From assembly GCF_000378945.1 (NCBI RefSeq), contig NZ_KB900539.1, forward strand, positions 1,466,527 through 1,530,526: 64,000 bases of DNA, read 5' to 3'. Source of the DNA: Methyloversatilis universalis EHg5. Lineage in GTDB: Bacteria; Pseudomonadota; Gammaproteobacteria; Burkholderiales; Rhodocyclaceae. The translations under genes and the position numbers were made by a program. This document shows positions 1-64,000 of the stretch, one piece after another. The first letter of the stretch is position 1. Every line of letters begins with the position of its first letter. Under the pieces are notes generated by a model. It was not told the origin of the DNA and ran no database searches. It saw only the letters and a list, made by a program, of their open reading frames with translations.

Positions 1-1406
1 GCATCATCGTGTCGCCGCAGGGCCGGCTCAACCTGCAGGACGTGGTGCGCAAGGACGCGGCCGCCCCGTCGGCGCCGACGCCTGCACCGGTCGCTGCCGC
101 GAAGCCGGCACCGGCGCCGGCCGTGCCCGCAAAGGGCGCCGCCGCGCCGGCGGGCAGCCAGAGCGCGGCGCTGGCGCAGATGATCAATGCGGCACGTCCG
201 CCGATCGATGTGAAGACGGTCGTGATGCAGGGCGGCCGGGTTGATTTCAGCGATTTCTTCATCAAGCCGAACTACCGCGCCCAGCTGTCCGAACTGGGCG
301 GGCGGGTGTCCGGCCTCAGTTCCGCCTCCGGCACCGCCGGCGAGGTGGAACTGCGCGGTCTGGTCGAAGGGTCGGCGCCGATCGACATCACCGGTCGCAT
401 CAATCCGCTGGCTGAATCGCTCTTCCTCGACATCAAGGCCAGTGCGCGCGGCATTGAACTGGCGCCGCTGTCGCCGTATTCGGGCAAGTACGTCGGCTAC
501 GGCATCGAGAAGGGCAAGCTGAGCGTGAACATTGCCTACAAGATCGACAAGGACCAGCTGACCGCGCAGAACAACGTGATTCTCGACCAGCTCACTTTCG
601 GCAACCGGGTGGACAGCCCGGACGCGATCAAGGCGCCGGTGCTGCTGGCGGTGTCGCTGCTGAAGGACCGCAATGGCGTGATCGACATCAATCTGCCGAT
701 CAGCGGCTCGCTGTCCGACCCGCAGTTCTCGATCGGCGGCATCGTGGTGAAGGTGATCGTGAACCTCATCGTGAAGGCGGTCACCTCGCCGTTTGCGCTG
801 CTCGGTTCGCTGTTCGGCTCCGACGCCGATCTCGATCACGTGGCGTTCGAGCCGGGCCGCGCCGTGCTGAATGATGAGGCGCGCGGCAAGCTGGACACGC
901 TGGGCAAGGCGCTGGCCGATCGTCCGGCGCTGAAACTGGAAGTGACCGGCCGCACCGACCGTGCGACCGACATCGAAGGCTACCGCCGTGCGCTGCTCGA
1001 CCAGAAGGTGCGCGCAGCGAAGGCGGCCAGGGCCAAGACTTCGGTCGAGGGTGTCACGGTGTCGCCGGACGAGTACCCGGAACTGCTGAAGGCGGTGTAC
1101 AAGGCCTCGGATTTCCCCAAACCGCGCAATGTGGTGGGCATGGCCAAGGACCTGCCGGTGCCGGAGATGGAAAAGCTCATCCTGACCAATACCGACGTGA
1201 GCGACGAAGACCTTCGCCTGCTCGGTCTGGCCCGTGCGCAGGCGGTGAAGGAGTATCTGAGCCGCAACGCCAAGGTCGACGACGCCCGGCTGTTCGTGCT
1301 GGCGCCCAAGGCCGGCGAAGGTGACAGGGCGGCGGACAAGACCGAAGACAAGGCGAAGGACGGCAAGGCTGCGCCGTCGCGTGCCGACTTCTCGATCAAG
1401 AACTGA
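1..1406 (+). CDS. DUF748 family envelope protein, C-terminal part
   Basis: The reading frame is open from the first bases, so the 5' end lies outside the window; a GTG at position 9 is probably internal. The visible 465 residues begin with LNLQDVVRK and an Ala/Pro-rich linker, followed by AsmA/DUF748-like beta-strand repeats such as GGRVDFSDFFIKPNY. The C-terminal part, from about residue 275, contains VAFEPGRAVLNDEARGKLDTL, which resembles the OmpA-like tail of DUF748 proteins. Such proteins are large, periplasm-spanning and thought to serve the cell envelope, possibly in lipid transfer; the exact role here is unknown. The stop overlaps the 3' end of the convergent peroxiredoxin gene by 11 bases. 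Confidence 0.75.
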   Translation, partial: IIVSPQGRLNLQDVVRKDAAAPSAPTPAPVAAAKPAPAPAVPAKGAAAPAGSQSAALAQMINAARPPIDVKTVVMQGGRVDFSDFFIKPNYRAQLSELGGRVSGLSSASGTAGEVELRGLVEGSAPIDITGRINPLAESLFLDIKASARGIELAPLSPYSGKYVGYGIEKGKLSVNIAYKIDKDQLTAQNNVILDQLTFGNRVDSPDAIKAPVLLAVSLLKDRNGVIDINLPISGSLSDPQFSIGGIVVKVIVNLIVKAVTSPFALLGSLFGSDADLDHVAFEPGRAVLNDEARGKLDTLGKALADRPALKLEVTGRTDRATDIEGYRRALLDQKVRAAKAARAKTSVEGVTVSPDEYPELLKAVYKASDFPKPRNVVGMAKDLPVPEMEKLILTNTDVSDEDLRLLGLARAQAVKEYLSRNAKVDDARLFVLAPKAGEGDRAADKTEDKAKDGKAAPSRADFSIKN

Positions 1407-1887
1407 GCGCCTCTCCGGGCAGCGTGGCCGCCTGCCCGGCGGCCACGCTGCGCAGGATTTCGCCGGCGTGGTCCTGCACGTCCGGCGTATCGATCACTTT
1501 CGCGATGCGGCCATCCGGCGAGATCAGCACGGTGATGCGCCGGTAGGCGCCGAGCCGGCTGCGCAGCCAGCCGCCGACGCCATCGCCCAGCGCCCCATAG
1601 GCGCGGCCCAGGGTCTGGCCGGCATCCACCAGCAGCGGAAAGTTCAGCCGGTGCTTCGCGGCGAAGGCGCGGTGCGCGGTGCCGTCCTGCGCCGATACGC
1701 CGAGCACCGCAATGCCGTGTTCGGCCAGTGCCTCGCGGTGGTCGCGCACCGAGCAGGCCTGCTGCGTGCAGTGCGGCGTGTCGTCCCGCGGGTAGAAGTA
1801 GAGCGCCAGCCAGCGGCCGCGGTAGTCGGCGAGACGGTGGCGGATGCCGTTCTGGTCCAGGGCGTCGAAAGAGGGTGCGGTGGTCAT
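1396..1887 (-). CDS. Peroxiredoxin, BCP/AhpC-TSA type
   Basis: A 163-residue thioredoxin-fold peroxidase expected to reduce hydroperoxides in the cytoplasm using thiol donors. The peroxidatic motif PxxxTxxC is present as PRDDTPHC, with the peroxidatic cysteine near residue 40 and a second cysteine at 45, the BCP-like CxxxxC arrangement. Other fold landmarks are YRGRWLALYFYP at the first beta strand and VLGVSAQD in the middle. The length fits the BCP subfamily. It converges tail-to-tail with the DUF748 gene and lies 44 bases downstream of dnaE2 on the same strand. The assignment to BCP rather than another Prx subfamily rests on the cysteine spacing only. Confidence 0.9.
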   Translation of the reverse strand: MTTAPSFDALDQNGIRHRLADYRGRWLALYFYPRDDTPHCTQQACSVRDHREALAEHGIAVLGVSAQDGTAHRAFAAKHRLNFPLLVDAGQTLGRAYGALGDGVGGWLRSRLGAYRRITVLISPDGRIAKVIDTPDVQDHAGEILRSVAAGQAATLPGEALSS

Positions 1888-1931
1888 GACAGGTCCTCGG
1901 TGAATGCTGCGTGATATGGGGGCGGCAGGCG

Positions 1932-4900
1932 TCAGTGAAAGTCCCGGCTGCGCGGTACGAGATCGCCCAGCAGCGCGGAGCGGTCGACCAGACGGCGCGC
2001 GACCAGATGGATCACTTCGCCCTCGCGTGACACCTGGCCGTAGATGCCGAGCAGGGTGGCGTCGAGCACCTCGCGCCGCTGCCGGGTCTGCACGTCCTTG
2101 TGCACGATGATGTTGGCCAGCCCGGTTTCGTCTTCCACGGTCACGAACATCACCTCTTTTGCGGTGCCCGGCCGCTGACGGCCGGTCACGATGCCGGCGG
2201 CGCGGGCGAGCGCGCGGTCGGGCAGGGTGCGCAGTTCGGCTGCGGTGATGAAACGTTCCGCCGCCAGCCGGCGGCGCAGCAGCGCCAGCGGATGCCGGCC
2301 CAGCGTGAAGCCCTGGCTTGCGTAGTCGGCCACGATGTTCTCGCCTTCGCCCGGCGAAGGCAGCGCCAGCGGCGTTTCGTTCAGTGCGGCATCATGCAGC
2401 AGCGCGGCCGGGCGGCGCACCGCCGCCTGCCAGTGGGCCTGCCGCCGGTGACCGGCCAGCGAGGCCAGGGCACCGCCGGCGGCCAGTACGCGCAATGCGC
2501 CGCGGTCGAGCCGGGTGCGCCGGGCCAGGTCGTCCACGCTGTTGAACGCCGCCTGCGCGCGCGCCTGGACGATGCGCTGCACGATGTCGGCCGAAGCGCC
2601 CCTGAGCATGCGCAGCCCCAGGCGCACGCTGGGGTGAGGCGTACCTGCACGGGCAGCCGCTACCGGTTCGAGCACGCAGTCCCAGCCGCTCACGGCCACG
2701 TCGGCCGGCAACACCTCGACACCGTGCGCCCGCGCGTCCGCGATCAGCTGGGCCGGCGCGTAGAAGCCCATGGGCTGGCTGTTCAGCAGGCCGCACAGGA
2801 AGGCGGCCGGGTGATGGCACTTGAGCCAGGAGGAGGCGTAGACCAGCAGCGCGAAACTGGCGGAATGCGATTCCGGGAAGCCGTAGCTGGAAAACCCCTG
2901 GATCTGCTGGTAGATGCGGTCGGCGAATGCCTGCGTGTAGCCTCTGGCGAGCAGTCCATCGGTCAGTTTCTGCTGGAATCTTTCCAGCGTGCCCTTCTGC
3001 CGCCACGCCGCCATCGAGCGCCGCATCTGGTCGGCTTCGCCTTCGGTAAAGCCGGCCGCGACCACGGCCAGTTGCATCACCTGTTCCTGGAAGATGGGCA
3101 CGCCCAGTGTGCGTTCCAGCACCGGCCGCAGTTCGTCCGACGGGTATTCGATCGCTTCGGGTGACAGTTGCCGTCGCTGCAGGTAGGGATGAACCATGCC
3201 GCCCTGTATCGGCCCCGGGCGCACGATGGCGACCTGGATGACCAGGTCGTAATAGCGACGCGGCCGCAGCCGCGGCAGCATGCTCATCTGCGCGCGCGAT
3301 TCGACCTGGAACACGCCGACCGATGCGCCGCGGCACAGCATGTCGTAGGTGGCCATGTCTTCCGGCGGAATGTCGGCCAGCGTGCGCGGAGCGCGTCCGC
3401 GTGCGGAGGCCTCCGCGGCCGGGTGGTCCTGGTAAGCCTCCAGCGACTGCAGCGCCTTCCGTATCGCGGTGAGCATGCCCAGCGCCAGCACGTCCACCTT
3501 CATCAGGCCGACCGCTTCCAGGTCGTCCTTGTCCCACTGGATGACGCAGCGTTCGGGCATGCGCGCGTTCTCGATCGGCACCAGACTGGACAGCCGGCCG
3601 CGCGCGATGACGAAACCGCCCACGTGCTGCGACAGGTGGCGCGGTGCGCCGATCAGTTCGTTGGCCAGTTCCATCAGCCGCTGCACCCGCGGGGAGGCGG
3701 GGCTGAAGCCGGCCTCACGCAGCCTGTCCTCGCGCACGCTGCCGCCGTCCCACCACATGTGGCCGCGGGTGAGGCGGTCCAGCGCGTCGTCGCTGAAACC
3801 CAGTGCGCGGCCGACGTCGCGCAGCGCCGAACGCGGCCGGTAGCAGGCAAGGCTGGCCGCCAGTGCGGCGCGATCGCGGCCGTACTTGCGGTAGATGTAC
3901 TGGATCACTTCTTCCCGCCGCTCGTGTTCGAAGTCGACGTCGATGTCCGGCGCCTCCGCGCGCTCGCGCGACATGAAGCGGCCGGTCAGCATGTGGGCGC
4001 GCCACGGGTCGACTTCGGTCACGCCGATGCAGTAGCACACCGCCGAATTGGCGGCTGAACCGCGGCCCTGGCACAGGATGTCCTGGCTGCGGGCCCAGGC
4101 CACGATGTCGTACACGGTCAGGAAATAGGGCTCGTATTCCAGCGCGGCGATCAGCGCCAGTTCTTCCTCGATCTTGTTGCGCAGCCAGTCCGCCTTGCGC
4201 GCGAAAGCTTCGTCGCTCATGCGGAGCACACGGCGGATCTGGCGGCAGCGTTCGACATAACCGTCCTCTGCCAGCTGGCGCAGCCAGGACGCCGGTGTAT
4301 GGCCGGCCGGCACGATTTCCTCCGGGTATTCGTACTTCAGTTCATCCAGCGAGAACGTGCATGCGCGGGCGATCTGCACGGTGGCGTCCAGCAGTGCCGG
4401 CGGGTACAGCGCGGCCAGCCGGTGCAGCGGCCGCAGATGGCGTTCGCCGTTCGGGAACAGCGCGCCGTCGCATTCGGCCAGCGTGCGGTGCAGCCGGATC
4501 GCGGTCAGCGTGTCCTGCAGCCGGCGGCGTGCCCGCACATGCATGTGCACGTCACCTGCTGCGCACAACGGAATGCCGCAGGCGGCGGACACCGACTGCA
4601 GCGTGGCCAGCCGCGCGCTGTCGTCCGCCTGCAGATGTCGCTCCATTGCCAGCCAGGCGCGTCCATTGAAGCGCCGCATCAGCCATTCCGCATCCGCCTG
4701 CAGCGCGGCCGGGTCGAGTGCCTGCGCGGTGTCCGGCAGCAGCAGCGCGATGCAGTCGGGCAGGCCGCCGTCCAGATTTGCGCGGCTCAGGTGATAGCGC
4801 CCCTTTTCGCTGGCGCGCCGGCCGAGCGTGATCAGTTCGCACAGCTGGCCGTAGCCCGCGCGCTTGCGCGCCAGCAGCACCAGCTTCGGGCCGTCGGCCA

Positions 4901-5120
4901 GCCGGATCTCGCTGCCGATGATGAGAGCAGGCCGGGGCGCGGGCAGGGCACGCAGCGCGGCATGCGCACGCACAACGCCGGCCACCGAACATTCGTCGGT
5001 CAGTGCCAGGGCCTCGTAGCCGAGCGCTGCGGCGCGCGTCACCAGTTCTTCCGGCGACGAGGCGCCGCGCTGGAAGCTGAAGTGGCTGAGGCAGTGAAGT
5101 TCGGCGTAGACGGCAGGCAT
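1932..5120 (-). CDS. dnaE2: Error-prone DNA polymerase III alpha subunit DnaE2 (ImuC)
   Basis: A C-family polymerase of 1062 residues used for translesion synthesis during SOS. The N-terminal PHP domain begins AELHCLSHFSFQRGASS. The polymerase core has the PDIDVDFEHERREE catalytic aspartates and GFPESHSASFALLVYASSW. The end, LVPRSRDFH, and the stretch MRRSMAAWRQKG are typical of DnaE2 rather than the replicative DnaE1. The ATG at 5120 is chosen because translation then begins at the conserved MPAVYAELHC; a longer in-frame ATG at 5150 would lie upstream of the predicted transcript. A LexA box sits just before this start. No imuA or imuB lies next to it, although these partners usually accompany dnaE2. 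Confidence 0.93.
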   Translation of the reverse strand: MPAVYAELHCLSHFSFQRGASSPEELVTRAAALGYEALALTDECSVAGVVRAHAALRALPAPRPALIIGSEIRLADGPKLVLLARKRAGYGQLCELITLGRRASEKGRYHLSRANLDGGLPDCIALLLPDTAQALDPAALQADAEWLMRRFNGRAWLAMERHLQADDSARLATLQSVSAACGIPLCAAGDVHMHVRARRRLQDTLTAIRLHRTLAECDGALFPNGERHLRPLHRLAALYPPALLDATVQIARACTFSLDELKYEYPEEIVPAGHTPASWLRQLAEDGYVERCRQIRRVLRMSDEAFARKADWLRNKIEEELALIAALEYEPYFLTVYDIVAWARSQDILCQGRGSAANSAVCYCIGVTEVDPWRAHMLTGRFMSRERAEAPDIDVDFEHERREEVIQYIYRKYGRDRAALAASLACYRPRSALRDVGRALGFSDDALDRLTRGHMWWDGGSVREDRLREAGFSPASPRVQRLMELANELIGAPRHLSQHVGGFVIARGRLSSLVPIENARMPERCVIQWDKDDLEAVGLMKVDVLALGMLTAIRKALQSLEAYQDHPAAEASARGRAPRTLADIPPEDMATYDMLCRGASVGVFQVESRAQMSMLPRLRPRRYYDLVIQVAIVRPGPIQGGMVHPYLQRRQLSPEAIEYPSDELRPVLERTLGVPIFQEQVMQLAVVAAGFTEGEADQMRRSMAAWRQKGTLERFQQKLTDGLLARGYTQAFADRIYQQIQGFSSYGFPESHSASFALLVYASSWLKCHHPAAFLCGLLNSQPMGFYAPAQLIADARAHGVEVLPADVAVSGWDCVLEPVAAARAGTPHPSVRLGLRMLRGASADIVQRIVQARAQAAFNSVDDLARRTRLDRGALRVLAAGGALASLAGHRRQAHWQAAVRRPAALLHDAALNETPLALPSPGEGENIVADYASQGFTLGRHPLALLRRRLAAERFITAAELRTLPDRALARAAGIVTGRQRPGTAKEVMFVTVEDETGLANIIVHKDVQTRQRREVLDATLLGIYGQVSREGEVIHLVARRLVDRSALLGDLVPRSRDFH

Positions 5121-5127
5121 GGGAGTG

Positions 5128-5170
5128 AACTGTTTTTTTATACAGTACATGGTGCCGTCACCGCTTTCAA
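5128..5170 (-). promoter_or_regulatory. LexA (SOS) box and promoter of dnaE2
   Basis: Read on the minus strand, TACTGT-N8-ACAGTT forms a near-perfect LexA site, with the CTGT-N8-ACAG core at 5130-5145. The TACTGT (5142-5147) also serves as a -10 element 17 bases from a -35 TTGAAA (5165-5170), so LexA would block RNA polymerase directly. The spacing to the ATG at 5120 fits. The site is read from the sequence; repression by LexA is inferred from the consensus. Confidence 0.85.
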
Positions 5171-5775
5171 TCTCTGTGGCGCGCAGTGCGATGCGCGTGA
5201 AGAAGACTGTGCCGATCGACGCAGTCCGCACATCCGGTGTTCAGCATTCGCTGCCGGGTAAGGCGTGACCGGGGCGCGCTGGCGGTGCGCGTCGTGCAGC
5301 ACGCCCCGTGGCGGTGCGCAGGCCGGGGGCGGCCTGCGCGTCGATGTCATGCCGGAGCCAGCGCCGGCGCAGGGTTTGCGGAGAGCGCATCGCATCGGCC
5401 GCCGGTCGGTGAAGCTGCGTCGGCAGGCATGGACCACAACTTGCTGTGATCCGGTCAACGTCGTGTCGTGCATGGACGTCAACGATTCCATGCGCAGAGA
5501 GCGCGGGAAGGGAACTTCGGTGACGACCGCAATATCGACTGGACACGGACTTGTGACCATGTGTTGCGTGAGTGTTGCATCTGCGCATCTTGTGCCCGAT
5601 GTCTCGACACGACGCGCACGCTTCGGAGCAGGATGGTGATCACGCCGCTTATCGAGCTTTCATCGAGAGCGCGGGTGAACCAAGCTGAACATGTGGGGGT
5701 GCGGTGGAATCGCGCGTACCGCGCGGGTCTTCCGGACCACCTTGTATGAAGGTCAACGGAGACTTGGAGATCAGC
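5171..5775. other. Gene-free interval between dnaE2 and prkA
   Basis: About 600 bases without a convincing gene. It holds a perfect hairpin: a 10-base stem at 5316-5325 paired with 5330-5339 and a GGGG loop. The hairpin has no U-tract, so it is not an obvious terminator. The right part must contain the prkA promoter, but no clear -35/-10 pair was found. Short frames here lack ribosome sites and known motifs. Confidence 0.5.
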
Positions 5776-7698
5776 ATGGACATCGTCAGTCATTTCGCCG
5801 CGCGTTTCGAACGCACCCGCGAAGAGGAACTTTCGCTGGAGGAATATCTCGCGGAGTGCAAGCGCGACCCGCTGGCCTACGCGAGTGCGGCCGAACGCAT
5901 GCTGAAGGCGATCGGTGAGCCGCAGACGGTGGACACCCGGAACGATCCGCGGCTGTCGCGCATCTTCGCCAACAAGGTGATCAAGATCTATCCGGCCTTC
6001 GCCGAGTTCTACGGCATGGAGGACGCGATCGAGCAGGTGGTGAGCTACTTCCGCCACGCCGCCCAGGGGCTGGAGGAAAAGAAGCAGATCCTCTATCTGC
6101 TGGGCCCGGTCGGCGGCGGCAAGTCGTCGATCGCCGAACGGCTGAAGGCGCTGATGCAGGAAGTGCCCTTCTACGCGATCAAGGGGTCGCCGGTGAATGA
6201 ATCGCCGCTGGGCCTGTTCGACCCGGCCGAGGACGGCGACATCCTGGAGAAGGAATACGGCATTCCGCGCCGCTATCTCAACCGCATCCTGAGCCCGTGG
6301 GCGGTCAAGCGGCTGGAGGAGTTCGGCGGTGACATCCGCAGGTTCCGCGTGGTCAAGCGCTACCCCAGCGTGCTCAAGCAGATCGGCATCGCCAAGACCG
6401 AGCCGGGCGACGAGAACAACCAGGATATTTCGTCGCTGGTGGGCAAGGTCGACATCCGCAAGCTCGAAACCTTCGCGCAGGACGACCCGGACGCCTACAG
6501 CTTCTCCGGTGGCCTGTGCCTGGCCAACCAGGGGCTGCTCGAATTCGTCGAAATGTTCAAGGCGCCGATCAAGGTGCTGCACCCGCTGCTTACCGCGACC
6601 CAGGAAGGTAACTTCAAGGGTACCGAGGGCTTCGGCGCGATTCCGTTCGACGGCGTGGTGCTGGCCCACTCGAATGAGAGCGAGTGGAAAGCCTTCCGCA
6701 ACAACAAGAACAACGAAGCCTTCCTCGACCGCATCTACATCGTGAAGGTGCCGTACTGCCTGCGCGTGTCCGAAGAGGTGCACATCTACGAGAAGTTGCT
6801 GCGCGGTTCGTCGCTGGCCGACGCGGTGTGCGCGCCGGGCACGCTGAAGATGATGGCGCAGTTCGCCGCGCTCACCCGGCTCAAGGAGCCGGAGAACTCC
6901 AGCCTGTATTCGAAGATGCAGGTGTATGACGGCGAGAACCTGAAGGACACCGATCCGCGCGCCAAGAGCTATCAGGAGTACCGCGACTACGCCGGCGTCG
7001 ATGAGGGCATGAGCGGCATTTCGACCCGCTTCGCGTTCAAGATCCTGTCCAAGGTGTTCAACTTCGATTCGACCGAAGTGGCGGCCAACCCGGTGCACCT
7101 GATGTATGTGCTGGAACAGCAGATCGAGCGCGAACAGTTCCCGCAGGACGTGGAACAGAAGTACATCGCCTTCATCAAGGAACACCTGTCGCCGCGCTAC
7201 GCCGAATTCATCGGCAAGGAAATCCAGACTGCCTATCTGGAAAGCTACAGCGAATACGGCCAGAACATCTTCGACCGCTACGTCACCTACGCCGATTACT
7301 GGATACAGGATCAGGAGTACCGCGATACCGACACCGGCGAAGTGTTCGACCGCGCGTCGCTGAACGGCGAACTTGAAAAGATCGAGAAGCCGGCCGGCAT
7401 CGCCAATCCGAAGGACTTCCGCAACGAGATCGTGAATTTCGTGCTGCGGGCGCGGGCCAACAATGCCGGCAAGAACCCGGTGTGGACCAGTTACGAAAAG
7501 CTGCGCACGGTGATCGAGAAGAAGATGTTCTCCAACACCGAGGAACTGCTGCCGGTCATCAGCTTCAACGCCAAGGCCAGCGCTGACGACGCCAAGAAGC
7601 ACGAGGACTTCGTCAATCGCATGGTGGGCAAGGGCTACACGCCCAAGCAGGTGCGCCTGCTGTGCGAGTGGTACCTGCGCGTGCGCAAGAGTTCGTGA
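5776..7698 (+). CDS. prkA: PrkA family serine protein kinase (YeaG)
   Basis: A 640-residue cytoplasmic AAA-like serine kinase related to Bacillus PrkA and E. coli YeaG, associated with stress, stationary-phase and nutrient-shift responses. The PrkA AAA domain occupies the first half. The Walker A motif is LLGPVGGGKSSIAERL near residue 113, followed by SPWAVKRLEEFGGD and GLLEFVEMFKAP. The C-terminal half is the PrkA-specific kinase-like region ending in LCEWYLRVRKSS. The ATG at 5776 is preceded by GGAG at suitable spacing; an earlier in-frame ATG at 5746 is possible. It is the first gene of a three-gene operon with yeaH (57 bases downstream) and spoVR, a widely conserved trio. Confidence 0.93.
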   Translation: MDIVSHFAARFERTREEELSLEEYLAECKRDPLAYASAAERMLKAIGEPQTVDTRNDPRLSRIFANKVIKIYPAFAEFYGMEDAIEQVVSYFRHAAQGLEEKKQILYLLGPVGGGKSSIAERLKALMQEVPFYAIKGSPVNESPLGLFDPAEDGDILEKEYGIPRRYLNRILSPWAVKRLEEFGGDIRRFRVVKRYPSVLKQIGIAKTEPGDENNQDISSLVGKVDIRKLETFAQDDPDAYSFSGGLCLANQGLLEFVEMFKAPIKVLHPLLTATQEGNFKGTEGFGAIPFDGVVLAHSNESEWKAFRNNKNNEAFLDRIYIVKVPYCLRVSEEVHIYEKLLRGSSLADAVCAPGTLKMMAQFAALTRLKEPENSSLYSKMQVYDGENLKDTDPRAKSYQEYRDYAGVDEGMSGISTRFAFKILSKVFNFDSTEVAANPVHLMYVLEQQIEREQFPQDVEQKYIAFIKEHLSPRYAEFIGKEIQTAYLESYSEYGQNIFDRYVTYADYWIQDQEYRDTDTGEVFDRASLNGELEKIEKPAGIANPKDFRNEIVNFVLRARANNAGKNPVWTSYEKLRTVIEKKMFSNTEELLPVISFNAKASADDAKKHEDFVNRMVGKGYTPKQVRLLCEWYLRVRKSS

Positions 7699-7755
7699 CC
7701 GTGCGGCACTGACATGAGCCGGGGCGATGCGGCCCCGGCGGGAAGGGGACACATC

Positions 7756-9036
7756 TTGCAGCAGATCATCGATCGCAGACTGGCGGGCAAGAACAAGTCC
7801 ATCGGCAACCGGGAGCGCTTCCTGCGCCGCCACAAGGAGCAGATCCGCGAGGCGGTGCGGCGCGCGGTCGAGGGCCGCGGCATACGCGACATCGCGCAGG
7901 GTGAGGACATCCACATCCCGAAGCGCGACATCAGCGAGCCGGTGTTCGGTCACGGCCAGGGTGGCAAGCGCGAAATGGTGCATCCGGGTAACAGGGACTT
8001 CGTGCAGGGTGACCGCATCGAACGCCCGCAGGGCGGAGGCGGCGGGCGCGGATCCAGTTCCGGGCAGGCCAGCGATTCCGGCGAGGGTGAGGACGATTTC
8101 GTCTTCCACCTCACGAAGGAAGAGTTCATGCAGGTCTTCTTCGATGACCTGGCCCTGCCCAACCTGATCCGCACCACGCTGGCGGAAACGCCCGAGTACA
8201 AGACGCACCGCGCCGGCTTTTCCAGCGACGGCACGCCGAACAATCTGCACGTCGTGCGTTCGATGCGTGGCGCCATCGGCCGACGCATCGCGCTCGGCAG
8301 TGAGTCGCGGCGCGAACTGCACCGGCTGGAGGCGCTGCTGGAAGAACTGCGCGCGCAGCCCGGCACGCCGGCACGGCTGCACGAGATCGAACAGATCGAG
8401 GCCGACATCGCGGCGCTGCGCGCGCGCATCGACCGCATCCCCTACCTCGACCCGATCGACCTGCGCTACCGCAGCCGGGTGCGCACGCCGGTGCCCACCG
8501 CCAAGGCGGTCATGTTCTGCCTGATGGACGTGTCGGGTTCGATGGACGAGGCGCGCAAGGATCTGGCCAAGCGCTTCTTCATCCTGCTCCACCTGTTCCT
8601 GACCCGGCATTACGAGAAGATCGAAATCGTGTTCATCCGCCACCACACGCAGGCGCAGGAGGTGAACGAGCACGACTTCTTCCACGCCACCGAAACCGGC
8701 GGCACCGTGGTGTCCAGCGCGCTGGTGCTGATGGAGGAAATCATCCAGGCACGCTATCCGCGCGGCGAATGGAACATCTACGGCGCGCAGGCCAGCGACG
8801 GCGACAACTGGCACGACGACAGCCCGCGCTGCCGCGAAATCCTGGAGCAGAAGATTCTTCCGCTGGTGCGCTACTTCGCCTACATCCAGGTGGTCGAACA
8901 GGAACAGAACCTGTGGCACGAGTATTCGGATCTGGCGGTTGAGGTGCCGAACTTCGCCATCCGCAAGGCGGCCGAGGTTGACCAGATCTACCCGGTATTC
9001 CGCGATCTGTTCAGGAAGGAAGGAGCTGCCAAATGA
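7756..9036 (+). CDS. yeaH: YeaH/DUF444 family protein with VWA-like domain
   Basis: A 426-residue DUF444 protein that works with the PrkA kinase; the biochemical role is not established. The start is taken as TTG at 7756: GGAAGGGG lies at 7741-7748 at good spacing, and translation then begins MQQIIDRRLAGKNKS, aligning with E. coli YeaH, which has IDRRLNGKNKS close to its start. An ATG at 7714 would add 14 poorly conserved residues. Conserved landmarks are VHPGNRDFVQ-like and DRIERPQGGGGG segments, then MFCLMDVSGSMDEARKD, a MIDAS-type DxSxS motif of a von Willebrand A fold, and ASDGDNWHDDSP. The stop overlaps the spoVR start as ATGA. Confidence 0.93.
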   Translation: MQQIIDRRLAGKNKSIGNRERFLRRHKEQIREAVRRAVEGRGIRDIAQGEDIHIPKRDISEPVFGHGQGGKREMVHPGNRDFVQGDRIERPQGGGGGRGSSSGQASDSGEGEDDFVFHLTKEEFMQVFFDDLALPNLIRTTLAETPEYKTHRAGFSSDGTPNNLHVVRSMRGAIGRRIALGSESRRELHRLEALLEELRAQPGTPARLHEIEQIEADIAALRARIDRIPYLDPIDLRYRSRVRTPVPTAKAVMFCLMDVSGSMDEARKDLAKRFFILLHLFLTRHYEKIEIVFIRHHTQAQEVNEHDFFHATETGGTVVSSALVLMEEIIQARYPRGEWNIYGAQASDGDNWHDDSPRCREILEQKILPLVRYFAYIQVVEQEQNLWHEYSDLAVEVPNFAIRKAAEVDQIYPVFRDLFRKEGAAK

Positions 9037-10646
9037 GCGATACCTACGACCGCCGCAACAACGGTCGCGCGGCTTCGCCGGACGAGTACGGTGGCCGTCG
9101 CCACCCGGCGCCGCTGCGCGCGCCGATGCCTCTGAAGGAACGTCCCGCCTCGCGCCTGCCGGCGCCCAGCGACTGGACATTCGAACTGATCGAGCAGTAC
9201 CACGACGTGATCCGCGCCACCGCCGAGCGCTTCGGCCTGGACACCTACCCGAACCAGCTGGAAATCATCACTGCCGAACAGATGATGGACGCCTACGCCA
9301 GCGTGGGCATGCCGGTGAACTACCGGCACTGGAGCTACGGCAAGGAATTCATCGCCACCGAGAAGAACTACCGGCGCGGCCAGATGGGCCTGGCCTACGA
9401 AATCGTGATCAACAGCAATCCCTGCATCAGCTATCTGATGGAGGAGAACACGATGGCCATGCAGGCGCTGGTGATCGCGCACGCCGCCTACGGCCACAAC
9501 AGCTTCTTCAAGGGCAACTACCTGTTCCGGATGTGGACCGACGCGTCGTCCATCATCGACTACCTGGTCTATGCGAAGAACTATGTCGCCGCCTGCGAGG
9601 AGCGGCACGGCATCGACGCGGTCGAACTGCTGCTCGACAGTTGCCATGCGCTGATGAATTACGGCGTCGACCGCTACCGCCGGCCGAGCAAGCTCAGCCT
9701 TACGCAGGAACTGGCGCGCGCCAAGGACCGTGAGGCCTACGCGCAGCAGCAGGTGAACGAGCTGTGGCGCACGCTGCCGCGCAAGCCGGGGCGCGACGAG
9801 GCGGAGCGCGAAGCGCCGCGCTTTCCGGCCGAGCCGCAGGAAAACCTGCTCTACTTCATCGAGAAGAACGCGCCGCTGCTCGAACCCTGGCAGCGCGAAC
9901 TGGTGCGCATCGTGCGCAAGGTGGCGCAGTACTTCTATCCGCAGCGCCAGACCCAGGTGATGAACGAAGGCTGGGCCACCTTCTGGCACCACCATCTGCT
10001 GAACACCATGTACGACGACGGCTTCCTTGACGACGGCATCATGATCGAGTGCCTGAAGTCGCACACCAATGTCGTCTATCAGCCGCCGGTCGGTCACCCG
10101 GCCTACAGCGGCATGAATCCGTACGCGCTGGGCTTCGCGATGTACACCGACATCAAGCGCATCTGCGAAGCGCCCACCGACGAGGACCGTGCCTGGTTCC
10201 CGGACATGGCCGGCAGCAGCTGGCTGGAAACGCTGGACCACGCGATGCGCAACTTCAAGGACGAAAGCTTCATCGGCCAGTATCTGTCGCCGCGCGTGAT
10301 GCGCGCCTTCCGTCTGTTCGCCATCACCGACGACGACACCGAACCGACGCTGGAGGTGTCCGCCATTCACGACGAATCCGGCTATCGCAATCTGCGCGAA
10401 GCGATGTCGCGTCAGTACGACCTCGGCTCGCGCGAGCCCAACATTCAGGTGTGGAGCGTGAACACCCGTGGCGACCGGTCGCTGATGCTGCGTCACACCC
10501 AGCACAACAACCGGCCGCTGCACGACGGGGCCTACGAGGTGCTCAAGCACGTCGCCCGGCTGTGGGGCTTCCCTGTGCACCTGGAGAGCATCAACGGGCA
10601 GGGCGGTGTCGCGCGGCGGTGGACGGTGGACCCGAGCACCGCTTGA
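9033..10646 (+). CDS. spoVR: SpoVR family protein (YcgB-like)
   Basis: A 537-residue SpoVR homologue, third gene of the prkA-yeaH-spoVR operon and translationally coupled to yeaH through a 4-base ATGA overlap. Conserved features include DWTFELIEQYHDVIRATAER near the N-terminus, AYGHNSFFKGNYLF, and MNEGWATFWHHHLLNTMYDD, whose glutamate/histidine pattern looks metal-binding. The family was named for a Bacillus spore cortex gene, but in Gram-negative bacteria it belongs to this stress operon and its activity is unknown. Its membership in the operon is clear from spacing and gene order. Confidence 0.93.
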   Translation: MSDTYDRRNNGRAASPDEYGGRRHPAPLRAPMPLKERPASRLPAPSDWTFELIEQYHDVIRATAERFGLDTYPNQLEIITAEQMMDAYASVGMPVNYRHWSYGKEFIATEKNYRRGQMGLAYEIVINSNPCISYLMEENTMAMQALVIAHAAYGHNSFFKGNYLFRMWTDASSIIDYLVYAKNYVAACEERHGIDAVELLLDSCHALMNYGVDRYRRPSKLSLTQELARAKDREAYAQQQVNELWRTLPRKPGRDEAEREAPRFPAEPQENLLYFIEKNAPLLEPWQRELVRIVRKVAQYFYPQRQTQVMNEGWATFWHHHLLNTMYDDGFLDDGIMIECLKSHTNVVYQPPVGHPAYSGMNPYALGFAMYTDIKRICEAPTDEDRAWFPDMAGSSWLETLDHAMRNFKDESFIGQYLSPRVMRAFRLFAITDDDTEPTLEVSAIHDESGYRNLREAMSRQYDLGSREPNIQVWSVNTRGDRSLMLRHTQHNNRPLHDGAYEVLKHVARLWGFPVHLESINGQGGVARRWTVDPSTA

Positions 10647-10693
10647 CCGCCGTCATGTGCAGACCGGTGATCCGCTGATATCCTTCGCTCGCC

Positions 10694-11101
10694 ATGAATG
10701 CTCCGGCCCGCTTCCTGCTGATTCTGATGCTGCTGTGCGCCCTGCCGCTGCAGGGCTTCGCTGCGGCATCCATGCTGCGCTGTGCGCCGTCCCATCACGG
10801 CAGCACGCAGGTGGATACGTCCGCCTACGCCGATGAAGGGCATCATCACGATCCGTCCATGCCCGCCGTGCACCCGACCCACGATGGCGAACCCGCCCAC
10901 GGCGCCGATCATGCACCGGCCCATGGCAAGTACGGCTGCAGTGCCTGCGCCGCCTGCTGCATAGGTGGGGCACTTGCCTCGCCAGCGCCGCTGTTGCCGG
11001 CGTCAGCCCACCTGCACGAGCGTCCGCTGCCCGTGCCCCAGCCCGCCGCGGCCTTCATCACCGAAGGCCCGGAACGCCCGCCCAGACACCTCCCCGCATG
11101 A
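10694..11101 (+). CDS. Small exported His/Cys-rich protein at head of copper island
   Basis: A 135-residue protein with a clear Sec signal (MNAPARFLLILMLLCALPLQ, then GFAAA) and a mature part rich in histidine, for example ADEGHHHDPS and the HPTHDGEPAHGADH region. A cysteine cluster, CSACAACC, lies near residue 81-88. It resembles the DUF2946-like secreted proteins found beside copper genes, but this is not certain. Metal binding in the periplasm is inferred from composition and from the neighbouring copper genes. It starts 47 bases after spoVR and probably begins the copper transcription unit. Confidence 0.7.
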   Translation: MNAPARFLLILMLLCALPLQGFAAASMLRCAPSHHGSTQVDTSAYADEGHHHDPSMPAVHPTHDGEPAHGADHAPAHGKYGCSACAACCIGGALASPAPLLPASAHLHERPLPVPQPAAAFITEGPERPPRHLPA

Positions 11102-11160
11102 CGATCTGCGTCCGCGCCCCACGCGCGGACGCTGTTTCCATCCGTCTTTGCGAGGACATC

Positions 11161-11670
11161 ATGTACCGGATTCTTTCCCGGACGCTGCTGATTGCTGCAG
11201 CGTTCACGGCCGCGCCGCTGCGTGCGGCCGACCCTGCTGACCCACTGGCCGAAGTGCCTCCGCTGCATTACCGCTCACCGCTGGACAGCGCGCGCCGCGA
11301 CGCCGCCACGCCGGTCGGCGACTGGCGTGCCGCCAACGATGCGGTAGCCGGCCAGGTGGGCCACTCACACGATCACGGGGCGTCCGCGCCCGACCCCCAC
11401 GCAGGGCACACGCCTGCGCCAGTGGCCGATCCGCACGCCGGTCACCGCGCAGCTGCACCGGCTGGCGACAGTCATGACCACGCCGCCCCGGCGGCCACAC
11501 CGCAGCACTGTCCGCACCACGCCGATCACCACGGCGGACACGGCGGACACGGCGGACACGGCGGACACGGCGGACACGGCGGACACGGCGGACACGGCGG
11601 ACACGGCGCGATGACATCCGGGCAGAGCCCGGGCACTGCGAAGGAGGGCGGCGATGCGCACACGCACTGA
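11161..11670 (+). CDS. Exported histidine-rich protein with GGH tandem repeats
   Basis: A 169-residue protein with a Sec signal peptide (MYRILSRTLLIAAAFTAAPL, cleaved near RAA). The first third has PPLHYRSPLDSARRDAATPV and a GDWRAAND segment, seen in small proteins preceding copper-efflux TolC genes. The rest is a histidine store: HSHDHG, DPHAGH repeated, HCPHHADHH, then eight perfect GGH repeats. It presumably buffers copper or another soft metal in the periplasm. The ATG at 11161 is chosen because the signal peptide starts there; the frame is open further upstream. The 3' end overlaps the next gene by 17 bases, indicating coupled translation. Confidence 0.8.
   Translation: MYRILSRTLLIAAAFTAAPLRAADPADPLAEVPPLHYRSPLDSARRDAATPVGDWRAANDAVAGQVGHSHDHGASAPDPHAGHTPAPVADPHAGHRAAAPAGDSHDHAAPAATPQHCPHHADHHGGHGGHGGHGGHGGHGGHGGHGGHGAMTSGQSPGTAKEGGDAHTH
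11533..11604 (+). repeat. Eight perfect 9-base tandem repeats coding GGH
   Basis: The unit ggcggacac occurs eight times without a mismatch, keeping frame and coding Gly-Gly-His. Because codon use is identical in every copy, it looks recently expanded by slippage and is likely to vary in copy number between strains, changing the metal capacity of the protein without breaking the frame. Confidence 0.97.
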
Positions 11671-13090
11671 ACAGGGCCGGCTGAAACTTCTGCCGCTGGC
11701 GGCGGCGCTCGCGCTGCTGGCCGGCTGCACCAGCTTCAGCCCGGATGGCGGTTTCGGCGCGGTCGAGCAGACCGCGCGCGACCGGCTGGGCAAGGACGTG
11801 CAGCGCGTGCGCAGCGACGAAGACCGGCAGGCGGTCGCCGGCCGCGTCGCCGAACTGCTGGCCCGGCCGCTGTCGGTCGAAGACGCGGTGCAGATCGCGC
11901 TGCTGAACAACCGCGGCCTGCAGGCCGGCTTCCACGATCTGGGCATACGCGAGGCCGAACTGGTGCGCGCCGGCCGCCTGCCCAATCCCACCTTCTCGAT
12001 GTTCCACGCCAGCAAGAAGGAAGACGGCGTGCGCGACTACAAGATCGAGCAGGTGCTCACCTTCAACATCTTTTCGCTGCTGACCATGCCGCAGGCGGTG
12101 GAGGTGAACCGGCGCGTGTTTGAACAGACCCAGCGCGCGGTGTCGCTGCAGGTGCTGCGGCTGGCGGCGGACGTGCGCCGCGCCTGGGTGCAGGCGGTCG
12201 CCGCCGGACAGACGCTGCGCTACATGGAACAGGTGATGGAAGCCGCGGATGCCGGTGCCGAACTGGCGAAGCGCATGCGCGCCGCCGGCAACCACAGCGC
12301 GCTGGCCGAAGCGCGCGAGCAGGGTTTCCGCGCCGATGCCGCGCTGAATCTGGCGCGCGCGCAGCAGGCGCAGGTGGCGGCCCGCGAACGGCTGACCCGA
12401 TTGCTCGGCCTGTGGGGCGAACAGACCGCCTTCGCGCTACCCGACCGTCTGCCCGACCTGCCTGCGGCAGCGCTGGACGCGCCGGACATCGAGCGTCAGG
12501 CGATGGGTTCGCGCATCGATCTGCAGATCGCGAAGCTGGACGCCGAAGCGACCGCGCGCAACCTCGGGCTGACGAAGACCACGCGCTTCATCGACGTGCT
12601 CGAAGTCGGGCCGGCGCGCGTGCTCGAAGGTCGGCGCAGCGAGTCCTACAAGAAGGGCTATGAAATCAGTTTCGAACTGCCGCTGTTCGACTGGGGCGGT
12701 TCGAAAGTGGCGCGTGCCGAGGCGATTTACATGCAGTCGGTCGAGCGCGCGGCGGAGGCCGCGGTCAATGCCCGCTCCGAAGTGCGCGAAGCCTATACCG
12801 GCTACCGCACTGCCTTCGACATCGCCCGCCACTACCGCGACGAGGTGGTGCCGCTCAGGAAGCGGGTGTCCGACGAAAACCTGCTGCGCTACAACGGCAT
12901 GCTGATCGGCGTGTTCGAACTGCTGGCCGACGCGCGCGCGCAAGTGGCCGGCGTGAATGGCTATATCGAGGCGCTGCGCGACTTCTGGATCGCCCAGGCC
13001 GATCTCGACATGGCGCTGGTCGGTCGCCCCGATCTCGCGCCGCCCCCCGGCGCAGCGCTGTCCACTGCAGCGGCCGACGCCGCCCACTGA
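11654..13090 (+). CDS. TolC-family outer membrane efflux lipoprotein
   Basis: A 478-residue outer membrane factor. The N-terminus carries a lipobox, LLAGCTSF, with the acylated cysteine near residue 25. Two OEP-type repeats follow: the first has SVEDAVQIALLNNRGLQAGFHDLGIREAELV, seen across residues 75-105, and the second begins around residue 280 with DLQIAKLDAEATARNLGLTK and ends in long coiled coils. It should form the trimeric channel of a tripartite exporter or copper efflux route, yet no RND pump or membrane fusion protein is encoded beside it. It lies between a His-rich protein and a multicopper oxidase, an arrangement typical of periplasmic copper detoxification islands. Confidence 0.88.
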   Translation: MRTRTEQGRLKLLPLAAALALLAGCTSFSPDGGFGAVEQTARDRLGKDVQRVRSDEDRQAVAGRVAELLARPLSVEDAVQIALLNNRGLQAGFHDLGIREAELVRAGRLPNPTFSMFHASKKEDGVRDYKIEQVLTFNIFSLLTMPQAVEVNRRVFEQTQRAVSLQVLRLAADVRRAWVQAVAAGQTLRYMEQVMEAADAGAELAKRMRAAGNHSALAEAREQGFRADAALNLARAQQAQVAARERLTRLLGLWGEQTAFALPDRLPDLPAAALDAPDIERQAMGSRIDLQIAKLDAEATARNLGLTKTTRFIDVLEVGPARVLEGRRSESYKKGYEISFELPLFDWGGSKVARAEAIYMQSVERAAEAAVNARSEVREAYTGYRTAFDIARHYRDEVVPLRKRVSDENLLRYNGMLIGVFELLADARAQVAGVNGYIEALRDFWIAQADLDMALVGRPDLAPPPGAALSTAAADAAH

Positions 13091-13123
13091 GTGCATCCGG
13101 ATGCGACCCGTGTGCGTGTTTCT

Positions 13124-13213
13124 GTGGGAGCGGCGCCCTCGCCGCGATGCATTGCCCGGACCGAGCGTCCTCCGCCGCTCCGTCACGCATCGCGGCGAGG
13201 GCGCTGCTCCTAC
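13124..13213. repeat. REP-like palindromic repeat pair
   Basis: Two inverted copies of a 25-base GC-rich motif fill the gap between the TolC-like gene and the oxidase. The first, at 13124-13150, reads GTGGGAGCGGCGCC then CTCGCCGCGATGC. The second, at 13187-13213, is its reverse complement with two changes. The same motif recurs near 15.2, 18.5, 18.6 and 33.7 kb. Positions 13124-13136 match the intact 13-base target of the IS110 element. Confidence 0.88.
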
Positions 13214-13253
13214 GGCCGCACGGTCGCCCTCCGGACATGATTGAGGACATGAC

Positions 13254-14672
13254 ATGACTTCCCGCAGAGATTTCTTCCGCAGTGCCGGCATCGCCGGTGC
13301 GGCCGTCGCGGCCACCACGGTGAGCCGGGTCGCGCTGGCCGCGATTCCCGAGCCGGTGATCGAAACCACCGCCGATACGCGCGGCCCGCTCAGGCCGCCG
13401 GACGGCCGGCCCTACAACCCGGTGGTGACGCTGAACGGCTGGACGCTGCCCTGGCGCATGAAGGACGGCGTCAAGGAGTTCCATCTGGTGGCCGAGCCGG
13501 TGGTGCGCGAAATGGCGCCCGGCTTCAAGGCCCACTTGTGGGGCTACAACGGCCAGTCGCCCGGGCCCACCATCGAGGTGGTCGAAGGCGACCGCGTGCG
13601 CATTTACGTGACCAACCGGCTGCCCGAGCGCACCAGCGTGCACTGGCACGGCCAGCGCCTGCCCAACGGCATGGATGGCGTCAGCGGGCTGACCCAGCCG
13701 GCGATCCCGCCCGGCAAGACCTTCGTCTATGAATTCGTCGCGCGCCGCCCCGGCACTTTCATGTACCACCCGCACGCCGACGAAATGACGCAGATGGCGA
13801 TGGGCATGATGGGCTTCTGGGTCACTCACCCCAAGGGCCGCCATCCGCTGATCGCGACCGTCGACCGCGACTATGTGTTCCTGCTCAACGCCTACGACAT
13901 CGACCCCGGCAGCTACACGCCGAAAACCATGACCATGCTGGATTTCAACCTGTGGTCGTGGAACAGCCGCATCTTCCCCGGCATCGCGCCGCTGGTGGCG
14001 CGGAAGAACGACCGCGTGCGCATCCGCATCGGCAACCTGACGATGACCAACCACCCCATCCACATCCACGGTCACGAGTTCGAGGTGACCGGCACCGATG
14101 GCGGGCCGGTACCTAAGAGTGCGCGCTGGCCGGAGGTGACGACCGATATCGGCGTCGGCCAGATGCGGCAGATCGAGTTCATCGCGGACGAGGAGGGCGA
14201 CTGGGCCTTTCACTGCCACAAGAGCCACCACACGATGAACGCCATGGGCCACGACGTGCCCAACCTGGTCGGTGTCGATCAGCGCGGGCTGGCCGAGCGC
14301 ATTTCGAATCTGGTGCCTGGCTACATGGCCATGGGCGAGCGTGGCATGGCGGACATGGCCGACATGAAAATGCCGTTGCCGGAGAACACCGCGCCGATGA
14401 TGACCGGCGACGGGCCTTTCGGCTCGGTCGAGATGGGCGGCATGTTCTCGGTGTTCAAGGTGAGGCGCGACCAGAAGCGGGGCGATTACACCGACCCCGG
14501 CTGGTTCCGCCATCCGCCGGGTACGGTGGCGCACGAAGTGGGCGAGGCGCCGCCGGCCGCACCGCCGCCGGCCGGCCACGATCACGGCGCCTCCAGCATG
14601 CCGCTCGCGCAGCCGCAGGACATCGAAGTGCAGGTGCGCAAGCCGGGTGCCGGCGCGCACGATCACCATTGA
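13254..14672 (+). CDS. Tat-exported multicopper oxidase (copper oxidase)
   Basis: A 472-residue three-domain multicopper oxidase. The Tat signal is SRRDFFRSAGIAGAAVAA at the N-terminus. Copper ligands are complete: HWHGQRLPNGMDG and YHPHADEM in domain 1, HPIHIHGHEF, and the type-1/type-3 motif HCHKSHHTMNAM (HCHxxxHxxxxM) in domain 3. An unusual Met-rich stretch (MAMGERGMADMADMKM) follows, probably a substrate copper site, and the C-terminus is His-rich (GHDHGASS, HDHH). It probably oxidises Cu(I) to the less toxic Cu(II) in the periplasm. It is preceded by a REP-like pair and followed after 11 bases by the DUF411 gene. Confidence 0.93.
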   Translation: MTSRRDFFRSAGIAGAAVAATTVSRVALAAIPEPVIETTADTRGPLRPPDGRPYNPVVTLNGWTLPWRMKDGVKEFHLVAEPVVREMAPGFKAHLWGYNGQSPGPTIEVVEGDRVRIYVTNRLPERTSVHWHGQRLPNGMDGVSGLTQPAIPPGKTFVYEFVARRPGTFMYHPHADEMTQMAMGMMGFWVTHPKGRHPLIATVDRDYVFLLNAYDIDPGSYTPKTMTMLDFNLWSWNSRIFPGIAPLVARKNDRVRIRIGNLTMTNHPIHIHGHEFEVTGTDGGPVPKSARWPEVTTDIGVGQMRQIEFIADEEGDWAFHCHKSHHTMNAMGHDVPNLVGVDQRGLAERISNLVPGYMAMGERGMADMADMKMPLPENTAPMMTGDGPFGSVEMGGMFSVFKVRRDQKRGDYTDPGWFRHPPGTVAHEVGEAPPAAPPPAGHDHGASSMPLAQPQDIEVQVRKPGAGAHDHH

Positions 14673-14683
14673 AAGGACGCATC

Positions 14684-15148
14684 ATGAACACGACACGTCG
14701 CGCGCTGATCGGCGCACTCGCCACCGCTGCACTGCTGCCGCGCGCCGCCACGCTGATGGCCGCGCCGAAACCGCTGGTCGAGGTGTGGAAAAGCCCGACC
14801 TGCGGCTGCTGCAAGGACTGGGTGGCCCATCTCGAAGCGAACGGCTTCGCGGTCAAGGTGTATGAAACCGGCAACAACGAGGCGCGCGCCCGGCTCGGCA
14901 TGCCGGCGAAGTACGGCTCCTGCCACACCGCGCGGGTCGACGGCTATCTGCTGGAAGGCCATGTGCCGGCGAGCGAGGTGCAGAAGCTGCTGAAGGAAAA
15001 ACCGAAGGCGCTCGGCCTGGCGGTGCCGGCGATGCCGGTCGGCTCGCCCGGCATGGATGGCCCGGAATACAAGGGGCGCAAGGACCCGTACGACGTGCTG
15101 CTGGTGCAGGCGGACGGCAACGCGAGCGTGTATCGCAGCTATCGCTGA
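14684..15148 (+). CDS. DUF411 metal-binding protein
   Basis: A 154-residue exported protein with a Tat-like or Sec leader (NTTRRALIGALATAALLP). The DUF411 signature is VWKSPTCGCCKDWVAHLE, whose CGCC cluster is a plausible copper site, and later YGSCHTARVDGYLLEGHVPA. DUF411 proteins regularly accompany copper resistance genes, and a periplasmic metallochaperone role is the usual suggestion. The ATG at 14684 follows GAAAGGA at good distance; an upstream in-frame ATG at 14669 overlaps the oxidase stop. It closes the rightward copper operon. Confidence 0.88.
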   Translation: MNTTRRALIGALATAALLPRAATLMAAPKPLVEVWKSPTCGCCKDWVAHLEANGFAVKVYETGNNEARARLGMPAKYGSCHTARVDGYLLEGHVPASEVQKLLKEKPKALGLAVPAMPVGSPGMDGPEYKGRKDPYDVLLVQADGNASVYRSYR

Positions 15149-15178
15149 GCCGTCCGCCTTTTCCGGAGCCGCCGCTGG

Positions 15179-15243
15179 AATCGCGGCGGGGGCGGCGCGC
15201 TTACCTCGGGCGGGATGTCGTGAGAGCGACGCCCCGTCGCGAT
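15179..15243. repeat. Degenerate REP-like pair
   Basis: Two diverged copies of the dispersed palindrome (15179-15204 and 15220-15243, in opposite orientation) sit between the convergent DUF411 and copZ genes. They keep the ATCGCGGCG and GCGAT ends but have lost the exact GCGCCGCTCCCAC core, so they look like old copies. They may fold into a hairpin that ends both transcripts. Confidence 0.6.
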
Positions 15244-15254
15244 CGGGCGCCTGC

Positions 15255-15470
15255 TCACGCGGGATGCATTTGCGCCGGCGGGTAGTCCGCCTCCGCCAGT
15301 GCAGCGCGGTAGGTGTCGGCGTCCACGGTCGATTCGATGCGCACGCGGTGGGTCGGCAGATCGATGTCGACTTTCGCGTCGGCGTCGAGGCCGGCGACCA
15401 GGGCCTTGATGCGGCCGGCGCAGTGACCGCAGGTCATGTCGGGAACGGTGAATTCGATGGTCGTGCTCAT
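15255..15470 (-). CDS. copZ: Copper chaperone, HMA domain (CopZ-like)
   Basis: A 71-residue single heavy-metal-associated domain. The metal site is DMTCGHCAGRIKAL, with CxxC at residues 14-17, and the ferredoxin-like fold runs to the end of the protein. It should carry Cu(I) in the cytoplasm to the CopA ATPase encoded divergently 185 bases away. A MerR/CueR-type operator lies upstream of its start, so both chaperone and pump can respond to the same sensor. Confidence 0.92.
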   Translation of the reverse strand: MSTTIEFTVPDMTCGHCAGRIKALVAGLDADAKVDIDLPTHRVRIESTVDADTYRAALAEADYPPAQMHPA

Positions 15471-15510
15471 CGCTGTACTCCGGTGTCGGGTTGGGATGAG
15501 CAGATGATGG

Positions 15511-15536
15511 ACCTTGCCACGGTGGGAAGGTCAAGC
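15511..15536 (-). promoter_or_regulatory. CueR-type operator/promoter of copZ
   Basis: On the minus strand TTGACC is followed by a 19-base spacer containing the dyad ACCTTCCCACCGTGGCAAGGT, then CATCAT. An overlong 19-base spacer with ACCTT/AAGGT dyad is the mark of MerR-family activators, which untwist such promoters. It faces copZ, whose ATG is about 40 bases away. Confidence 0.85.
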
Positions 15537-15582
15537 GTCCGTGCCAGTCTGCGGCGCGGGACGCAGTCGCTGAAATATCCGC

Positions 15583-15613
15583 TTGACCTTGCCATGATGG
15601 GAAGGTGGACACT
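15583..15613 (+). promoter_or_regulatory. CueR-type operator/promoter of copA
   Basis: TTGACC (15583-15588) is separated by 19 bases from a weak -10 GACACT (15608-15613). The spacer carries the dyad ACCTTGCCATGATGGGAAGGT (15586-15606), closely matching the copZ site. The likely activator is the CueR-like protein encoded downstream of copA, which would give copper-induced feedback. Confidence 0.87.
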
Positions 15614-15654
15614 GGTTCCGTCATCCAGCGACAGGACAGCAAAAGGATTCTCCG

Positions 15655-18071
<2,417 letters not shown>

Positions 18072-18075
<4 letters not shown>

Positions 18076-18479
18076 ACATCGGCGAGGCGGCGGCACGCTC
18101 GGGCGTGTCGGCCAAGATGGTCAGGCATTACGAATCGCTTGGCCTGCTGCCGCAGGTGGCGCGGAGCGACGCCGGCTACCGGCAGTACGGCGAGCGCGAG
18201 GTGCACACGCTGCGTTTCATCCGCCGCGCGCGCGACCTCGGTTTCTCGATGGTCGAAATCGCCGGTCTGCTCGCGCTGTGGCAGAAGCCGGACCGCGCCA
18301 GCGGCGACGTGAAACGCATCGCCGAAGCGCACATTGCCGACCTCGATCGGCGCATCGCCGAAATGAGCGCGATGAAGCGCACGCTGGAAACCCTGGTGCA
18401 TTGCTGCCACGGCGACCACCGGCCGGACTGCCCGATACTGGACGGACTGGCCGAGGTGGGCGGTCCGTCGCAGACCTGA
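18072..18479 (+). CDS. cueR: MerR-family copper-responsive regulator (CueR-like)
   Basis: A 135-residue MerR activator. The winged helix-turn-helix is [20 protein letters not shown]; a dimerisation helix follows. The metal-binding loop [13 protein letters not shown] contains the two cysteines at CueR spacing (C-x7-C), indicating monovalent copper or silver. It should bind the two 19-base-spacer promoters at 15.5-15.6 kb. It overlaps copA by four bases, so its own level rises with copA. Confidence 0.92.
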
Positions 18480-18487
18480 CTGCCGGT

Positions 18488-18562
18488 ATCGCGGCGGGGC
18501 GCCGCGCCTACGACGGCGAAGGCCTTTGCAGATTCGGTGGGAGCGGCGCCTCGCCGCGATTG
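18488..18562. repeat. REP-like palindromic repeats
   Basis: Two copies of the dispersed palindrome lie just after cueR. The unit at 18488-18511 is in one orientation and partly degenerate. The unit at 18537-18562 is in the opposite orientation and contains the intact GTGGGAGCGGCGC at 18537-18549, the reverse complement of the IS110 target. A third unit follows at 18600, forming an inverted pair with it, and that one is split by the insertion element. Confidence 0.87.
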
Positions 18563-18599
18563 CAGCCTTGAAACCGAGACAGCGTCTGCTCGACGGCCC

Positions 18600-18620
18600 C
18601 ATCGCGGCGGGGGCGCCGCT
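18600..18620 (+). repeat. Left half of a REP-like unit interrupted by IS110
   Basis: CATCGCGGCGGGGGCGCCGCT ends abruptly at 18620. The missing right arm, CTCCCACGGGTCACGG, is found at 19820-19835 on the far side of the element. Joining them at a single CT restores a REP-like unit whose core GCGCCGCTCCCAC matches the copy at 33755-33767. Apart from a CT shared by both ends there is no target duplication. Confidence 0.9.
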
Positions 18621-18622
18621 TG

Positions 18623-18628
18623 TATGTT
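18623..18628 (+). promoter_or_regulatory. Left-end half of a circle-junction promoter
   Basis: TATGTT at 18623-18628 can act as a -10. In the circular form of the element, the right end joins the left end through CT. TTGCGC at 19801-19806 then lies exactly 17 bases upstream of this -10 (15 bases of right end plus TG of the left end). Junction promoters formed on excision are known in the IS110 family. The -35 is weak (TTG only). Confidence 0.6.
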
Positions 18629-18634
18629 CATCTG

Positions 18635-18810
18635 CGGCAAGCGTAGTAGTGGACGCTTGTCGGGCGGAGGGACGAGCGCCGCATCTGACGGCAAGCACGT
18701 ACAGACAGTGGGAGAGATGTCCCGCCTTCACCCCCGAGCACCGATGAGGAATCCTTCGGACCGCGTCTGACCCGGTACCGACCATATCCTGCAAGCCTGT
18801 GCCCAGGTGA
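18635..18810 (+). ncRNA. Predicted IS110 bridge RNA
   Basis: A target loop is closed by the stem GGGAC (18669-18673) with GTCCC (18719-18723). Inside it, GCGCCGC (18676-18682) is identical to the left target, and GTGGGAG (18708-18714) is the reverse complement of the right target including the CT core. A second, donor part has GAATC (18749-18753), identical to the element's right end before CT. It also has CCTGCAAG (18788-18795), which pairs with the left end starting at CT in 7 of 8 positions, counting one G-U. A possible closing stem is GCAC (18738-18741) with GTGC (18799-18802). Boundaries are estimated: the start comes from the junction promoter and the end from the last stem. Confidence 0.8.
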
Positions 18811-18850
18811 CCCCGACAAGCCCTTCAACCATAGTCCGGAGGTGCTCATC

Positions 18851-19816
18851 GTGACAAGTCAGACCGAATCCCCCCGCTTTGGCATCGACGTCTCCAAGCG
18901 CTGGCTGGACATCGCCGAGTACGGCCGCTCGCCGGTGCTGCACATCGACAACACCGCCCCGGCCATCCGCAGCTGGCTGCGCACCTTGCCCCCGAGCGCC
19001 TGCCACATCGCCTGCGAATCCACCGGCACCTACCACCGCGCGCTGGTCGAGCTGCTCATCGGCGCCGGTCATCGGGTGTATCTGATCGACGGCTACACGC
19101 TGTCCAGATACCGCGACACGCTGGGCCAGCGCGCCAAGACCGATCGGCACGACGCGGGGCTGATCGCCCGCTATCTCGCCCACGAAGGGGCGCGTCTGCG
19201 CCCGTTCTCGCTGCCGCCCCGTGCGGTGACCGACCTGCGCGCCCTGCTGCGCCGTCGCGCCACCCTGGTGCGTTGCCTGGGCCGCATGCGTCAGAGCATG
19301 GAGGAGCTGCCCGGCTTCGCCCGCCAGGTGCGGGCCGTCACCGAGCGGATCCAGGCGCTGATCAAACGGCTGGAACAGCGCATCGCCGCGCTGATCGGCA
19401 CCAGCGGCTGGGGCGACCCGTACCGGCGCATTCTCAAGGTCGAAGGTATCGGCGCACTCACCGCCGCCGGTCTGTGCGCCACGTTTCACCGCGCCGCATT
19501 CGGCCGGGCCGATGCCTTCATCGCCTTCCTCGGCCTGGATGTGACCGTGCGCCAATCGGGCACCCAGCGCGCACGCGGAGTGCTCAGCAAGAAGGGCGAT
19601 GCCGAGATGCGCCGCCTGCTCTACAACGCCGCCATGGCGGCCAGCCGATCCAGTACCTGGCAGCCCTTCTACCAGCGCATGCTCCAGCGCGGATTCAGCC
19701 GCACCCAGGCGCTGGTCGCACTGGCCAGAAAGCTCGCAAGGATCGCCTTCTCGCTAATGAAGAACGCTTCCGACTACGTCCCTAAACAACACGAAAACGC
19801 TTGCGCTCGAACATAG
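18851..19816 (+). CDS. IS110-family transposase/recombinase
   Basis: A 321-residue DEDD recombinase. The RuvC-like N-terminal domain has FGIDVSKRWLDIAEYG (first Asp), HIACESTGTYHRAL (Glu) and AKTDRHDAGLIARYL (the final Asp pair). A coiled-coil linker follows, then the Transposase_20 domain with LKVEGIGALTAAGL, AFLGLDVTVRQSG and LSKKGDAEMRRLLYNAAMAA, which includes the serine-active region. GTG at 18851 is favoured because GGAGG lies eight bases upstream; a GTG at 18842 is also in frame but overlaps that GGAGG. It would recombine donor and target DNA held by the bridge RNA. No frameshift or stop interrupts it. Confidence 0.95.
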   Translation: MTSQTESPRFGIDVSKRWLDIAEYGRSPVLHIDNTAPAIRSWLRTLPPSACHIACESTGTYHRALVELLIGAGHRVYLIDGYTLSRYRDTLGQRAKTDRHDAGLIARYLAHEGARLRPFSLPPRAVTDLRALLRRRATLVRCLGRMRQSMEELPGFARQVRAVTERIQALIKRLEQRIAALIGTSGWGDPYRRILKVEGIGALTAAGLCATFHRAAFGRADAFIAFLGLDVTVRQSGTQRARGVLSKKGDAEMRRLLYNAAMAASRSSTWQPFYQRMLQRGFSRTQALVALARKLARIAFSLMKNASDYVPKQHENACART

Positions 19817-19859
19817 AATCTCCCACGGGTCACGGCGGCGAGCGGGCCGCCGACCCGAC

Positions 19860-21998
19860 TCAGGCCGCCTTCGCGTTGAACTGCCCCACCGTCTTTTCCA
19901 GCTGGGCGGTCGCCAGACCGGTCAGTTCGGCGCTGCGGGCCGAAGCCACGGTGGCGTCGCGCATCGCGTCCACCGCCTGCGAAATCGAACCGATGCGATC
20001 GCCATAGGCGTGGGTGGTGCTGGCGATCTGGCCGATGGTGACGAACAGCCGCTCGACCACCTGTTCGATTTCCTGCCGGTCGGACGCCGCTTCGATCGCC
20101 AGCTTCAGACCGTCTTCCATGTCGGCCATGCCGCTTTCGACCGTGCGCACCGCCTGTTCGGCCTGCGACTGCACGCCTTCGATCATGCGACCGATGTCGG
20201 TGGTCGCGCCGCGGGTGCGCTCGGCCAGCTTGCGCACTTCGTCCGCCACCACCGCGAAGCCGCGGCCGGCTTCGCCGGCGCGGGCGGCCTCGATGGCGGC
20301 GTTCAGCGCCAGCAGATTGGTCTGTTCGGCGATTTCCTTGATCAGCGTGGCGATGCTGCCGATGTCCAGCGTGCGCCGTTCGAGCTGCCGTATGGTGTCG
20401 GTCGACAGCAGTACCGAGCCGCGTATCGTGCTGCTGCGCGCGCTGATCTGCGCGAACTGCGCCTGCGCGCTGTCGCTCACCTGCTGCACCACGTCGCGCA
20501 TGGCCTGGGTGCTGGTGCTGGCCTGATCGATTTCCACCGTCTGCTGGTGCACTGCGCTCACCATGTCATCGACCGCGCGCTGCATGTCGTCCGACACCCG
20601 GCCGGCGTGTTCGCTGCGCGCCTGCAGGCCGCGGTTGGTTTCGCTGATTTCGCCCGAGGTGCGGCCGATCTGCCGCAGCGTCTGGTCCAGATTGTCGATC
20701 AGGCTGTTGGTCCACTGCGCCAGCACGGTGGTTTCGTCGATGCGCACGCTTTCACGCGGCAGCCGCTGCGTCAGGTTGCCGCCTTCGGCGGTGCTGCGCA
20801 GCACCCGGGTGGCTTCGCGCAGGCGCTCCGATACCGGCTGGCAGCCGGCGCGCTGCAGTATGGGCATGCCGGCCGCCAGCAGCACCAGACCCAGCGCCCA
20901 GGCGAACAGCCCGGGCAGGCCGGCCAGCGCCGACAGCGCGAAGGCGCTGCCCCAGCTCGCGCTGACCAGCAGCAGGTAGAGCTTCTGCAGCCGGTAGCCC
21001 AGGCTGCGGTAGCGGTACACCTCTTCCAGATCGGCTTCGCACATCATGCCCCAGGTATCCGGCGAGCCCGGCAGCCGGAAGGTGACGCCCTTGCCGATGA
21101 CCGGAATGTGGCGGTAGTCCGGATAGCCCGGGTAGGTGACGAACAGGTTTTCGCCCTTGCGTATCGTTTCGCGCACGCCCGGATGCAGCTGGCCGGTGGC
21201 CGGGTCGTTGAACACCAGTTCCAGTTCGGTGTGCGCCTGCACCCGCACCGTGCCGTAGGCGGTGCGCACGCCGTCCTTCAGGTTGTCGCCGTGGGTGAAG
21301 GCGTTGTCCTCGAAGCGCGAACGCGACAGTGCGGTGCCCGGCCGGATGCCGCGGTCGAATTCCGGCTTCACCATGAACAGGTAGTTGTCGCCGGACTCGT
21401 GGAAGATGTGTCCGGCCTCGCGCTGTATCAGGTCGCCCAGCACGTCGTTCGGCACCCGGCCGCACACCGTGCCCACGGTGCGGCCGTCGACGCGTACAGG
21501 CTGGATGAACATGAGGGTCATCGCGTCGTGGAAGCGCGAACTGGAGCGGCCCAGCGTCAGCGTGACCGGATCGCTGTAGGGGCCGTGCAGGAAGGGCGCC
21601 TTCAGCCCTTCAGCCAGTGCCCGCACACTGGCTGCGGGCGCGCCTTCGCGGCTGTCCGCCGACGAGGCCAGCACCCGGCCTTCGCGGTCGGTCACGAACA
21701 GTTCGCTGAAGTCGGCGGCGCGCCGGTGCAGATGCTGCAGCGGTGCGCGTGGCGTGCGGGGCCAGCCGGCCGCCAGTTCGCGCGACAGGCTTTCCAGGCA
21801 GCCCCACTGCTGTTCGGCCCAGTCGTTCAGGATGCGCACGCGGGTGCGGGCGAAGGATTCGAAGGTCTGTTCGATCGCGGCGTAGCGGTGACGGTTCACC
21901 AGCGTGGCCCAGCGCATCGCGATCTTGCCGGTGCGGCCGGCCAGCGGCAGCCAGCTGCGTTCGCCGGCGGACAGGTCCATCGAGTGGCTCTTGAGCAT
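19860..21998 (-). CDS. Methyl-accepting chemotaxis protein
   Basis: A 712-residue chemoreceptor. The N-terminal ~330 residues form a Cache/PDC-like sensor ([37 protein letters not shown]) and carry no leading transmembrane helix. Two hydrophobic segments around residues 338-385 form a membrane hairpin; a HAMP-like stretch and the signalling coiled coil follow. The CheA/CheW-contact tip is [18 protein letters not shown] and the region continues [18 protein letters not shown]. The ATG at 21998 follows AAAGGAGC. The topology would put both sensor and signalling domain in the cytoplasm. It is solitary, with no che genes nearby, and a FliA-type promoter lies upstream. Confidence 0.92.
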
Positions 21999-22517
21999 GG
22001 GGAAGCTCCTTTGGGAATGCGGCAGGCGACCGGCCCGCGTACGGACGGCTCCGTGCGCGGGCACTGCGGTCGTGTCGTGGTGTCCGAGCTGTGAGGGCGC
22101 CTCAGCGCGCCTGAAAGGGCGGCTCGAAGCGCAGGGGGCGCGATGCGTGGAGACGAGGGGGTGGCGTGCGGCAGGGCAGGATTTTCATGTCGGCGGTCCC
22201 GGGGTAATGAATCTTGTATCCGCCTGTCCGGCACGCTCGCCGGCAGGCATGTTTGCCGCCTCATCGGCCGGTCTGGCGCGGGCTTGAGGGTTTTGTTGCT
22301 TTGCACAATCGGGGTGCGAAAAAGGCACCCGGCTGGTGCGTTTTCGCAGGTTCGCGGTGACGGGGGCACGGGTTTGGTCGATACTTGCCGCGCTCGCGTA
22401 CCCCATGAGCTGCGTCAAGATGCAGCCTGCGGCGTGCCGCCATACTCCGTGACGCACAGGGCAGCCCACCGGCTTCGCCCGCCCGCGTCGTCGATCGACC
22501 CGGACACCCCGAACGAC
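21999..22517. other. Intergenic region between the chemoreceptor and the DUF2189 gene
   Basis: 519 bases separate two divergent genes. Apart from the FliA-like promoter at 22261-22287, no gene or further regulatory site is convincing. The chemoreceptor 5' leader would be about 255 bases, with a small CCGGC/GCCGG hairpin at 22228-22243. No clear promoter for the rightward gene was found. Confidence 0.5.
22261..22287 (-). promoter_or_regulatory. Sigma-28 (FliA)-like promoter of chemoreceptor gene
   Basis: On the minus strand TCAAG (22283-22287) is followed by 14 bases and GCCGATGA (22261-22268), one mismatch from GCCGATAA. This matches the TCAAG-N14-GCCGATA form of flagellar sigma promoters and suits a chemotaxis gene. 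Confidence 0.6.
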
Positions 22518-23288
22518 ATGAACGACAGCCACGCCATCATCGAATCCCGCCGCTTCGACACCCGCCCCGTTCCGCTTGGCCGGCCGATAGGCTGGCTGAT
22601 CGAGGGCTGGCGGGACTTCCTGCGCTGCCCGCTGCCCGGCCTGCTGCACGGTGCGGCGGTGGCCGTGTTCGGTGTGCTGCTGTGCTGGCGGATTCCGGAT
22701 CAGTTCTGGCTGCTCAACGGCGCGTTCACCGGCTTCCTGCTGGTGGCGCCGGTGGTGGCGACCGGGCTGTACGCGATCAGCCGGGCGCTGGAGCGCGGGC
22801 AGCAGGCCGACCTGATGACCGCGCTGCGTGCATGGAAGCCGCGCGACCGGCGGCTGGTGGTGTTCGGTCTGCTGCTGGCCCTGGCCGGCACCGGCTGGGT
22901 GATGACCTCGGCTGCGCTGATCTGGAAATTTTCACCGGCACCGGTGTCCACGCCGCAGGATTTCCTGCGGGTGGTGGTGCTGGCGGAGCAGGGCTGGCTG
23001 TTTGAAGCCTGGCTGGCGCTCGGTGGCCTGCTGGCCGCGCCGGTGTTCGCGTCCAGCGTGGTGGCGATTCCGATGCTGCTGGACCGCGAAATCAGCGTGT
23101 GGGGCGCGGTGCTCACCAGCTGGCGGGTGGTGATGGAAAACCCGGCGCCGCTGGCGCTGTGGGGGGTGGCGATTGCCGGCTTCACGCTGTTCGGCATGGC
23201 CACCGGCCTGATCGGCATGCTGGTGGTGGTGCCGCTGCTCGGCCACGCCAGCTGGCACGCCTACCGCGACCTGGTGCGGGCGCACTGA
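22518..23288 (+). CDS. DUF2189 family integral membrane protein
   Basis: A 256-residue inner membrane protein with about six hydrophobic helices (for example GLLHGAAVAVFGVLLCW, GAFTGFLLVAPVVATGLYAI, LVVFGLLLALAGTGWVM). RPIGWLIEGWRDFLRCPLPG near the N-terminus, and the ending LLGHASWHAYRDLV, are typical of DUF2189. The family's function is unknown; in some betaproteobacteria members sit near respiratory or cytochrome genes, which is not the case here. The ATG at 22518 (MNDSHAIIESRRF) is chosen because the frame upstream lacks family-like sequence, although no strong ribosome site is seen. Confidence 0.8.
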   Translation: MNDSHAIIESRRFDTRPVPLGRPIGWLIEGWRDFLRCPLPGLLHGAAVAVFGVLLCWRIPDQFWLLNGAFTGFLLVAPVVATGLYAISRALERGQQADLMTALRAWKPRDRRLVVFGLLLALAGTGWVMTSAALIWKFSPAPVSTPQDFLRVVVLAEQGWLFEAWLALGGLLAAPVFASSVVAIPMLLDREISVWGAVLTSWRVVMENPAPLALWGVAIAGFTLFGMATGLIGMLVVVPLLGHASWHAYRDLVRAH

Positions 23289-23335
23289 AGCGCTTTCGAC
23301 CTCTTTCTTGAACACGGCAGGAGCAGGATTCGTCC

Positions 23336-23545
23336 ATGGGTGGCATCACTGAAGAACAGTTCGCCGAATTCGGTCTTACCTTCGGCGTGGCCGCCTTCAT
23401 GCTCTACATGCTGTTCATCCTGCTGCAGCTGGCCCGCGAATCCAAGGCGGGCCGATTCGGCACCTTCGTCATCCTGATCGGCCTCGGGCTCGGCATGATG
23501 GGCTTCGTCGCCAAGGGCGTGATCAAGTGGATGCTGGGCGGCTGA
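23336..23545 (+). CDS. Small two-helix membrane protein (DUF2788-like)
   Basis: A 69-residue protein with two membrane helices (VAAFMLYMLFILLQLA and TFVILIGLGLGMMGFVAKGV) joined by the polar loop RESKAGRFG. This pattern fits DUF2788, a short conserved protein of beta- and gammaproteobacteria with no known function. It follows the DUF2189 gene by 47 bases and may be cotranscribed with it. It converges with the methyltransferase gene with 13 bases between the stops. Confidence 0.7.
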   Translation: MGGITEEQFAEFGLTFGVAAFMLYMLFILLQLARESKAGRFGTFVILIGLGLGMMGFVAKGVIKWMLGG

Positions 23546-23558
23546 ACGCCGCCGCGCT

Positions 23559-24518
23559 TCACGCGCCGCTGTCGCAGGTCCGCTCCGTCACCCGTGCCCG
23601 CATGGTGCGGGCCAGCGACTGCAGCGAACCGCCGGCGCGATAGCTGAAGCTTACGTGCAGCCGGTCGCCGGCGCGCACCTGCACCGGCGTGCCCAGCGGC
23701 AGCACCAGATAGTCGTTCAGCCAGTCCTGCGTGCGGCCCTTGTTGCCGAGCAGCGCCAGGATGTTCTTCGTGATGAAGCGCAGGGCGTTCACGGTGCCGT
23801 CGGCGCTGATCGCGATGTCGCCTTCCCATGCGATGTCGCGACTGCAGGTCTGGTCGAAATCCATGACGCCATACAGCACCGGCGTCCCCAGTTCGGTCGC
23901 GCCCGGATGTTCCGCGCCGACGCGCTGGAACTGGATGATGGGGGCGTTGAAGCCGTAGAAGTCGTAGTCCTGGTTCAGCGGCTGTACCGCCATCAGGGCG
24001 GCGGTCGGCAGGAACATCGGCAGCCGGTCGCCGAAGCGCGCGCGGTAGCGCGTCTTGAAGGCTTCGATCACGTCGATCTGCTTCTCGCGCAGCATGCCGA
24101 CGTGGATCATTTCGCAGATCACCACATCGACCGGCTCCGGCGGCAGATATTCGAAGGCGTCGGCGTGTACCACCTCGACCTTGTGTCCCTGCGCGTTCAT
24201 CGCCAGCAGGCGGCGCGATTCGGCCACCATGTCCGGATTGAATTCGACGCAATACACCTTGCTCGCGTGGGCAGCCGCGAAGCAGGACAGCACGCCGGTA
24301 CCGCCACCCAGTTCGAGCACGCGCGCACCCTTGAACACCACGGCGTCGATGGCCGCCTTGAAATTGCTCATGCGGTTGGCGTCGAGCAGCATGTTGTGGT
24401 GATAGTGCAGCGGAATGAACTGTCCGAGATGGCTGGGCTCGTCGTCGGCGTCGCTCATCGGAAGGCTGGCGCCGGGGGCCGCGCGGCCGAGGTGGGCTGC
24501 ATGTTCCATCCGTGACAT
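23559..24518 (-). CDS. Class I SAM methyltransferase, PRMT-like
   Basis: A 319-residue methyltransferase. Motif I is VLELGGGTGVLSCFAA, motif post-I is VYCVEFNPDM, and VDVVICEMIHVGML occupies the place of the double-E hairpin of protein arginine methyltransferases. The C-terminal half looks like a beta-barrel-type substrate domain, with LRFITKNILALLGN and RAGDRLHVSFSYRAGG. This arrangement recalls eukaryotic-type PRMTs, which are uncommon in bacteria. The substrate cannot be told from sequence. The ATG at 24518 has GAGAGGAA upstream. It is divergent from the P-type ATPase gene. Confidence 0.78.
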   Translation of the reverse strand: MSRMEHAAHLGRAAPGASLPMSDADDEPSHLGQFIPLHYHHNMLLDANRMSNFKAAIDAVVFKGARVLELGGGTGVLSCFAAAHASKVYCVEFNPDMVAESRRLLAMNAQGHKVEVVHADAFEYLPPEPVDVVICEMIHVGMLREKQIDVIEAFKTRYRARFGDRLPMFLPTAALMAVQPLNQDYDFYGFNAPIIQFQRVGAEHPGATELGTPVLYGVMDFDQTCSRDIAWEGDIAISADGTVNALRFITKNILALLGNKGRTQDWLNDYLVLPLGTPVQVRAGDRLHVSFSYRAGGSLQSLARTMRARVTERTCDSGA

Positions 24519-24689
24519 GGTGTATTCCTCTCGTGTGGTCGGTCGGTATTTGCCGCGCGCTGCCGGCAACTTCTGCCTGTGCAGCGGTCCGTTATTGCCG
24601 TTTGCCCTGCCGTGCGACGGGTGCGGCCGTGTCATCGCAGCTTTCGTGCCAGACTTCGCCGGGGTGCGGACGCAGTGGCCGACGGACGG

Positions 24690-27203
24690 ATGGGGCGCAT
24701 GAACGGGTTGCAGGGGCAGGGCGGGCTGAGCGGGGCCGAAGTCGCGACACGACGCGCGCGTGACGGCTGGAACGAGATCGCCGCCGAGAAGCCGCATACG
24801 CTGCTGGCCACCGTGCTCGATGTGGCGCGCGAGCCGATGTTCCTGCTGCTGCTCGGGGCTGGCGCCATCTATCTGCTGATGGGCGACGCCCGCGAAGCGC
24901 TGGTGCTGCTCGGCTTCGTCATGCTCATCATCGCGGTCACCGTTTTCCAGGAGCGCCGCACCGAGCACGCGCTGGCGGCGCTGCGTGACCTGTCCAGTCC
25001 GCGCGCGCTGGTGATCCGCGACGGTGTGGTGCAACGCATCGCCGGTCGCGAGGTGGTGTACGGCGACCTGTTGCTGCTGACCGAGGGCGACCGGGTGCCG
25101 GCCGACGGCGTGGTGCTGGGCGCCAACGACTTCGCGGTGGATGAATCCATGCTGAGCGGCGAGTCCGAACCGGTGAGCAAGCTGCCGGTGGCGGGCGGCG
25201 AGCCGCTGCGGGTGTATTCCGGCACCCTGGTCGTGCGCGGTCGCGCCACGGTCGAGGTGAGCGCGGTGGGCGAGGCGACCGAACTGGGCCGCATCGGCAC
25301 GTCGCTGGCCGGTACCGTCAGCGGCCCTTCGCCGCTGCAGCGCGAACTGGGCCGGCTGGCGCGCCGGCTGGCGGTGGTGGGCATCACGCTGTGCGTACTG
25401 CTGGCGGTGGCTTACGCGACGCTGCGCGGCGGCTGGCTGGAAGGCGTGCTGTACGGCATCACGCTGGCGATGAGCATCCTGCCGCAGGAATTTCCGGTCA
25501 TCCTCATCGTGTTCCTCGCCTTCGGCGCACGCCGCATCGCGGCGCAGAAGGTGCTCACCCGGCGGCTGGCGGCAATCGAAACGCTGGGCCAGACCACGGT
25601 GCTGTGCACCGACAAGACCGGCACGCTGACCCGCAACCGGATGGAAGTGGCGGCTCTCGCGGTGGGCGATGAAGTGCTCATGCTGGGTGGCGGCGTGAAG
25701 CTGGACGCACTGCCGGAAACCTATCACCGCCTGCTCGAGTACGCGGTGCTGGCCAGCGAAACCGATCCGCACGATCCGATGGAACAGGCCTTCCTGCGGC
25801 TGGCTGGCGACCATCTGGCGAATACCGAACACCTGCACCCGGACTGGCAGCTGGCGCGCGAATACGAACTGTCGCCGGACCTGCTGGCGATGTCGCACCT
25901 GTGGCGCGCGCCGGATCGCAGCCACCAGGAGGTGGCCGCCAAGGGGGCGCCGGAAGCGATTGCCGACCTCTGCCACCTGTCACCGGAGGCGCTGGCCGAG
26001 GTCAGCGCGCGTTCGGCCGAACTGGCCGACCGCGGGTTGCGCGTGCTGGCGGTGGCGCACGCATCGCACCCGGGCGACAGCGCCTGGCCCGACATCCAGC
26101 ACGACTTCGCCTTCCGCTTCATCGGCCTGATCGGTCTGGCCGATCCGCTGCGCGCCGACGTGCCGGCCGCGGTGGCCGAGTGCCGTGCCGCCGGCGTGCG
26201 CATTGTCATGATCACCGGCGACCACCCGCGCACCGCGCGGGCGATCGCGGCCCAGGCCGGCATCGACGGCGCCCGGGTACTGACTGGCCCGGAACTGGCG
26301 GCGATGGACGACGCCACCTTCCGGCGCGAGGTGGCCGCCTGCTGCGTATTTGCCCGGGTGAGCCCGCAGCAGAAGCTGGACATCGTCGAGGCGCTGAAGG
26401 CGCGCGGCGACATCGTGGCGATGACCGGTGACGGCGTGAATGACGCGCCGGCGCTGAAAGCCGCCCACATCGGCATCGCGATGGGCAGGCGCGGTACCGA
26501 CGTCGCGCGCGAGGCGGCCGATCTGGTGCTGGTGGAGGACGATTTCGCGTCCATCGTCGAGGCGATCCGGCTGGGCCGGCGCATCTTCCGCAATCTGCGT
26601 CACGCCATGATCTACACGCTGGCGGTGCATGTGCCCATCATCGCGCTGGTCGGCGCACCGGTGCTGTTCGGCCTGCCGGTGCTGCTGGCGCCGGTGCACA
26701 TCGCCTTCCTGGAACTGGTGATCGACCCGACCTGTTCCATCGTGTTCGAGGCGGACGCAGCCGACGCCGGTCTGATGCGCGAGCCGCCGCGGCCGCGCGG
26801 CGCGGTGCTGCTGCCACCGGCGAGGCTCGCGCTGAGCCTGCTCTACGGTGCGGTGGTGTCGCTGCTGCTGGTCGCGCTGCATGTCGGGCTGCTCGCGTCT
26901 GGCCAGCCGGCCGAGGCGGCACGCACCGTGGTATTCGTCGCGCTGGTGGCCAGCGGCATCGCGCTGGTGTTCGTCGCGTGCACGCCGGGCACCGTTGGCA
27001 CGGCGCGCAACCGGGTGGCGCTCGCGGTGATCGGCGGCACGCTGGCGGCGCTGCTGGCGGTGACCGTGCTGCCGGCGCCGGCCGCCTGGTTCGGCTTCGC
27101 GCCGCTGCCGGCCGCTCAATGGCTGGCCGCCTGTGTCGCCGGCCTGGCCACGCTGCTGCCGCTGTACGGCGTGCGCAGGCTGGCCCGCCGTCTGACCGCC
27201 TGA
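24690..27203 (+). CDS. Cation-transporting P-type ATPase (P2-like)
   Basis: An 837-residue pump. An N-terminal cation-ATPase domain begins LSGAEVATRRARDGWNEI. Motifs in order are MLSGESEPVSK (the TGES equivalent, with S for T), PQEFPVILIVFLAFGARRI in the M4 region, DKTGTLTRNRM with the phosphorylated Asp near 308, and MTGDGVNDAPALKAAHIGIAMG. The C-terminal cation-ATPase domain has LVIDPTCSIVFEADAADAG. PQEFP replaces the PEGLP of Ca2+ pumps, so the ion (Ca2+, Mn2+ or other) is uncertain. There is no CPC motif, so it is not a copper pump. The start is uncertain: ATGs at 24690 and 24699 both have weak ribosome sites. It is not next to other transport genes. Confidence 0.88.
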   Translation: MGRMNGLQGQGGLSGAEVATRRARDGWNEIAAEKPHTLLATVLDVAREPMFLLLLGAGAIYLLMGDAREALVLLGFVMLIIAVTVFQERRTEHALAALRDLSSPRALVIRDGVVQRIAGREVVYGDLLLLTEGDRVPADGVVLGANDFAVDESMLSGESEPVSKLPVAGGEPLRVYSGTLVVRGRATVEVSAVGEATELGRIGTSLAGTVSGPSPLQRELGRLARRLAVVGITLCVLLAVAYATLRGGWLEGVLYGITLAMSILPQEFPVILIVFLAFGARRIAAQKVLTRRLAAIETLGQTTVLCTDKTGTLTRNRMEVAALAVGDEVLMLGGGVKLDALPETYHRLLEYAVLASETDPHDPMEQAFLRLAGDHLANTEHLHPDWQLAREYELSPDLLAMSHLWRAPDRSHQEVAAKGAPEAIADLCHLSPEALAEVSARSAELADRGLRVLAVAHASHPGDSAWPDIQHDFAFRFIGLIGLADPLRADVPAAVAECRAAGVRIVMITGDHPRTARAIAAQAGIDGARVLTGPELAAMDDATFRREVAACCVFARVSPQQKLDIVEALKARGDIVAMTGDGVNDAPALKAAHIGIAMGRRGTDVAREAADLVLVEDDFASIVEAIRLGRRIFRNLRHAMIYTLAVHVPIIALVGAPVLFGLPVLLAPVHIAFLELVIDPTCSIVFEADAADAGLMREPPRPRGAVLLPPARLALSLLYGAVVSLLLVALHVGLLASGQPAEAARTVVFVALVASGIALVFVACTPGTVGTARNRVALAVIGGTLAALLAVTVLPAPAAWFGFAPLPAAQWLAACVAGLATLLPLYGVRRLARRLTA

Positions 27204-27235
27204 TGCGTCGCGGTGAAGGCCGGCCGGGCTGGGCG

Positions 27236-27262
27236 AAAAAAAGCCCGGCCGAGGCCGGGCTT
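27236..27262 (-). terminator. Rho-independent terminator of PEP-CTERM gene
   Basis: AAGCCCGGCC (27241-27250) pairs perfectly with GGCCGGGCTT (27253-27262) over a 2-base loop. In the minus-strand transcript the hairpin is followed by seven uridines (27236-27242). It lies 27 bases after the stop of the leftward gene. Confidence 0.92.
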
Positions 27263-27288
27263 ACCCGATGCGTGTGCAGCGGAGGGGA

Positions 27289-27909
27289 TCAGCCGCGGCG
27301 GCGGGCGGCCATGCCGATCAGGCCGAGGCCGGCCAGCAGCATCGCGTAGGTTTCCGGTTCCGGCACCGGCTGCGACACCGCCAGGTTGTCCACCACCACG
27401 CCGTTGCCCTTGAACGAGATCGAGCGGATGTCGGCGGTCGTGCGGGTGATGCCGAGGAACTGGCCTTCGTTGTAGCCGTATTCATCGGTGTCGATGGACA
27501 GCGTGTGCGATTCCAGGATCTGGTTGTTGTCGCCATAGACCGACACCACCACCGAGAACGGGAACACGCTGGAGGCGAAGTGGTTCACGAAGGCACCGGC
27601 GCCGGTGGTCAGGTCGGCGAAGGTGAAGCGCAGTTCGCCGATCGCGCCGGAGGCGGCGAAGTGGTTGCCCACGCCCCACACGCCATTGCTGCCCAGGTCG
27701 CGTATGTAGGCGCCCAGTTCCGAACCTGCATCGCTGGTGTAGATGATGCCCGGCACCACGGTTTCCGGACCGGTGGTCAGGAAGCCGTCGAAGTTTTCGA
27801 AATCGGCCACCAGCGCGTTCGTGATGTCGGCTTCGTTATGGGTCAGCGCGGCCTGGGCCGGCAGGGCGGCGGCGAGTGCCAGGGTCAGTGCGGCAAGTTT
27901 CAGTTTCAT
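27289..27909 (-). CDS. PEP-CTERM sorting-domain exported protein
   Basis: A 206-residue secreted protein with a Sec signal (MKLKLAALTLALAAALPAQA) and a C-terminal PEP-CTERM tripartite signal: VPEPETYAM, a hydrophobic helix and the basic tail RRRG. Such tails are recognised by exosortase, which is tied to exopolysaccharide-producing Gram-negative bacteria; no exosortase is in this window. The central beta-rich domain (GAFVNHFASSVFPFSVVVSV) is not recognised beyond that. The second of two adjacent ATGs is used (27909), at better distance from AAAGGA. It lies downstream of phoX on the same strand, with a long inverted repeat between them. Confidence 0.88.
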   Translation of the reverse strand: MKLKLAALTLALAAALPAQAALTHNEADITNALVADFENFDGFLTTGPETVVPGIIYTSDAGSELGAYIRDLGSNGVWGVGNHFAASGAIGELRFTFADLTTGAGAFVNHFASSVFPFSVVVSVYGDNNQILESHTLSIDTDEYGYNEGQFLGITRTTADIRSISFKGNGVVVDNLAVSQPVPEPETYAMLLAGLGLIGMAARRRG

Positions 27910-27935
27910 CATGAATCCTTTCCGGAAGGGTGCGG

Positions 27936-27966
27936 TCATGGGCACGACGCGATGTCGCGCCCATGA
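27936..27966. repeat. Long inverted repeat between phoX and PEP-CTERM gene
   Basis: TCATGGGC (27936-27943) pairs with GCCCATGA (27959-27966), and the inner CGAC/GTCG arms extend the stem over a GCGAT loop. It lies 38 bases beyond the phoX stop and 27 bases before the next start. There is no U-tract, so it may attenuate or stabilise the transcript, or be an operator. Confidence 0.75.
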
Positions 27967-28003
27967 CGTGGATGAGACAGGGTTAAGAGGACGCGGGAGG
28001 CGA

Positions 28004-30067
28004 TCAGCTGCCGATCACGCCGCCGTCGTCCTTGGTGATGACCACGGTGGCCGAGCGCGGCTTGACCACCGCCTTGCCGCTCTGGGTGGTCGGGCCGTTG
28101 AAGCCGCTGTCCGGCCAGGTGCTGTTGGCGGTGAAGCTGCCGCTCCAGTCTTCGCCCGGGTGCTGGATGTTGATGAACAGGGTCTTGCCGTCCGGCGTGC
28201 TGGCGATGCCGGTGACTTCGCAGTTCTTCGGGCTGGTCAGGAAACGGGTGATGCGGCGGCTGGCCGGGTCGGCGCAGAACATGGCGTTGCCGCCGATGTT
28301 GGCGAAGTCGCCGGTGGCGTTGCCGACCTGGTCGGTCTGGATCCACAGGCGACCGTCCTTGTCGAACCACAGGCCGTCCGGGGCGCCCAGGTCGTCGCCG
28401 ATGATGTTGCCCTGCAGGTGGGCGTTGGCGTTCAGCTTGTCACCGCACTCGACGAAGATGTCCCACTGGAAGCCGGTGGCAGCCACGTCGTTGCCGTTTT
28501 CGGTCCAGCGGATGATGTGGCCGTAACGGTTGTCGCGACGCGGGTTGGCGGCGTCGACCGGCGGGCGGGCCGACGCGGCGACCGTCGTGCCGTCAGCCTT
28601 GTTCGACGAGGCCGGCGTGGTGCCGCGACGGTTGTTGTTGGTCAGCGTCAGATAGATTTCGCGGGTGACCGGGTGGTGGGTGATCCACTCCGGGCGGTCC
28701 ATCATCGTGGCGCCCAGACGGTCGGCGGCCTGACGGGTCTTGATCAGCACTTCACCCTGGTCGGCGAAACCGTTTTCCGGCGTCAGGCCGTTCTGGCCCC
28801 ACACCAGCGGCAGCCAGCTGCCGGTGCCGTCCGCGTTGAACTTGGCCACATACAGCGTGCCGGCGTCCAGCAGGTCGCGGTTGGCGGCGCGGTTCTTGGT
28901 GTCCAGCTTCTTCGAGCACACGAACTTGTAGACGTAGTCGTTGCGCTCGTCGTCGCCCATGTACACCGCGACCTTGTTGTCGGCGCCGACCACGGTTTCC
29001 GCGCTTTCGTGCTTGAAGCGGCCGAGCGCGGTGCGCTTGACCGGCACCGAGTTCGGATTCCACGGGTCGATCTCGACCACCCAGCCGAAGCGGTTCGCTT
29101 CGTTCGGGGTGTCACGGAAGTCGAAGCGCGCATCGGCTTCGTGCCAGCGGTAGCCGAAGCCCACCGCGGCCAGGCCGTAGCGGTTCTCGTGCGCGGTCAG
29201 CGGCTGGGCGGCCAGCTTGGCGGTGGTGGAGCCGAAGTAGCCGTTGAAGTTCTCTTCACAGGTGAGATAGGTGCCCCACGGCGTGTAGCCGTTGGCGCAG
29301 TTGTTCAGCGTGCCGAGCACGGTGGTGCCGGACGGGTCGGCGGCAGTCTTCACCAGCGCGTGGCCGGCGGCCGGGCCGCTCAGCTTGCACGGGGTGGCGC
29401 CGGTGATGCGGCGGGCGAAGGCGGACGGACGCTGCACCTTCATTTCGCCATTCACCTTGCGCACTTCGACCACGCTCACGCCGTGGCCGGCCACCTGGGC
29501 GTCGACCATGGCCTTGGTCATGGTGATGCCGGTGTAGGGCGTGGTGATGTTCACGAACTGGGCCGGATCGACGTACTCGTGGTTGGACACCAGCAGGCCG
29601 CGGTCATTGGCCAGATTGCCGGCACCGTTGCCCGGGAAGGGGAACAGGTGCATGCCGTCGTTGTGCGCGCCCCAGGTGGTGAGCTGGCGGGCGGTGGTCA
29701 TTTCGGTGGCCGGGTCCCAGTGCGTGTTCGCGTCCGGGCCGGTCTTGCCGATGGCGTCACCCCAGGCGATCAGCACGCGGGCGGTGTAGCCGGCCGGCAC
29801 GGTGATGCCGTCGGTCATCGGAACGACGTTGGCCGGCACGCCGGTGAAGCCGATGCTGCCGCTCGGGGCCGGGCTGCCGGCGTAGCCGGGGTAACCGCCG
29901 GCCAGCGATTCCATGCTGAAGCCGCCCAGCGTAGCCAGGGTGGCGGTGGCCAGCGAACCCTTCATGAAGTTGCGGCGGCCGGTGAACTGTTCCATCACGT
30001 CGCGGATGGATTCGTTGCCGGACGGGTTGATCGTCTGGTCGTTGTCGGGGTGCAGCATCGAAGACAT
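28004..30067 (-). CDS. phoX: PhoX-family (DUF839) alkaline phosphatase
   Basis: A 687-residue Tat-exported phosphatase. The leader contains GRRNFMKGSLATATLATLGG, placed unusually far in (about residue 31) after a polar N-terminus, as is common for PhoX. Conserved PhoX/DUF839 segments are LFPFPGNGAGNLANDRGLLVSNHEYVD, YGWGT-like TPWGTYLTCEENFNGYFG, and GDDERNDYVYKFVCSKK. The enzyme class is a Ca2+/Fe3+-dependent monoesterase giving phosphate from organic esters in the periplasm. The ATG at 30067 has AAGGAG upstream. A possible lone Pho half-site lies upstream but is weak. The PEP-CTERM gene follows downstream. Confidence 0.92.
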   Translation of the reverse strand: MSSMLHPDNDQTINPSGNESIRDVMEQFTGRRNFMKGSLATATLATLGGFSMESLAGGYPGYAGSPAPSGSIGFTGVPANVVPMTDGITVPAGYTARVLIAWGDAIGKTGPDANTHWDPATEMTTARQLTTWGAHNDGMHLFPFPGNGAGNLANDRGLLVSNHEYVDPAQFVNITTPYTGITMTKAMVDAQVAGHGVSVVEVRKVNGEMKVQRPSAFARRITGATPCKLSGPAAGHALVKTAADPSGTTVLGTLNNCANGYTPWGTYLTCEENFNGYFGSTTAKLAAQPLTAHENRYGLAAVGFGYRWHEADARFDFRDTPNEANRFGWVVEIDPWNPNSVPVKRTALGRFKHESAETVVGADNKVAVYMGDDERNDYVYKFVCSKKLDTKNRAANRDLLDAGTLYVAKFNADGTGSWLPLVWGQNGLTPENGFADQGEVLIKTRQAADRLGATMMDRPEWITHHPVTREIYLTLTNNNRRGTTPASSNKADGTTVAASARPPVDAANPRRDNRYGHIIRWTENGNDVAATGFQWDIFVECGDKLNANAHLQGNIIGDDLGAPDGLWFDKDGRLWIQTDQVGNATGDFANIGGNAMFCADPASRRITRFLTSPKNCEVTGIASTPDGKTLFINIQHPGEDWSGSFTANSTWPDSGFNGPTTQSGKAVVKPRSATVVITKDDGGVIGS

Positions 30068-30185
30068 GGAAGCTCCTTGCGGGGACGTGGTCGGGGACGT
30101 CGGCGCCATGGTTTGCACGCCAATCGTTCGCGCGCAGTCTGCGATGCGTTTCTGACAGGGATAAGAAGAGGGAGCGGAGCCGGCG

Positions 30186-30203
30186 ATAGTCCGAACGGAC
30201 TAT
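30186..30203. promoter_or_regulatory. Perfect 18-base palindrome upstream of phoX
   Basis: ATAGTCCG-AA-CGGACTAT is a perfect inverted repeat with a 2-base centre, about 120 bases upstream of the phoX ATG. Its size and symmetry suit a dimeric regulator. It does not match the Pho box, and the binding protein is unknown. Confidence 0.6.
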
Positions 30204-30357
30204 TTCAGCGGTGGTCAGGGCCGGAAAACGGCCTTGCGCCGGGCTTGCCGGAGCAGGCGGCAAGACCTGCGCGTGGCGGGCGCATCGAGCACTGCGACAC
30301 GAATCGTGACCGGGCGGCGGGGAGGGGGGCGTCGAACCGGCAGCGGGCCGGAAAGCT

Positions 30358-30395
30358 GGAACCGGGTCCGGGCAGAGGTGCCCGGACCCGGTTCC
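30358..30395 (-). terminator. Strong hairpin downstream of can
   Basis: A perfect 17-base stem (30358-30374 with 30379-30395) and a 4-base loop begin about 36 bases after the can stop. It is followed on the minus strand by only a short CTTTCC run, so termination is plausible but not of the classical U-rich kind. Confidence 0.65.
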
Positions 30396-30430
30396 CGGCG
30401 CCCTGGGTCAGGGCGGCCGGTGAGCGAACG

Positions 30431-31081
30431 TCAGGTGAGCGAACTCAGGGCGCTGTCGTAAGCCTGTTCCAGTTCGTTCTCGCCGCTGGCTTCCATGCGC
30501 AGATTGCGCACCAGGCCGTCTTTCAGGCCGTAGATCCAGCCGTGTACGCGCACGTCCTGGCCGCGTGCCCAGGCGTCGCGGATGACCGTGGTTTCACAGA
30601 CATTCATCGCCTGCTCGATCACGTTCAGTTCGCACAGCCTGTCTTCGCGCACTTCGCCCTCGGCCACCGCTTCGAGCAGGCCGCGGTGCTTGTTGCGCAC
30701 GTCCTGCACGTTGCGCAGCCAGTTGTCGATCAGACCGAAGCGCATGTCGTGCAGCGCGGCGCGCACGCCGCCGCAGCCGTAATGGCCGACCACCAGGATG
30801 TGTTTCACCTTCAGCACGTCCACCGCGTACTGCATGACCGACAGGCAGTTCAGGTCGGTCTGCACCACGACATTGGCGACGTTGCGGTGTACGAACACCT
30901 CGCCCGGAATGAGACCGACGATCTGGTTGGCCGGCACCCGGCTGTCGGAACAGCCTATCCAGAGATATTCCGGCGACTGCAGCGTAGCCAGGCGCTCGAA
31001 GAACTGCGGGTCGTCGGCCCGCATGCGATCGGCCCACAGGCGGTTGGCTTCGAATAATTGATCAGTCTTTTTGTTTGGCAT
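30431..31081 (-). CDS. can: Beta-class carbonic anhydrase
   Basis: A 216-residue zinc enzyme interconverting CO2 and bicarbonate in the cytoplasm. Zinc ligands are visible in WIGCSDSRVPANQ (Cys44 and the Asp/Arg dyad) and VVGHYGCGGVRAAL (His and Cys). The length matches E. coli Can. AAAGGA precedes the ATG, and a consensus -10 TATAAT lies just upstream. Bicarbonate supply would serve PEP carboxylase, whose gene is in the serine-cycle locus of this window; that link is an inference. It is monocistronic between its own -10 and the hairpin downstream. Confidence 0.95.
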   Translation of the reverse strand: MPNKKTDQLFEANRLWADRMRADDPQFFERLATLQSPEYLWIGCSDSRVPANQIVGLIPGEVFVHRNVANVVVQTDLNCLSVMQYAVDVLKVKHILVVGHYGCGGVRAALHDMRFGLIDNWLRNVQDVRNKHRGLLEAVAEGEVREDRLCELNVIEQAMNVCETTVIRDAWARGQDVRVHGWIYGLKDGLVRNLRMEASGENELEQAYDSALSSLT

Positions 31082-31103
31082 GACGGTCCTTTCATCAGCC
31101 GGG

Positions 31104-31109
31104 ATTATA
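31104..31109 (-). promoter_or_regulatory. -10 element of can
   Basis: The minus strand reads TATAAT, a perfect -10, about 23 bases before the can ATG. No good -35 is found 16-18 bases upstream, so an activator or extended contact may be needed. Confidence 0.45.
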
Positions 31110-31153
31110 TATCCGACCGCAGGACCGCCTGCCCTTTCGTCTGCTGCTCTTCG

Positions 31154-31639
31154 TCAGCCGGCCTTCACCTTCAGCTGATTGTCGATGCCGGTCACGCCCT
31201 TTACCGATACCGCCAGTTCGGCCGCACGGGCGCGCGCCGCTTCGGACGGTGCCGGGCCGCTCAGCGTCACCCGGCCGTCGTGCGTGCTCACGTCGATCTT
31301 CAGCGCGCTCAGTTCGGGGTCACCGGCCAGCCGCGCCGATACATGGGCGGTGATGGTGGCGTCGTCGATCCGGTCGGCCATCTTTTCAGTGGCTGATTCG
31401 ACCGCGGCCTTCGCGTCGGCGGTGGCGTGTTCCGCGCGGACCTGGGCGCTGTCCAGCGCGTTTTCGGCGCGTGCGCCCAGTTCGTCCGCCTTGCGTTCGG
31501 TGCGGGCGATGGCGCTGTCCAGCTTCTGGCCCAGCGTGGCGTCCTGCGGCGGCGGCGTGTCGTTGCAGGCGGCCAGCAGCAGGCCCAGTGCGGCGGCCGA
31601 AGCGAGAATGAAAGGACGGGGCAGGGTGGTGTGTCGCAT
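31154..31639 (-). CDS. BON-domain lipoprotein
   Basis: A 161-residue lipoprotein. The signal ends in LGLLLAACNDTPPP, with the acylated cysteine at about residue 25. A helical Ala-rich coil spans roughly residues 38-90 (LDSAIARTERKADELGARAE). One BON domain follows from about 92, with ITAHVSARLAGDPELSALKI and VTLSGPAPSEAARARAAELA. It is related to the OsmY-type BON proteins, periplasmic proteins induced by osmotic or envelope stress and thought to bind phospholipid. AAGGAG precedes the ATG at 31639. It is divergent from the M61 peptidase gene. Confidence 0.85.
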   Translation of the reverse strand: MRHTTLPRPFILASAAALGLLLAACNDTPPPQDATLGQKLDSAIARTERKADELGARAENALDSAQVRAEHATADAKAAVESATEKMADRIDDATITAHVSARLAGDPELSALKIDVSTHDGRVTLSGPAPSEAARARAAELAVSVKGVTGIDNQLKVKAG

Positions 31640-31828
31640 GGTCAGGCTCCTTGTGCGATGTGGGGGCGCGATGGCCATGTGCTCACTGTAGCCATTCCGC
31701 ATGACAGCCGATGTCGGCGCCGTCCGTGTCGCATGTAGGACAAGACGGACCGGATGCGGTGACGCGCAGCCCCCGGCCTGTGGTGAAATCGAGGCTGTCT
31801 CCACGCTGCCATCACGCCCGTCACCGAC

Positions 31829-33604
31829 ATGAGCGCCGTCCGCTACCGCATTACGCCCATCCATCCCGAAGCCCATCTGTTCGAGGTCGAGATCGACATC
31901 GACACGCCCGCGGCCGACGGTCAGCTGCTGTCGCTGCCAGCCTGGATACCCGGCAGCTACATGATTCGCGAGTTCGCCCGCCACATCGTGCGCATCGATG
32001 CGCGCGACGGCGTGCGCGCGGTGCCGCTGACCAAGCTGGACAAGCACACCTGGCGCGCCGCGCCCTGCGACGGCGCGCTGCGCGTGCGTTACGAGGTGTA
32101 TGCCTGGGACCTGTCGGTACGCGCCGCCCATCTCGATACCACGCACGGCTTCTTCAACGGCAGCAGCGTGTTCCTGAAGGTGCACGGGCATGAGGGTCAG
32201 GCCTGCGAGGTCGATATCCGCCCGCCGGCCGGCCGCGCCTACAAGGAATGGCGCGTGGCCACAACGCTGCCCGAGGGTACGGGCAAGTCGGGCGCCAAGC
32301 GACACGGTTTTGGCGTCTATCGCGCGGCGGACTACGACGAACTGATCGACCACCCGGTCGAGATGGGCGAATTCGCGCTGTACGAATTCAAGGCCTGCGG
32401 CGTGCCGCACGAAGTCGTGGTGACCGGCCGCCACGATCTGGATGCCGCGCGCCTGTGCGCCGACCTGAAGCGGGTGTGCGAATGGCAGATCCGGCTGTTC
32501 GGCGAACCGGCACCGTTCGAGCGCTACGTCTTCCTGGTGATGGCGGTCGGCGACGGTTACGGCGGACTGGAACACCGCGCGAGCACTGCGCTGCTGTGCT
32601 CGCGCAACGACCTGCCGGCGCCCGGTGCGACCGCGATGAGCGATGCCTACCGCGGCTTCCTCGGCCTGTGCAGCCACGAGTATTTCCACTCGTGGAACGT
32701 GAAGCGCATCAAGCCGGCCGCCTTCGTACCCTACGACCTGACGGTCGAGAACTACACCCGTCTGCTGTGGGCGTTCGAAGGCTTCACCTCCTATTACGAC
32801 GACCTGGCGCTGGTGCGCTCCGGCGTCATCACCCAGGACGATTACCTGAAGCTGCTGGGCAAGACCGTCACCCAGGTCATGCGCGGCAGCGGACGGCTCA
32901 AGCAGAGCGTGGCCGAATCGTCCTTCGACGCCTGGATCAAGTACTACCGGCAGGACGAGAACGCGCCCAACGCAGTGGTGAGCTATTACGCCAAGGGCGC
33001 GCTGGTCGCGCTGGCGCTGGATCTCACGCTGCGCACCAAGACCCGCGGCGCGGTGACGCTGGACGACGTGATGCGCCGGCTGTGGGCGGATTACGGCCAG
33101 ACCGGCCAGGGCGTGCCGGAGGACGGCATACGGCGTGCGGCCGAGGCAGTGAGCGGGCTCAAGCTGAAGCGTTTCTTCGACGAAGCGACCGAGGGCACCG
33201 AAGACCTGCCGCTGGAGCGGCTGCTGCACGCGGTCGGACTGGATCTGTCATTCGACGCGGCCGGAACCGTGCCGGTGCTGGGCGCGAAGACCGCGAACGA
33301 CGGCGACAGCGTGAAGCTCACCCAGGTGCTGGACCACGGTGCCGCCCAGCGTGCGGGGTTGTCAGCCGGCGACGTGCTGGTGGCTTTCGACGGACTGCGG
33401 GTCACGCCGGCTTCGCTCGATGCGCTGCTCAGGCGTCGCCAGCCGGACGACGAGGTGAAGGTGCATGCTTTCCGCCGGGACGAACTGATGAAGTTCCGTC
33501 TGCGGCTGGATGCGCCGTCGGCCGATCAGGCGAAGGTCACCGCCGCCACGCGCACCAGCGTCGCGGCCCGCGATCTGCTGAAACAGTGGCTGGGGCGCGG
33601 CTGA
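31829..33604 (+). CDS. M61-family metallopeptidase with PDZ domain
   Basis: A 591-residue glycyl-aminopeptidase-like protein. The N-terminal beta domain begins VRYRITPIHPEAHLFEVEID. The zinc motif is HEYFHSWNVKRIKP (HExxH), preceded by the structural GGLEHRAS, with a downstream TSYYDDLALVRSG helix. A C-terminal PDZ domain (LDHGAAQRAGLSAGDVLVAF) starts near residue 500. No clear signal peptide is seen, so it probably acts in the cytoplasm. M61 enzymes prefer N-terminal Gly or Ala; the physiological substrate is unknown. Confidence 0.9.
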   Translation: MSAVRYRITPIHPEAHLFEVEIDIDTPAADGQLLSLPAWIPGSYMIREFARHIVRIDARDGVRAVPLTKLDKHTWRAAPCDGALRVRYEVYAWDLSVRAAHLDTTHGFFNGSSVFLKVHGHEGQACEVDIRPPAGRAYKEWRVATTLPEGTGKSGAKRHGFGVYRAADYDELIDHPVEMGEFALYEFKACGVPHEVVVTGRHDLDAARLCADLKRVCEWQIRLFGEPAPFERYVFLVMAVGDGYGGLEHRASTALLCSRNDLPAPGATAMSDAYRGFLGLCSHEYFHSWNVKRIKPAAFVPYDLTVENYTRLLWAFEGFTSYYDDLALVRSGVITQDDYLKLLGKTVTQVMRGSGRLKQSVAESSFDAWIKYYRQDENAPNAVVSYYAKGALVALALDLTLRTKTRGAVTLDDVMRRLWADYGQTGQGVPEDGIRRAAEAVSGLKLKRFFDEATEGTEDLPLERLLHAVGLDLSFDAAGTVPVLGAKTANDGDSVKLTQVLDHGAAQRAGLSAGDVLVAFDGLRVTPASLDALLRRRQPDDEVKVHAFRRDELMKFRLRLDAPSADQAKVTAATRTSVAARDLLKQWLGRG

Positions 33605-33623
33605 CCGGTTCTGCGACCACTGT

Positions 33624-33767
33624 CATCGCGGCGAGGCGCCGCTGCCACGGGTCCGGTGCGACTGGCCGGGCCAGGGCTGTGGGAGCGGCGCCTCGCCGCG
33701 ATTCAGACCTTCAGACTGGCGCCCTCGCTGTTCAAACGCCGCATCGCAGCGAGGGCGCCGCTCCCAC
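33624..33767. repeat. Cluster of three REP-like palindromes
   Basis: Three copies of the 25-base palindrome lie at 33624-33648, 33679-33702 (inverted) and 33741-33767. The second contains GTGGGAGCGGCGC and the third GCGCCGCTCCCAC (33755-33767), each an intact copy of the 13-base IS110 target. They fill the space between convergent genes. Confidence 0.9.
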
Positions 33768-33840
33768 CGGGCCGGTGACATGCCGCGCCGATTCCGGTGG
33801 TGGCAGCCTTCCCGCCGTGCTCAGGATGGGCGGAGGTTTT

Positions 33841-34422
33841 TCAGCGGCCGATTCGGCGGGCCGCGCTCAGCGCGATCATGCCCAGGCCGGCCAGCATCAT
33901 GGCCCAGTCGTCCGGTTCCGGCACCGCGGGCGTGGTGGCGATGCCCAGCGTGAAGCGGTCGCCGGCGTTCAGGCCGGCAAAGCCGATGACCCAGTCGCTC
34001 ACGCCGTCTTCCTCGAACGGATTGCCGAAATAGAACTCGGTCACCGTCGCACCGGCGAAGTGGTTGGATTCCAGCAGATCACCGTCGACCGTGCTTGCCC
34101 GCAACGAACCGGGCGGGATGATCAGGCTGACCCGGTCGTAATCGATGGTCAGCGAGCCGAAGCCGAGGCCGCTCACGTCGCGCAGCACTGAATTGAATGC
34201 CGCACTGCCGGCCGCGATGTCGCCAGCGTCGACCGTGAAAGTGAAGCGGAGCGAAGCGTGATTCTCCATCGTCAGATCCAGCGCGATCAGTGACGGCGTG
34301 CTGAACGAGCTGTCCAGCAGATTGCCGTTCAGCGTGGCCGATTCCAGCGTGACCGCGTGGGCGGGCAGGGCGGTGCACAGCGCGCCGATTGCGGCGCTCA
34401 GCGCGAGCAGGGTGTTCTTCAT
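33841..34422 (-). CDS. PEP-CTERM sorting-domain exported protein
   Basis: A 193-residue secreted protein with the signal peptide MKNTLLALSAAIGALCTALP (cleavage near AHA) and a C-terminal exosortase signal: VPEPDDWAMMLAGLGMIALS, then the basic RRIGR. The core (LDLTMENHASLRFTFTVDAG) appears beta-rich and has no named domain. GGAGTT lies before the ATG at 34422. It is divergent from phoD and shares the intergenic Pho box, so both may respond to phosphate. It is the second PEP-CTERM gene found next to an alkaline phosphatase here. Confidence 0.87.
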   Translation of the reverse strand: MKNTLLALSAAIGALCTALPAHAVTLESATLNGNLLDSSFSTPSLIALDLTMENHASLRFTFTVDAGDIAAGSAAFNSVLRDVSGLGFGSLTIDYDRVSLIIPPGSLRASTVDGDLLESNHFAGATVTEFYFGNPFEEDGVSDWVIGFAGLNAGDRFTLGIATTPAVPEPDDWAMMLAGLGMIALSAARRIGR

Positions 34423-34511
34423 GGCGAACTCCGGAATGCATTGACTGCGCCGCACGATAGGCGGCCTGTGTGACGTCTGCATGTCGGCCGGACGACCGCC
34501 GCTTCAACAAT

Positions 34512-34529
34512 CCGTCATCCACCTGTCAC
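34512..34529 (+). promoter_or_regulatory. Pho box upstream of phoD
   Basis: CCGTCAT-CCAC-CTGTCAC gives two 7-base repeats spaced 11 bases apart; one has a single mismatch to CTGTCAT and the other is exact for CTGTCAC. It lies 50 bases before the phoD ATG. A further degenerate half (ACTGACC) follows at the next 11-base step. Binding by PhoB is inferred from the consensus. Confidence 0.75.
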
Positions 34530-34578
34530 CGGCACTGACCACACTCCGCGCCAGTTCAATGACTGCACGGAGTCCGCG

Positions 34579-36258
34579 ATGTCCCGTCCCCTGTTTTCCC
34601 GCCGCGAATTCATCCGCACCGTAGGCGCCGGTGCGCTGGCCGGTTCGGCCGTGGTGCGTTCGGCTGGCGCGCTGGCCGCCGGCGACAGCCTGTTCCAGCA
34701 CGGCGTGGCGAGCGGAGACCCGCTGGCCGACCGCGTCATCATCTGGACCCGCGTGTCGCCGACCCGGCCGGGCACCGTGGCGGTGCTGTGGGAAGTGGCG
34801 CTGGACGAGCGCTTCAGCCGCATCATCCGGCGTGGCCGCGTGCTCACCGGCGAAGACATCGACTACACGGTGAAGGCCGATGTGCTGGGCCTGCCGGCGT
34901 CCGCCCGCCTGTATTACCGCTTCCGCGCCGACGGCCAGCTGTCGCCGGTCGGCCGCACCCGCACGCTGGCCGCCGGCGCGGTCGGCCAGGTGAAGCTGGC
35001 GGTGTTCTCCTGTTCCAACTACCCGGCCGGCTACTTCAACGTGTATGCCGAAGCGGCCAAGATGGGCGACCTCGATGTCGCCATCCATCTCGGCGACTAC
35101 ATCTACGAATACCCGCGTGGCGGCTATGCCTCGGGCGACGCGGCGGCGATGGGCCGGCTGGCCCAGCCGGCTGGCGAAATCCTGACGCTGGGCGACTACC
35201 GCACCCGCTATGCGCAGTACCGCACCGACGCCGACCTGCAGGCCCTGCACGCGGCGCTGCCGGTCATCGCGGTGTGGGACGACCACGAAATCGCCAATGA
35301 CGCCTGGCGCGAAGGCGCGGAAAACCACACCGAGGGCGTGGAAGGTGCGTTCGCTGACCGCCGCGCCGCGGCCATCCGTGCCTACCACGAGTGGATGCCT
35401 ACCCGCGTGGCCGATCCGGCGCACCCGGAGCGCATCTACCGCAGCTTCCGTTTCGGCAGCCTGCTGTCGCTGCACATGCTGGACACCCGCGTGATCGGCC
35501 GCGACCTGCAGCTGGACTACCCGAACTACTTCGGCGCCAGCGGTTTCGACGCCGCCCGCTTTGCTGCCGACATGGCCGACCCGAACCGTACGCTGCTGGG
35601 CGCCGAACAGCAGGACTGGCTGGGCCTGCAGCTGGCGCAGTCGGACACCACCTGGGATGTGCTGGGACAGCAGGTGCTGATGGGCCGCATGAACATTCCG
35701 GCGCCGCTGGTGCTGGGCCAGATCAGCTTCTCGGCCTACAGCGCGTTGGTGATGAAGGCGCAGACCGCACCGGCCACGCTGACGCCGCAGGAGCGCGCGG
35801 TGCTCGCACAGCCGGCCATCCCGTACAACCTCGACGCCTGGGACGGCTACGCCGCCGCCCGCGAGACACTGCTCGGCACCGCCCGCGCACTGGACAGGAA
35901 TCTGGTGGTGCTGGCCGGCGATACGCACAACGCCTGGGCCAGCGATCTCGCCGATTACGCCGGCCGCCAGGTGGGCGTTGAATTCGCGACGCCGGGGGTC
36001 ACCTCGCCCGGGCTGGAAGAGTATTTCCCGAGCGAGAACCCGCTGGCGGTGGCCGCCGGCCTGACCCAGATCATCGGCCCGCTGCAGTACGCCGATACCG
36101 CCCGCCGTGGCTTCATGGTGGTCACGGTGACCGAGGATGCCTGCCGCTGCGACTGGCGCTTTGTCAGCACGGTGAAGAGCCGCAGCTACGTGCTGCAGAA
36201 CGGTCCGGCGCTGAAGGTGCTGCCGGGCGCGGGCAACCGCAAGCTGATGCCGGCCTGA
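34579..36258 (+). CDS. phoD: PhoD-family alkaline phosphatase
   Basis: A 559-residue Tat-exported phosphodiesterase/phosphatase. The leader SRREFIRTVGAGALAGSAVV is followed by FQHGVASGDPLADRVIIWTR, the standard PhoD N-domain. The metallophosphatase core has AVFSCSNYPAGYFNVYAEAA, HLGDYIYEYPRGGY, VWDDHEIANDAW and VLAGDTHNAW, which supply the metal ligands. It hydrolyses phosphate di- and monoesters in the periplasm. A Pho box upstream predicts induction by phosphate limitation. A PEP-CTERM gene is transcribed divergently. Confidence 0.94.
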   Translation: MSRPLFSRREFIRTVGAGALAGSAVVRSAGALAAGDSLFQHGVASGDPLADRVIIWTRVSPTRPGTVAVLWEVALDERFSRIIRRGRVLTGEDIDYTVKADVLGLPASARLYYRFRADGQLSPVGRTRTLAAGAVGQVKLAVFSCSNYPAGYFNVYAEAAKMGDLDVAIHLGDYIYEYPRGGYASGDAAAMGRLAQPAGEILTLGDYRTRYAQYRTDADLQALHAALPVIAVWDDHEIANDAWREGAENHTEGVEGAFADRRAAAIRAYHEWMPTRVADPAHPERIYRSFRFGSLLSLHMLDTRVIGRDLQLDYPNYFGASGFDAARFAADMADPNRTLLGAEQQDWLGLQLAQSDTTWDVLGQQVLMGRMNIPAPLVLGQISFSAYSALVMKAQTAPATLTPQERAVLAQPAIPYNLDAWDGYAAARETLLGTARALDRNLVVLAGDTHNAWASDLADYAGRQVGVEFATPGVTSPGLEEYFPSENPLAVAAGLTQIIGPLQYADTARRGFMVVTVTEDACRCDWRFVSTVKSRSYVLQNGPALKVLPGAGNRKLMPA

Positions 36259-36464
36259 TTGCCGGGGCAGGGCCGCTCGTCCGGGAAGGGTTGTGTCATT
36301 GCGCGGCCGGCTCGCTGCCCCCAGCGGCCGGACGTCTGCAAGGCGCCGGAAAGCCTGCGCGGGTCTTGCGGGAATGAGCCCGGCCTGCGCAGGGGCCGCG
36401 CATCAGGCGTGATGGCCTGCCCGGGCGTGCATTGCAGGCGAAATCTGCGACGGGCGGCAGCGGC

Positions 36465-36845
36465 TCAGGTGGCCTTTTTCGGTCCGAACATCTTCACCAC
36501 CGCGCTGCCGGCGATGCCCATCAGCAGCAGCGAGCCGGTGCCGATGGCCCAGGCGCTCCATACGATGAAGCCGGCGATGTCGCGCAGGTCCGGTGTTGCG
36601 CGCAGCGCTTCCTCGATTTCCGGGCCGGCATCCAGCAGCCAGGCGCGGGCATCGTCCAGCCAGGCTTCAGGCACCCAGGGCGCCAGCCAGGTGGGCGGAT
36701 GCAGGCTGTCCAGCCAGAGCGGCCATTCCGCCAGCGTGTGCGCACTCCAGCCCGGCCAGCCGAGCACGCTGTCGGCGGTCCAGGCGATCAGCGTCCACAG
36801 GCCGAACATCAGTGCAACGATGATCCAGATGATGGCGTGAGCCAT
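36465..36845 (-). CDS. Hypothetical two-helix membrane protein
   Basis: A 126-residue protein of no recognised family. Membrane helices are at the N-terminus (AIIWIIVALMFGLWTLIAWTA) and near residues 90-115 (IAGFIVWSAWAIGTGSLLLM). Between them is a Trp/Pro-rich amphipathic segment (SLHPPTWLAPWVPEAW). The stop codon and neighbouring 206 bases up to phoD contain no other gene. It starts only 10 bases after the mutS stop on the same strand, so it is probably cotranscribed with mutS, although no functional link is evident. Confidence 0.7.
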   Translation of the reverse strand: MAHAIIWIIVALMFGLWTLIAWTADSVLGWPGWSAHTLAEWPLWLDSLHPPTWLAPWVPEAWLDDARAWLLDAGPEIEEALRATPDLRDIAGFIVWSAWAIGTGSLLLMGIAGSAVVKMFGPKKAT

Positions 36846-36855
36846 TGCGGTCTCC

Positions 36856-39399
36856 TCAGAGCAGCTTTTTCAGCGCATACAGCGCGTCCAGCGCCTCGCG
36901 CGGACTGAGACTGTCCGGGTCGAGCGCGCCGAGGGCGTCGACCGCCGCGTGCGTCACCGGTTCGGGCGGCGGCGGGGGCGGTGCGAACAGGTCGGCCTGC
37001 GGGCCGGCATTGACGCGGCTGGCTTCGAGCTGCTGCAGCGCGCGCCGCGCGTCGCGGATCACCGTGCCCGGCACGCCGGCCAGCGCGGCCACTTCGATCC
37101 CGTAGGACTGCGAAGCCGGGCCGTCCTCGATCGCGTGCAGGAACACGATGCGGTTGCCGTGCTCGACCGCGTCCAGATGCATGTTGGCGCACACCGGATG
37201 TGTCGCGGCGAGCTGGGTCAGTTCGAAGTAGTGGGTGGCGAACAGCGTCCAGCTGCGGTTGCGCGTCAGCAGATGGCGGGCGATGGACTGCGCCAGCGCC
37301 ACGCCGTCGAAGGTCGAGGTACCGCGGCCGATTTCGTCCATCAGCACCAGGCTGCGCTCGGTCGCGCCATGCAGGATGGCTGCCGCCTCGGTCATTTCGA
37401 CCATGAAGGTGGAGCGGCCGGACGCCAGGTCGTCGGAGGCGCCGATGCGGGTGTGGATGGCGTCCAGCGGGCCGAGCCGCGCCGCGCGTGCCGGCACCGG
37501 GCAGCCGCAGTGCGCCATCAGCGCGATCAGCGCCACCTGCCGCATATAGGTCGATTTGCCGCCCATGTTCGGGCCGGTGATGAGCAGCATGCGGCGTGCG
37601 TCATGCATCACCGTGTCGTTGGCGATGAAGCTGTCGACCTGCTGTTCGACCACCGGATGGCGGCCGCGCTCTATCGTGATTTCCGGCTCGTCCACGAACT
37701 GCGGGCGGCAGTAGTCGTGGCGCTGGGCGGCGCGCGCGAAGGCGATCAGGCCGTCCAGTTCGGACAGCGCGCGCGCGATGTCGCCCAGCTGCGGCAGCTC
37801 CGGCGCCAGCGCGTCGAGCAGCTGTTCGTACAGGAATTTCTCGCGCGAAGTGGCGCGCTCGGCGGCGGACAGCGCGCGGTCCTCGAAGGCCTTCAGTTCG
37901 GGCGTGATGTAGCGTTCGGCGTTCTTCAGCGTCTGCCGGCGGCGGTAGTCGTCCGGCACACGGCCGGCGTTGGCGTTGGTGACTTCGATGTAGAAGCCAT
38001 GCACCCGGTTGTACTCGACCTTCAGGTTGGCAATGCCGGTGCGTTCGCGTTCGCGCGCTTCCAGCGCCAGCAGGAATTCGCCGCAGTTGTCCTGCAGGCC
38101 GCGCAGTTCGTCCAGTTCGGCATCGAAGCCGGCGCGGATCACCCGGCCGTCCCGCAGCTGGGCCGCCGGTTCGTCCATCACCGCCTGTGCCAGCAGCCCG
38201 GCGGCAGCGGGTGGCTGGGCCAGCGTGGCGCGCGCCTGGTCGAGCAGGCCGCGGTCCAGCGGAATCGCGTCGGCGATGGCCGGCAGTTTCGTCAGCGAGT
38301 CGCGCAGGCTTGAGAGGTCGCGCGGCCGGGCGGTGCGCAGCGCCACGCGGGCGGCGATGCGCTCGATGTCGGCGATGCCGCGCAGCGCGTCGTGCACGAG
38401 GTCGGCGCGGTCGGTGTCGCGCAGTGCGGCCACCGCCTCCTGCCGCGCGTCGGCGCGGGCACGTTCGCGCAGCGGATGATGCAGCGCGCGGCGCAGCCAG
38501 CGCGAGCCCATCGAACTGGCGCAGGTGTCGAGCAGCGACAGCAACGTGGGCGAGGCCTCGCCGCGCAGGGTTTCGGTCAGTTCCAGATTGCGCCGGGTGG
38601 CGGCGTCCATGCGCAGCCAGTTCGAGTCATGCTCGACCGCCAGCGTGGTCACGTGCGCCAGCGCACGCTGCTGCGTGGCCTGGGCATAGCTGAACAGCGC
38701 GCCGCAGGCGGCCAGCGCGATCGGCACCTCGGCCACGTCGAAGGCCGACAGGTCACGGCTGCCGAAATGGGCGGTGAGCAGGCGGGTGGCTTCGGTCGCG
38801 TCGAACTGCCACGCGCTGCGCGGCGTGAGCGCCCAGCTGCCTTCGGGTGCGCCATCGACGTCCGCCACCAGCAGTTCGGCCGGACGCAGCCGGTCGAGCA
38901 GCGATGGAAGCACGTTGGCGGCGACCTCGGTCAGCTTCAGGTCGCCGCTGGCCAGGTTGAGCCAGGCCACGCCGGCGCGGGCACGCTCGACGTGCAGCGC
39001 CATCAGCAGCGAGTCGGCGCGTTCGTCCAGCAGGCTGGCGTCGGTCAGCGTGCCCGGCGTGACGATGCGCGAAATCGCGCGCTCGACCGGGCTCTTGGAG
39101 GTGGCGGGGTCGCCGACCTGTTCGACGATGACCACCGACTCGCCCATCTTCACCAGCCGGGCCAGATACTGCTCGACCGCGTGAAAAGGCACGCCGGCCA
39201 TCGGGATGGGCTGGCCGGCGGACTGACCGCGGTGGGTCTGGGTGATGTCGAGCAGCCGCGCGACGCGGATCGCGTCCTCGAAGAACAGCTCGTAGAAATC
39301 CCCCATCCGGTAGAACACCAGCAGATCGGGGTGCTGTCTTTTGAACCCCAGATACTGTTGCATCATGGGGGTGTGCTGCGACAGGTCGGCGCTCGTCAT
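36856..39399 (-). CDS. mutS: DNA mismatch repair protein MutS
   Basis: An 847-residue MutS. The mismatch-binding domain I has the Phe-x-Glu motif in [16 protein letters not shown]. The clamp and lever follow, and the ATPase has Walker [25 protein letters not shown] and Walker [17 protein letters not shown], with [11 protein letters not shown]. The C-terminal end ([11 protein letters not shown]) is the short dimerisation tail. It recognises mispaired bases and recruits MutL. A small membrane protein gene follows within 10 bases. No mutL lies in the window. Confidence 0.97.
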
Positions 39400-39424
39400 C
39401 CTCGTCGTGAAGCTCCGGGCCGGG

Positions 39425-40225
39425 TCAGGCGCGCAGCGCTTCGGTCAGGTGGGGTTCGATGGTCTGCAGCAGGGCCGGGTAGATGCGCGGCGTGGCGGCG
39501 ACCAGATTGCCGCTTTCCATATAGCCGGTTTCGCCCAGCAGGTTGCCGACCAGGCCGCCTGCTTCGCTCACCAGCAGGCTGCCGGCGGCGATGTCCCACG
39601 GCGACAGGCCGATCTCGAAGAAACCGTCGAAGCGGCCGCAGGCCACCCAGGCCAGATCCAGCGCGGCAGCGCCCGGGCGGCGCAGGCCGGCGGTCTTCTG
39701 CATCATGTCCTTGAACATGCCGAGGTAGGCGTCGACGTGGTCCCACACGCGGTAGGGGAAACCGGTGCCGATCAGCGCTTCGCCCAGCTTGGCACGACGC
39801 GACACGCGGATGCGGCGGTCGTTCAGGAAGGCGCCACGGCCGCGGCTGGCGGTAAACATTTCATTGCGCAGCGGATCGAACACCACCGCCGACTGCATCT
39901 GGCCACGGTGCTCCAGCGCGATCGACACCGCGTACTGCGGCGTGCCGTGGATGAAGTTGGTGGTGCCGTCCAGCGGGTCGATGATCCAGCGGTAGTCGGA
40001 GCTCGAACCGGACTCGCCGCTCTCCTCGGCTAGAATGGCGTGGTCCGGGTAGGCCTCGCGCAGGATGCCGATGATGGCGTCCTCGGCGGCACGGTCGACC
40101 TCGGTCACGAAATCGTTCTGGCGCTTGCTGCTGACTTTCAGCAGATCCACATCTTCGCTGGCACGGGTGATGATCTGGCCCGCGCGGCGGGCGGCCTTGA
40201 CGGCGGTGGTGAGCGTCGGATGCAT
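39425..40225 (-). CDS. suhB: Inositol monophosphatase family protein SuhB
   Basis: A 266-residue Mg2+-dependent phosphatase. Metal-site motifs are [23 protein letters not shown] and, near the C-terminus, [18 protein letters not shown]. The ATG at 40225 gives the standard N-terminus [16 protein letters not shown]. Besides inositol phosphate hydrolysis, SuhB in enterobacteria takes part in rRNA antitermination. It is divergent from trmJ, and the suhB-trmJ-isc order is the same as in E. coli. Confidence 0.93.
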
Positions 40226-40286
40226 GAATGTCTCTGTACGCGGACCTTGTGGCCCGCATCTCGGCAGGAAAACCCTGCATTCTAAT

Positions 40287-41033
40287 ATGAACCCGTTCGC
40301 TTCCCTCGACCGCGTGCGCGTGGTCATGTCGCACACCACCCATCCGGGCAATATCGGCGCCTGTGCGCGCGCGATGAAAGTCATGGGGCTGTCGCGGCTC
40401 TATCTGGTCAATCCGAAGCACTTTCCGCACGAAGAGGCGGTGGCCATGAGTTCCGGCGCCACCGACGTGCTGGACAGCGCGGTGGTGGTGGACAGCATCG
40501 AGGCGGCGCTCGCCGGCACCGTGGCGCAGGCGGCGCTGACCGCGCGCCGGCGCGAAATGGCGCTGCCGGTGCGCGACGTGCGCTCGGCGGCGGTCGAACT
40601 GGCGGGCGTGCTGGCCGGTGGCGACGCCGAGGTCGCGCTGGTGTTCGGCACCGAAAGTTCCGGGCTGACCAATGAGGAAGTGGCGATGTGCTCGCTGCCG
40701 GTCACCATTTCGACCAGCGACACCTACCGCTCGCTCAATGTGGCGGCGGCGGCCCAGATCATGTGCCACGAACTGCGGGTGGCGGTCGGCGGCGCGGTGA
40801 TGCCGGTCGAGCCACCGGCCGAACTTGCGCCGCACGAGGGGCTGGAAAGCCTGTACGCGCTGTTCGAGGACCTGATGGCCGAGTCCGGCTTCCTCGACCG
40901 GGTGAATCCGGGCCGGGCGATGCCGCGGCTGCGCCGGCTGTTCGGTCGTGCCGGCGTCGAGGCGGAAGAACTCCATCTGCTGATGGGCGCATTGAAGGCC
41001 ATCGGCGGACGCAAGCCGCGCGGCGGCGCCTGA
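40287..41033 (+). CDS. trmJ: tRNA (cytidine/uridine-2'-O-)-methyltransferase TrmJ
   Basis: A 248-residue SPOUT methyltransferase that modifies position 32 of tRNAs. The knotted fold is marked by [36 protein letters not shown]-type [19 protein letters not shown], and the C-terminal knot [20 protein letters not shown]. The start at 40287 gives [21 protein letters not shown] abuts the ATG and may be a -10, giving a very short leader. It is followed by cysE and the isc operon; in E. coli trmJ also sits just upstream of iscR. Confidence 0.93.
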
Positions 41034-41050
41034 GCGGGCGGGGTGGCGCC

Positions 41051-41079
41051 TTCGCAGGTGCACAAAAACCGACTAAAAT
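41051..41079 (+). promoter_or_regulatory. Sigma-70-like promoter of cysE
   Basis: TTCGCA (41051-41056, 4 of 6) and TAAAAT (41074-41079, 5 of 6) are separated by 17 bases, about 55 bases before the cysE ATG. Confidence 0.55.
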
Positions 41080-41134
41080 TCTCGGGTTTAAACGATCCGG
41101 CAACGTAGCCGGCTTCCCACAAGGAAAGAAAACG

Positions 41135-41908
41135 ATGTTCCAACGCCTGCGCGAAGACGTCGCCAGCGTGCTCGACCGCGATCCGGCCGCGCGCTCGGCC
41201 TTCGAGGTGCTCACCTGCTATCCCGGCATCCATGCGCTGTTCATCCACCGCATGGCCAACGCCTGCTGGCGGCGCGGCTTCCTGTGGCTGGGGCGTTTCC
41301 TGTCGCACATCGGCCGCGTGCTGACCGGCATCGAAATCCACCCGGGCGCCACCATGGGCCGGCGCGTGTTCATCGACCACGGCATGGGTGTGGTGATCGG
41401 CGAAACCGCGGTGGTGGGCGATGAATGCACCATCTATCAGGCGGTCACGCTGGGCGGGACCTCGCTCTACCGTGGCGCCAAGCGCCATCCGACCCTGGGC
41501 CGCGGCGTGGTGGTGGGCGCCGGTGCGCAGATTCTCGGCGGGTTCGAGGTGGGTGATGGTGCCAAGGTTGGCTCCTGTGCGGTGGTGGTGAAGCCGGTGC
41601 CGGCCGGTGCGACCGCGGTCGGCAACCCGGCGCGCATCATCGAGGCGGGTGGAGGCGGGGCCGAGGAAGAGCGGCGTCGGCGGGCCGAACAGGCCGGCTT
41701 CACCGCCTACGGCATCACCCGCGACATGGAAGACCCGGTGTCCAAGGCGCTGACCGCGCTGGTCGATCACGCGCTGGAAAGCGATCGCCGGCTGGAGTGC
41801 CTGCTGCAGAAACTGGAGCGCGCCGGCATCCGGCTGGACGACGAGGCGAAGGAAGAGATTGCCGACCACGCCCATGTGGACCTCGGGCGGATCCGGTCGA
41901 ATTGTTGA
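41135..41908 (+). CDS. cysE: Serine O-acetyltransferase CysE
   Basis: A 257-residue acetyltransferase that makes O-acetylserine, the precursor of cysteine. The short N-terminal helical domain is [20 protein letters not shown]. The left-handed beta-helix has [40 protein letters not shown] and GNPARII. The ending extends beyond the helix by about 60 residues, with a helical tail. AAGGAAAG precedes the ATG. It sits directly upstream of iscR, so cysteine synthesis lies next to its main sulfur-mobilising consumer. Confidence 0.94.
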
Positions 41909-41953
41909 CTGAACTTGTCGGGAATTATAAAGTCGACAAAAATGATCGGGAAT
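41901..41953 (+). promoter_or_regulatory. Two tandem IscR type-1-like sites and iscR promoter
   Basis: Two 25-base sites, 41901-41925 and 41929-41953, match the E. coli IscR type-1 pattern ATASYYGACTRWWWYAGTCRRSTAT at about 21 and 20 of 25 positions by eye (consensus from memory). The first overlaps a -35 TTGACT (41905-41910); TAAAGT (41928-41933) lies 17 bases downstream as -10. This arrangement predicts repression by [2Fe-2S]-IscR. It overlaps the cysE stop. Confidence 0.75.
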
Positions 41954-42008
41954 TGAATCGGCCTGCGTCTGCGTGCCGGTTTCCGACCGCTTTCCGGGAG
42001 TTCACGCC

Positions 42009-42494
42009 ATGAGACTGACCACCAAGGGCCGCTTCGCCGTCACCGCGATGCTCGACCTCGCCCTGCGCCAGGAAAACGGCCCGGTGACGCTGTCCGGCGT
42101 GGCCGAGCGCCAGCGCATCAGCCTGTCCTACCTTGAACAGCTGTTCGGCAAGCTGCGCCGGCAGGAACTGGTGGCCAGCGTGCGCGGCCCCGGCGGCGGC
42201 TACTGTCTTGCGCGCGACGCGCGCGACATTTCGGTGGCGCAGATCATCCTGGCGGTCGACGAGCCGCTGGACGCCACCCAGTGTGGCGGCAAGGAAAACT
42301 GCCACGACGAACACCGCTGCATGACGCACGACCTGTGGTCCAACCTCAGCCGTCACATGCATGACTATCTGGATTCCATCCATCTGCACGACCTGGTGGT
42401 GCAGCAGCGCGCGCGCAACAGCCACAAGGTGGTGCTGCACGACACCGTTGTTGCGCGTACCTGTTCGAGCGAGCAGGTGTCGGTTCAGGTCTGA
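42009..42494 (+). CDS. iscR: Fe-S cluster assembly regulator IscR
   Basis: A 161-residue Rrf2-family repressor. The winged helix begins MRLTTKGRFAVTAMLDLALR. The [2Fe-2S] ligands fall exactly at Cys92, Cys98, Cys104 and His107, the E. coli numbering (QCGGKENCHDEHRCMTH). It represses the isc operon when its cluster is loaded. Two type-1-like sites lie upstream, implying autoregulation. It is followed after five bases by a NifS-like desulfurase rather than directly by iscS. Confidence 0.95.
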   Translation: MRLTTKGRFAVTAMLDLALRQENGPVTLSGVAERQRISLSYLEQLFGKLRRQELVASVRGPGGGYCLARDARDISVAQIILAVDEPLDATQCGGKENCHDEHRCMTHDLWSNLSRHMHDYLDSIHLHDLVVQQRARNSHKVVLHDTVVARTCSSEQVSVQV

Positions 42495-42499
42495 TTCCC

Positions 42500-43639
42500 A
42501 TGTTTGCCCCGGTTTACCTAGACCACAACGCCAGCGCGCCGCTGCTCGATGCAGTGCGCGAGGCGATGCTGCCCTGGCTGGGCGCACGCTTCGGCAATGC
42601 GTCGAGCCGGCACGAATACGGCCGTGCAGCGCGGCGTGCGATCGATGACGCGCGCGCGCAGGTGGCGGCCGCGGTCGGTGCGCACCCGACCGAAGTGGTG
42701 TTTACCAGCGGTGGTTCGGAGGCGAACAACCTGTTCGTCAAGGGCGCGGCGGCCCGCATGAAGCCTGGCCTGGTGCAGGTGTCCGCGATCGAGCACCCCT
42801 GTGTGCGCGAACCGGCCCGCCAGCTGGTGCGTGCCGGCTGGACGCTGGCCGAACTGCCGGCCGATGCCGAAGGCCGGGTGCAGGTGGATGCACTGGATGC
42901 CCGCGCGCAGCTGGTGTCGGTCATGACCGCGAACAACGAAACCGGTGTGCTGCAGGACATTCCCGCCTTCGCCGCTGCGGCGAAGCGGCTGGGCGCCTGG
43001 CTGCACACCGATGCGGTGCAGGCGCTGGGCAAGATTCCGCTGGATTTCCGCGCACTGGGCGTGGCGGCGATGACGCTGTCGGCGCACAAGATCGGCGGCC
43101 CGCAGGGTGCGGGTGCGCTGGTGCTGGACAAGCGGGTCGATCTGGAACCGCTGATTGCCGGTGGTGGCCATGAGCGCGGCCTGCGTTCAGGCACCGAGAA
43201 CATCGCGGCCATCGTCGGTTTCGGCGTGGCCTGCGAAGAGGCGGTGGCTGCGCTCGGCGCGCGTCGCGAGGCGATGCAGGCGCAGCGCGCGCTGATCGAA
43301 CGCTGCGTGGCGGAGCAGGGCGGCAGCGTGTTCGGCGCCGGTGCGGAGCGCCTGCCCAATACCTGCTATTTCGCGCTGCCCGGCATTGATGGCGAAACCC
43401 TGGTCGGCAAGCTGGACCGCGCCGGTTTCGCAGTGGCCAGCGGCGCCGCCTGTTCCAGCGCCTCGCCCGAACCGTCGCGCACGCTGACCGCGATGGGTGT
43501 GGCAGCCGATCTGGCGCGCGGTGCGGTACGGGTGAGCGTGGGCGCCTCGACCACGATGCAGGATGTGAATGAATTTTGCGGCGCACTGGCGCGGGTGGCG
43601 GACGAGCTCCGCGGCCTGCGTGCGATGGCCGCGGCGTGA
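42500..43639 (+). CDS. Cysteine desulfurase, NifS-like (second copy in isc operon)
   Basis: A 379-residue PLP enzyme of the class-V aminotransferase family. The N-terminus is YLDHNASAPLLDAVREAML. The PLP lysine is in LSAHKIGGPQGAG, and the catalytic loop is ASGAACSSASPEPS with its cysteine at about residue 318. It converts cysteine to alanine and passes sulfur to an acceptor. It is clearly diverged from IscS encoded next to it, resembling NifS types. Having two desulfurases in one isc operon is also seen in some other betaproteobacteria. Whether it serves IscU or a separate sulfur acceptor is unknown. Confidence 0.9.
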   Translation: MFAPVYLDHNASAPLLDAVREAMLPWLGARFGNASSRHEYGRAARRAIDDARAQVAAAVGAHPTEVVFTSGGSEANNLFVKGAAARMKPGLVQVSAIEHPCVREPARQLVRAGWTLAELPADAEGRVQVDALDARAQLVSVMTANNETGVLQDIPAFAAAAKRLGAWLHTDAVQALGKIPLDFRALGVAAMTLSAHKIGGPQGAGALVLDKRVDLEPLIAGGGHERGLRSGTENIAAIVGFGVACEEAVAALGARREAMQAQRALIERCVAEQGGSVFGAGAERLPNTCYFALPGIDGETLVGKLDRAGFAVASGAACSSASPEPSRTLTAMGVAADLARGAVRVSVGASTTMQDVNEFCGALARVADELRGLRAMAAA

Positions 43640-43672
43640 CCGAACGAACAAGGACCTGATGGAGCCGATGAC

Positions 43673-44884
43673 ATGCTGAAATTCCCGATCTACCTCGACT
43701 ATTCGGCCACCACGCCGGTCGATCCGCGTGTGGCGGCCAAGATGATTCCGTGGCTGACCGAACAGTTCGGCAACCCGGCGTCGCGCAGCCATGCCTACGG
43801 CTGGGAGGCGGAAGCCGCGGTCGAGGAAGCGCGCGAACAGGTGGCCAAGCTGGTCAATGCCGACCCGAAGGAAATCGTCTGGACCTCGGGTGCGACCGAG
43901 TCGAACAATCTGGCGATCAAGGGCGCGGCCCATTTCTACTCGGGCAAGGGCAAACACATCATCACGCTGCGCACCGAACACAAGGCGGTGCTCGACACCT
44001 TCCGCGAACTGGAGCGCGAAGGTTTCGAAGCCACCTACCTCGATCCGAAAGAAGACGGCCTGATCGACCTCGATGCCTTCCGCGCCGCGCTGCGGCCGGA
44101 CACGGTGCTGGTGTCCATCATGTTCGTGAACAACGAGATCGGCGTCATCCAGCCGATCGCCGAGATCGGTGAGATCTGCCGCGAGAAAGGCATCATCTTC
44201 CACGTCGATGCGGCGCAGGCGACCGGCAAAGTGGCGATCGACCTGGACAAGCTCAAGGTCGATCTGATGAGCTTTTCGGCGCATAAGACCTACGGCCCCA
44301 AGGGCATCGGCGCGCTGTACGTGCGGCGCAAGCCGCGCATCCGCCTCGAAGCGCAGATGCACGGTGGCGGTCATGAGCGCGGCCTGCGCTCGGGCACGCT
44401 GGCGACGCACCAGATCGTCGGCATGGGCGAAGCTTTCCGCATCGCCCGCGAAGAGATGGGCGCCGAGAACGAGCGCGTGCGCATGCTGCGCGACCGTCTG
44501 CTCAAGGGCCTGCAGGACATCGAGGCGACCTATGTGAACGGTGACCTGGAAGCGCGCGTGCCGCACAACCTGAACATCAGCTTCGCCTATGTCGAAGGCG
44601 AGTCGCTGATCATGGCGATCAAGGAAGTGGCGGTGTCTTCCGGCTCGGCCTGTACCTCGGCCAGTCTGGAGCCGTCCTACGTGCTGCGCGCGCTCGGTCG
44701 CGAGGATGAACTGGCGCACAGCTCGATCCGCTTCTCGATCGGCCGCTTCACCACCGAAGAGGAAGTCGACTTCACCATCGATCTGCTCCATCGCAAGATC
44801 GGCAAGCTGCGCGAACTGTCGCCGCTGTGGGAAATGGTGAAGGAAGGCATCGATCTGAACACCGTGCAGTGGGCTCACCACTGA
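43673..44884 (+). CDS. iscS: Cysteine desulfurase IscS
   Basis: A 403-residue group I desulfurase providing sulfur for Fe-S clusters and tRNA thiolation. The N-terminus is [20 protein letters not shown]. The PLP lysine is Lys205 in [12 protein letters not shown], the mobile loop is [14 protein letters not shown] with Cys327, and the C-terminus [20 protein letters not shown] is diagnostic of IscS and contacts IscU. It lies third in the operon. A perfect 9-base hairpin occurs in the gap before iscU. Confidence 0.96.
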
Positions 44885-44900
44885 GAACAAGGGCACTCCA

Positions 44901-44928
44901 CGGATGCGCCAACAGGTGAGCGCATCCG
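44901..44928 (+). repeat. Hairpin between iscS and iscU
   Basis: CGGATGCGC (44901-44909) pairs perfectly with GCGCATCCG (44920-44928) over a 10-base loop, 16 bases after the iscS stop. There is no U-tract. It may set message stability or the ratio of enzyme to scaffold. Confidence 0.75.
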
Positions 44929-44956
44929 GGACAGACAGGAAGACAAGGAGAAAGAC

Positions 44957-45361
44957 ATGGCCTACAGCGACAAACTGCTCGACCACTACGAGAACCCGCG
45001 CAACGTCGGTTCGTTCGGCAAGGATGACGGCGACGTCGGTACCGGCATGGTGGGCGCACCGGCCTGCGGCGACGTGATGAAGCTGCAGATCAAGGTGGGT
45101 GCGGATGGCGTCATCGAGGACGCGAAGTTCAAGACCTACGGTTGCGGCTCGGCCATCGCGTCGAGCTCGCTGGTGACCGAATGGGTCAAGGGCAAGACGC
45201 TCGACCAGGCGATGGAAATCAAGAACACCGCCATCGCCGAAGAACTGGCGCTGCCGCCGGTGAAGATTCACTGCTCCATCCTGGCCGAAGACGCGATCAA
45301 GGCGGCGGTCGAGGATTACCGCAAGAAGCACGGCACGACCTCGTCGGCCGACGCAGCCTGA
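44957..45361 (+). CDS. iscU: Fe-S cluster scaffold IscU
   Basis: A 134-residue scaffold on which the [2Fe-2S] cluster is built. Ligands are Cys37 (with Asp39), Cys63 and Cys106 (with His105). The chaperone-binding motif is LPPVKIH, recognised by HscA. AAGGAG precedes the ATG. It partners IscS upstream and HscA/HscB downstream. Length and motif spacing match the E. coli protein. Confidence 0.97.
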   Translation: MAYSDKLLDHYENPRNVGSFGKDDGDVGTGMVGAPACGDVMKLQIKVGADGVIEDAKFKTYGCGSAIASSSLVTEWVKGKTLDQAMEIKNTAIAEELALPPVKIHCSILAEDAIKAAVEDYRKKHGTTSSADAA

Positions 45362-45451
45362 CATGAAAGCCGCTACGCCTGCCGCGTGCGCCGCCTCCGG
45401 GCCGGCGCGGCGGGCCGGGCGTGGCGCGATGGATAACTGAGGAGAGCGCGA

Positions 45452-45775
45452 ATGGGTGTCACTCTGAGCGAAAAGGCGGCCAGGCATGTGGCCAACTACA
45501 TCGCCAAGCGCGGCCGCGGTGTCGGTCTGCGCCTGGGCGTGCGCACCAGCGGCTGTTCGGGCATGGCCTACAAGCTCGAATTCGCCGACGAAATGGCGAC
45601 TGACGATCTCGTGTTCGAAAGTCACGGCGTCAAGGTGCTTATCGACCCGAAAAGCCTGCCCTATCTGGAAGGCACCGAGCTGGATTTCGTTCGCGAAGGC
45701 CTGAACGAGGGGTTCAAGTTCAACAACCCCAATGTGAAGGACGAGTGCGGCTGCGGCGAAAGCTTCAATGTCTGA
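45452..45775 (+). CDS. iscA: A-type Fe-S carrier IscA
   Basis: A 107-residue carrier. The three conserved cysteines are at 35, 99 and 101 ([13 protein letters not shown] and [10 protein letters not shown]). It delivers iron or clusters from the scaffold to target enzymes, in particular [4Fe-4S] proteins. GAGG precedes the ATG. It overlaps the hscB start by eight bases, a sign of translational coupling. The 90 bases between iscU and iscA are GC-rich with possible hairpins but no gene. Confidence 0.96.
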
Positions 45776-46328
45776 GCCTGCCGGCACGCTGCCGGACGCA
45801 GACCTGTTCAGCCGCGACCACTTCGCACTGTTCGGCCTGCCGCGCCGCTTCGCGATCGACGAGCGGGCGCTGGAGTCGCGCTACCACGAGCTGCAGTCGG
45901 CGGCCCACCCGGACCGCCACGCGCATCGCCCCGAACAGGAGCGCCGGCTGTCCATGCAGTGGGCCACCCGCATCAACGAAGGCTACCGCTTGCTGCGTGC
46001 GCCGCTGACCCGCGCACGCTATCTGCTCGAACTGTCGGGTGTCGATGTCGGTGCGGAGAACAACACCGCGATGCCGGCCGACTTCCTGATGCAGCAGATG
46101 GAATGGCGCGAGGCGCTGGACGAGGCGCGTGACGCGCGCGACCCGGCGGCACTCGACAGTCTTGCCCGCAATCTGCGTGCGGCCCGGCGCGAAGCCGAGG
46201 CGCTGCTCGCGCACGAACTCGATGAGGCGCACGACACCGCGGCCGCTGCTGCGACGGTGCGCCGCATGATGTTCATCGCCCGTCTGGGCGAGGACATCGC
46301 CGAAGCACACGAAACACTGGAAAACTGA
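45768..46328 (+). CDS. hscB: Co-chaperone HscB
   Basis: A 186-residue J-type protein. The J domain has [20 protein letters not shown] and the HPD motif in [10 protein letters not shown]. The C-terminal three-helix domain, from about residue 90, binds IscU. It brings the scaffold to HscA and stimulates its ATPase. It overlaps iscA upstream and shares one base (TGATG) with hscA downstream. Confidence 0.95.
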
Positions 46329-48190
46329 TGGCCCTGCTGCAGATCGCCGAACCGGGCGAATCCACCGCGCCGCACCAGCACCGGCTGGCTGTGGGCATAG
46401 ACCTGGGCACCACGAATTCACTGGTCGCTACCGTGCGCAACAGCGTGCCGGTGGTGCTGAACGACGAAAAGGGCCGGGCGCTGCTGCCGTCGGTAGTGCG
46501 TTACCTGGCCGATGGCACGACCGTGGTCGGTCACGCTGCGCAGGCCGCGCAGGCGCAGGATCCGCGCAATACGGTCGCGTCGGTCAAGCGCTTCATGGGA
46601 CGCGGTCTGGCTGACGTGGCGCATGTCGAATCCATGTCCTATGTGTTCGAGGACGCGCCGGGCATGGTGCGCCTGCGCACCGCGCAGGGTGCGAAAAGCC
46701 CGGTCGAGGTGTCGGCCGACATCCTGCGCACGCTGCGCGTGCGCGCCGAAGCCAGTCTGGGCGGCGAGCTGACCGGCGCGGTCATCACGGTGCCTGCCTA
46801 CTTCGATGACGCCCAGCGTCAGGCCACCAAGGACGCGGCGAAACTGGCCGGCCTCGACGTGCTGCGCCTGCTGAACGAACCGACCGCCGCCGCCATCGCC
46901 TACGGCCTGGACAACGCGTCCGAAGGCATTTACGCGGTGTATGACCTGGGTGGCGGCACCTTCGATATTTCCATCCTGAAGCTGTCGCGCGGCGTATTCG
47001 AAGTGCTGGCGACCAGCGGTGATGCCGCGCTGGGCGGCGACGATTTCGATCATCGCGTCTATTGCTGGCTGATCGAGGCCTCGCGCATCGGCCCGCCCGG
47101 GCTGGAAGACATGCGCACGCTGTATATGGAAGCGCGGCGCGCGAAGGAAGTGCTCAGCGCGCAGGACGCGGTGCATATCGGTCTGAAACTGTCGGGCGGC
47201 GAGGAAATCGATGTCACGCTGACGCGAGACGCCTTTGCCGACATGACGAAGAAGCTGGTGGACAAGACGCTGGTGCCCACCCGCAAGGCCTTGCGTGACG
47301 CCGGTCTGGCACCGGAGGACGTGAAGGGCGTGGTGATGGTGGGCGGCGCGACCCGCATGCCGCACGTACAGCACGCAGTGGGCGAATTTTTCGGCCAGGA
47401 ACCGCTGACCAATCTGGATCCGGACAAGGTGGTGGCCATCGGTGCCGCCATCCAGGCCAATGTGCTGGCGGGCAACCGCGCTGCCGGCGACGACTGGCTG
47501 CTGCTGGACGTGATTCCGCTGTCGCTCGGCCTGGAAACCATGGGCGGACTGGTTGAGAAAGTCATTCCGCGCAATTCCACGATTCCGACCGCACGCGCCC
47601 AGGAATTCACCACCTTCAGGGACGGCCAGACCGCGATGGCCATCCACGTGGTGCAGGGCGAACGCGAACGGGTGAGCGACTGCCGCTCGCTCGCCCGCTT
47701 CGAACTGCGCGGCATTCCGCCCATGGTGGCCGGGGCGGCGCGCATCCGCGTGAGCTTCCAGGTCGATGCCGACGGCCTGCTGAGCGTCAGTGCCCGCGAA
47801 CTGGGCACCGGCATCGAGTCGCGCATCGAGGTCAAGCCGAGCTATGGCCTCGGTGACGACGAAGTCGCACGCATGCTGAAGGACGGCTTCGAGCACGCAA
47901 CCGAAGACATGGGCGCGCGTGCGTTGGCCGAACAGCGGGTCGAAGCCCAGCGGCTGGGCGAAGCCACCCGTGCCGCGCTGGCCGCCGACGGTGACCTGCT
48001 GGACGGCGCCGAACGCGCCGAAATTGACGCGGTGCTGGCCGACCTCGCGACCGCTGCCGGTGGTGAGGACGTCGCTGCGATCAAGAAGGCGCTGGATGCG
48101 CTGAGCCGGGTCACCGACGAATTCGCCGCCCGCCGCATGAACCGCAGCATCCAGCGCGCGCTGGCTGGCCGCAGCGTCGAATCCCTGTAA
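46328..48190 (+). CDS. hscA: Fe-S chaperone HscA
   Basis: A 620-residue Hsp70-type ATPase dedicated to IscU. The nucleotide-binding domain has [29 protein letters not shown] and [14 protein letters not shown]. The substrate-binding domain has [20 protein letters not shown] and a helical lid. It drives cluster release from IscU when stimulated by HscB. It is somewhat diverged from DnaK, consistent with its narrow substrate range. It is translationally coupled to hscB. Confidence 0.96.
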
Positions 48191-48214
48191 AAAGAACTGT
48201 CTACCGAGATACGC

Positions 48215-48562
48215 ATGACCCAGATCGTTGTTCTTCCCCACGTCGAACTGTGCCCGGATGGCGCCGTGATCGACGCTGAACCCGGCACCTCCATCTGCGA
48301 CGCGCTGCTGGCTCACGAAATCGATATCGAGCACGCCTGCGAAAAATCATGTGCCTGCACCACCTGTCACGTCGTCGTGCGCGAAGGCTTTGGCAGCCTT
48401 GAGCCGGCCGAGGAGCTGGAAGAGGACATGCTCGACAAGGCCTGGGGCCTGGAGCCGAACTCCCGCCTGTCCTGTCAGGCGCTGGTGGCCGGCACGCCGC
48501 TGGTGGTCGAGATTCCGAAATACACGATCAACATGGTCGGCGAAGGCGGCGGCCGGAAGTAA
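48215..48562 (+). CDS. fdx: ISC-type [2Fe-2S] ferredoxin
   Basis: A 115-residue adrenodoxin-type ferredoxin. Cluster ligands are in ACEKSCACTTCHV (Cys-x5-Cys-x2-Cys) and RLSCQALV. It supplies electrons for cluster assembly on IscU. It lies 24 bases after hscA and 11 bases before iscX in the standard isc order. The length is normal for the family. Confidence 0.95.
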   Translation: MTQIVVLPHVELCPDGAVIDAEPGTSICDALLAHEIDIEHACEKSCACTTCHVVVREGFGSLEPAEELEEDMLDKAWGLEPNSRLSCQALVAGTPLVVEIPKYTINMVGEGGGRK

Positions 48563-48573
48563 GGGGACACACG

Positions 48574-50524
<1,951 letters not shown>

Positions 50525-50535
50525 GGAGACACACC

Positions 50536-51378
50536 ATGAAGCTGTGCGGATTCGATGTCGGTCTCGACAAGCCTTTCTTCCTGATCGCCGGCCCCTGCGT
50601 GATCGAGTCGCGTGACATGGCCTTCGATACGGCCGGCAAGCTGAAGGAAATCACCGCCCGCCTGGGCATTCCCTTCATCTACAAGTCGTCCTTCGACAAG
50701 GCCAACCGCAGCTCGGGCAAGAGCTACCGTGGTCCCGGCATGGAAAAGGGCCTGGAAATCCTGGCCGACGTGAAGCGCGAGCTGAACGTGCCGGTGCTGA
50801 CCGACGTGCACACCGCGGAAGAGGCGCCCATCGTCGCGCAGTACGTCGATGTGCTGCAGACGCCGGCCTTTCTTTGCCGCCAGACCGACTTCATTCACGC
50901 CTGCGCAGCCACCGGCAAGCCGGTGAACATCAAGAAGGGCCAGTTCATGGCGCCGGGCGACATGAAGAACGTGGTCGACAAGGCGAAGGAAGCGAATGGC
51001 GGCGCCGACACCATCATGGTGTGCGAGCGTGGCGCCTCCTTCGGCTACAACAATCTCGTGTCCGACATGCGTTCGCTGGCCATCATGCGCAACACCGATT
51101 GCCCGGTGGTGTTTGACGCAACGCATTCGGTGCAGCTGCCGGGCGGGCAGGGCAGCTGTTCGGGTGGTCAGCGCGAGTTCGTGCCGGTGCTGGCGCGAGC
51201 CGCGGTGGCCGTGGGTATCGCAGGCCTGTTCATGGAAAGCCATCCGAATCCCGAAAAAGCGATGTCGGACGGCCCCAACGCATGGCCGCTGCCGATGATG
51301 GAAGCGCTGCTGACCCAGCTGCGCGATCTTGACGCCGTCACCAAGAAGCACGGATTCCTCGAATCCGCCTTCGCGTGA
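50536..51378 (+). CDS. kdsA: 3-deoxy-8-phosphooctulonate synthase KdsA
   Basis: A 280-residue aldolase-type enzyme condensing PEP and arabinose 5-phosphate to KDO 8-phosphate for the lipopolysaccharide core. Motifs are [34 protein letters not shown] and [26 protein letters not shown] and [16 protein letters not shown] follow. The start at 50536 gives [16 protein letters not shown], with GAGGAG upstream. It sits 11 bases after pyrG and 59 bases before eno. Confidence 0.97.
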
Positions 51379-51391
51379 AGGTGCAGGACGG

Positions 51392-51397
51392 TATAAC
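51392..51397 (+). promoter_or_regulatory. Possible eno -10 element
   Basis: TATAAC, 5 of 6 to consensus, lies 40 bases before the eno ATG in an AT-rich stretch that stands out in this GC-rich window. TTCGCG is 16 bases upstream as a weak -35. Confidence 0.4.
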
Positions 51398-51413
51398 AAT
51401 TCAAACGCAATAA

Positions 51414-52724
<1,311 letters not shown>

Positions 52725-52742
52725 GCGGCAGGCACGGCGATC

Positions 52743-53030
52743 ATGGTGCGTCACTGGCCCACGCTGTTGCTGGTGACGCTGATCGCCGCACTGCAGTACC
52801 CGCTCTGGCTTGGCAAGGGCGGGTGGCTGCAGGCATGGGAAGCGGAGCGCGCGCTGGAAGCCCAGCGCACGCTCAACACCCGGCTGGAGGCGCGCAACGT
52901 CGCGCTGGAAGCCGATGTGAAAGACCTCAAGACCGGCTTCGACGCGGTCGAGGAGCGTGCCCGCATCGAACTGGGTCTGGTCAAGCCAGGCGAAGCCTTC
53001 GTGCAGGTACCGCGCAGCAGCAAACCCTGA
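52743..53030 (+). CDS. ftsB: Cell division protein FtsB
   Basis: A 95-residue bitopic protein of the FtsQBL complex. The N-terminal membrane helix is WPTLLLVTLIAALQYPLW. A periplasmic coiled coil follows (RALEAQRTLNTRLEARNVAL), and the C-terminal part, ERARIELGLVKPGEAFVQV, is the family signature. The position after eno is conserved. A hairpin follows in the gap before the convergent C40 gene. Confidence 0.93.
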   Translation: MVRHWPTLLLVTLIAALQYPLWLGKGGWLQAWEAERALEAQRTLNTRLEARNVALEADVKDLKTGFDAVEERARIELGLVKPGEAFVQVPRSSKP

Positions 53031-53056
53031 TTCCGCCTGCACGCACGGGCCGTTTC

Positions 53057-53081
53057 GGCGCCTGACGTCCGTCAGGTCGCC
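53057..53081. terminator. Hairpin between convergent ftsB and C40 peptidase genes
   Basis: CCTGACG (53061-53067) pairs with CGTCAGG (53070-53076), extended by GGCG/CGCC with one bulge. It lies midway between two convergent stops and could serve both strands, although no clear U-tract follows. Confidence 0.5.
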
Positions 53082-53096
53082 TTCTCCAGCTACATT

Positions 53097-53675
53097 TCAG
53101 ACCTCACGCCGCAGCGTGCGCAGACCGCTGATGCGCGATGCGAACCAGCCGCTGTCCAGCGCGTCGGTACGCACATACTTTCCGCGCGTACTCGGGGCAT
53201 GGATGAAGCGCCCCTCGCCAGCGTAGATGCCCATGTGGGAATAGTGTCTGCCGTTGGTGTTGAAGAACACCAGATCACCCGGCTGCAGTGCGGAACGTTC
53301 CACTGGACGTGACAGGCTGGCGATGCGGGCCGCGTTATGCGGCAGTTTCAGGCCGGCCACCTGTTCGAAGATCCAGCTCACCATGCCGCTGCAGTCCAGA
53401 CCGCTGTCCGGATTGCGCCCGCCGAAGCGGTAGTGGTTGCCGATCAGGCCCAGTGCGTAGATGACCGCGTCCTGCGCATGGGTGTCGTCGGCCAGTTGCA
53501 GCGCGGCTGCGTTCGGCAGTGACCCGGACGGTGGGGGGACGGGCGCCGGTTCCGGCCTGGCCACCGGTGGCTCCGGCGTGGCGGCCGGCGGCGGCAGCGT
53601 GCTGCAGCCGGTCAGCAGCAGGCCGGTGCCCAGCGCGAGCGCGCGTACCGGAAGCCAGGACTTACCTGCGGTCAA
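53097..53675 (-). CDS. NlpC/P60 (C40) peptidase lipoprotein
   Basis: A 192-residue lipoprotein with the lipobox LLLTGCSTLPP (Cys near residue 24) and a Pro-rich linker (residues 25-52). The NlpC/P60 domain follows. Its catalytic residues are LDCSGMVSW (Cys), HYSHMGIYAG (His) and RFIHAPS (His). It should cleave peptidoglycan peptides at the outer membrane, similar to E. coli Spr/MepS. The start overlaps the SIMPL gene end by 14 bases, so the two are probably cotranscribed. Confidence 0.92.
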   Translation of the reverse strand: MTAGKSWLPVRALALGTGLLLTGCSTLPPPAATPEPPVARPEPAPVPPPSGSLPNAAALQLADDTHAQDAVIYALGLIGNHYRFGGRNPDSGLDCSGMVSWIFEQVAGLKLPHNAARIASLSRPVERSALQPGDLVFFNTNGRHYSHMGIYAGEGRFIHAPSTRGKYVRTDALDSGWFASRISGLRTLRREV

Positions 53676-54363
53676 TCTCGATCTGCCCGCTGATGTTCAC
53701 GCTCACCCGCGACTCGCCGGCTTCGACCGGCATGTCGGCCATCGCCGCTTCGGCCATGGCCACCTTGGCCCGCATCATCGGCCGCGGCGGCGGCATGCCC
53801 GAGGTGTTGTTCACATTCATGTGCACCACCCGCCAGCTGCCGCCGAGCGAGGCGGCGACGATTTTCGCGCGTGCATTGAAGGCGGCGATGGCATCGGTGA
53901 TGGCGGCGTTTTCGGCGTCGCGCGCGGCGTCTTCGCTCGGTTCCAGCGTGAGCTGGCCGACTGCCATCTGCGCCTGCAGCTTGCCCAGCAGCTCCGACAG
54001 CGCGGCCTGGTCCTTGGATTCGAGCAGCAGTTCAGAGCGCATGCGCCAGCTTTCGATGGTGCGCCCGTTCTTGCCATAGACCGGATAGGTCGAGGTATTG
54101 CCGCTGCGTACCTTGACGGTGGAATAGGGCTTGGCGGTGGCCAGTGAAGACTGGATGACCGCATTCACCTTCTTTGCCAGCGCACCGGGCGTGGCGTCGT
54201 TTAATTCGATGAAGGCGGTCGCGCGTGCGAGGTCGTTCGGTGCGAAGCGTGAGGCGTCGGCGTTGAGATCGACCACGATGCCCTCGCGTCGGGGCGCCGG
54301 CGTGTCGGCCGCTTGGGCCGTGCTGATGCAGGCTGCGAGCAGCAGCCAGGGAAGATGTTTCAT
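53662..54363 (-). CDS. SIMPL-domain (DUF541) periplasmic protein
   Basis: A 233-residue exported protein with the signal MKHLPWLLLAACISTAQA. The SIMPL domain begins around residue 28 and has ARATAFIELNDATPGALAKK, TYPVYGKNGRTIESWRMRSE and AITDAIAAFNARAKIVAASL. Several SIMPL proteins are periplasmic or outer-membrane-associated, some linked to oxidative stress; the specific role here is unknown. It lies upstream of, and overlaps, the C40 lipoprotein gene. Confidence 0.85.
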   Translation of the reverse strand: MKHLPWLLLAACISTAQAADTPAPRREGIVVDLNADASRFAPNDLARATAFIELNDATPGALAKKVNAVIQSSLATAKPYSTVKVRSGNTSTYPVYGKNGRTIESWRMRSELLLESKDQAALSELLGKLQAQMAVGQLTLEPSEDAARDAENAAITDAIAAFNARAKIVAASLGGSWRVVHMNVNNTSGMPPPRPMMRAKVAMAEAAMADMPVEAGESRVSVNISGQIEIDRR

Positions 54364-54462
54364 GGGGCTCCCGCCGTCGTGATGACCGCGGAAGTATAGC
54401 CGGGTGGAATGAGGCGTATCCGCGGATGGCGCGGCTGCAGATGTTTCCGCACGTGTCGGCGC

Positions 54463-54681
54463 TCAGCGCCGGCGACGGATGTCGCGCTCCTCGTCCGCCT
54501 TGATGCGCACCGGCACGCGGGCGGGTTCGTCCGCAACTGCCGACAGCAGCGCCATGCCGAGCAGGGCCAGATAGCTGAGTACCGCGGCGCCGGCCGCTTC
54601 GCCATTGGCGGCGAGCATGACGGCGGGCAGCACGTGGGCGCCGGTGAAGAAGAACTGGGTGCGCTGGCTCATGGCGGTCAT
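54463..54681 (-). CDS. Hypothetical small membrane protein
   Basis: A 72-residue protein not recognised. It has a hydrophobic stretch AGAAVLSYLALLGMALLSAV around residues 30-49 and a charged end (IKADEERDIRRRR). An internal ATG at 54672 is an equally good start; ribosome sites are weak for both. It fills the gap between the gamma carbonic anhydrase and the SIMPL gene on the same strand. Coding status is uncertain. Confidence 0.45.
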   Translation of the reverse strand: MTAMSQRTQFFFTGAHVLPAVMLAANGEAAGAAVLSYLALLGMALLSAVADEPARVPVRIKADEERDIRRRR

Positions 54682-54766
54682 CCGGATGAAGATATCTTCC
54701 GGATTAACGACCGTGCAGGGGGCGGGCTTGAGCCCTGGTGACGATGCGAAACAGAGTGCGAAGCCG

Positions 54767-55297
54767 TCAGCCGCGCTTCACTTCGACCATGCTGTCGCGG
54801 TAGATCCTTGATTTTTCGACATAGCCGGCGGCGCTGCGCATCAGGCCGGCGACTTCCTCGTCGCTGAGCTGGCGCACCACGCGACCGGGCGAACCCAGCA
54901 CCAGCGAACGGTCCGGGATGACCCGGCCTTCCGGGATCAGCGCATTGGCGCCGATCAGGCAGTGCCGGCCGATCACCACCCGGTTCAGGATGACCGCGTG
55001 GATGCCGACCAGCGAGCCATCACCCACGGTGCAGCCGTGCAGCATGGCGTGGTGACCGATGGTCACATCACTGCCTATGGTGAGCGGTACGCCGTCATCG
55101 ATGTGCAGGACCGCGCCATCCTGTACATTCGAGCGCTCGCCGATCGAGATGTGGTCGTTGTCGGCGCGGATGACCGCGCCGAACCACACGCTGGTATCGG
55201 CTTTCAGTTCGGCGTCGCCGATGATGGTGGCGTTGGGCGCGATCCAGGTGCTCGGATGGACGACGGGCGCCTGACCGTCGAGGGCGTAGAGGCTCAT
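54767..55297 (-). CDS. Gamma-carbonic-anhydrase-like hexapeptide protein (YrdA type)
   Basis: A 176-residue left-handed beta-helix protein. Hexapeptide repeats run from about residue 10 to 125 ([40 protein letters not shown]). The metal ligands expected in the family appear as His in VLHIDDG and GHHAMLHGC. The C-terminal helix is [20 protein letters not shown]. Related proteins (YrdA, PaaY, CaiE) include carbonic anhydrases and thioesterases, so the activity is not certain. The start at 55297 gives [11 protein letters not shown], which is standard; a longer frame upstream has no family-like sequence. Confidence 0.88.
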
Positions 55298-55438
55298 GCG
55301 GTATCCCGGTGGCCGCACCATGACGGTCCGGCGAACATTTTGTGCAATGCAACCAGGGTCGCGATTGTACGCGCATGCAGCGCATGCAGCGCAGGCCGCG
55401 CAAGCGGGGCAGGGCGGCCTTTCGAAAGGATGGATGAC

Positions 55439-55708
55439 ATGAACGAAGCGCTCGGCCGCTCGCTGGCCGATTTCGAGGCAGGACGCATCGACATGGATGC
55501 GCTGGTTGCCACCTGGCGCCGCCACGGCGTGAACGACACGGCGCTGCCGGCGAAATGGCGCGAGGTGCTCGATGGTCTGCTGATGCGGCTTGAGTCGGCC
55601 CGGCTGTTTTCCGGCGAAAGCTGTTCCTTCAGCCAGAGCGAACTGCTGGCGACCATGCGCGAATGGCTGAACCGGGTGCAGGCGCAGATTCAGGCCCAGC
55701 AGCAGTAA
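55439..55708 (+). CDS. Hypothetical 89-residue soluble protein
   Basis: A short, helix-rich protein, [20 protein letters not shown] and [20 protein letters not shown], ending in a Gln-rich tail. No signal peptide or membrane helix is seen, and I do not recognise the family. AAAGGA is eight bases before the ATG, supporting real translation. It is divergent from the gamma carbonic anhydrase and converges with the serine-cycle operon. Two 9-base GCATGCAGC repeats lie just upstream. Confidence 0.65.
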
Positions 55709-55727
55709 AGCCGGTCGGAGCCGGCAA

Positions 55728-55752
55728 TAAAAAAGGGCGCCCGAAGGCGCCC
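55728..55752 (-). terminator. Rho-independent terminator of the glyA-fchA operon
   Basis: GGGCGCC (55735-55741) pairs with GGCGCCC (55746-55752) over a CGAA loop. In the minus-strand transcript it is followed by a U-run (55729-55734). It lies 26 bases after the fchA stop and marks the end of the leftward serine-cycle arm. Confidence 0.9.
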
Positions 55753-55778
55753 CGAACCCGATCAGTTACAGCCGGTGG

Positions 55779-56408
55779 TCAGAGCTTGCTCTTGACCACC
55801 TCGACCACGCGGTCGGCTTCCGCCACCCACTTGGCCAGCAGTGCATCGGTTTCCGCGCGGCGCGATGCGGCGAAATCGGCGTCCTTGATGCTCGGGACGT
55901 TGATATCGACGTTCAGCGCAGCCGAGCGCAGCGCGGCGACCGCGGCCAGCGCGGCGACGCCGGCGTCGGACACCACATTGGTGTTGCCCTTCTCGGCGGC
56001 GATCAGCGACAGCGCGATCACGTCGGCGCAGGCGCGGGCGCAGGCCAGCGGTGCGTCGGTGGCCTTCTTCAGACCGTCCTGGATCGCGGCCGAGCGGGCG
56101 GCCTTCTGTTCGTCGGTGTCCTTCGGCAGGCCGTAGGCCGCCATCAGGCCGTCGAACGCCTCGACGTCGGCGCGGATGAAGTCGGTCAGCGTGGCGCGCA
56201 GCGTTTCCGCCTTCGCCAGCAGATACTTCATTTCGCCTTCGACCTCGACATAGGCTTTCTTGCCGATGGTGAGGTTGCACACCATGCTCACCAGCGCGGC
56301 GCCCATGCCGCCCATGATGGCCGCTGCGCTGCCGCCGCCCGGCGTGGCCGCGCTGGAAGCGAGCTCGTCGAGGAAGGCGGTGACCGGCTTGTCCTTGATC
56401 TGGCTCAT
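55779..56408 (-). CDS. fchA: Methenyltetrahydrofolate cyclohydrolase FchA
   Basis: A 209-residue FTCD_C-type cyclohydrolase that converts methenyl-H4F and formyl-H4F. The N-terminus KPVTAFLDELASSAATPGGG and GSAAAIMGGMGAALVSMVCN are characteristic. It follows mtdA by three bases. This pair, rather than FolD, is the signature of serine-cycle methylotrophs. It is the last gene of the leftward arm. Confidence 0.94.
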   Translation of the reverse strand: MSQIKDKPVTAFLDELASSAATPGGGSAAAIMGGMGAALVSMVCNLTIGKKAYVEVEGEMKYLLAKAETLRATLTDFIRADVEAFDGLMAAYGLPKDTDEQKAARSAAIQDGLKKATDAPLACARACADVIALSLIAAEKGNTNVVSDAGVAALAAVAALRSAALNVDINVPSIKDADFAASRRAETDALLAKWVAEADRVVEVVKSKL

Positions 56409-56411
56409 CGC

Positions 56412-57272
56412 TCAGCCCACCATGGTTTTCGCCATCGCGTAGATTTCCGACGCGTCGAGCGAAATGTCGTTGCTTTCGAACAGCTTGGCCACGCAGGCGC
56501 GCTGCAGCGCGATCTTCAGTGCGCCGAAGCCGATGGCGCCGAACACGATCTTGCCGTGCTTGACCACACCCTTGTCCATCATGTCCACGCCTTCGATGCC
56601 CAGCGGCGGGGTGGCGTTGGCGTCGGCAATCATTTCCAGCGTCGGGTTGTCCTTCCAGTGCCGCTCTTCCAGCAGCTGGATGCCGCCGGCGCCGGTGGCG
56701 ATCACCACGTTCGCGCCTTCGATGGCACGGGCGCGGCCTTCGTTGTCAGCCGCTTCGGCAACGCCGACTTCGAGGTTGAAGTTGGCCTTGAGCTGCTTGG
56801 CCGCTTCTTCCGCGGTGGCGATCTTGCGCGACACCAGCGTGACCGAGACGCCTTCGCTGGCCAGCATCACCGCTGCGCGCGTACCGACCGGGCCGGTGCC
56901 GCCGAGGATGACTGCTTTCTTGCCCTTCAGCGAACCGCTGTGCGCCAGCCAGGCGACGCAGGCCGCTGCCGTGGTGTTCGAACCGTTCGAATCCAGCATG
57001 ACGGACACGCGGAAGTTCGAGAAGAACTTCTTCTTGACCGCCTTGAACAGGGTTTCGCCTTCGGCCATGTTGCTGCCGCCGATGAAGATGGCGGTGTTCT
57101 TCTTGTCCTTCGGTGCGCGGGTGAAGATCGCACCGTCGACCATGGCGCCGACGTTGTGCGGATGCACGCCGCCGTAGCCGATCACGTGGTCCGCGCCGCC
57201 GTCGTGACACACGACGCTGTCGAACACCGACGGATGTTCATCGGTATCGAATTGGTAAAGAAGCTTTTTCAT
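56412..57272 (-). CDS. mtdA: NADP-dependent methylene-H4F/methylene-H4MPT dehydrogenase MtdA
   Basis: A 286-residue enzyme close in length to MtdA of Methylorubrum. It begins KKLLYQFDTDEHPSVFDSVV. The substrate region is GGVHPHNVGAMVDGAIFTRA, and the Rossmann fold has VILGGTGPVGTRAAVMLASE and TLVSRKIATAEEAA for NADP. It interconverts methylene- and methenyl-tetrahydrofolate and sets the branch between assimilation and oxidation of C1 units. A hairpin (57306-57325) lies in the gap behind hprA. Confidence 0.95.
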   Translation of the reverse strand: MKKLLYQFDTDEHPSVFDSVVCHDGGADHVIGYGGVHPHNVGAMVDGAIFTRAPKDKKNTAIFIGGSNMAEGETLFKAVKKKFFSNFRVSVMLDSNGSNTTAAACVAWLAHSGSLKGKKAVILGGTGPVGTRAAVMLASEGVSVTLVSRKIATAEEAAKQLKANFNLEVGVAEAADNEGRARAIEGANVVIATGAGGIQLLEERHWKDNPTLEMIADANATPPLGIEGVDMMDKGVVKHGKIVFGAIGFGALKIALQRACVAKLFESNDISLDASEIYAMAKTMVG

Positions 57273-57305
57273 TGTGATGTCTCGGATGTCGGGAAGAGGG
57301 AAGTC

Positions 57306-57325
57306 CGCCGGCCGCACAGCCGGCG
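57306..57325 (-). repeat. Hairpin between hprA and mtdA
   Basis: CGCCGGC pairs with GCCGGCG over a 6-base loop between two genes of one operon. No U-tract follows. It probably affects processing or stability of the message. Confidence 0.6.
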
Positions 57326-57348
57326 AACCTTGATGCGTGTCGCGGCTG

Positions 57349-58299
57349 TCAGGTCACCGTGTTGACCGGGCTGCCCTTGATGAAGGCTTCGGCGTTATCG
57401 ACCAGCTGGTCGGCCAGGAACTGCATGGCGCCGTCCGAGGCCCAGGCCACGTGCGGCGTCAGGATGAAGTTGGGCAGGCGCAGGTCGAGCAGCGGGTTGC
57501 CTTCCTTCGGCGGTTCCTTGGTCAGCACGTCGAAGCCGGCGCCGGCGATCACGCCTTCCTTCAGCGCGGTCACCAGATCCTCTTCATTGACCAGACCGCC
57601 GCGGGCGGTGTTGATCAGGATGGCGCTGCGCTTCATCTTGCGGAACTGTTCCATGCCGAACAGGTTGCGGCTGTCGGCAGTCAGCGGGCAGTGCAGCGAA
57701 ATGATGTCGGACTGGGCCAGCACTTCTTCGACCGGCGTGAATTCCACACCCGGTGCCTTCGGGCCCGGGTGGTCGGCGAACAGCACCTTCATGCCGAAGC
57801 CGCGCGCGATCTTGGCCGTACCCTGACCGAGCACGCCTTCGCCGAAAATGCCGATGGTGCTGTCGAACAGGTCGTAGATGGCGTGATCGAAGAAGCAGAA
57901 CTGATCCACTTCCTGCCAGCGGCCGCGTTCGACGTCCTGACGGTAGGCGATGATGCTGCGACGCAGGGCCAGGATGAGCGCGAACGCGTGTTCCGGCACC
58001 GTGTGCACCGCGTAGTTGCGGATGTTGGCGACCACGATGCCGCGTTCGCGGCAGGCCGGCACGTCGATCACGTCGTAGCCGGTGGCGGCGACGCCGATGT
58101 ACTTCAGGTTCGGCAGCTGGGCCAGCACGTCGCCGCGCAGCGGCACCTTGTTGGTGAAGGCGACGGTGGCGTTCTTCAGACGTTCGACGACCTGCTCGGG
58201 CGACGTGGTGTCGTACTCTTCCCAGGTGTGGTCGAAGGACGGACGGCGGACGTTGGCCTTGAGCGTGGAGCGGTCCAGAAACACGACGTGATGCGACAT
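57349..58299 (-). CDS. hprA: NADH-dependent hydroxypyruvate reductase
   Basis: A 316-residue D-isomer-specific 2-hydroxyacid dehydrogenase that reduces hydroxypyruvate to glycerate. The catalytic set is visible: Arg in INTARGGLVNEEDL, Glu in GFDVLTKEPPKEG and His in ILTPHVAWASDGA. The nucleotide fold, GIFGEGVLGQGTAKIARGFG, is an atypical version of GxGxxG. The start at 58299 has GGAAGAG upstream. It lies between sgaA and mtdA in the same order as in Methylorubrum. Two hairpins, one terminator-like, separate it from sgaA. Confidence 0.94.
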   Translation of the reverse strand: MSHHVVFLDRSTLKANVRRPSFDHTWEEYDTTSPEQVVERLKNATVAFTNKVPLRGDVLAQLPNLKYIGVAATGYDVIDVPACRERGIVVANIRNYAVHTVPEHAFALILALRRSIIAYRQDVERGRWQEVDQFCFFDHAIYDLFDSTIGIFGEGVLGQGTAKIARGFGMKVLFADHPGPKAPGVEFTPVEEVLAQSDIISLHCPLTADSRNLFGMEQFRKMKRSAILINTARGGLVNEEDLVTALKEGVIAGAGFDVLTKEPPKEGNPLLDLRLPNFILTPHVAWASDGAMQFLADQLVDNAEAFIKGSPVNTVT

Positions 58300-58327
58300 G
58301 TTCTCTTCCCTTGTGCGTATTGGATGT

Positions 58328-58380
58328 AAAAGGCCGGGCGAACCCGGCCGAGCAGACACGCGAGCCCGCACGAAGCGGGC
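58328..58380 (-). terminator. Tandem hairpins between sgaA and hprA
   Basis: GCCCGC/GCGGGC (58364-58380) and GGCCGGG/CCCGGCC (58332-58349, CGAA loop) occur in tandem. The second is followed on the minus strand by UUUU (58328-58331). Inside an operon this looks like a partial terminator that would lower hprA and later genes relative to sgaA. Confidence 0.65.
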
Positions 58381-58389
58381 CGCCGCATA

Positions 58390-59580
58390 TTACTTGGCCT
58401 GCGGAGTGTGGGTGCGCCAGTAGGTCGACGCCGCGGCCACGCCCGAACCCGGGGTGACGTTGATGCCGTTGTCCAGCATGGACATTTCGGCACCGGCGAT
58501 CGCGCTCATCAGCGACAGGGCGTTCAGGTCGCCCAGGTGGCCGATGCGGAACACCTTGCCGGCAACCTTGGACAGGCCTGCGCCCAGCGACAGGTTGTAC
58601 TTGGCGTAGGCGTTGCTGATCACCTTGGCGGCGTCGAAGCCTTCCGGCACGACGATGGCGCTGACCGTGTTCGAGTACCACTCCGGTGCCTTGGCGCACA
58701 GGTTCAGCTTCCAGCCTTCCTGGACGGCGGCGCGCACGCCGTTGGCCAGGTATTCGTGGCGGGCGAAGATGGTTTCCAGGCCTTCTTCGAAGATGGTGTC
58801 CAGCGCTTCACGCATGCCGTACAGCATCGGGATCGACGGGGTGTAGGGGAAGTAGCCGGTCGCGTTGGCGTTCAGCATGTCCTTGATGTCGAAGTAGCAG
58901 CGACGCGAGGTCGAGGTATCGATCGCCTTCAGGGCCTTCGGGCTCATGCCCAGGATGCCCATGCCGGCCGGCAGCATGAAGCCCTTCTGCGAACCGGACA
59001 CGGCGCAGTCGACGCCCCATTCGTCCATGCGGAAATCGATCGACACCAGCGAGGACACGGTATCGACCATCAGCAGCGCCGGGTGATTGGCGTTGTTGAT
59101 CGCCTTGCGGACGCGGCCGATGTCGCTGGTCACGCCGGTGGCGGTTTCGTTCTGGCAGGCCAGCACGGCCTTGATCTTGTGTTCCTTGTCGGCACGCAGC
59201 ACTTCTTCGTACTGGTCGTACGGCACACCGGTGCCCCACTCGACGTCCAGGATCTGGACTTCGAAGCCCAGACGCTGCGCCATGTCGGCCCACAGGTGGC
59301 TGAACTGGCCGAAGCGCGAGCACAGGATCTTGTCGCCCGGCGACAGGGTGTTGGTCAGTGCGGTTTCCCACATGCCGGTGCCCGATGCCGGGAAGGTCAG
59401 GACCGTGCCTTCGGTGGTCTTGAACACCTTCTTCAGATCGGCCAGAACCGACTTGGTCAGTTCCGGGAACTTGGGCGAGCGGTGGTCTTCCTGGGGCACG
59501 ACCATGGCGCGCAGGATGCGCTCCGGCGTGTTGGTGGGGCCCGGCACGTAGAGGTGATTGCGGCCAGCGATTCTAGACAT
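58390..59580 (-). CDS. sgaA: Serine-glyoxylate aminotransferase
   Basis: A 396-residue PLP enzyme moving the amino group from serine to glyoxylate, giving hydroxypyruvate and glycine. The N-terminus is GRNHLYVPGPTNTPERILRA. Landmarks are FPASGTGMWETALTNTL and SGSQKGFMLPAGMGIL, in which the lysine binds PLP. AAGGAG precedes the ATG at 59580. It follows glyA after 53 bases; glycine made here is the acceptor for GlyA, so the two genes work in direct sequence. Confidence 0.96.
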   Translation of the reverse strand: MSRIAGRNHLYVPGPTNTPERILRAMVVPQEDHRSPKFPELTKSVLADLKKVFKTTEGTVLTFPASGTGMWETALTNTLSPGDKILCSRFGQFSHLWADMAQRLGFEVQILDVEWGTGVPYDQYEEVLRADKEHKIKAVLACQNETATGVTSDIGRVRKAINNANHPALLMVDTVSSLVSIDFRMDEWGVDCAVSGSQKGFMLPAGMGILGMSPKALKAIDTSTSRRCYFDIKDMLNANATGYFPYTPSIPMLYGMREALDTIFEEGLETIFARHEYLANGVRAAVQEGWKLNLCAKAPEWYSNTVSAIVVPEGFDAAKVISNAYAKYNLSLGAGLSKVAGKVFRIGHLGDLNALSLMSAIAGAEMSMLDNGINVTPGSGVAAASTYWRTHTPQAK

Positions 59581-59633
59581 GGCGAAACTCCTTATTAATT
59601 GCTTGATGGATTCGGGGTGGCTGACAGGCGTGC

Positions 59634-60887
59634 TTACTTGCGGCCGTACACCGGGAAATCGGCGCACAGGCGGCTGACATCGGCCACGACGCGGGCGATC
59701 ACCGCCTCGTCGTTCGGCGCGTCAAGCACGTCCACGATCAGGTTTGCAATCTTCTTCGCCTCGGCTTCCTTAAAGCCGCGGGTCGTCATAGCAGGGCTGC
59801 CGATGCGAATGCCACTGGTCACGAACGGCTTTTGCGGGTCGTTCGGGATGGAATTCTTGTTGACCGTGATGTGTGCACGGCCCAGCGCTGCTTCTGCGTC
59901 CTTGCCAGTGATGTTTTTGGCACGCAGATCGACGAGGAACAGGTGGGACTGAGTACGGCCCGACACGATGCGCACGCCACGCTCGACGAGCGTTTCGGCC
60001 ATCGCCTGGGCGTTCTTCAGCACCTGCTGCTGGTAAGTCTTGAATTCGGGCGAGGCGGCTTCCTTGAACGCGGTCGCCTTGGCGGCGATCACGTGCATCA
60101 GCGGGCCACCCTGAATGCCCGGGAAAATCATCGAGTTCAGCGGCTTTTCGAACTCCGCCTTGGCCATGATCACGCCGCCGCGCGGGCCGCGCAGGGTCTT
60201 GTGCGTGGTCGAGGTGACGAAGTCGGCGATGCCGATCGGGCTCGGGTACAGGCCGGCGGCGATCAGGCCGGAGTAGTGGGCCATGTCCACGAACAGGTAG
60301 GCACCGACCGAGTCAGCGATTTCGCGGAAGCGCTTGAAATCGATGTGCAGTGCGTAGGCCGATGCGCCGGCCACGATCATCTTCGGCTTGTGTTCCTTGG
60401 CCAGACGTTCGACTTCGTCGTAGTCCAGCGCTTCGGTTTCCGGATTCAGGCCGTAGGCGACCGACTTGTAGATCTTGCCGGAGAAGTTCACCGAGGCGCC
60501 ATGGGTCAGGTGACCGCCGTGGGCCAGCGACATGCCCAGGATGGTGTCGCCCGGCTGCAGCATCGCCATGTAGACACCGGCGTTCGCCTGCGAGCCCGAA
60601 TGCGGCTGCACGTTGGCATACTCGGCGCCGAACAGGGCCTTCAGACGGTCGATCGCCAGCTGTTCGGCGACGTCGACATGCTCACAGCCACCGTAGTAGC
60701 GCTTGCCCGGGTAACCCTCGGCATACTTGTTCGTCAGTACCGAACCCTGCGCTTCCATGACCGCCGGGCTGGCGTAGTTTTCCGACGCGATCAGCTCGAT
60801 GTGGTGCTCCTGGCGGGCGTACTCCGCCTCGATCGCCGCCCACAGTTCGGGATCGGACTGGGCAATGGTCATTTTCGGGTCGAACAT
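59634..60887 (-). CDS. glyA: Serine hydroxymethyltransferase
   Basis: A 417-residue PLP enzyme that joins glycine and methylene-tetrahydrofolate to serine, the C1 entry step of the serine cycle. Landmarks are [39 protein letters not shown] and [14 protein letters not shown] (PLP lysine). The start at 60887 is preceded by AAAGG. It is the first gene of the leftward arm, next to the shared regulatory region; in Methylorubrum glyA lies elsewhere. Confidence 0.96.
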
Positions 60888-61147
60888 TCGGATTACCTTT
60901 CTGATGTGAGCTTTCGGTCTGCGTCTCCGCAAGACCTTATGAAGTAATGCAAGGCGATCGGACTATATCTGATGCATCCGCGGCCTCGTATCGGACTTTC
61001 TTATCGCCGAGATAAGTATAAGTGAAGCTTAATTGAAAACAGGTCATCCATAATTCTTTCCAACGATTACCGGTGCTCGACCCTGCTCGGGCGCCTCGCG
61101 GTTCAGCGATGGACCACCCTTATCTTCCTCACGACAGAAGGTGAATC
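60888..61147. promoter_or_regulatory. Divergent control region of the serine-cycle arms
   Basis: 260 bases between glyA and mtkA, noticeably more AT-rich than the surroundings. It includes the LysR-type palindrome at 61000-61016. Both arms must start here. No strong -35/-10 pair was found for either direction (a CATAAT at 61049 is a possible rightward -10), which fits activator-dependent promoters. Confidence 0.7.
61000..61016. promoter_or_regulatory. LysR-type palindrome (candidate serine-cycle regulator site)
   Basis: CTTATC-GCCGA-GATAAG is a perfect inverted repeat containing T-N11-A, the LysR-family binding signature. In Methylorubrum the LysR-type protein QscR controls serine-cycle genes; no such gene lies in this window, so the regulator is an inference. 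Confidence 0.7.
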
Positions 61148-62323
<1,176 letters not shown>

Positions 62324-62355
62324 GTGAACAGACCCCCACGCGCACTCCGTTCGCT

Positions 62356-62411
62356 GCCCCCCGAGGGGGCTGCGCCCGCCCTTGGGGCGGCCCGGCGGGC
62401 GGTGCGCGGCG
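62356..62411. repeat. Palindrome-rich spacer between mtkA and mtkB
   Basis: GCCCCC-CGA-GGGGGC (62356-62370) and CCGCCC/GGGCGG (62376-62390) form consecutive hairpins inside the operon, followed by further GGCGGGC repeats. They look like dispersed intergenic repeats of betaproteobacteria. They may tune the ratio of the two subunits. Confidence 0.65.
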
Positions 62412-62439
62412 GATAACCGATGCACACGAGGATTTAGAC

Positions 62440-63327
62440 ATGAGCATTCTGATCAACGAAAAGACCAAGATCATCGTCCAGGGCTTCACCGGCGACAAAG
62501 GTACCTTCCACGCCAAGGAAATGATCGAGTACGGCACCAACGTCGTCGGTGGCGTGACCCCGGGCAAGGGCGGCACCACCCACCTCGGCAAGCCGGTGTT
62601 CAACACGGTTGCCGATGCGGTGGCCGCGACCGGCGCCGAAGCATCGATCACTTTCGTCGCGCCGGCCTTCTGCGCCGACGCCATCATGGAAGCGGCCGAC
62701 GCCGGCATCCAGCTGGTGTGCTCGATTACCGACGGCATCCCGGCGCAGGACATGATGCGCGTCAAGCGCTACTTCATGCGCTACCCGAAAGAGCGTCGCA
62801 CGCTGATGGTCGGCCCGAACTGCGCCGGCATCATCAGCCCGGGCAAGGCCATGCTGGGCATCATGCCGGGCCACATCTACAAGCAGGGCAACATCGGCAT
62901 CGTGTCGCGTTCGGGCACGCTGGGCTACGAAGCGGCCGCGCAGATGAAGCAGCTGGGCATTGGCGTGTCGACCTCGGTCGGCATCGGCGGCGACCCGATC
63001 AACGGCTCGTCCTTCCTCGACCACCTGATGAAGTTCCAGGAAGACCCGGACACCCACGCCGTCGTGATGATCGGCGAAATCGGTGGCCCGCAGGAAGCCG
63101 AAGCGTCGGCCTGGGTGAAGGAAAACATGAAGAAGCCGGTGATAGGTTACGTCGCCGGTCTGACCGCACCGAAGGGCCGCCGCATGGGCCACGCGGGCGC
63201 CATCATCTCGGCCGCCGGTGATTCGGCTGCCGAGAAGTCGGAAATCATGCGTTCCTTCGGCCTGACCGTCGCGCCGAGCGCCGGCGAGCTGGGCAGCACC
63301 GTGGCTTCCGTTCTGGCCAAGCTGTAA
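62440..63327 (+). CDS. mtkB: Malate-CoA ligase (malate thiokinase) alpha subunit
   Basis: A 295-residue CoA-binding subunit homologous to SucD. The CoA domain has KIIVQGFTGDKGTFHAKEMI and GTNVVGGVTPGKGGTTHLG. The catalytic phosphohistidine lies in RRMGHAGAIISAAGDSA. It partners MtkA. As with mtkA, the malate preference is inferred from its position between mtkA and ppc in the serine-cycle locus. Confidence 0.92.
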   Translation: MSILINEKTKIIVQGFTGDKGTFHAKEMIEYGTNVVGGVTPGKGGTTHLGKPVFNTVADAVAATGAEASITFVAPAFCADAIMEAADAGIQLVCSITDGIPAQDMMRVKRYFMRYPKERRTLMVGPNCAGIISPGKAMLGIMPGHIYKQGNIGIVSRSGTLGYEAAAQMKQLGIGVSTSVGIGGDPINGSSFLDHLMKFQEDPDTHAVVMIGEIGGPQEAEASAWVKENMKKPVIGYVAGLTAPKGRRMGHAGAIISAAGDSAAEKSEIMRSFGLTVAPSAGELGSTVASVLAKL

Positions 63328-63369
63328 GAGCAGAGCAGCACGGGGCGTGCGGAGCGCGCCCTGCTTTCC

Positions 63370-63390
63370 GTCCGCCCCGGTGGGGCGGAC
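63370..63390 (+). repeat. Hairpin between mtkB and ppc
   Basis: GTCCGCCCC pairs perfectly with GGGGCGGAC over a GGT loop, 42 bases after mtkB. There is no U-tract after it, so read-through to ppc is expected. Confidence 0.7.
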
Positions 63391-63419
63391 GCCCGCCACC
63401 AGCCTGCGAGACTCCCACC

Positions 63420-64000
63420 GTGGTGAGTGATCCCATTTCCGTCCCTGCGTCGGCCGACGCGACCGGGGCGGCGTTCTCGGAAAAGGCGATCGACCTGCTG
63501 TTTTCGCTGCTGCGCGAAGTGGTCGAACGTCACCATCCGGAACTGCTGCCCGTACTGGCCGGCGAATCCGGCAACACGCTGTCCCCGCAGATGCTGGGCC
63601 GTGCCATCCAGGCGCAGGGCATCCTGTTCCAGCTGCTGTCCATCGCCGAACAGAATGGCGGCATGCGCAAGCGCCGCGAAGTCGAGCGACTGCAGGGCCG
63701 CGAGGCGCTGCCCGGCTCCTTCGCCAACGTGCTTGCATCGGCGAAGAAGGCCGGCCTGTCGGCCGAGCGCGTGCGCGAAGCCTTCGCCGGTCTCAAGGTG
63801 CGTCCGGTGCTGACCGCGCACCCGACCGAAGCCAAGCGGGTGACCGTGCTGGAGCGTCACCGCCGCATCTACCGCATGCTGATCGAGCTGGAATCGCCGC
63901 GCTGGACGCCGCGCGAGCGCCACGATCTCGAAGACACGCTGCGCAACGAGATCGAACTGCTGTGGCTGACCGGCGAACTGCGGCTGGAAAAGCCGAATGT
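63420..64000 (+). CDS. ppc: Phosphoenolpyruvate carboxylase, N-terminal part
   Basis: The first 193 residues of PEP carboxylase; the gene runs past the window end. KVRPVLTAHPTEAKRVTVLE carries the conserved LTAHPTE with the catalytic His. Near the end is NEIELLWLTGELRLEKPNV. The start is uncertain: tandem GTG codons at 63420 and 63423 give MVSDPISVPASADA or MSDPISVPA, with no good ribosome site and no ATG upstream in frame. It carboxylates PEP to oxaloacetate. A malyl-CoA lyase gene may follow outside the window. Confidence 0.9.
   Translation, partial: MVSDPISVPASADATGAAFSEKAIDLLFSLLREVVERHHPELLPVLAGESGNTLSPQMLGRAIQAQGILFQLLSIAEQNGGMRKRREVERLQGREALPGSFANVLASAKKAGLSAERVREAFAGLKVRPVLTAHPTEAKRVTVLERHRRIYRMLIELESPRWTPRERHDLEDTLRNEIELLWLTGELRLEKPN

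What the first reader, a model, noticed from the sequence alone, without database searches (positions are those of the whole stretch)
18635..18810. Bridge RNA of the IS110 element, with all four guide segments readable
The non-coding left end folds into a loop whose GCGCCGC equals the left target up to the core C, and whose GTGGGAG complements the right target CTCCCAC. Downstream, GAATC equals the element's right end up to the core C, and CCTGCAAG pairs with the left end CTTGTATG in 7 of 8 positions including one G-U. Left guides match the top strand and right guides its complement, and both pairs centre on CT. This is the logic of the IS621 bridge RNA, seen here in an element I do not recognise.
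Basis: partly seen in the sequence, partly recalled or inferred. Interest (0 to 1): 0.88.

Follow-up and report, generated by a model that had tools for sequence, protein, structure and literature searches.

The report
RNA-guided jumping gene targeting REP repeats
A small mobile element in a bacterium, probably Methyloversatilis, very likely carries a bridge RNA that leads it into a repeated genomic palindrome, and in related copies the RNA guide and its target change together, which makes it a clear new example of a recently discovered kind of RNA-guided recombinase.

Summary
The reading holds. Window 18619-19821 is an IS110-group element, present in nine copies in its genome, all at one point of a REP-type repeat (GGCGCCG|CT|CC[C/T]AC). 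Its left end encodes a bridge RNA of the IS621 plan.

The window's two target guides alone are beyond chance (3 of 20000 shuffles). Across relatives, 19 distinct left guides match their own target (7.2 of 9) better than others' (4.3; 0 of 20000 permutations); right guides likewise. Two copies in one relative's genome differ by one base in guide and target alike. Donor guides follow three altered donors, though one copy has an altered guide with an unaltered donor. Stems covary; TTG stands 17 bp before the -10 in 28 of 31 joined ends.

Corrections: the conserved stem is 18662-18670/18720-18727 with bulged A18668, not 18669-18673/18719-18723. GAATC alone is not significant. The right donor guide is better read as discontiguous.

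The element lies in a sister clade of IS621/ISCro4, with 4-7 bp subterminal repeats, longer than the 2-3 bp reported for the IS110 group. Bridge RNAs, REP targeting and natural reprogramming are already published. RNA expression and recombination were not tested.

The parts
18602..18618 (+). Left half of the interrupted REP-type repeat (left target, LT), ending GGCGCCG before the core
   Evidence: 9 of 9 copies end in GGCGCCG here; 115 exact GCGCCGCTCCCAC sites in the genome against 2 for the reversed control pattern
18619..18620 (+). Core CT, left copy
   Evidence: CT on both sides of the copies (in one search it is part of the search keys)
18619..18628 (+). Right donor (RD, CTTGTATGTT)
   Evidence: CTTGTATG[GT]T was the search key, so its conservation there is a condition of entry
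18623..18629 (+). Left arm of 7-bp subterminal inverted repeat (TATGTTC); TATGTT is also the -10 of the predicted circle promoter
   Evidence: the first four pairs (TATG/CATA) are a condition of entry there
18637..18661 (+). 5' stem-loop of the bridge RNA
   Evidence: sequence and MFE; relatives have a hairpin of different sequence there (read by eye)
18662..18727 (+). Target-binding loop; closing stem 18662-18667+18669-18670 with 18720-18727, bulged A18668
18675..18682 (+). Left target guide AGCGCCGC (7-nt match GCGCCGC 18676-18682)
18684..18705 (+). Inner hairpin of the target loop: TCTG-ACG-loop-CGT-A-CAGA with bulged A18701
   Evidence: 18 of 22 left ends with A bulge and 3 or more inner pairs (in L099 the best-scoring place was another one; one search finds the usual hairpin there), against 0-6 of 22 in 12 shuffles
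18708..18714 (+). Right target guide GTGGGAG, pairs with the core too; the next base A18715 could serve as handshake base (inference)
18731..18810 (+). Donor-binding loop; outer stem GCAC 18738-18741 / GTGC 18799-18802, inner stem TCGG 18756-18759 / CCGA 18778-18781
   Evidence: covariation in helices 2 and 3
18748..18753 (+). Left donor guide GGAATC (5-nt exact match GAATC 18749-18753)
   Evidence: LDG follows changed donors in L096, L097, L120; L015 has GGATC with an unchanged donor
18784..18795 (+). Right donor guide ATATCCTGCAAG, read as GCAAG with CTTGT plus AU with AT, bulged bases between; C18796 is the likely handshake base
   Evidence: sequence; scheme from PMC11208158; base after CAAG is C in 20 of 21 and LT-1 is G in 20 of 21
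18838..18842 (+). Ribosome-binding site GGAGG of the recombinase
   Evidence: sequence; inference
18851..19816 (+). IS110 recombinase (321 aa; start GTG 18851 rather than 18842, which overlaps the ribosome-binding site); RuvC-like DEDD domain and Tnp domain
   Evidence: run from 18842; from 18851
19801..19806 (+). TTGCGC, predicted -35 that comes to lie 17 bp from TATGTT in the circle
   Evidence: TTGnnn at this spacing in 28 of 31 distinct end pairs (no shuffle control)
19809..19815 (+). Right arm of the subterminal inverted repeat (GAACATA); the stop codon TAG 19814-19816 lies partly inside it
19812..19821 (+). Left donor (LD, CATAGAATCT) ending in the right core CT 19820-19821
19820..19826 (+). 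Right target CTCCCAC, the reverse complement of the REP head GTGGGAG
   Evidence: CTCCCAC in 8 of 9 copies, CTCCTAC in L008

Best explanation
An IS110-group insertion sequence whose left end is transcribed, mainly from a promoter that forms only when the excised element closes into a circle, into a bridge RNA of about 180 nt. The RNA has a 5' hairpin, a target-binding loop and a donor-binding loop. The first loop pairs with the bottom strand left of the target core (GCGCCG C) and with the top strand right of it (CT CCCAC); the second pairs with the element's own joined ends (GAAT CT TGTATG). The recombinase, bound to this RNA, joins circle and target at CT and so inserts into REP repeats. Shown by sequence: boundaries, target, RNA loops by covariation, guide-target co-change, some guide-donor co-change, conserved junction promoter motif, recombinase fold (predicted model). 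Inferred: transcription, RNA length, RNA binding, strand exchange.
For: Nine copies at one REP position; guide-target match by permutation, 19 guide types, left 7.21 vs 4.30 of 9 and right 6.21 vs 4.18 of 7, 0 of 20000 each; own-left-end chance 3 of 20000; single-base co-change of guide and target in two copies of one genome, L119/L130; stem covariation; TTG 17 bp before the -10 of the joined ends in 28 of 31; invariant D13 E56 D98 D101 S236 in 26 rows; PDB sequence hit to IS621 E 3.5e-24 and Foldseek best hits IS621 and ISCro4, E about 1e-17.
Against: No RNA or activity data. Left-guide match is weak in L113, L116, L120 (4, 5, 5 of 9), and the own target is not the best one for 4 of 19 left and 4 of 19 right guides. 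L018, L019 and L088 sit at a second REP type that fits their guide less well, L090 at a poor match, and L008 has RT CTCCTAC opposite GTGGGAG (a G-T pair would be needed). The left guide does not pair with the T of the core in the window copy (A opposite) nor with either core base in the 77%-identical group (GA). GAATC is short and common by chance, and L015 has donor guide GGATC with donor GAATC. In one search one of five measures, further pair types, goes the other way (14 against a shuffled mean of 16.3). MFE folding is not exceptional. No Rfam family reached its gathering score.
Confidence: 0.94

Rival explanations
1. The recombinase itself recognises the REP palindrome or its hairpin, and the RNA matches are incidental.
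For: All nine own copies sit in the same repeat, so the window's genome alone cannot separate RNA from protein recognition.
Against: Close recombinases go to different targets that follow their guides: L119/L130 in one genome (86% identical), L053 against L082/L083 in another (96 and 98%), L098/L099 (94%). L114, 47% identical, has the window's guide and the window's target, while 77-78% relatives have neither. Several relatives use targets that do not look like REPs to me (L058, L095, L119; not tested).
Confidence: 0.03
2. The left-end RNA acts mainly as an untranslated leader or small RNA that controls recombinase expression, as reported for Asr9/Ssr9 of ISPpu9.
For: ISPpu9, a REP-targeting IS110-family element, has such RNAs (PMC8450116, passages seen); the left end here is also the leader of the gene.
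Against: A pure regulator has no reason to track target and donor DNA. The two roles do not exclude each other.
Confidence: 0.03
3. Chance short matches in GC-rich sequence.
For: GAATC occurs in 15% of shuffles; MFE z -0.61.
Against: 3 of 20000 shuffles for the two target guides together, and 0 of 20000 permutations across relatives.
Confidence: 0.01

Closest known systems
IS621 / ISCro4 bridge recombinases (IS110 group)
   Same: DEDD RuvC-like plus Tnp recombinase of similar fold, bridge RNA in the left end, four guides, CT core, promoter across the circle junction, REP target; bulged As in the stems resemble the flipped-out As of IS621 and GCAAG its right donor guide (PMC11208158 passages)
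   Different: 28-29% identity in the structure alignment; separate clade with 100/100 support; donor GAATCTTGTATG instead of CAGTATCTTGTAT; 4-7 bp subterminal repeats; right target CTCCCAC, where most IS621-type relatives have CTAC (L121 has CTCTG)
ISPpu9, ISPpu10, ISPa11, ISRm19 (REP-targeting IS110-family elements; PMC1525189 passages)
   Same: IS110 family, insertion at one point of REPs; a P. putida REP begins TGTGGGAGCGGGC (PMC2817692 passages), the same head as here
   Different: Sequences not compared here; ISPa11 is an IS1111-type element with its RNA downstream of the gene (PMC11187229 passages)
seekRNA of IS1111 and IS110 elements (PMC11187229, passages)
   Same: RNA from the non-coding end chooses the target; natural reprogramming already reported there (ISEc11/ISXne4)
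   Different: IS1111 elements carry it usually downstream and have sTIRs usually 11-13 bp long
TIGR-Tas
   Same: Distant fold similarity (TM 0.60) and a sub-cut-off NCBIfam hit
   Different: An IS with its own ends; a TIGR array was not searched for

Membership tests
IS110 family, IS110 group | DEDD RuvC-like domain (PF01548) and Tnp domain (PF02371) with catalytic serine | tested here: met
   (D13 E56 D98 D101 S236 invariant in 26 rows)
IS110 family, IS110 group | Long non-coding left end with the RNA upstream of the gene, short right end, CT core at both ends | tested here: met
   230 nt between left core and GTG 18851; 3 nt (AAT) between stop and right core
IS110 family, IS110 group | Bridge RNA fold: 5' stem-loop, target loop, donor loop | tested here: met
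   Both loops by covariation; 5' hairpin only by reading
IS110 family, IS110 group | Target guides complementary to and covarying with the target | tested here: met
   with exceptions (own target not best for 4 of 19 on either side)
IS110 family, IS110 group | Donor guides complementary to and covarying with the donor | tested here: inconclusive
   Left donor guide follows 3 of 3 changed donors (L096, L097, L120) but L015 has a changed guide with an unchanged donor; right donor guide hardly varies
IS110 family, IS110 group | Promoter across the joined ends of the circle | tested here: met
   TTGnnn-17-TATG[GT]T in 28 of 31 distinct end pairs, by sequence only; the -10 part was a condition of entry, the TTG was not
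IS110 family, IS110 group | RNA expressed, bound by recombinase, needed for recombination | not testable with these tools
   needs RNA-seq and assays
IS110 family, IS110 group | Subterminal repeats only 2-3 bp (PMC11208160 section 12) | tested here: not met
   4-7 bp: 13 of 31 have 7, 11 have 6, 5 have 5, 2 have 4; the first 4 were a condition of entry; a description rather than a defining feature
IS621 clade | Recombinase inside the IS621/ISCro4 clade | tested here: not met
   Four IS621-type rows form their own side, 100/100; L093 of that side matches ISCro4 at 1.8e-105 and IS621 at 7.7e-103, the window protein IS621 at 3.5e-24. IS621 itself was not in the tree
IS1111 group | Guide RNA downstream of the gene in a long right end | tested here: not met
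   3 nt between stop codon and right core
IS1111 group | Subterminal repeats of 7 bp or more | tested here: inconclusive
   7 bp in the window copy, 4-7 in relatives
TIGR-Tas | NCBIfam TIGR_Tas cut-off 100 bits | tested here: not met
   30.9 bits

The most novel reading that the evidence does not exclude
A clade of REP parasites in which the right guide is locked on the conserved head of the REPs (GTGGGAG or GTAGGAG) while the left guide keeps being rewritten, base by base and within single genomes, to follow the local REP palindrome; at its ends, a covarying 6-7 bp inverted repeat adds a protein-read recognition layer between the IS110 and IS1111 types.
Probability: 0.33. Interest if true: 0.55.

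Novelty: new member of a known kind. Interest (0 to 1): 0.42.

Why it matters
The clade gives natural experiments in bridge-RNA reprogramming: close recombinases (86-98% identical) whose guide and target differ by one or a few bases. That makes it possible to ask how a bridge RNA changes address and still finds a home, and it offers recombinases unlike IS621 in sequence with guides already readable. The mechanism itself is published.

Tried and rejected
No Rfam family reached its gathering score in the window. The truncations first seen in L008 and L009 come with 100-N assembly gaps and L007 has 3 Ns, so I rejected the idea of internally deleted copies. Orphan bridge RNAs: none found, the left end matched only at the nine copies. 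MAFFT misaligned the 3' stem strand of L056/L057 in A1, so the counts understate the pairing of that stem; one search repeats the test without alignment and adds a shuffle control. In one search four measures exceed the shuffles (0, 2, 0 and 0 of 500 as high) and one does not (further pair types, 499 of 500 as high); the structure was derived from the same alignment. The subterminal repeat covariation at position 5 (A:T 21, C:G 8, T:T 2 of 31) rests on few independent changes (4 on the tree for the left arm, 2 independent pairs on supported branches), so it is suggestive only. The plasmid search gave 1931 records, none at 60% identity or more. The ISPpu10 paper is not held, so I could not compare that element.

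Rows dropped before counting: of 99 loci oriented by tblastn, tabulated 50 and left out 49 (count): 48 for want of a CTTGTATG[GT]T left end or one of four right-end strings, and L010, a duplicate of L007, by hand. The right-end strings were written after I had seen the ends, so the elements counted share these ends by selection. Most of those left out are IS621-type or more distant; L007 and L109 lacked a readable right end, L008/L009 failed for their gaps, L096 starts at the locus edge (its donor is cited, its target is unknown). Two places are in the table twice (L015/L055 the same coordinates; L020/L054 the same flanks); this does not touch, which used one representative for each of 19 distinct guides. 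The left-guide field of L058, where the search string had caught an earlier motif, was cut by script before the test. The structure alignment A1 used 13 of 20 left ends listed.

Full report
What is there. The element begins with the core CT at 18619-18620 and ends with the core CT at 19820-19821 (1201 bp with one core). The genome G000 holds nine copies: six with a full reading frame, one with a frameshift and 3 Ns, two with 100-N assembly gaps. All nine lie at the same point of a repeat: left flank ending GGCGCCG in 9 of 9, right flank CTCCCAC in 8 of 9 and CTCCTAC in one. The 13-mer GCGCCGCTCCCAC occurs 115 times in the genome, against 2 for the reversed control; the longer pattern TCGCGGCGNGGNGCCGCTCC 35 times against 0. 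These look like REPs of the RAYT-associated type: REPs beginning GTGGGAGCGG or GTAGGAGCGG are listed for Pseudomonas species in PMC2817692 (table passages), and the genome has two Y1_Tnp matches, one of them (2181479-2181715) with copies of the 13-mer on both sides, at 2181103-2181154 and from 2181823 on. The genus is Methyloversatilis by inference: G118, placed in the same genus, has a contig of the same length, 4123015, as the M. thermotolerans record NZ_KB889967.1.

The protein. Pfam DEDD_Tnp_IS110 and Transposase_20, NCBIfam IS110 RNA-guided transposase over its cut-off, PDB sequences IS621 and ISCro4. The AlphaFold model (pLDDT 86.8) matches IS621 and ISCro4 structures at E about 1e-17, TM about 0.8. 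D13, E56, D98, D101 and S236 are invariant in the 26 rows; their equation with the DEDD motif and S241 of IS621 is my reading of the alignment and of PMC11208158 passages. The reading frame probably starts at GTG 18851 behind GGAGG 18838-18842; the relatives at 61% have ATG at this place.

The guides in the window. The two target guides in the observed order occur in 3 of 20000 shuffled left ends; the donor guide GAATC in 3048 of 20000. So the target half of the claim stands on the window alone, the donor half needs relatives.

Relatives. Searches of 395 genomes of the family, 399 of the order and 369 of the class (drawn from larger groups), one scan of named genomes, and 13 further stretches gave 99 loci, of which 50 have the ends of this subfamily (how they were chosen is told in Tried and rejected). 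They hold 19 distinct left guides. Each guide was scored against its own left target and against the others': 7.21 of 9 against 4.30, 0 of 20000 permutations as high, own target best or joint best for 15 of 19. Right guides: 6.21 of 7 against 4.18, 0 of 20000, 15 of 19. Permutation does not correct for relatedness, but the clearest cases are between close relatives: L119 and L130, in one genome and 86% identical, have guides TTCCCTGG and TTCCTTGG in front of targets TTCCCTGG and TTCCTTGG; L098 and L099 (94%) have AATGACCG and AATGTCCG with targets AATGACAG and AATGTCCG; in G182, L053 (AGTCCG) sits at AGGCCG while L082 and L083 (AGCTCG; 96 and 98% identical to L053) sit at AGCTCG; L117 and L118 have right target CTCCTAC and right guide GTAGGAG where the rest of the clade has CTCCCAC and GTGGGAG. 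L114, 47% identical and from another family, has the same guide and target as the window element, while the 77-78% relatives of the same genus have other guides and other left targets. The guide therefore follows the target, not the tree.

Against this. L113, L116 and L120 match in only 4, 5 and 5 of 9. In M. thermotolerans one guide (AGTCCG) is found at two REP types (AGCCCG and AGGCCG). L090 went into the left end of another copy of its own element, at a poor match. L087 keeps only CGCCG of its REP. L008 of the own genome has CTCCTAC opposite GTGGGAG.

Donor guides. Most relatives share the donor GAATC and the guide GAATC; L059-L062 and the G253 copies have only GAAT in the guide. In three elements the donor differs, and the guide with it: L097 GGAA/GGAA, L120 GGATC/GGATC, L096 GAACC/GAAC. 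One copy, L015, has the guide GGATC with the common donor; it may be a dead copy. The right donor guide GCAAG is nearly constant; the base behind CAAG is C in 20 of 21, and the base before the target core is G in 20 of 21, as expected of the handshake pairing described in PMC11208158 (passages), though the two hardly vary and so do not test it.

Structure. RNAalifold on 13 left ends gave 17 pairs, 9 with changes on both sides. Pairing 94.1% and covariation 0.418 exceed all 500 shuffles and all slid versions; the number of further pair types does not exceed the shuffles (14 against 16.3). The closing stem of the target loop, GG[C/T]GG-A-GG with [T/C]CCC[G/A]CC in most, is complete in 20 of 22 left ends, with C-G, U-A and U-G at its third pair; after shuffling of the 3' part the count is 6.2 on average and at most 12 of 21 in 200 trials. 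The hairpin inside the target loop has the form TCTG-X-loop-X'-A-CAGA (TGGG...CCCA in L119 and L130), with different X, in 18 of 22 (L099 at another best-scoring place; other bulge letters 2-4 of 22; 12 shuffles 0-6 of 22). IS621 has flipped-out As in both loops (PMC11208158).

Ends. In the joined circle, TTGnnn stands 17 bp before TATG[GT]T in 28 of 31 distinct end pairs (exceptions L088, L113, L118; no shuffle control), the arrangement of -35 in the right end and -10 in the left end reported for IS621 (PMC11208158). The ends carry an inverted repeat of 7 bp (13 of 31), 6 (11), 5 (5) or 4 (2); the first four pairs were a condition of entry. Its fifth position covaries (A:T 21, C:G 8, mismatch 2) but over only 4 changes on the tree. 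PMC11208160 section 12 reports 2-3 bp for the IS110 group and 7-17 bp for IS1111; PMC11187229 (passages) says that the repeat is absent or short and imperfect in the rest. The right arm runs into the stop codon of the gene.

Place among known systems. The tree puts the window element in an 11-row clade (100/100) whose members all have the right target CTCC[C/T]AC, among lines with other targets and apart from the IS621 type (L093 of that side is close to ISCro4 and IS621). Some of these other lines (L059-L062, L089, L091, L092) sit at ATCCGGG or GCCGGG followed by CTAC; ATCCGGGCTAC is the reverse complement of GTAGCCCGGAT, with which a REP listed for P. mendocina begins. So REP heads may have been taken as targets at two different offsets; this was not tested further. 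Bridge RNAs (PMC11208160), REP targeting by IS110 elements (PMC1525189 passages) and natural reprogramming (PMC11187229 passages) are in print. The search for Methyloversatilis with 'insertion sequence' listed six papers, none with this element in its title or the start of its abstract; that is no proof that none exists, and ISfinder could not be searched. I file it as a new member of a known kind.

Noticed in passing
window 13124-13136, 18537-18549, 33679-33691, 33755-33767: Further copies of the REP 13-mer, partly as inverted doublets; the element interrupts one partner of such a doublet (18537-18549 is the other).
   Followed up: partly
18623-18629 and 19809-19815: 7-bp subterminal inverted repeat whose right arm runs into the stop codon of the recombinase; its fifth position covaries across relatives.
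   Followed up: partly
L090 (G253 C4:3166900-3169900): An element inserted into the left end of another copy of itself at CCCTCGGCT|AC, a partial match to its guide ATCCGGGCT: it looks like a natural off-target insertion.
   Followed up: no
L015-L019, L088: One guide (AGTCCG) at two REP classes (AGCCCG, possible G-U, and AGGCCG), one mismatch each: it may be a compromise guide.
   Followed up: no
L011-L014 in G000: Four more distant IS110-type matches (35-37%); the hit on the 4-kb contig C2 has the same length, identity and E-value as the one at C1:77483, so C2 may be a duplicate or a small replicon.
   Followed up: no
L059-L062, L089, L091, L092: Another line of the subfamily targets ATCCGGG or GCCGGG followed by CTAC; ATCCGGGCTAC is the reverse complement of a RAYT-type REP head (GTAGCCCGGAT), at another offset from the core.
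   Followed up: partly
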